Virus record (IMG/VR): IMGVR_UViG_3300044491_001585
Span: 1 to 21,287 of that record
Strand: one strand, 5' to 3'
DNA length: 21,287 nucleotides
Source: a virus
Part shown: positions 1-21,287 of the stretch, piece after piece
Layout of the letters: every line of letters starts with the position of its first letter
Numbering within the stretch: position 1 is the first letter of the stretch
Notes under the pieces: generated by a model
What the model saw: only the letters and a program-made list of their open reading frames with translations
Databases searched by the model: none
What the model was told of the DNA's origin: nothing
Translations under genes and position numbers: made by a program

Positions 1-2
1 CT

Positions 3-3000
3 AGTATTAATATCACAAACAGTTTTAGTTTTGAAGGCGCAACTCCAGATGGTTTTGAAACTACTCTTACAGTAGCAGATCCAACAGCAGATAGAACAAT
101 TACACTGCCTGATGTTACAGGTTACGCTGCTATATTACAAAGTGATCCTGGCACTACCCTTATTACAGCAACCGTGGCAGAACTTAACTATGTTGATGGT
201 GTCACAAGTAATATCCAAACACAGATTGATAATATCAGTAGTAGTTTTACACTAGCAGCAGACAGTGGCACAAACGATACATTTACAACAGGACAAACAC
301 TTACTATTGCTGGTGGTACAGGTATTGATACTACTGTTAGCGACAACAATATAAGCATTGCTATTGATAGCACAGTCGCTACACTTACTGGTACACAAAC
401 ATTAACAAACAAGACAATCACATCGCCTACTATTAGTAATCCAACACTAACAGGCACATACACATTTACATCAGATGCAACTTCAACGCCTGCAATGACA
501 TTAACAGCAAACAGCCTTAATGATGGTGTAGGCGCTCTAAGAATCGACGGATCACAAGCAGATATATTCCTGAACCCATCCACTGCTACACACACCACTA
601 TAACTTTTGCAGTTAACGATGATCAGCGTCTTGCCTTTGGCATGGACAACAACAGTGATTTCTATATCACACGAAGAACAAGTAGTACTTGGTATGATGA
701 TACTTTTGTATTAGATAGAGATACTGGTTTACTCAGTTTAGGATATGGCGCAACTGTTGCTGGTACATTAACTTATTCAACACTTAATGACGGCACTACT
801 ACGCTAACATCAACAGTTGCAGAACTCAACTATGTAGATGGTGTAACCAGTAATATTCAAACACAGATAGATGCTAAAACAAATAACACTGGCACAGTGA
901 CCAGTGTTGCTGGCACTGGCACAGTAAACGGACTTACACTATCTGGTACTGTAACTTCTAGTGGTAGTTTAACACTTGGTGGTACATTTAGTGCAACTGT
1001 AAGCGAGATAAGTGACTTAACAGCAACAGCGGCTGAACTAAATGTGTTAGATGGTATACCTGGTACACTTACAGCAACAGAATTAGGATATGTAGACGGC
1101 GTAACTAGTGCTATTCAAACACAACTAGATGCTAAACTTGCTCTTGCAGGTGGCACAATGAGCGGTGCTATTGCAATGGGCACTAATAAAATTACAGGCA
1201 TGGGCGATCCTACTGCAAACCAAGACGCAGCAACAAAAGCATATGTCGACACACAAACTTCAAGTATTGTAACCACTACAGACATTGCTGGTGATTCAGG
1301 CACCGACACTGTAACATTGGGTAGTGATACACTTACCTTTAGTGGTACTGCTAACGAAATTACAACTGCAGTTACAAACAACACAGTAACTATTAGTTTA
1401 CCAGATGACATCACTATTGGTAGTGACTTGACTGTTACAGGTAACTTGACTGTAAATGGTACAACCACAACAATCAGCACCACAAACAGTGTAGTAAGTG
1501 ACAGTCTAATAGAACTAAACACAGGTGCGACAAGCAATGCAAATGACTTGGGCATTGTTATGGAACGCGGTAGTACAGGTGATAATGCAATTTTTGCCTG
1601 GGATGAGAGTGCTGATGCATTTGTTATGGGTACAACTACTGCCACAGGTGAAAGTACTGGTGACCTTACTATTACAAACGGCGAACTTAGACTAGATACA
1701 CTACGCATTGACCAAAGCGGAGCTGGTTTGCGTATGACAAATGTTGGTGCGTTTGACAATGATGGTAGCGACAACTTTCGCATTTTTGCTACCAATGATT
1801 TACAACTTAAAGCAAATGGTGATTCAGGTGGCGGTTTAAGTATTGATGTCACAAATAATGATGTTACTATTGACAATGATTTGCGTGTTAGTGCTGGTCA
1901 GTTCTACTACGGTGGAACAGCAGTTACTAGTACAGCAGCAGAACTCAACATACTTGATGGTGTAACTAGTACAGCAACAGAACTTAACTTGCTGGATGGT
2001 GTTACAGGTACATTAGTTACAGAAGCAGGCACACAAACATTAACAAACAAAACACTTACAAATCCTACTATTAATGCATTTAGTGGTACTGGCAATGGTA
2101 GTATTACTGGTACACTAAGCATTGTTACCACAACAACAGATGATAGTTTGTTAATAACCACCACTGAAGATTCAAGCAGTGCAGCACCTGTGCTTACACT
2201 AAAAAGAAACAGTAGCAGTGTTGCAGACGCAGATTACCTAGGACAAATAAAGTTTAAGGGTGAAAATGACGCTGACCAAGAAGTTATATATGCTAAAATT
2301 ACTGCTAAAATTTTAGATGCAACTGATGGTACTGAAGATGGTATTATAGAAATTGCACATAAAAAAGCAGGCAGTAATAACATCAGTGCAAGATTTAGAA
2401 GTGATAGTTTACAATTAATAAATGGAACCCAACTTACTGTTGACGGCACATCAACATTTAACGGAATAACAGTCAATGCTTCACAAACTATCAATATGGG
2501 ATCTAACCGTATTACAAGTGTTGCAGATCCTGTGGGTAACCAAGATGCGGCTACCAAAGCATATGTTGATAGTCAAGTAAGCAGTGTTCCAACAGGTGAT
2601 ATTACAGCGGTTAATATTACAGCAGGAACAGGCTTGTCAGGCACAGTATCTACAGCAAGTGGTGATCATACCCAAACACTTAGTATTGATAGCACAGTTG
2701 CTACGCTGACAGGATCGCAAACACTAACAAATAAAACACTTACTGCTCCAGTTATTGGTACTATTAGCAATACTGGCACATTAACGCTTCCAACTAGTAC
2801 AGGTACTGTTGCACTAACAAGTGACATACCAACTAATAATAATCAACTTACAAACGGTGCTGGCTACATCACAGGTTATACAGTAACAGAGAGCGATGTT
2901 ACAACACACCAAGCAGCATTAAGTATTACTGAAAGTCAAATCAGTGATTTAGGTGCATATGCTACACTAGCAAGTCCGACACTTACTGGCACGCCGGCAG

Positions 3001-3851
3001 CGCCAACAGCAACAGCAGGTACCAATACAACACAAATAGCAACAACAGCATTTGTTAGCACCGCAGTAGCAAACATAGTTGACAGTGCGCCAGCAGCATT
3101 GGATACACTAAATGAACTTGCTGCAGCACTGGGAGATGATGCTAACTTTGCTACTACAACAGCAACAAGTCTAGGTGAAAAACTTGTTAAAGCAAGTAAT
3201 CTAAGTGATCTAACAGATGCAGCAACAGCAAGAACAAATCTCGGACTTGGTACTGCAGCAACTACTGCATCAACAGCATATGCAACTGCAGCACAGGGGT
3301 CAACAGCAGATAGTGCTACACAGCCTGGTGATAACGTTAGCACACTTACTAATGATAGTGGATACATTACAGCAAGTACAACAGATACACTAACAAACAA
3401 AACACTTACTAGCCCTCAAGTTAACACAAATATAGATTTACTAGCACAAGCAGATTTAAGATTTTATGATAGCGATGACAGTAACTATGTAGGATTTCAA
3501 GCACCTGCAACTGCAACTGGAAACATACTTTGGACACTACCAGGTAGTGATGGTACTGAAGGACAAGTACTTAGTACCAATGGCGGCGGCACACTTGCTT
3601 GGGAAGATCCAGGCTCAGGTGGCGGATCAGGGTCTAGTTATCCAAATAGTACATTTAGTACTGTACCAGGCACAAACGGTGACTTTGATTTAAGTTATAA
3701 TGTTGGTCAAACAACACAGGAAACACCGTTTGAAACTGGTGGTACTGATGCATTTGGTGTTAACTTGGGTAGTGTGTTTAGTTTAATGGATCCAATCGGA
3801 TCAATAGAAAGCATCGACTATGGTGATAGCGAAGCATATGTGGGCGCATAA
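3..3851 (+). CDS. Giant repetitive tail-fibre-like virion protein, 5' end missing (partial)
   Basis: The reading frame is already open at base 3 and runs to TAA at 3849-3851, so the gene starts upstream of the window. The GTG at 174 lies inside a repeat (TVAELNYVDG) and is not a credible start. At least 1282 residues are present, rich in Thr, Ser, Asn and Gly with almost no Cys. Short units recur: AELNYVDGVTS-type (177, 819, 1026, 1074, 1935, 1971), QTLTNKTLT (about 399, 2031, 2715, 3390) and DAATKAYVD (about 1230, 2547). This is the pattern of long beta-rich fibre or whisker proteins in marine T4-like phages; a role in host contact is inferred. A Gly/Ser linker near 3615 precedes a distinct C-terminal segment containing MDPIGS and ending in AYVGA. 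A paralogue follows immediately and shares two modules. Receptor and exact virion position cannot be told. Confidence 0.8.
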   Translation, partial: SINITNSFSFEGATPDGFETTLTVADPTADRTITLPDVTGYAAILQSDPGTTLITATVAELNYVDGVTSNIQTQIDNISSSFTLAADSGTNDTFTTGQTLTIAGGTGIDTTVSDNNISIAIDSTVATLTGTQTLTNKTITSPTISNPTLTGTYTFTSDATSTPAMTLTANSLNDGVGALRIDGSQADIFLNPSTATHTTITFAVNDDQRLAFGMDNNSDFYITRRTSSTWYDDTFVLDRDTGLLSLGYGATVAGTLTYSTLNDGTTTLTSTVAELNYVDGVTSNIQTQIDAKTNNTGTVTSVAGTGTVNGLTLSGTVTSSGSLTLGGTFSATVSEISDLTATAAELNVLDGIPGTLTATELGYVDGVTSAIQTQLDAKLALAGGTMSGAIAMGTNKITGMGDPTANQDAATKAYVDTQTSSIVTTTDIAGDSGTDTVTLGSDTLTFSGTANEITTAVTNNTVTISLPDDITIGSDLTVTGNLTVNGTTTTISTTNSVVSDSLIELNTGATSNANDLGIVMERGSTGDNAIFAWDESADAFVMGTTTATGESTGDLTITNGELRLDTLRIDQSGAGLRMTNVGAFDNDGSDNFRIFATNDLQLKANGDSGGGLSIDVTNNDVTIDNDLRVSAGQFYYGGTAVTSTAAELNILDGVTSTATELNLLDGVTGTLVTEAGTQTLTNKTLTNPTINAFSGTGNGSITGTLSIVTTTTDDSLLITTTEDSSSAAPVLTLKRNSSSVADADYLGQIKFKGENDADQEVIYAKITAKILDATDGTEDGIIEIAHKKAGSNNISARFRSDSLQLINGTQLTVDGTSTFNGITVNASQTINMGSNRITSVADPVGNQDAATKAYVDSQVSSVPTGDITAVNITAGTGLSGTVSTASGDHTQTLSIDSTVATLTGSQTLTNKTLTAPVIGTISNTGTLTLPTSTGTVALTSDIPTNNNQLTNGAGYITGYTVTESDVTTHQAALSITESQISDLGAYATLASPTLTGTPAAPTATAGTNTTQIATTAFVSTAVANIVDSAPAALDTLNELAAALGDDANFATTTATSLGEKLVKASNLSDLTDAATARTNLGLGTAATTASTAYATAAQGSTADSATQPGDNVSTLTNDSGYITASTTDTLTNKTLTSPQVNTNIDLLAQADLRFYDSDDSNYVGFQAPATATGNILWTLPGSDGTEGQVLSTNGGGTLAWEDPGSGGGSGSSYPNSTFSTVPGTNGDFDLSYNVGQTTQETPFETGGTDAFGVNLGSVFSLMDPIGSIESIDYGDSEAYVGA
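1443..1673 (+). repeat. 77-residue fibre module, copy in first fibre gene
   Basis: This stretch encodes a module running from NLTVNGTTTT to STGDLTI, with ELN, ERGSTGDNA, WDESAD and GTTTATG inside. The second fibre gene has a copy of exactly the same length at 5486-5716. A hand alignment gives about 18 residue differences in 77. Confidence 0.85.
2676..2876 (+). repeat. 67-residue fibre module, copy in first fibre gene
   Basis: The module runs from TLSIDSTVATLTG to TNGAGYITG. It matches 5996-6196 in the second fibre gene at 63 of 67 residues by hand count, while the two DNA copies differ at many third codon positions. Confidence 0.9.
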
Positions 3852-3854
3852 ATA
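3848..3854 (+). promoter_or_regulatory. T4-type late promoter before the second fibre gene
   Basis: ATAAATA overlaps the stop codon of the first fibre gene and lies 20 nt before the next ATG (3875), with a Shine-Dalgarno sequence TAGGAGTT at 3862-3869 between them. It matches the T4 late -10 element TATAAATA, which is read by the phage gp55-type sigma factor. Its recurrence at other operon starts here supports it. Confidence 0.65.
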
Positions 3855-3874
3855 TAGAGTTATAGGAGTTTAAG

Positions 3875-6800
3875 ATGCCAACAACCGTACAATTTAGAAG
3901 AGGCACAACAGCACAAAACGATGCATTTACAGGTGCAGCCGGCGAGCTTAGTATTGATACTAATAAGAATTCTATCAGAGTTCACGACAATAGCACAGCA
4001 GGCGGTATAGAAATTGCAAACGTAAGTGCTACACAAACTCTTACAAACAAGACATTAACTGCGCCTAACCTAACAAGTCCAACTATTAGCGGTATTGCTA
4101 TTGCAGAGTATATTAGCGATACGGTTGGAGCAATGGTTAGTAGCAATACTGAATCGGGTATTAGTGTAACCTATCAAGATGCAGATAATACTTTAGACTT
4201 TGATGTTGGTGATTTTACAATAACTCTAGGCGGAGATTTAACAGGATCTGCTACTATTACAAACCTTGGCAGTGCTACACTAACAGCAACCATTATAGAT
4301 GACTCACACAATCATATTATTAGTAATGTTGATGGACTTCAAACAGCATTAGATGCTAAGTTGGCACTAGCAGGCGGTACAATGTCTGGTAATATTGCTA
4401 TGGGCTCTAATAGCATTACTGGATTGGCTGATCCTTCATCAAATCAAGATGCTGCAACAAAGGCATATGTTGACAGCGGTTTAAGTAGTCTAAGTAGTAC
4501 AACTCTTACTGAAGGAAATAGTACACTAGTTGTTGCTGATAGTGGCACTGGAACTATTACAGCAACTATTGACGGTGCAACACATAGTACATTTGCTGCC
4601 GCTGGTATTACACTTGCACAAGGTGAGTTTATTGGAGATGTTACTGGTAATGCTGACACAGCAGATGCATGGAGTACAGCTCGTACACTAAGTTTAACAG
4701 GTGCAGTTACAGGTAGTGCAAGCATTGACGGTAGTGGTAACGTATCACTAGCAACAACAGCCACAAGCGATCCAGTTATTACTCTAACAGGTGCAGTTAC
4801 TGGTTCTGGCACAATGACCAACTTAGGTAACGTAAGTATCGCAACAACAGCAACAGCAGATCCAACATTAACTTTATCTGGTGATGCAAGTGGTTCTGCA
4901 ACATTTACTAACCTAGGTAACGCTACATTAACTGTAACCGTTGCTGATGACAGCCACAATCATATCATTGGTAACGTAGATGGACTTCAAACAGCATTAG
5001 ATGCTAAGTTGGCACTAGCAGGCGGTACAATGTCTGGTAATATTGCAATGGGCACAAATGCTATTACTGGAATGGCAGATCCAAGTAGTGCGCAAGATGC
5101 TGCTACTAAGGCTTATGTTGACAGTGGACTTAGTAGTCTAAGTAGTACCACACTAACTGAAGGCAACACTACCATTGTTGTTGCAGATAGTGGAACTGGA
5201 ACTGTTACAGTTACAGTAGATGGTTCAACACATAGTACATTTGCTGCAGCGGGTATAACCCTTGCACAAGGTGCATTTGTTGGCGATGTGACAGGCGATG
5301 TGACAGGAAACGCAGATACTGCTACTGCACTTGAGACTGCAAGAACAATTGCAGGTAATAGCTTTGATGGTACTGCGAATATAACAATAGCAAGTACACA
5401 ACTAAGTGATACTGCAGATCTTGCACGGTTAGCTGCTCCGGCTTTTACAGGTACAGCAACTGGTGTAAACTTAACACTAAGTGGTGATCTTACTGTAAAT
5501 GGTACAACAACTACACTAGCAACTACAAATACTGTGATTAGTGATAATTTAATTGAACTCAATAATGGTGCAGGCTCAAATGCCAATGATAGTGGTATTG
5601 TTATTGAAAGAGGAAGTACAGGCGATAATGCATTTATGGGGTGGGATGAAAGTGCTGATAAATTTATAGTAGGCACAACCACTGCCACAGGTGCAAGTAC
5701 AGGCAACCTAACAATTAGTAGCGGAACACTAGTGGCAAACACATTTGAAGGTGCTCTAAGTGGAAACGCAACAACTGCCACTGCATTGGCAACTGGTAGA
5801 ACAATTAGTCTTACAGGTGATGTGACTGGAACCAGTGGCTCATTTGATGGAAGTGGCAATGTAAGTATATCAGCAACTATTGCTGCAAACAGTGTTGCAC
5901 TAGGTACAGATACTACAGGAAACTATGTTGGTACAATTACTGGAGGTACTGGTATATCATCAAGTGGTGCAACCACAGGTGAAGGTGTTGCACATACCTT
6001 GTCAATTGACAGTACAGTTGCAACACTAACTGGGTCACAAACACTCACAAACAAAACACTTACTAGTCCAGTTATTAGTACTATTAGTAATACTGGAACA
6101 CTAACACTTCCTACTAGTACTGGCACCGTTGCACTCACCAGTGATATTCCTACAAACAACAACCAATTGACGAATGGTGCTGGTTACACTACAAACACTG
6201 GTGATATAACTGGTGTAACTGCTGGTACTGGTTTAAGTGGTGGAGGATCAAGTGGATCAGTGACACTGAATGTAGATTTATCAGAACTGACTGATATGAC
6301 TGCAGGTATGGTAGGCACTGATGAATTTATAGTACTAGATGCCAGTGCAGATAGACGCAAAGCGGCAAACGAAATTGGATTAAGCATTTTTAGTAATGAT
6401 GCTGGTTTTACTACAAATACTGGGGATATTACAAATGTTAGTGTAAGTGGCAATGGACTATCGGGTGGTGGTGCAAGTGGTAGTGTTACAATTACAAGTA
6501 ATGCTACAAATTCTAACTCAGGATCAACTATTGTATTCCGTGATGGCAGTGGCAACTTCAGTGCTGGCGTTATTACAGCAACAACTACTGCAGCACGATA
6601 CGCTGACTTGGCAGAACGTTATACAGCAGATGCAGATTATGAGCCAGGCACAGTGTTAGTATTTGGCGGTGAAGCAGAAGTTACACAATGCACAAGCAAG
6701 TATGATAAACGTATTGCTGGTATTGTTAGTACAGATCCTGCTTTTCTAATGAACGAAAGTTTAGAAGATGGTGTCAGTGTTGGTCTTGTAGGAAGACTAC

Positions 6801-6982
6801 CATGTAAAGTTGTTGGCGAAGTACGCAAAGGCGACTTAATGGTCTCTAGTGATACAGCAGGACACGCAGAAGCATGGCGTGATGAAAGCAATCCTCCTGC
6901 AGGCAGTGTTATCGGTAAAGCACTGGAAAACAAAACAGGCGCCGGCGCAGACGTAATAGAAGTTGTTGTAGGTAAGATCTAA
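3875..6982 (+). CDS. Giant tail-fibre-like virion protein with C-terminal YADLAERY domain
   Basis: This 1035-residue protein is preceded by a good Shine-Dalgarno sequence. The N-terminus (about residues 1-50; QFRRGTT, GELSIDT, RVHDN, GGIEIA) resembles the start of many phage fibre proteins, where it probably attaches to the virion. The middle is made of fibre repeats: a roughly 135-residue unit present twice (from residues 142 and 358) and two modules shared with the upstream paralogue. From about residue 907 the composition changes to a compact globular domain (YADLAERYTAD, YEPGTVLVFGG, RIAGIVSTDPA, GRLPCKV, GSVIGKALE, EVVVGKI). This end is common in marine phage fibre-like proteins and faintly recalls the Peptidase_G2 or intramolecular-chaperone tips of other fibres; no catalytic residues are assigned. 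Host adhesion is inferred. Confidence 0.8.
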   Translation: MPTTVQFRRGTTAQNDAFTGAAGELSIDTNKNSIRVHDNSTAGGIEIANVSATQTLTNKTLTAPNLTSPTISGIAIAEYISDTVGAMVSSNTESGISVTYQDADNTLDFDVGDFTITLGGDLTGSATITNLGSATLTATIIDDSHNHIISNVDGLQTALDAKLALAGGTMSGNIAMGSNSITGLADPSSNQDAATKAYVDSGLSSLSSTTLTEGNSTLVVADSGTGTITATIDGATHSTFAAAGITLAQGEFIGDVTGNADTADAWSTARTLSLTGAVTGSASIDGSGNVSLATTATSDPVITLTGAVTGSGTMTNLGNVSIATTATADPTLTLSGDASGSATFTNLGNATLTVTVADDSHNHIIGNVDGLQTALDAKLALAGGTMSGNIAMGTNAITGMADPSSAQDAATKAYVDSGLSSLSSTTLTEGNTTIVVADSGTGTVTVTVDGSTHSTFAAAGITLAQGAFVGDVTGDVTGNADTATALETARTIAGNSFDGTANITIASTQLSDTADLARLAAPAFTGTATGVNLTLSGDLTVNGTTTTLATTNTVISDNLIELNNGAGSNANDSGIVIERGSTGDNAFMGWDESADKFIVGTTTATGASTGNLTISSGTLVANTFEGALSGNATTATALATGRTISLTGDVTGTSGSFDGSGNVSISATIAANSVALGTDTTGNYVGTITGGTGISSSGATTGEGVAHTLSIDSTVATLTGSQTLTNKTLTSPVISTISNTGTLTLPTSTGTVALTSDIPTNNNQLTNGAGYTTNTGDITGVTAGTGLSGGGSSGSVTLNVDLSELTDMTAGMVGTDEFIVLDASADRRKAANEIGLSIFSNDAGFTTNTGDITNVSVSGNGLSGGGASGSVTITSNATNSNSGSTIVFRDGSGNFSAGVITATTTAARYADLAERYTADADYEPGTVLVFGGEAEVTQCTSKYDKRIAGIVSTDPAFLMNESLEDGVSVGLVGRLPCKVVGEVRKGDLMVSSDTAGHAEAWRDESNPPAGSVIGKALENKTGAGADVIEVVVGKI
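4298..4690 (+). repeat. Internal fibre repeat, copy A (period 648 nt)
   Basis: This unit encodes about 130 residues from DDSHNHII to ARTL. Copy B begins exactly 648 nt later at 4946. Within the pair, 4331-4398 and 4979-5046 are identical for 68 nt. Confidence 0.9.
4946..5350 (+). repeat. Internal fibre repeat, copy B (period 648 nt)
   Basis: This is the second copy of the unit at 4298-4690, with a few substitutions and a short extra GDVTGDVTG duplication near 5282-5308 (gatgtgacaggc repeated). The long identical DNA core suggests recent duplication or gene conversion. Confidence 0.9.
5486..5716 (+). repeat. 77-residue fibre module, copy in second fibre gene
   Basis: This is the partner of 1443-1673, with the same length and order of motifs (DLTVNGTTTT, ERGSTGDNA, WDESAD, GTTTATG). 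Confidence 0.85.
5996..6196 (+). repeat. 67-residue fibre module, copy in second fibre gene
   Basis: This is the partner of 2676-2876: nearly identical as protein, diverged at synonymous positions as DNA. Confidence 0.9.
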
Positions 6983-6983
6983 C

Positions 6984-7730
6984 ATGTCCCAGGGTCGGTT
7001 TTATACCGCAGACTACTTGGGAGAGATGGTAAGCGCAAATACTAGTTGGAAAACACGCAACGATCCAGACAGCATGACCTGGGTTGAGAAAACTATTCTC
7101 AATGATGAACATGACGGCGTTGCACATGTTATTGGCAACAGCAAATCCAGAGACAAGTTCGATCTACGCTTACTTAAAGGTCAGACGGGTGGCGCTCGAG
7201 GTGTTCGCAGTGTAGGACAAAGTTATGGATGTAACTTGTTATATAAAGACTTTAATCCAACATTTTTAATAGCCACAAACAAAGATATTTGCGCAGACAT
7301 TGCTGCTAGTGGCTATGGTGAAGATAATATTGTATACAGTAATGTTAAAAACATACTAGCACATCCAGGCAGTTTTCACTTATATCCGCAAATGTTTACT
7401 GCAAGCATAGGCACCCTTGCACTGCGTCTTGCATGTGCAGATGGACACAAGCAAGTGTTTATGGTGGGAATGACTTGCTATGATAAGGAAGATGACAACA
7501 TTTATATTGGCGAACATGCGGTATACAAGTCAGTAAATGTTGAAGGTGCAAATACAAAACTTATACAAGAAGCATGCAAAATATTTCTAACATACAGTGA
7601 TGTTGAATTTTACTATGTAGCAAAAGACATTGGATTAATGCCAGAAGCATATAACTGGACGCCCAATGTTAAAGAAATAACTTATACACAGTATTTTAAT
7701 CTAGCTGGCCTAGGCGCTATTGCACATTAA
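6984..7730 (+). CDS. Putative GT42/DUF115-like glycosyltransferase-type protein
   Basis: The 248-residue protein starts two bases after the stop of the second fibre gene, so it is probably translated from the same message. The layout suggests a Rossmann-like nucleotide-sugar-binding fold. There is an N-terminal VIGNSKSR (residues 49-56), then YGCNLLYKDF (81-90) followed by PTFLIATN, then TASIGTLALRLA (139-150) and a hydrophobic strand VFMVGMTCYD (158-167), with His178 beyond. Campylobacter-type sialyltransferases (GT42) and the DUF115/MAF family show the same order: AGNGPS, a CN-containing strand, a TSG helix, then a strand ending in GxDxY. The assignment comes from pattern memory, not a search; here Asp is displaced (GMTCYD). 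There is no signal peptide or membrane segment. It could glycosylate a fibre or host surface, or be an inactive relative. The 3' end overlaps the convergent Nudix gene by 21 nt. Confidence 0.5.
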   Translation: MSQGRFYTADYLGEMVSANTSWKTRNDPDSMTWVEKTILNDEHDGVAHVIGNSKSRDKFDLRLLKGQTGGARGVRSVGQSYGCNLLYKDFNPTFLIATNKDICADIAASGYGEDNIVYSNVKNILAHPGSFHLYPQMFTASIGTLALRLACADGHKQVFMVGMTCYDKEDDNIYIGEHAVYKSVNVEGANTKLIQEACKIFLTYSDVEFYYVAKDIGLMPEAYNWTPNVKEITYTQYFNLAGLGAIAH

Positions 7731-8177
7731 TTCTTCAACTGTTTTAATTTTATCAACAATCTCATCAATCTGAAATGTAGTAAACACACCAGGATGTAGA
7801 GGTTTGGGCCAAGCGTCTAGTTTACTCCAGGCATAGCCTTTGTGTTCATTGTTTAGTTTAGGGATAAATTCATCTTCTACTACACATACATAGGTACTGT
7901 ATGTAAAGTTATTTTTACTGTTAGTAAACTTTTCCACTGGAATAGTTTTTAGCACAAGCGGCATAAAGCCAATTTCTTCAACAATTTCACGCTGTAGTGC
8001 AGTGTATTCTGTTTCACCTGCTTCTACTTTGCCGCCAACAAACGCCCACATGTTATTATACCTGGCGCCATTGCGCAGTACAAACATATATCTACTTGTT
8101 GATTTGCTTAGAAATAACGCTCCAACACTACTGTTAGATAACGATGCTCCAGTCGCCTGCTCGATATTCGCCTTCAT
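7710..8177 (-). CDS. Nudix hydrolase
   Basis: The 155-residue protein carries a complete Nudix box at residues 49-71. It has the form G-x5-E-x7-REUxEExGU, seen as GGKVEAGE and REIVEEIGF, so the metal-binding glutamates are intact. The first strand (SVGALFLS) and FVLRNG before the box fit the fold. Members hydrolyse nucleoside diphosphates linked to another group; the substrate (oxidised dNTP, ADP-ribose, capped RNA or other) cannot be read from this sequence. The ATG at 8177 lies 44 nt inside the 3' end of gp15 on the same strand, and no later in-frame start keeps the first strand, so the overlap looks real. There is no strong Shine-Dalgarno sequence, which suggests translational coupling to gp15. 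Its 3' end overlaps the convergent gene 6984-7730. Confidence 0.9.
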   Translation of the reverse strand: MKANIEQATGASLSNSSVGALFLSKSTSRYMFVLRNGARYNNMWAFVGGKVEAGETEYTALQREIVEEIGFMPLVLKTIPVEKFTNSKNNFTYSTYVCVVEDEFIPKLNNEHKGYAWSKLDAWPKPLHPGVFTTFQIDEIVDKIKTVEELMCNSA

Positions 8178-9519
8178 AAGACTTGACCCACTCTGTTCCG
8201 GTCCACTTGTATTGTAAGCCTGTGTTAGTATTAGTCATATAGTGTACACCCGAATCACTACTACTGTCAAATGCTACTTGCCATTTAGTGCCATTATATT
8301 CAACGATGTCATTGGCACCTGCTACTAGATCACCCCACGCATCAGGCCCGTCTGTGTTACTTGCATCGCCAATATCATTGAGGATGAGATAACGCTGTCC
8401 TTGTGCTGCAGTTGCAAGTCCTGCACCTGGCGCACTGCGTAGAGGATTAATAATCTTTGTTACAGCAGGTAAGTCATTTGTTGGAACAGTATCACTTTCC
8501 ACAGTCCACAGTAGTTTGTGTGGATCACTAGGATGAAAAGCAACTGTGCCTACTATTTCTGCAGTACCTTGTTCTAACCGTAGTTGACTAATACCACTTT
8601 GTAGTTCACCATACTGGTTAATAAGTGCAGCCCAACTAACATCATCTGTTCCTACTTTTGTTGGCGGATCGTTTAATGGAGTATAATCTACTTTGTTTGT
8701 GCTTGTTTCATTGCGATCCAATATCTGCACAGTGTTACCAAGCACAATAATACCAAAGTTCATCGGTGTAAACTTCTGACGCTCACCTAGTAATATTTGT
8801 CCGTCAATAACGCCTTCTGCAATGCCACCATTATCATCATATATGCTTGCAACAATCTTGTTAATAACACCAAGTTTCTTAACTTTAGCAGGTGCAGTTA
8901 ACCAAATAGGAACAGTAAATGAAAGCGTAGCAATATCAATCTGCTCATCAACACCTGCTGGTACACTTCTGCTCGACCACTGTGTTTGTGCTAGTTCAAT
9001 GTAACTTAAACTTGTCCAATCCAAATAGTTGTCTGTACTTTGTATCTCAAGTGCTGGATTAAACAGTACAAGCAGTTGCTCAAGCAACTGTAGTTTTTGG
9101 TTTGTATTACTAGTCCACACATCTACATTTAACTGCAGTGTATAAGGAACAGGCATAACACGTTCTACTGTAAAAGCATTACCTTGCTGTGTTGTATACT
9201 CATTTGTATTAGGATCAAATTTGCGCATACGGATATGCTTTTTGTCAATAAACGTAGGATCTTGTCTGCGCTCTGCATTGTATTCCAGCCCAGTTATATA
9301 GCAACTAATCATTGGTGTTGGAATAATCTTATTCTCACTGTTCTCACGAACAATGCTGCTTACCATACGAGTAGCATCGCCATACTTAACAGGCACAGTA
9401 ACCAGTGTGGTATTACCATCTCTGTCCTTGCCATACTCTACTTGAAAGTTACTGAATGCACGAATAAACTGCAGTAGGAATCGTCTTATCTGTTGATCGT
9501 AAAAAAATTGCTGTGGCAT
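8134..9519 (-). CDS. gp15: Tail sheath stabiliser and completion protein, T4 gp15-like
   Basis: In T4, gp15 caps the tail and joins it to the neck. The N-terminus (residues 1-30: FFYDQQIRRFLLQFIRAFSNFQV) follows the T4 gp15 pattern, with a paired Arg then FSN-x-Q. Later shared features are VPVKYG, the YNAERR segment, MPVPYTLQLNVDVWTSN followed by LLEQLLVLFNP, and a strand ending in FTVPIWLTAP. At 461 residues it is far longer than T4 gp15 (about 270). The extra C-terminal part contains two copies of a GD...YNGTKW-type hairpin (about 8137-8391), which also occurs in gp14 and the sheath here. The ATG at 9519 overlaps the gp14 stop by one base (TAATG), implying coupled translation. Confidence 0.85.
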   Translation of the reverse strand: MPQQFFYDQQIRRFLLQFIRAFSNFQVEYGKDRDGNTTLVTVPVKYGDATRMVSSIVRENSENKIIPTPMISCYITGLEYNAERRQDPTFIDKKHIRMRKFDPNTNEYTTQQGNAFTVERVMPVPYTLQLNVDVWTSNTNQKLQLLEQLLVLFNPALEIQSTDNYLDWTSLSYIELAQTQWSSRSVPAGVDEQIDIATLSFTVPIWLTAPAKVKKLGVINKIVASIYDDNGGIAEGVIDGQILLGERQKFTPMNFGIIVLGNTVQILDRNETSTNKVDYTPLNDPPTKVGTDDVSWAALINQYGELQSGISQLRLEQGTAEIVGTVAFHPSDPHKLLWTVESDTVPTNDLPAVTKIINPLRSAPGAGLATAAQGQRYLILNDIGDASNTDGPDAWGDLVAGANDIVEYNGTKWQVAFDSSSDSGVHYMTNTNTGLQYKWTGTEWVKSYEGEYRAGDWSIVI

Positions 9520-10682
9520 TAATCTTCTCTAGGTTTCAGTGCATCACTAAGCGACTGTCTACTGGTTGCAGTAGTGTTATCGTCTGCAGTAAACGTGCTG
9601 GTGTTGTTGATAAATCCGTCCATCTGTGTTGATCCAGTGCCAGGTGTAAGTTTGCTGCGCACATCATCTTCTACTTTAATCCAACGTGATCCACTGTATC
9701 TAAACAGTCTGTTTGGTAAGAAGTCTAAGCGTAGTACAAAGTCACCTTCTTGTGCATCACCAGGGAAACTAGTGCCCATACTGATTGGTTCACCATTAGG
9801 AGCAAGTCCATCACCTACCAAGTATCCGCTGTAAGCATTGGTGTTAGTAGGCGTAATGCGTCTAGCATCTGCGCTTGCATCAGTGCTGTCTGCATTTTGT
9901 TGAGTATCGTCAGCATTAACACCTTTAGACTCTAGTGGTCTACCAGTTACTGGATCAGTAGGAACAATATAGTACTGACTTGTATCGTAACCGCTTTCAG
10001 GTACTTCCTTTTCTGCTTCTTCTACAATCTTGCTTGTAATCTCAAGTTCTTTGTTGTATGTAGATAGCAAGTCACGAAGTGTGTTGTCTGTTGTATTGCC
10101 GTCACTGTCAGTTTGCAATACATTGAGAATATCTGTGTATTCCTGGCTGTCCACTAGTGGTGTACACTTAACACGCCACAAATGGCTCCACCAAGTTGGA
10201 CTAAATCCTTCACTTGGACGCGAACCTTCTTGTATAACATAATAGCGTTTGAGGCTAAGTTCTACACTTTCGTCCAGTGCGCTAAAATCTGTAAGGTGTG
10301 GCAGTTCAATAACATCGCCTGCCATAAGTTTGCGACCAAGGTTGTTTAGCATATCATTCTCGTGGAATGTAATAAACAGTGTGTCGTTTGCTAAAAACAA
10401 CCCAAACTGTGATAAGTCAAAGTCCGTATCGCTTACACTGTATATACCACGCAAACTATAGATGTCTTGATCGTATATTCTGTCTCTGTTTTCTAAAAAT
10501 AAGAAGTCTTGTATGCCCAATGGATCAGGTGTTTGATCACCGCCACTCTGGTTTGCAACGCCCAAATACTTGTGTACGTTGATTCCTGTACCGCCGATTG
10601 TAAACATTTCTTTTATACGACGATCAAAAAAGCGATAATCGTTGGTGTGAGCACCGTCTTTCCATAACGATATACGAGGCAA
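9519..10682 (-). CDS. gp14: Neck protein, T4 gp14-like
   Basis: T4 gp14 forms part of the head-tail neck with gp13. The diagnostic part is the first 150 residues: MPRISLW, FFDRRIKEMFTIGGTG, then DLSQFGLFLANDTLFITF and GDVIELPHL, which parallel T4 gp14's FSNFG, DEVTLSI and EGDLIYFP. The protein is 387 residues against about 256 in T4. The additional C-terminal region is acidic, Thr-rich and probably extended, and includes a GDFVLRLD...FRYSGSRWIKV hairpin (about 9660-9780). Translation starts at TTG (10682-10680), with GGAG (10694-10691) eight bases upstream; there is no in-frame ATG nearby and the MPRISL start fits the family. A late promoter lies just upstream. It heads a three-gene minus-strand block with gp15 and the Nudix gene. 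Confidence 0.85.
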   Translation of the reverse strand: MPRISLWKDGAHTNDYRFFDRRIKEMFTIGGTGINVHKYLGVANQSGGDQTPDPLGIQDFLFLENRDRIYDQDIYSLRGIYSVSDTDFDLSQFGLFLANDTLFITFHENDMLNNLGRKLMAGDVIELPHLTDFSALDESVELSLKRYYVIQEGSRPSEGFSPTWWSHLWRVKCTPLVDSQEYTDILNVLQTDSDGNTTDNTLRDLLSTYNKELEITSKIVEEAEKEVPESGYDTSQYYIVPTDPVTGRPLESKGVNADDTQQNADSTDASADARRITPTNTNAYSGYLVGDGLAPNGEPISMGTSFPGDAQEGDFVLRLDFLPNRLFRYSGSRWIKVEDDVRSKLTPGTGSTQMDGFINNTSTFTADDNTTATSRQSLSDALKPRED

Positions 10683-10706
10683 ATCAATAACTCCTAGTTA
10701 GTTATG

Positions 10707-10713
10707 TATTTAT
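10707..10713 (-). promoter_or_regulatory. T4-type late promoter for gp14-gp15-Nudix
   Basis: On the minus strand this reads GATAAATA, 24 nt before the TTG start of gp14. It lies in the 106-base divergent gap shared with an early-type promoter on the other strand. Confidence 0.65.
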
Positions 10714-10727
10714 CGCCTAAAAAAAGG

Positions 10728-10755
10728 TTGACACATTCTCTAACTGTGCTATATT
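10728..10755 (+). promoter_or_regulatory. Sigma70-like (early-type) promoter
   Basis: A perfect TTGACA (10728-10733) is followed after 16 nt by TATATT (10750-10755), five of six matches to the -10 consensus. A strong Shine-Dalgarno sequence AAGGAGA (10774-10780) precedes the ATG at 10789. This is a host RNA polymerase type promoter, unlike the ATAAATA elements elsewhere. Confidence 0.7.
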
Positions 10756-10788
10756 AAGTAGTAAGTTGAAGTTAAGGAGAGATACATT

Positions 10789-11004
10789 ATGGTTAGTAAC
10801 ACAAAGTTTAAAGATTTCATTGTAGCACTTAGCGCAGAAGATCAGCAAACAGTTGTTGATAGGCAGTTGCGTTTGCTTCCTGCATTTATTATGCAAGAAG
10901 TTGCAGGTACTAATAATGCAAAAGTTATTCGTAAGTTAGAGAGCCGCTTAAAGCAGGTTCGCTTGATGTTGTCCTCTATTATTGCTAACGGAAAGGTTGT
11001 GTAA
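10789..11004 (+). CDS. Small phage protein of unknown function
   Basis: I do not recognise this 71-residue protein. It has no Cys, is mildly basic, and looks fully helical (KFKDFIVALS, RKLESRLKQVRLMLSSII). It is supported as a gene by the sigma70-like promoter, the AAGGAGA ribosome site, and the TAATG overlap (11002-11006) with the next gene. As the first gene of an early-type transcript it may be a small regulatory or takeover protein, but nothing in the sequence shows this. Confidence 0.75.
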   Translation: MVSNTKFKDFIVALSAEDQQTVVDRQLRLLPAFIMQEVAGTNNAKVIRKLESRLKQVRLMLSSIIANGKVV

Positions 11005-11189
11005 TGAATGAATTATTGAAAGATATCGAAGACCTTGAGTGTATTGCACATGGTGTTCGTAATGGTGTAAGTAAGAATCTAACACTTAGTTTGATTGAAA
11101 AGATGATTGAGATTAAGCAAGTGGATATAAGTATTTTTGAAACACAAATGGAATTGGAGTTTATGAACGATGGCATTAACCGCTCTTAA
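11004..11189 (+). CDS. Small acidic phage protein of unknown function
   Basis: This 61-residue predicted helical protein is rich in Glu, Ile and Leu (MNELLKDIEDLE, SLIEKMIEIKQVDISIFE). The start codon shares one base with the preceding stop and the end overlaps the next gene by 20 nt, so it is probably translated by coupling within a three-gene unit. I know of no family match. It could partner its equally small neighbour, but that is only a guess from adjacency. Confidence 0.65.
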   Translation: MNELLKDIEDLECIAHGVRNGVSKNLTLSLIEKMIEIKQVDISIFETQMELEFMNDGINRS

Positions 11190-12321
11190 AGGTAAACCAG
11201 TCAAGCGTAAAAAAGCAGCCAAGGCTCGCCGTAAAACAACTGGCGCTGGTGCTGCACCCCTGGACAACTACAAAGTTGCCAAGGACTTCTTTCACTTTGA
11301 TGTAGATAAGAAGGAATATGTGCCTATTATCAGACTGTATGTAAAAAAGTTTTACGATAAAAAAACTGCAACATACATTCTGAAAAATAGTGATGCTAGT
11401 ATGGCATTCAGTCATATTGCTTGTTACTGTCATTATATGGTTAATGACAAGGCAGATCAAGTTCCTGAGGACAGTCACAACTGGATGTCAGGTAGATTTG
11501 GTGCTCTTGCAGAAAAAGGCGAATCTATTGTTGAAGAAGTCAAAGCAGTGGAAGCAGAAAAGCCTAAGAATGTTTATGTGCCTAGCATCCAAGAGCGTAT
11601 CAAAGAAGCAAGCGGCAATATTATTGCTGAGATTGAAGAAGCAGTTGATGACTACATTAACGATCCAACCAAGTTCAAAGGCTTGGATGCGGTTAAACTG
11701 TTCCGTAAACTAAATGTCAACCAAGCACACGCTAGGCATATCCGTGCTTTTTACGAAGGCCCACTTGCAGAGTATATTATGCTGCAGCAACCTGCTCGTG
11801 AACAAGATGAGGATTTGCGTGAAGGCTATGCACACTTGGACAAAGCAGCCATCAAACGTGGTGTTACACTGTTCCAGGGAATTGTTGGTGCTTGCGATCT
11901 CATCACAGCAGAAAGCAAAGCAACTCGTAAGACTAGATCACCCAAGCCTAAGAGTGCTGACAAGTTGGTTGAAAAAATGAAGTATTGTAAAACCGACGAA
12001 AAGTATAAAGTAGCCAGCATAAATCCTGTGGATATTATTGGTGCTACGGAAGTTTGGGTGTTTAATACCAAGACACGCAAACTAGGCAAGTATGTTGCAG
12101 AGGATGCACAACAGTTTCAAGTTAAAGGCACTACACTGCAGTTCTTTAATGCTAATGCAAGTGTAGCAAAAACACTGCGTAAGCCAGAACAGCAACTAGC
12201 AGACTTTAACAAGAGTGGCAAAGTGCAACTGCGCAAGTTCTTAGATGATATCAAGGGTGTTGAAACAAAGATGAATGGACGCTTTAATGCAGACACTGTG
12301 ATCCTTAAAGCAGTAAAGTAA
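11170..12321 (+). CDS. Conserved-type T4-like phage protein of unknown function (383 aa)
   Basis: The N-terminal 30 residues are strongly basic (KGKPVKRKKAAKARRKTT), suggesting nucleic-acid binding or a disordered tail. The middle (about residues 115-175) is charged and helical, with many Glu, Lys and Ala. The C-terminal third contains VWVFNTKTRKLGKYVA, KGTTLQFF, KTLRKPEQQL and KVQLRKFLDDIK. I recall these from uncharacterised proteins of marine T4-like phages; this is memory, not a search. No catalytic motif is evident. The ATG lies ten bases after GGAG (11156-11159) and inside the preceding gene, so it probably belongs to the early-type transcript starting near 10760. A DNA-associated role is possible but unproven. 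Confidence 0.8.
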   Translation: MALTALKGKPVKRKKAAKARRKTTGAGAAPLDNYKVAKDFFHFDVDKKEYVPIIRLYVKKFYDKKTATYILKNSDASMAFSHIACYCHYMVNDKADQVPEDSHNWMSGRFGALAEKGESIVEEVKAVEAEKPKNVYVPSIQERIKEASGNIIAEIEEAVDDYINDPTKFKGLDAVKLFRKLNVNQAHARHIRAFYEGPLAEYIMLQQPAREQDEDLREGYAHLDKAAIKRGVTLFQGIVGACDLITAESKATRKTRSPKPKSADKLVEKMKYCKTDEKYKVASINPVDIIGATEVWVFNTKTRKLGKYVAEDAQQFQVKGTTLQFFNANASVAKTLRKPEQQLADFNKSGKVQLRKFLDDIKGVETKMNGRFNADTVILKAVK

Positions 12322-12327
12322 TAAATA
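12321..12327 (+). promoter_or_regulatory. T4-type late promoter before gp13
   Basis: AATAAATA sits immediately after the stop of the preceding gene and 20 nt before the gp13 ATG, with AGAAGGA (12334-12340) as ribosome site. The spacing is the same as at 3848. Confidence 0.65.
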
Positions 12328-12347
12328 GTGTATAGAAGGAATACACT

Positions 12348-13103
12348 ATGGCAACACTAGCAAGTTTAAGAGCAGATACAGTAGACTACATTCGCTTTCG
12401 CTTAGGCGATGGAATGGTGGATGTTGAACTCGATCCAGAACACTATGACAATAGCATTGACAAAGCAGTAAAGCGTTTTCGTCAGCGCAGTCAAAATGCC
12501 TATGAAAGTTCATATGTATTTCTAAGTGTAGTAACTGAGCAGCAAGAGTACACACTGCCAGACGAGATTGAAGAAGTGCGTCAAGCATTTAGACGCAGTG
12601 TTGGCAGTGGTAGTAGCGATACTGGTACACAGTTTGAACCATTTGAAGCAGCATTTCAGAATACTTATTTGTTGCAAAGTGGTCGTATTGGTGGTATGGC
12701 AACATATGAAATGTACTATCAGTATCAGGAACTAAGTGCTAGACTTTTTGGTGGCTTTGTAAACTTTGAGTTTAATCCTGTAACTAAAAAGATTACATTA
12801 CTCAGAAAGTTTAGTGCAAGCGGTGAACAGATTGTGCTATGGACTTACAACCTACGTCCAGAAAGCAGACTACTACAAGACAGACACGCTGGTCCTTGGA
12901 TCCAAGACTATGCACTAGCACTTGCAAAGTATACACTAGGCGAAGCACGTTCAAAGTTTAGTACTATTGCAGGACCACAAGGCGGCACAAGTCTAAACGG
13001 TGATGCACTTAAAGCAGAAGCACAAGTTGAAATAGACAAACTCGATGAAGAACTACGCAACTATGTTGACGGTAGTGATCCACTCTCATTTATTATTGGC
13101 TAA
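12348..13103 (+). CDS. gp13: Neck protein, T4 gp13-like
   Basis: With gp14, gp13 forms the neck that closes the filled head and receives the tail. The 251-residue protein has the N-terminal pattern seen in marine T4-like gp13: VDYIRFRLGDGMVDVELDP, then a helix ending KRFRQRSQNA, then EQQEYTLPDEIEEVRQAFRR. Further on are GPWIQDYALALAKYTLGEARSKF and the C-terminal LDEELRNYVDGSDPLSFI. T4 gp13 is somewhat longer (about 309 residues). Its usual partners gp14 and gp15 are on the opposite strand 1.7 kb away, separated by the early-type gene group, which is odd. It has its own late promoter and is followed after 12 bases by dNMP kinase. Confidence 0.8.
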   Translation: MATLASLRADTVDYIRFRLGDGMVDVELDPEHYDNSIDKAVKRFRQRSQNAYESSYVFLSVVTEQQEYTLPDEIEEVRQAFRRSVGSGSSDTGTQFEPFEAAFQNTYLLQSGRIGGMATYEMYYQYQELSARLFGGFVNFEFNPVTKKITLLRKFSASGEQIVLWTYNLRPESRLLQDRHAGPWIQDYALALAKYTLGEARSKFSTIAGPQGGTSLNGDALKAEAQVEIDKLDEELRNYVDGSDPLSFIIG

Positions 13104-13115
13104 TAAGAGGACTTA

Positions 13116-13709
13116 ATGATTATAGGAATTTGCGGATTGATTGGTTCCGGTAAAGGAACTGTCGCTGATATTCTAGTCGACCAAGGATTTAAAAAAGTAA
13201 GTTTTGCTGACAAGCTCAAAGATGGCGTAAGCACTATTTTTGGCTGGGATCGTGCAATGCTGGAAGGAGACACTGATGAGTCAAGAACTTGGCGTGAACA
13301 ACGAGACGACTTTTGGAGTGCTGAAACGAAAATGGAAGTCACTCCTCGTTTGGTGCTTCAGTTATTTGGTACTGATTGCATGCGTAATGGCTTTGATGAC
13401 GGAGTCTGGGTAAGCCTACTTAAAAAGACTATACTGGATAATCCAGGTAACTATGTAGTGCCTGATGTGCGTTTTGAAAATGAAATTGCCATGCTTCGTG
13501 ACATTGGCGGTGAAGTATGGGAAGTACAACGTGGTCGCACTCCAGAGTGGCTTATCAAATATGAAATTACAGGTGTAGAACCTACAGAAATACACCCAAG
13601 TGAATGGCGTTGGATCAAAAGCAGAAAAGATGTAGTGATTGAAAACAACAGCACACTAGCCGACCTTAATCGTCAGGTGTTAAGTCACCTCGGCGCCATC
13701 CCGTTTTAA
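13116..13709 (+). CDS. gp1: Deoxynucleoside monophosphate kinase, T4 gene 1-like
   Basis: The enzyme phosphorylates dNMPs to dNDPs, supplying phage DNA synthesis from recycled host nucleotides. The 197-residue protein starts with a P-loop GLIGSGKGT (residues 7-15). It then has SFADKLKDGV (29-38), a lid-like Arg-rich stretch (about 57-63), DVRFENE (117-123) and a GGEVWEVQR strand (131-139), all features of the dNMP kinase family. EIHPSEW (159-165) also fits. The ribosome site AAGAGGA precedes the ATG. It is co-directional with gp13 and probably shares its late transcript, an unusual place for a nucleotide-metabolism gene. The 3' end overlaps the convergent zinc-protein gene by 44 nt. Confidence 0.9.
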   Translation: MIIGICGLIGSGKGTVADILVDQGFKKVSFADKLKDGVSTIFGWDRAMLEGDTDESRTWREQRDDFWSAETKMEVTPRLVLQLFGTDCMRNGFDDGVWVSLLKKTILDNPGNYVVPDVRFENEIAMLRDIGGEVWEVQRGRTPEWLIKYEITGVEPTEIHPSEWRWIKSRKDVVIENNSTLADLNRQVLSHLGAIPF

Positions 13710-13998
13710 CTAGTTCGGCATTGCAGTTTAAGCAAACTGTTTTGAGATTGTTCTTAGCAACATTAGTTAAATCACCATCAACATAAAACACAGTAACTTG
13801 ACTTCTTATGCTAGGCTTGAATCCACAAGCCTCGCAGTTTCGTTTGACTTTGTATCCACTATCAACCCATAGAGGCTTTACAGGCTTGTGCATTTTAAGA
13901 CACTGCTCACACTTGCGTCTAAAATAAGGTTGCTTATCTTTATAGTAGTTTATTGCTCGAGGACGCTGTCCACATGTCTCACAAATAGGGCGTTGCAT
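13666..13998 (-). CDS. Small four-CxxC zinc protein, HNH-like but degenerate
   Basis: The 110-residue protein has four CxxC knuckles: C6/C9, C30/C33, C55/C58 and C89/C92. These would build two zinc sites. The second half looks like an HNH zinc-finger nuclease core (VFYVDGDLTNVAKNNLKTVCLNC), with the DGD turn, the conserved Asn-Leu and the final CxxC. However, the first catalytic His, normally just before this turn, is replaced (FYVDG), and the last position after CxxC is Asn-Ala rather than His. It may therefore be a DNA-binding relative without nuclease activity. It is the only gene on this strand nearby and converges on dNMP kinase with a 44-nt overlap. No clear promoter was found upstream. 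Confidence 0.75.
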   Translation of the reverse strand: MQRPICETCGQRPRAINYYKDKQPYFRRKCEQCLKMHKPVKPLWVDSGYKVKRNCEACGFKPSIRSQVTVFYVDGDLTNVAKNNLKTVCLNCNAELVKTGWRRGDLTPDD

Positions 13999-14059
13999 AT
14001 GCTTATTTACCCATACCTTTAAAGGGATTTGTCAAATACGGTGTTTTTTAGGGTGTTCT

Positions 14060-14067
14060 TATAAATA
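14060..14067 (+). promoter_or_regulatory. T4-type late promoter for tail sheath
   Basis: This is a perfect TATAAATA, the best match in the window, 40 nt before the sheath ATG. It sits between inverted GGTGTT (14052-14057) and AACACC (14083-14088). The strength fits the large amount of sheath protein needed. Confidence 0.8.
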
Positions 14068-14107
14068 GTTATAACGAATTACAACACCTTGATTGAGGAA
14101 GAAAAAC

Positions 14108-17100
14108 ATGGCACTAATATCACCAGGCGTAGAAGTTACAGTTATTGACGAAAGTAACTATGCACCATCAGCAGCAGGCACAGTAGCAGCGATTGTTGTT
14201 GCAACTGCACAAGATAAGACAAGTGGTACTGGCACAGGCACAGCGGCAGGAACAACCGCAGCCAACGCTGGTAAGACATACTTGATCGGAAGCCAGAGAG
14301 AACTAACAAGTACTTTCGGTAATCCAACATTTTACAACACTGCATCAGGCACACCGATTAACGGTTACGAACTTAACGAATATGGCTTGATGGCAGCATA
14401 CAGTTTACTTGGCGTAAGCAACAGAGCATATGTTATCCGTGCAGATGTTGACCTTGCAGAACTAGCAAGCAGCACAAGTCGTCCATTAGGTAATCCAACA
14501 GGCGGTACAGTTTGGTGGGACATGAGCACAGATACACGCTGGGGTATTTTTGAATGGAATCAAAGCACTGGTGCATTTACTAACAAAGCACCTACAGTGA
14601 TCACAAGCACAACTGATCTAACCGGCGGTGTTCCAAAGACTTCAATCGGTGCGATTGGTGATTATGCATTGGTTGCAACAAACACCAGCAATCCTGTTTA
14701 CTACAAGAACCGCAGCAATGCTTGGGTACTAGTAGGCGGTAGTGCATGGCAGATTGCGCATCCAACGATTGCTGGTACAATTGCAAGCCCAACACTAACA
14801 AACGGCAACAGCATTAGCATTAACGGTTCATCAGTTACATTAACTGGCACGACAGTAACACAACTTGCAAGTGATATTAACACTGCAGCAATTACAGGTG
14901 TTACTGCAGCAGCGATTAACAATAAACTTGAACTTTATGCAACAAGCAGTGCAGCAAGTGAGCAGATCATTCTTGCTAACGGTTCTGGTACAATTCTTAC
15001 AGATGCAGGCTTAACGGCAGGCACATATGCAAGACCAAAGATTGCACAAGATCCACATTACACTGTTCCAGCATGGAAGTCAACAGACACAACACCTCGC
15101 CCAACAGGCAGTGTGTGGGTTAAGACCACAAGCAGCAACAGTGGATTCCTAGCAGACGTTAGTACATATGATAGTGCTACAGCAGCATTTGTTGGTGGCA
15201 GTGCTCCAGCATATGAAAATGATCAGACTGCACTAAAGAATCTAGACGTAACAGGCGGTAAGGCTATTACAGCAGGCAGTTTTTATGTACAGTATGATGT
15301 AAGTGAAAATGACACAGTAACTTACAAGTTATTCAAGCGTTATAGTGCAGGTGCATTGAGTGTAACTGGTACAATTAATGCGGCGGCACCTATCACTGCA
15401 GCAGACACATTTACAATCAGTGCAAGTGCAGCAAATAGCACAGCATTGTCAAGTGCAGTAACAGTTACAACAAGTGGCACAGGTATTGCAGACATTGCAA
15501 GTGACATTAACGGTGCAGGCGTTGCAAACGTTAGTGCAAGTGTTAATTCAGGCGGTTACTTGGTAATTACACATGCACTAGGCGGCGTAATTGTAATGAA
15601 AGACACAAGTGGTACTCCATTAGCAGATGCAGGTATTAGTACAGCAATTACTACTAAGCAGGTTCGTGCAGGTAATAACAGCGACCTTATTGTAAGTAAC
15701 TGGATTGCAGATACATACACTGCAGCAACTAGTTCACCTAGTGCAAATCCAGCAGATAACACATACTGGTATGCAGGCGGCTTTGAAGCAGACATTATGA
15801 TCCACAATGGCACAACTTGGAAAGGTTATCAAAACGACACAAACGATGCTCGTGGATTTGATCTTTCACAAACAGATGCAACAGGTGTTATCTTTAGCAC
15901 AACTGAGCCAACTACACAAGTTGATAGTACTGCACTAGTTAACGGTGATTTGTGGATTGACACAAGTGACTTGGAAAACTATCCAGCACTATACAGACGT
16001 CAGACAGTAAGCGGTGAAGCACGTTGGGTTGCTATTGATAAAACAGACACAACAACTGAAAATGGTATTATTTTTGGTGATGCACGTTTTATTGGTGACA
16101 CAACAACAGACGTTGTTACTGGCACAATTCCAACAACTGCAAGTCTACTAACAAGTGACACAGTTGATATTGACCGTCCGGATCCAACAATTTACCCACG
16201 TGGTATGCTACTGTTCAACACACGCCGTAGTACATATGGTGTAAAGCAGTTTAAGAGTAATTACTTCTCACGCACTAACTTTAGTGACACAAGTACATAT
16301 CCAACACTTCCTACAGAAAAGGATGCATGGGTAACAGTAAGTGGATCAAAGTTTGGTCGTAAAGCAGTACGCAGAATTGTTACTAATGCAATGAAATCTG
16401 CACTTGATGCAAGCACAGAGCTTCGCGAAGATGCAAGAATCTTTAACACTATTGCAGCACCAGGATATCCAGAGCTAATCAGCAACATGGTAAGCCTAAA
16501 CAACGATAGACGCCAGACAGCGTTTATAGTAGGTGACAGTCCAATGAGACTAGCAGCAACAAGCACTGCTATTGAGAACTGGGCAACAAACACAGCAGCA
16601 GCAACAGACAACAGTGAAGATGGACTAGTAACTAGCGATCCTTACTTGAGTGTGTTCTATCCAAGCGCAACAACAAATGACCTAAGTGGAAACACAATTG
16701 TTGTTCCAGCAAGTCATATGATGCTACGCACAATTGCTAGAAGTGACGATATTAGTTTCCCATGGTTTGCACCAGCAGGTACAAGACGTGGACTAGTAGA
16801 TAACGTTGCAAGCATTGGTTATGTTAATGCAGTAACAGGCGCATTTGTTAATGACAACATTCGTGAGAGTGTAAGAGATACACTGTACACAAACAGAGTT
16901 AATCCAATTGCATTCTTTAACGGCAGCGGCATTCTGAACTATGGTAACAAGACTCGTGCAGCAAGCAGTAGTGCGCTAGATCGCGTTAACGTTGCTAGAC
17001 TGGTTGGTTACCTAAGACGTCAACTACAAACAATTGCGACAGGCTATGTGTTTGAACCAAACGATAAGATCACTAGAGATGAGCTAAAACAGCAAATCGA

Positions 17101-17320
17101 ACAGACACTTAACGACTTGGTTGCAAAGCGTGGTGTATATGATTACTTGGTAGTTTGTGATGATACAAACAACACCCCAGGTAGAATTGATCGTAACGAA
17201 CTATACGTTGATGTTGCTATTGAACCTACAAAGGCTGCGGAATTCATCTTTATTCCAATCAGACTTAAGAACACAGGTGAGATTGCAAGCGGAAACATAG
17301 CTGCAGCAAGCACAGTTTAA
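14108..17320 (+). CDS. gp18: Tail sheath protein, T4 gp18-like, greatly enlarged
   Basis: The contractile sheath surrounds the tail tube and drives injection. I place the start at ATG 14108 (MALISPGVEV), six bases after GAGGAAG; the in-frame TTG at 14093 is part of that ribosome site. The N-terminus (residues 1-115) and the C-terminal part from about 685 are classic sheath: YPRGMLLFNTRRS, FPWFAPAGTRRG, VNPIAFF, GYVFEPND, YLVVCDDTNNTP and KAAEFIFIPIRL. The protein is 1070 residues against 659 in T4 gp18. The extra length lies in the middle, with two flagellin-IN-like segments (223-305 and 418-511) and four Gly/Trp hairpins (about 130-159, 332-367, 549-576, 610-643). These probably face outward on the virion. 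It is transcribed alone, from a strong late promoter to an intrinsic terminator. Confidence 0.95.
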   Translation: MALISPGVEVTVIDESNYAPSAAGTVAAIVVATAQDKTSGTGTGTAAGTTAANAGKTYLIGSQRELTSTFGNPTFYNTASGTPINGYELNEYGLMAAYSLLGVSNRAYVIRADVDLAELASSTSRPLGNPTGGTVWWDMSTDTRWGIFEWNQSTGAFTNKAPTVITSTTDLTGGVPKTSIGAIGDYALVATNTSNPVYYKNRSNAWVLVGGSAWQIAHPTIAGTIASPTLTNGNSISINGSSVTLTGTTVTQLASDINTAAITGVTAAAINNKLELYATSSAASEQIILANGSGTILTDAGLTAGTYARPKIAQDPHYTVPAWKSTDTTPRPTGSVWVKTTSSNSGFLADVSTYDSATAAFVGGSAPAYENDQTALKNLDVTGGKAITAGSFYVQYDVSENDTVTYKLFKRYSAGALSVTGTINAAAPITAADTFTISASAANSTALSSAVTVTTSGTGIADIASDINGAGVANVSASVNSGGYLVITHALGGVIVMKDTSGTPLADAGISTAITTKQVRAGNNSDLIVSNWIADTYTAATSSPSANPADNTYWYAGGFEADIMIHNGTTWKGYQNDTNDARGFDLSQTDATGVIFSTTEPTTQVDSTALVNGDLWIDTSDLENYPALYRRQTVSGEARWVAIDKTDTTTENGIIFGDARFIGDTTTDVVTGTIPTTASLLTSDTVDIDRPDPTIYPRGMLLFNTRRSTYGVKQFKSNYFSRTNFSDTSTYPTLPTEKDAWVTVSGSKFGRKAVRRIVTNAMKSALDASTELREDARIFNTIAAPGYPELISNMVSLNNDRRQTAFIVGDSPMRLAATSTAIENWATNTAAATDNSEDGLVTSDPYLSVFYPSATTNDLSGNTIVVPASHMMLRTIARSDDISFPWFAPAGTRRGLVDNVASIGYVNAVTGAFVNDNIRESVRDTLYTNRVNPIAFFNGSGILNYGNKTRAASSSALDRVNVARLVGYLRRQLQTIATGYVFEPNDKITRDELKQQIEQTLNDLVAKRGVYDYLVVCDDTNNTPGRIDRNELYVDVAIEPTKAAEFIFIPIRLKNTGEIASGNIAAASTV

Positions 17321-17336
17321 CGTATCGGAGATAGAA

Positions 17337-17365
17337 ATGGGGGGTAGAAATACCCCTCATTTTTT
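17337..17365 (+). terminator. Intrinsic terminator after tail sheath
   Basis: A 10-bp stem (17337-17346 with 17351-17360, one G-U pair) closes a GAAA tetraloop and is followed by five Ts (17361-17365). It lies 16 bases after the sheath stop codon and before the next late promoter, so it isolates the sheath transcript. Confidence 0.9.
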
Positions 17366-17379
17366 ATGACTGGAATTAG

Positions 17380-17386
17380 ATAAATA
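17380..17386 (+). promoter_or_regulatory. T4-type late promoter for the tail tube operon
   Basis: GATAAATA lies just after the sheath terminator and 29 nt before the gp19 ATG, with TTAGGAG (17400-17406) as ribosome site. It probably drives the tightly packed genes to about 21065. Confidence 0.7.
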
Positions 17387-17415
17387 CTTTTATAATTAAT
17401 TAGGAGCGAAACAAA

Positions 17416-18033
17416 ATGTCAGTTTCATCATTAACAAAGTTTACAGTGCCGCTAGACGGTGATCAGAGTGCAGCAAGTCAAGGCTTGCTTATGCCAAAAC
17501 TTAAATACCGCTTTCGTGCATCATTTGAGAACTTTGGTGTTAGTAGTCCTCGTACAGAAATGACCAAACAGGTTATGGATATTACACGCCCTAGTGTAAC
17601 ATTCGAAGAGTTTGAAGTTCCTGTTTACAACAGTAGAGTGTACTTGATTGGCAAGCATGCATGGGATTTGGTTACAATTAACCTACGTGACGATGTGAAT
17701 GGCGCAGTTACTAAATTGTGTGGAGAGCAAGTACAAAAGCAGTTTGATATGATGGAGCAGAGCAGTGCAAGTTCAGGCATTGACTACAAGTTCATTACAC
17801 GCTTTGAAATTCTAGATGGCGGCAACGGTGCAAACGCACCAAGTGTGCTTGAAACTTGGGAACTATACGGCTGCTTTATTCAGAACATCAACTATGGTGA
17901 TCTTAACTATGCAAGTCAGGAACCTGCAACAGTTGCAATGAGTATTAGATTTGACAATGCTGTACAATCACCACTAGGTGACGGCGTTGGTGCAGCGGTA
18001 ACGAGAACACTAGGTCAAACTATTACTGGCTAA
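17416..18033 (+). CDS. gp19: Tail tube protein, T4 gp19-like
   Basis: gp19 polymerises into the inner tube through which DNA passes. The 205-residue protein directly follows the sheath gene, the universal order in contractile phages. It has the tube-type core: LKYRFRASFENF, a segment with PSVTFEEFEVPVYNSRVYL, HAWDLVTINLRDD, then DYKFITRFEILDG, WELYGCFIQNINYGDLNYAS and a final strand TVAMSIRFDNA. T4 gp19 is 163 residues; the additional length lies mainly at the two ends. It has its own late promoter and is separated by 15 bases from a second tube-like gene, with which it is probably co-transcribed. Confidence 0.9.
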   Translation: MSVSSLTKFTVPLDGDQSAASQGLLMPKLKYRFRASFENFGVSSPRTEMTKQVMDITRPSVTFEEFEVPVYNSRVYLIGKHAWDLVTINLRDDVNGAVTKLCGEQVQKQFDMMEQSSASSGIDYKFITRFEILDGGNGANAPSVLETWELYGCFIQNINYGDLNYASQEPATVAMSIRFDNAVQSPLGDGVGAAVTRTLGQTITG

Positions 18034-18048
18034 TAGGAGTTATTCCAA

Positions 18049-19371
18049 ATGGCTAGTGTAAACCCACTACTATCACCATTGGCACAAGGCGAAACAGTGC
18101 GCGACTATAAACATGCGTCGCGCACTTTTGTTGACAACAACTACGAGTTACAGCCTAGACATGGGCATCTCTTTCATGTAGTATTTGAATTTACTGCAGA
18201 AGCACAGAGTCTGTTTAACACAGTTGAAAAACTTGAGATGCCTATACTTGTTAAGAGTATAGATTTACCTACATATACTATTGATGTGCAAACACACAAT
18301 CAGTATAATAGACAAGTTCAAACACATCACAAGATTAGTTACAACCCTGTCACAGCAACATTTCACGATGATGTTAAGGAACTTATTCGTAACTTATGGC
18401 ACAAGTATTATGCATTTTACAGTGCAGATCCAACTTATAGTTTAGACAGTAACAGTTATAATACACAGGACAGATACGCAAATAGAACACAGCAACAGTG
18501 GGGCATGCAGCGCGGCAACAAGCGTTTTTTTAAGAACATTAAAATTTACAGTATGCACAATCATAAGTTTGCAGAGTATACGTTAATCAATCCTATTATT
18601 ACAAGTTTTAATCATGACAGTCATGCGTATGCAAATAGTGGACTAATGCAGCACAGTATGCAAGTACAATATGAAACTGTAAAATATGCAAGCGGCTATG
18701 TAAACGACACAGGCCCAACAGGCTTTGGTGAACTGCATTACGATGTTGAAACAAGTGATTTGAGTAACGGAAATCAATTTGGACAAGCATTTATTGATGG
18801 ACAACTTGTTAATACCAATGGACAACAGCCTACAGATTTATACAGTAGTAATTTAGGTACTATTGGCAGCCAAGGTATATTGTTTGACAACTTGTCTAAC
18901 TTATCATTTGGCAGTGTGCTTAATACAGCACTGGGAAAAGTTGCAAATAACTTGCTAACTGGACAAAAACCTACAAGTAACATACTAGTGCCATTTATTG
19001 GCAAAGCAGAACAACTAGGCAGTAACATACAACAAGGATTACTAAACAACGTTGTTAATGGTGTGTCTAATTATGGAACAAACGACAGTATTAGTAGTCA
19101 AGGACAAAGCATTGGTACTCCATTGTTTACAAATACAGTTACTAGTTCACAGCAAACAAATGTAGGTTATGCTAATACTATTCCAAATACAACAGGAACA
19201 GTTGGTGCTCCTAATAGAATAAGTGATGTAACAACCTATCAAAGACAAAGCCAAAGCACAAACACAAGAGATGCAGCATTGGATATTGCAAGACAGCGAT
19301 TGCAGGATCCTAACATTAGTACAGCTCAGAGACAATACTACGAAGAAAAAATAAGGCTAAGTAATTTATAA
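18049..19371 (+). CDS. Second tail-tube-like virion protein with low-complexity C-terminal half
   Basis: The 440-residue protein has two parts. Residues 1 to about 235 resemble a tail-tube-fold protein: HGHLFHVVFEF, LEMPILVKSIDLPTYTIDVQ, NQYNRQVQ, then SYNPVTATFHDD followed by LIRNLWHKYYAFY, and a late YTLINPIITSF strand. The sequence LP...YN...PV...F-DD is typical of tube and tube-initiator proteins such as T4 gp19 and gp54. Residues about 236-440 are rich in Asn, Gln, Ser, Thr and Gly and look extended, ending in a charged helix (ARQRLQD, RQYYEEKIRL). It is found right after gp19, with a TAGGAG ribosome site. A role as tube initiator, tube terminator or minor tube protein is inferred; the family name is uncertain. 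Confidence 0.65.
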   Translation: MASVNPLLSPLAQGETVRDYKHASRTFVDNNYELQPRHGHLFHVVFEFTAEAQSLFNTVEKLEMPILVKSIDLPTYTIDVQTHNQYNRQVQTHHKISYNPVTATFHDDVKELIRNLWHKYYAFYSADPTYSLDSNSYNTQDRYANRTQQQWGMQRGNKRFFKNIKIYSMHNHKFAEYTLINPIITSFNHDSHAYANSGLMQHSMQVQYETVKYASGYVNDTGPTGFGELHYDVETSDLSNGNQFGQAFIDGQLVNTNGQQPTDLYSSNLGTIGSQGILFDNLSNLSFGSVLNTALGKVANNLLTGQKPTSNILVPFIGKAEQLGSNIQQGLLNNVVNGVSNYGTNDSISSQGQSIGTPLFTNTVTSSQQTNVGYANTIPNTTGTVGAPNRISDVTTYQRQSQSTNTRDAALDIARQRLQDPNISTAQRQYYEEKIRLSNL

Positions 19372-19742
19372 TGGCACAGAACACTAATCTACCAATTGTA
19401 AATCCAGCAGATAGTTTTGATCAGCGAGTTCAAGACTACTTTACTAACTATTTTACTGCACCTATTAAGATGACTGATCAGGAATATGAAGCAGCAAAAA
19501 GTTTCTTTGTAGCAAGAACTAACAATGAACAAGCCGCTGCAGCACTTACTGCGGCTACTGTCCAAGCAGCAAACGAACTAGGTTTGTTTATTGTAGATGT
19601 TATTAAAGAATTTGAAAGCACTGCAGATTTAAAAAGTGCAATCCCTACATTTTTAAATATGAGTCGAAGTGGAAGAAGTCTACTAGGTTACGAAGCAAAC
19701 ATTACTCCAAACGAGAACATAGCACGTCAAGTGAGTGCATAA
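19371..19742 (+). CDS. Small protein of unknown function between tail and head-completion genes
   Basis: The 123-residue acidic protein contains DSFDQRVQDYFTNYF, then PIKMTDQEYEAAKSFF, an Ala-rich helix (EQAAAALTAATVQAANELG) and FLNMSRSGRSLLGYE near the end. I do not recognise a family. Both ends overlap neighbours by one base (TAATG at 19369-19373 and 19740-19744), so it is almost certainly translated with them. The position suggests a minor virion or assembly protein, without direct evidence. Confidence 0.75.
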   Translation: MAQNTNLPIVNPADSFDQRVQDYFTNYFTAPIKMTDQEYEAAKSFFVARTNNEQAAAALTAATVQAANELGLFIVDVIKEFESTADLKSAIPTFLNMSRSGRSLLGYEANITPNENIARQVSA

Positions 19743-20182
19743 TGTTTAGTCGTAACAAATACGCTAACGGTATATACACAATAGCAAATCCAGAGAAGTA
19801 TAGTGGAAACAAAGAGCCTCGCTATCGTAGTGGTTGGGAACATGCATTTATGCGTTTTTGCGATAACAACCCAAGTGTAATAAGTTGGGCAAGTGAAGCA
19901 ATACAAATACCCTATCGTAATCCACTTACAGGCAAAGGCACAGTATATGTGCCAGATTTTGTTGTAGTATATCAAGACAAGCGCGGCAACAAACATGCTG
20001 AACTTATTGAGATCAAACCCAAAGCACAGACCATGCTTACTGAAAAGACTCGTGAAAAAGAAAAACTTGCTATTGCTATTAATCACGCAAAGTGGGAAGC
20101 AGCGGCAAAATGGGCAAAACATAAAGGCTTGCGTTTTAGAGTTGTAACTGAAGATGATATTTTCCATAATGGCAGGAGGTAG
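19742..20182 (+). CDS. gp4: Head completion protein with nuclease-like fold, T4 gp4-like
   Basis: In T4, gp4 (also called gp50/65) is needed to finish filled heads before tails attach. The 146-residue length matches T4 gp4 (about 150). Shared motifs are RYRSGWEHAFMRFCD (residues 27-41; T4 has YRSTWEHKFMLYCD), ISWASEAIQIPY (47-58), YVPDF (69-73), EIKPKAQ (90-96) and the C-terminal AKWEAAAKWAKHKGLRFRVVTEDD. Glu33, Asp72, Glu90 and Lys92 have the spacing of a PD-(D/E)xK or TnsA-like active site, so a nuclease trimming packaged DNA ends is plausible. It is coupled to the preceding gene by a one-base overlap and followed after two bases by SpeD. Confidence 0.92.
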   Translation: MFSRNKYANGIYTIANPEKYSGNKEPRYRSGWEHAFMRFCDNNPSVISWASEAIQIPYRNPLTGKGTVYVPDFVVVYQDKRGNKHAELIEIKPKAQTMLTEKTREKEKLAIAINHAKWEAAAKWAKHKGLRFRVVTEDDIFHNGRR

Positions 20183-20184
20183 CA

Positions 20185-20556
20185 ATGGAATTAGTACACA
20201 AACATATCATTATGAGAATAGAGGCTAAACGTCCACCGCAAGAACAAGAACTAAAAGCCTGGGTAGAAAATCTAGTAACTAAAATTGATATGAAAATTCT
20301 TGCAGGTCCTATCAGTGCAGACATAACTACTATTGAAGGCAATAAAGGTCCTACATGTGTTTGTATTATTGAAACAAGTCACATTGCCTGCCATGTGTGG
20401 AATGAACCGGATCCAGCACTTATACAGTTAGATGTATATACATGTGGCCCATTTGATCCAAACGTTGTTCTAGAACACATTAAAGTGTGGGAACCTGTTA
20501 AAGTTGAATACAAGTATCTGGACAGAGAGTTTGGACTTAACGAGATTGAAATATGA
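20185..20556 (+). CDS. speD: S-adenosylmethionine decarboxylase-like protein (SpeD)
   Basis: Bacterial-type SpeD cleaves itself to make a pyruvoyl group and decarboxylates AdoMet for spermidine synthesis. The 123-residue protein matches the short SpeD length. SHIACHVW (residues 65-72) corresponds to SHLSIHTW, giving the self-cleavage Ser65, His66 and the processing His70; DVYTCGPFDP (83-92) corresponds to DVFTCG, giving catalytic Cys87. Two departures are visible. The usual Glu before the serine is Thr64 (Glu is one further back), and two extra residues sit between His70 and Cys87. Function is therefore likely but not certain. A near-ideal AGGAGG (20174-20179) five bases before the ATG suggests strong translation. 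It lies between two genome-packaging genes and overlaps the next by four bases (ATGA). Confidence 0.8.
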   Translation: MELVHKHIIMRIEAKRPPQEQELKAWVENLVTKIDMKILAGPISADITTIEGNKGPTCVCIIETSHIACHVWNEPDPALIQLDVYTCGPFDPNVVLEHIKVWEPVKVEYKYLDREFGLNEIEI

Positions 20557-21065
20557 CAAAAAAACTTGAAGAATTGTTCGATGTAGCACCTGCAGACGAA
20601 CTAGATATAACAGCCGAAGAAAATACTAGAGTTGTAGAAGCTGTAACAGCAGACGACATTCCGCAACTACAAACAGCATTAACTAGTGTGGATAAGATTG
20701 ATGCTGCATTGCCCAGTGTGCGTGAACTTGACACCAGCGATAAAGAAATGGATGAGATTGCACAACTAGCACAAGACACATTTAAAGACCTAATGGACTT
20801 GGGCATGAACGTAGAAGCACGTTTTAGTGGTGAAATATTCAGCAATGCGAGCCGTATGTTGGATACAGCACTGAGCGCAAAGAGTGCTAAGATCAATAAA
20901 AAACTGCGTATGGTTGATCTACAACTTAAAAAAGCAACACTAGATGCACGCCTTGCTCGAGAAGCAAAAGCATCTGGTGAAGAAGTTGAAGATGGACAAG
21001 GACAAGCAGTGGATCGTAACCAACTTCTTATGGAAATTCTCGGCAGAAATAATCAAGAAAAGTAA
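20553..21065 (+). CDS. gp16: Probable small terminase subunit, T4 gp16-like
   Basis: Small terminase recognises phage DNA and regulates the packaging motor gp17. The 170-residue length is close to T4 gp16 (164). The N-terminus is acidic (KKLEELFDVAPADELD), followed by a central pair of long helices (AQDTFKDLMDLGMNVEARF, NASRMLDTALSAKSAKINKKL) and a charged C-terminus (RNQLLMEILGRNNQE). This is the arrangement of gp16, where the central coiled coil makes the ring. The match rests on length, helical pattern and context, as residue identity to T4 is low. The start overlaps speD by four bases. gp17 does not follow directly; an unknown gene does. Confidence 0.6.
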   Translation: MTKKLEELFDVAPADELDITAEENTRVVEAVTADDIPQLQTALTSVDKIDAALPSVRELDTSDKEMDEIAQLAQDTFKDLMDLGMNVEARFSGEIFSNASRMLDTALSAKSAKINKKLRMVDLQLKKATLDARLAREAKASGEEVEDGQGQAVDRNQLLMEILGRNNQEK

Positions 21066-21071
21066 TAAATA
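21065..21071 (+). promoter_or_regulatory. T4-type late promoter before the last gene
   Basis: AATAAATA begins at the stop of the preceding gene and lies 26 nt before the ATG at 21098, with TTGAGGA (21083-21089) as ribosome site. Confidence 0.65.
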
Positions 21072-21097
21072 CACACATATAATTGAGGAATACCACA

Positions 21098-21287
21098 ATG
21101 AAAAGTTTTAAGAGTTATCTTGTAGAAAGCGAACAGACATATAAGTTTCGCATTAAAATGGCTGAGATGTGTGATGATGAACGCATGAACGCACTGGAAG
21201 CAGCATTAGAAAAGTATGATATGAAAAGTATCAGCAAGCCAAAGAAAACTCCAATCCAGGAACATCCAATGGATTTTCAGACACTGC
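21098..21287 (+). CDS. Start of an unrecognised phage gene (3' end outside window)
   Basis: An open frame of 63 residues runs to the window end from an ATG with late promoter and good Shine-Dalgarno sequence. It begins MKSFKSYLVESEQTYKFRIK, followed by an acidic helix (DDERMNALEAALEKYD) and a KKTPIQEHPMDF segment. I recall similar starts in uncharacterised proteins of marine T4-like phages but cannot name a function. It does not look like the beginning of large terminase gp17 or portal gp20. Confidence 0.8.
   Translation, partial: MKSFKSYLVESEQTYKFRIKMAEMCDDERMNALEAALEKYDMKSISKPKKTPIQEHPMDFQTL

Follow-up and report, generated by a model that had tools for sequence, protein, structure and literature searches.

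The tail sheath protein of this large marine phage contains two mutually homologous copies of a small accessory domain that is probably related to the IN motif of flagellins and FliD caps. The window, i.e. the whole stretch of DNA that was analysed (21,287 nucleotides), is a virus record and carries a T4-like tail module, in which the genes encode a sheath stabiliser, a head-tail adaptor, a nucleotide kinase, the sheath and the tail tube. Its features considered here are:

3875-6982, tail-fibre-like protein of 1035 amino acids, beginning with a major tropism determinant N-terminal domain (Mtd_N, 4.9e-9)
8134-9519, minus strand (opposite to the sheath gene), T4 gp15-like tail sheath stabiliser (PF16724, 3.2e-26)
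13116-13709, deoxynucleoside monophosphate kinase gene, between the head-tail adaptor and the sheath gene
14108..17320, plus strand, tail sheath protein of the jumbo T4-like type (phrog_10581), 1070 amino acids, with its ATG at 14108 in the open reading frame 14093..17320
14759..15043, plus strand, insert 1 (residues 218-312), probable flagellin-IN-like domain at site 1
15044..15346, plus strand, inter-insert region (residues 313-413), part of the enlarged middle region of jumbo sheaths
15347..15649, plus strand, insert 2 (residues 414-514), probable flagellin-IN-like domain at site 2
16967..17263, plus strand, conserved C-terminal domain of the sheath (residues 954-1052, PF17482)
17416..18033, plus strand, tail tube protein following the sheath gene, 205 amino acids (phrog_4542, 1.3e-50)
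18049-19371, second tail-tube-like gene, 440 amino acids, of which residues 34-219 likewise match phrog_4542 (1.1e-10), followed by a long C-terminal extension

The two tail-tube-like genes (17416-18033 and 18049-19371) stand in tandem. A kinase gene of the type found here likewise directly precedes the sheath gene in phage GAP32.

The sheath protein and its two inserts

In this jumbo T4-like phage, the protein serves as the subunit of the tail sheath. Its membership among the contractile tail sheaths is evident from a match to the PHROG tail sheath family phrog_10581 over its full length (8e-208, residues 1-1057), from the Pfam C-terminal sheath domain PF17482 (1.1e-13), which is present in 34 of 34 sheaths scanned, and from a Foldseek search with the full-length model, in which the sheaths of T4 and KP1 rank at the top. 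The latter search was dominated by the core and carries no information about the inserts. The C-terminal part is also similar to the T4 gp18 chain (2.2e-27). T4 gp18 shares this conserved C-terminal core but comprises 659 amino acids in its PDB chains, so that the window sheath exceeds it by about 411 residues, close to the excess of roughly 400 that the sequence-only reading had given for the 1070-residue protein. Only about 195 of these 411 residues belong to the two inserts; the remainder is an enlarged middle region that is common to jumbo relatives. Residues 313-413, which separate the inserts, have an occupancy of 68-100% in the relatives, including those without inserts.

The same reading had singled out residues 223-305 and 418-511, corresponding exactly to positions 14774-15640, as two segments that resemble each other. 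This resemblance holds, with domain edges somewhat wider than first stated (approximately 218-312 and 414-514). The inserts are 31% identical over 88 columns (BLAST), and their local alignment score of 94 was not reached by any of 2000 shuffles (mean 46, maximum 81). The family profiles of the two inserts align with E values around 1e-13 to 1e-14 (8.9e-15 and 1.5e-13 in two profile-profile comparisons). The motifs named at the outset are likewise present: ASDIN with a subsequent V-x-A occurs in each segment, and the final motif is TDAGLT in insert 1 and ADAGIS in insert 2. In each of them the IN dipeptide follows a helix (residues 250-259 and 460-470) and is in turn followed by GV-x-A or V-x-A and a strand (SDINTAAITGVTAA and SDINGAGVANVSAS).

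An AlphaFold2 model of the whole sheath, based on 47 sequences, has a pLDDT above 90 across both segments and predicts an identical order of elements, b-b-a-b-b-b-a, in the two inserts. In insert 1 these are the strands 235-238 and 241-244, the helix 250-259, the strands 265-270, 273-278 and 286-293, and the helix 296-299; in insert 2 they are the strands 434-440 and 451-454, the helix 460-470, the strands 475-479, 485-489 and 495-501, and the helix 504-507.

Probable relation of the inserts to the flagellin IN motif

The proposed comparison with the flagellin IN motif is largely supported, but not by way of Pfam itself in the window protein. The Pfam family Flagellin_IN (PF07196) has no match in the window sheath at E values up to 10, nor in a scan at E 1, and the isolated segments, when scanned with Pfam and PHROG, yielded only weak unrelated matches, e.g. 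Rax2. On the other hand, PF07196 exceeds its curated cut-off in sheath genes of relatives, namely those of Agrobacterium phage Atu_ph07, of Sinorhizobium phage Phosso and of a 518-kb contig, and in the sheath of a 328-kb relative it reaches 19.8 bits, below the cut-off of 22.7.

Both inserts are found with an independent HMM of 30 genuine IN motifs, which were obtained by a PF07196 search of 80 bacterial genomes. The insert 1 fragment scores 13.9 bits with the short version of this HMM and 18.0 bits with an extended version, the insert 2 fragment 20.1 and 19.1 bits, respectively, and none of 2000 shuffles of either fragment was as good (the maximum with the IN HMM, in 2000 shuffles each, being 9.4 bits for segment 1 and 12.3 bits for segment 2). 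Reversed sequences and the remainder of the sheath protein gave no score with the IN HMM, and in all six frames of the window it matched nothing beyond the two segments and no other open reading frame. Alignment to IN profiles with hhalign resulted in E values ranging overall from 1e-5 to 1e-7: 3.9e-7 (P 92.8) for insert 1, for which another alignment pair gave 2.3e-5 (P 75.8), and 9.2e-8 (P 94.4) for insert 2. When each insert was compared directly with 50,697 phage records by tblastn, there was no match up to E 10, and relatives are therefore reachable by profile methods only. None of the matches of the insert profiles to PDB sequences was significant, with Vibrio Flagellin B ranking second for insert 1 (E 0.14). 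Judged by their sequence profiles, the inserts match IN motifs.

The predicted fold of insert 2 agrees with that of proteins bearing the IN motif. Structure prediction had been named as the check that might reveal unrelated folds, and for insert 2 it points to flagellar proteins instead. We compared the isolated model of insert 2 (confidence 73.8 overall, 83-89 within the domain) with 350,542 PDB chains, and among the best 50 matches ranks 1 to 25 are without exception flagellins and FliD caps, as would be expected for the outer-domain fold of FliD D3 and flagellin D2. Vibrio cholerae FlaD and FlaB lead with an E value of 0.011 and a probability of 1.00, and E. coli FliD (5H5V) is found near them. 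The individual scores are modest (E about 0.01, TM about 0.5), and it is their unanimity that is persuasive. For the most part, the genuine IN profile picks these very proteins from the PDB by sequence. In a library of viral structures, the best match is another large tail sheath (TM 0.72). Neither in the sequence searches nor among the 50 listed fold matches did the inserts find the T4 gp18 chain.

Alternatively, the segments could be a generic beta domain, Ig-like or other, whose flagellar likeness would merely mirror a composition rich in Thr, Ser, Ala and Gly. Indeed, T, S, N, G and A together make up more than 60% of each insert, the bias terms reported by HMMER for the IN HMM matches are large, and a survey of modelled sheaths describes the extra domains mostly as Ig-like (PMC9230969). 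Composition bias as the cause of the IN match was nevertheless rejected, since shuffles that preserve composition do not score, and neither do reversed sequences. Furthermore, the first Ig domain in the fold search ranks 26th, behind the 25 flagellar proteins, and the probabilities of the Ig domains are at most 0.21, and PF07196 exceeds its cut-off in the sheaths of relatives. A generic or Ig-like beta domain is thereby largely refuted, and we consider it very improbable.

The independent lines of evidence for a relation to the IN motif are in strong agreement. The likeness to the PF07196 domains of FliD and flagellin extends from the profile match to the strand-helix-strand layout, the fold neighbours and the position between self-assembling terminal regions. 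In contrast to these domains, the window protein remains below the Pfam reporting level, and the carrier is a phage sheath; moreover, both window inserts share a C-terminal strand of the DAG type, of which none was seen in the set of genuine IN motifs.

Insertion sites in related sheaths

The close relatives of the window sheath are virus contigs from metagenomes. More distant relatives, with about 55-61% identity, include contigs of 316 and 328 kb, and homologues in named phages are found in PA5oct, Atu_ph07, Phosso, GAP32, SCTP-2 and a Vibrio jumbo phage. Both domains are present in 144 of the 176 full-length sheaths that were collected, a sample that leans to close relatives.

An alternative explanation is that every jumbo sheath ordinarily includes these segments, with no insertion in the lineage of the window. 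This explanation draws on site 2, which holds about 80-130 residues in PA5oct, GAP32, SCTP-2 and Vibrio phage 2.275.O, so that the domain at this site may be old in the clade. In PA5oct, RaK2-like, SCTP-2 and Vibrio jumbo phages, the segments at site 2 are divergent and have no clear match to the IN profile, and those of PA5oct, GAP32, SCTP-2 and the Vibrio phage are too diverged for an assignment. Against this explanation, site 1 has shrunk to about 7-20 residues in the very same four phages (PA5oct, GAP32, SCTP-2 and Vibrio phage 2.275.O), with well aligned flanks, and equally so in many contigs, e.g. L183, L191, L189 and L224. Site 2 is likewise shrunk between aligned flanks in Atu_ph07, Phosso and the contigs L169, L183, L191, L189 and L224. 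In addition, Atu_ph07, Phosso and L169 possess another domain at a third site, near window residue 174; it comprises almost 100 residues and aligns with insert 1 at E 2.2e-10 and with the genuine IN profile at E 9.7e-10. Atu_ph07 probably has a copy at site 1 as well, and the sheath of the 518-kb contig contains at least three copies of the domain. The sheath alignment across relatives, which had been suggested as a check, thus reveals segments that are not core in all relatives, with sites 1 and 2 each empty in some. An ordinary sheath part is accordingly an improbable explanation. The inserts are true insertions, and the domain has been gained and lost at three sites among the relatives.

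Two observations concern the 518-kb contig (G004) itself. A protein of 385 amino acids (L253, 293830-294225) contains two IN-like motifs, with 24.5 and 14.8 bits, and more than one protein of the same megaphage therefore uses the domain. Directly after the sheath gene of this contig lies an open reading frame of about 450 amino acids (L236), whose cysteine pattern, by reading, recalls radical-SAM/SPASM proteins.

Precedents and possible role of the inserts

The principle of a FliD-like domain in a phage sheath has already been published. In a cryo-EM study of Vibrio phage XM1, the insertion domain (InD) of the sheath protein gp6 was found to resemble FliD D3 by a DALI comparison with 5H5V, and an exchange with the host was proposed (PMC10457771). 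Like the window sheath, XM1 gp6 is a phage sheath with an inserted FliD-D3-like domain, and 5H5V is also among the fold matches of insert 2. However, the XM1 sheath has 495 amino acids and a single insert that was recognised by its structure, whereas the window features two copies in a T4-like jumbo sheath of 1070 amino acids, with homology at the level of sequence profiles. The XM1 sheath is absent among the 50 listed fold matches of insert 2.

A second precedent is provided by the type 3 multi-domain sheaths of jumbo phages (Atu_ph07 and others), which, according to the survey, carry extra domains between the conserved halves of the core; the added domains of the modelled sheaths lie away from the tube (PMC9230969). 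The window sheath is similarly large, with its extra domains between conserved core halves, and the Atu_ph07 sheath, which itself has PF07196, is directly homologous to it (45% identity over 63% of the query). The two descriptions differ in the nature of the extra domains, which the survey mostly calls Ig-like, and in the passage found there on flagellin the parallel is drawn only for the core architecture, in which the ends of flagellin form the core (PMC9230969). In the open-licence literature we found no report of an IN motif in a tail sheath, and three features were not found published there and are apparently new: the homology to IN at the sequence level, the occurrence of the domain in duplicate in a single sheath, and its use of three sites among jumbo phages.

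We propose that the conserved sheath core has received, in the variable middle region that separates its N-terminal from its C-terminal half, two copies of a single accessory domain, which is a homologue of the outer domain with the IN motif in flagellin and FliD. The ends of the core would build the tube-like assembly, as in flagellin, and the inserts would lie on the outer face of the assembled sheath, where assembly and contraction would stay undisturbed. This placement is suggested because of the published sheath models (PMC9230969) and the position of the inserts between the core halves. Their most likely job would be structural, either as a repeated outer layer with side contacts between neighbouring subunits or as a shield of the long tail, and contact with the host surface would be secondary.

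The inserts diverge faster than the core (51-57% versus 71% identity), and their dN is 1.3 to 2.4 times that of the core, at a dN/dS of about 0.2 with dS near saturation. These rates are consistent with a folded, constrained and exposed domain, not with strong diversifying selection. Both inserts contain about 2% aromatic and 1-3% basic residues, i.e. almost no lysine or arginine, which speaks mildly against a sugar-binding role. Taken together, the low aromatic and basic content and the rates, which show no strong diversifying selection, lead us to prefer structure or shielding as the role of the inserts, and adhesion is the chief alternative; a structural rather than adhesive use strikes us as evenly balanced between right and wrong. 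As adhesive modules, the inserts would present many outward copies along the tail that bind the host envelope, flagella, polysaccharide or other virions and so make productive contact more likely. Their faster divergence and changing copy number fit such a use, and the survey suggests that extra sheath domains may aid adhesion (PMC9230969). Some jumbo phages, moreover, have hair-like appendages on the tail, as known from phage CBB (PMC5259590), whose sheath is homologous to the window sheath; a link between these appendages and sheath inserts is possible but unsupported. On the other hand, the residue content is unusual for sugar-binding sites, and the dN/dS ratio, given dS near saturation, bears no sign of an arms race, which leaves adhesion doubtful in our view.

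A more far-reaching scenario, which we regard as a long shot, is that jumbo phages have repeatedly placed flagellin-type outer domains at the three sites, so that a flagellum-like tail surface would meet host flagella or flagellum-recognising factors, or would carry tail whiskers; phage sheaths and bacterial filaments would then share this domain as a building block that can be exchanged.

Our data tie the extra domains of jumbo phage sheaths, until now mostly described as Ig-like, to a named bacterial family by sequence and fold, and show that this domain duplicates and changes its position. Since phages with and without each copy exist, including the culturable Atu_ph07 and PA5oct, the function of these extra domains is directly testable.
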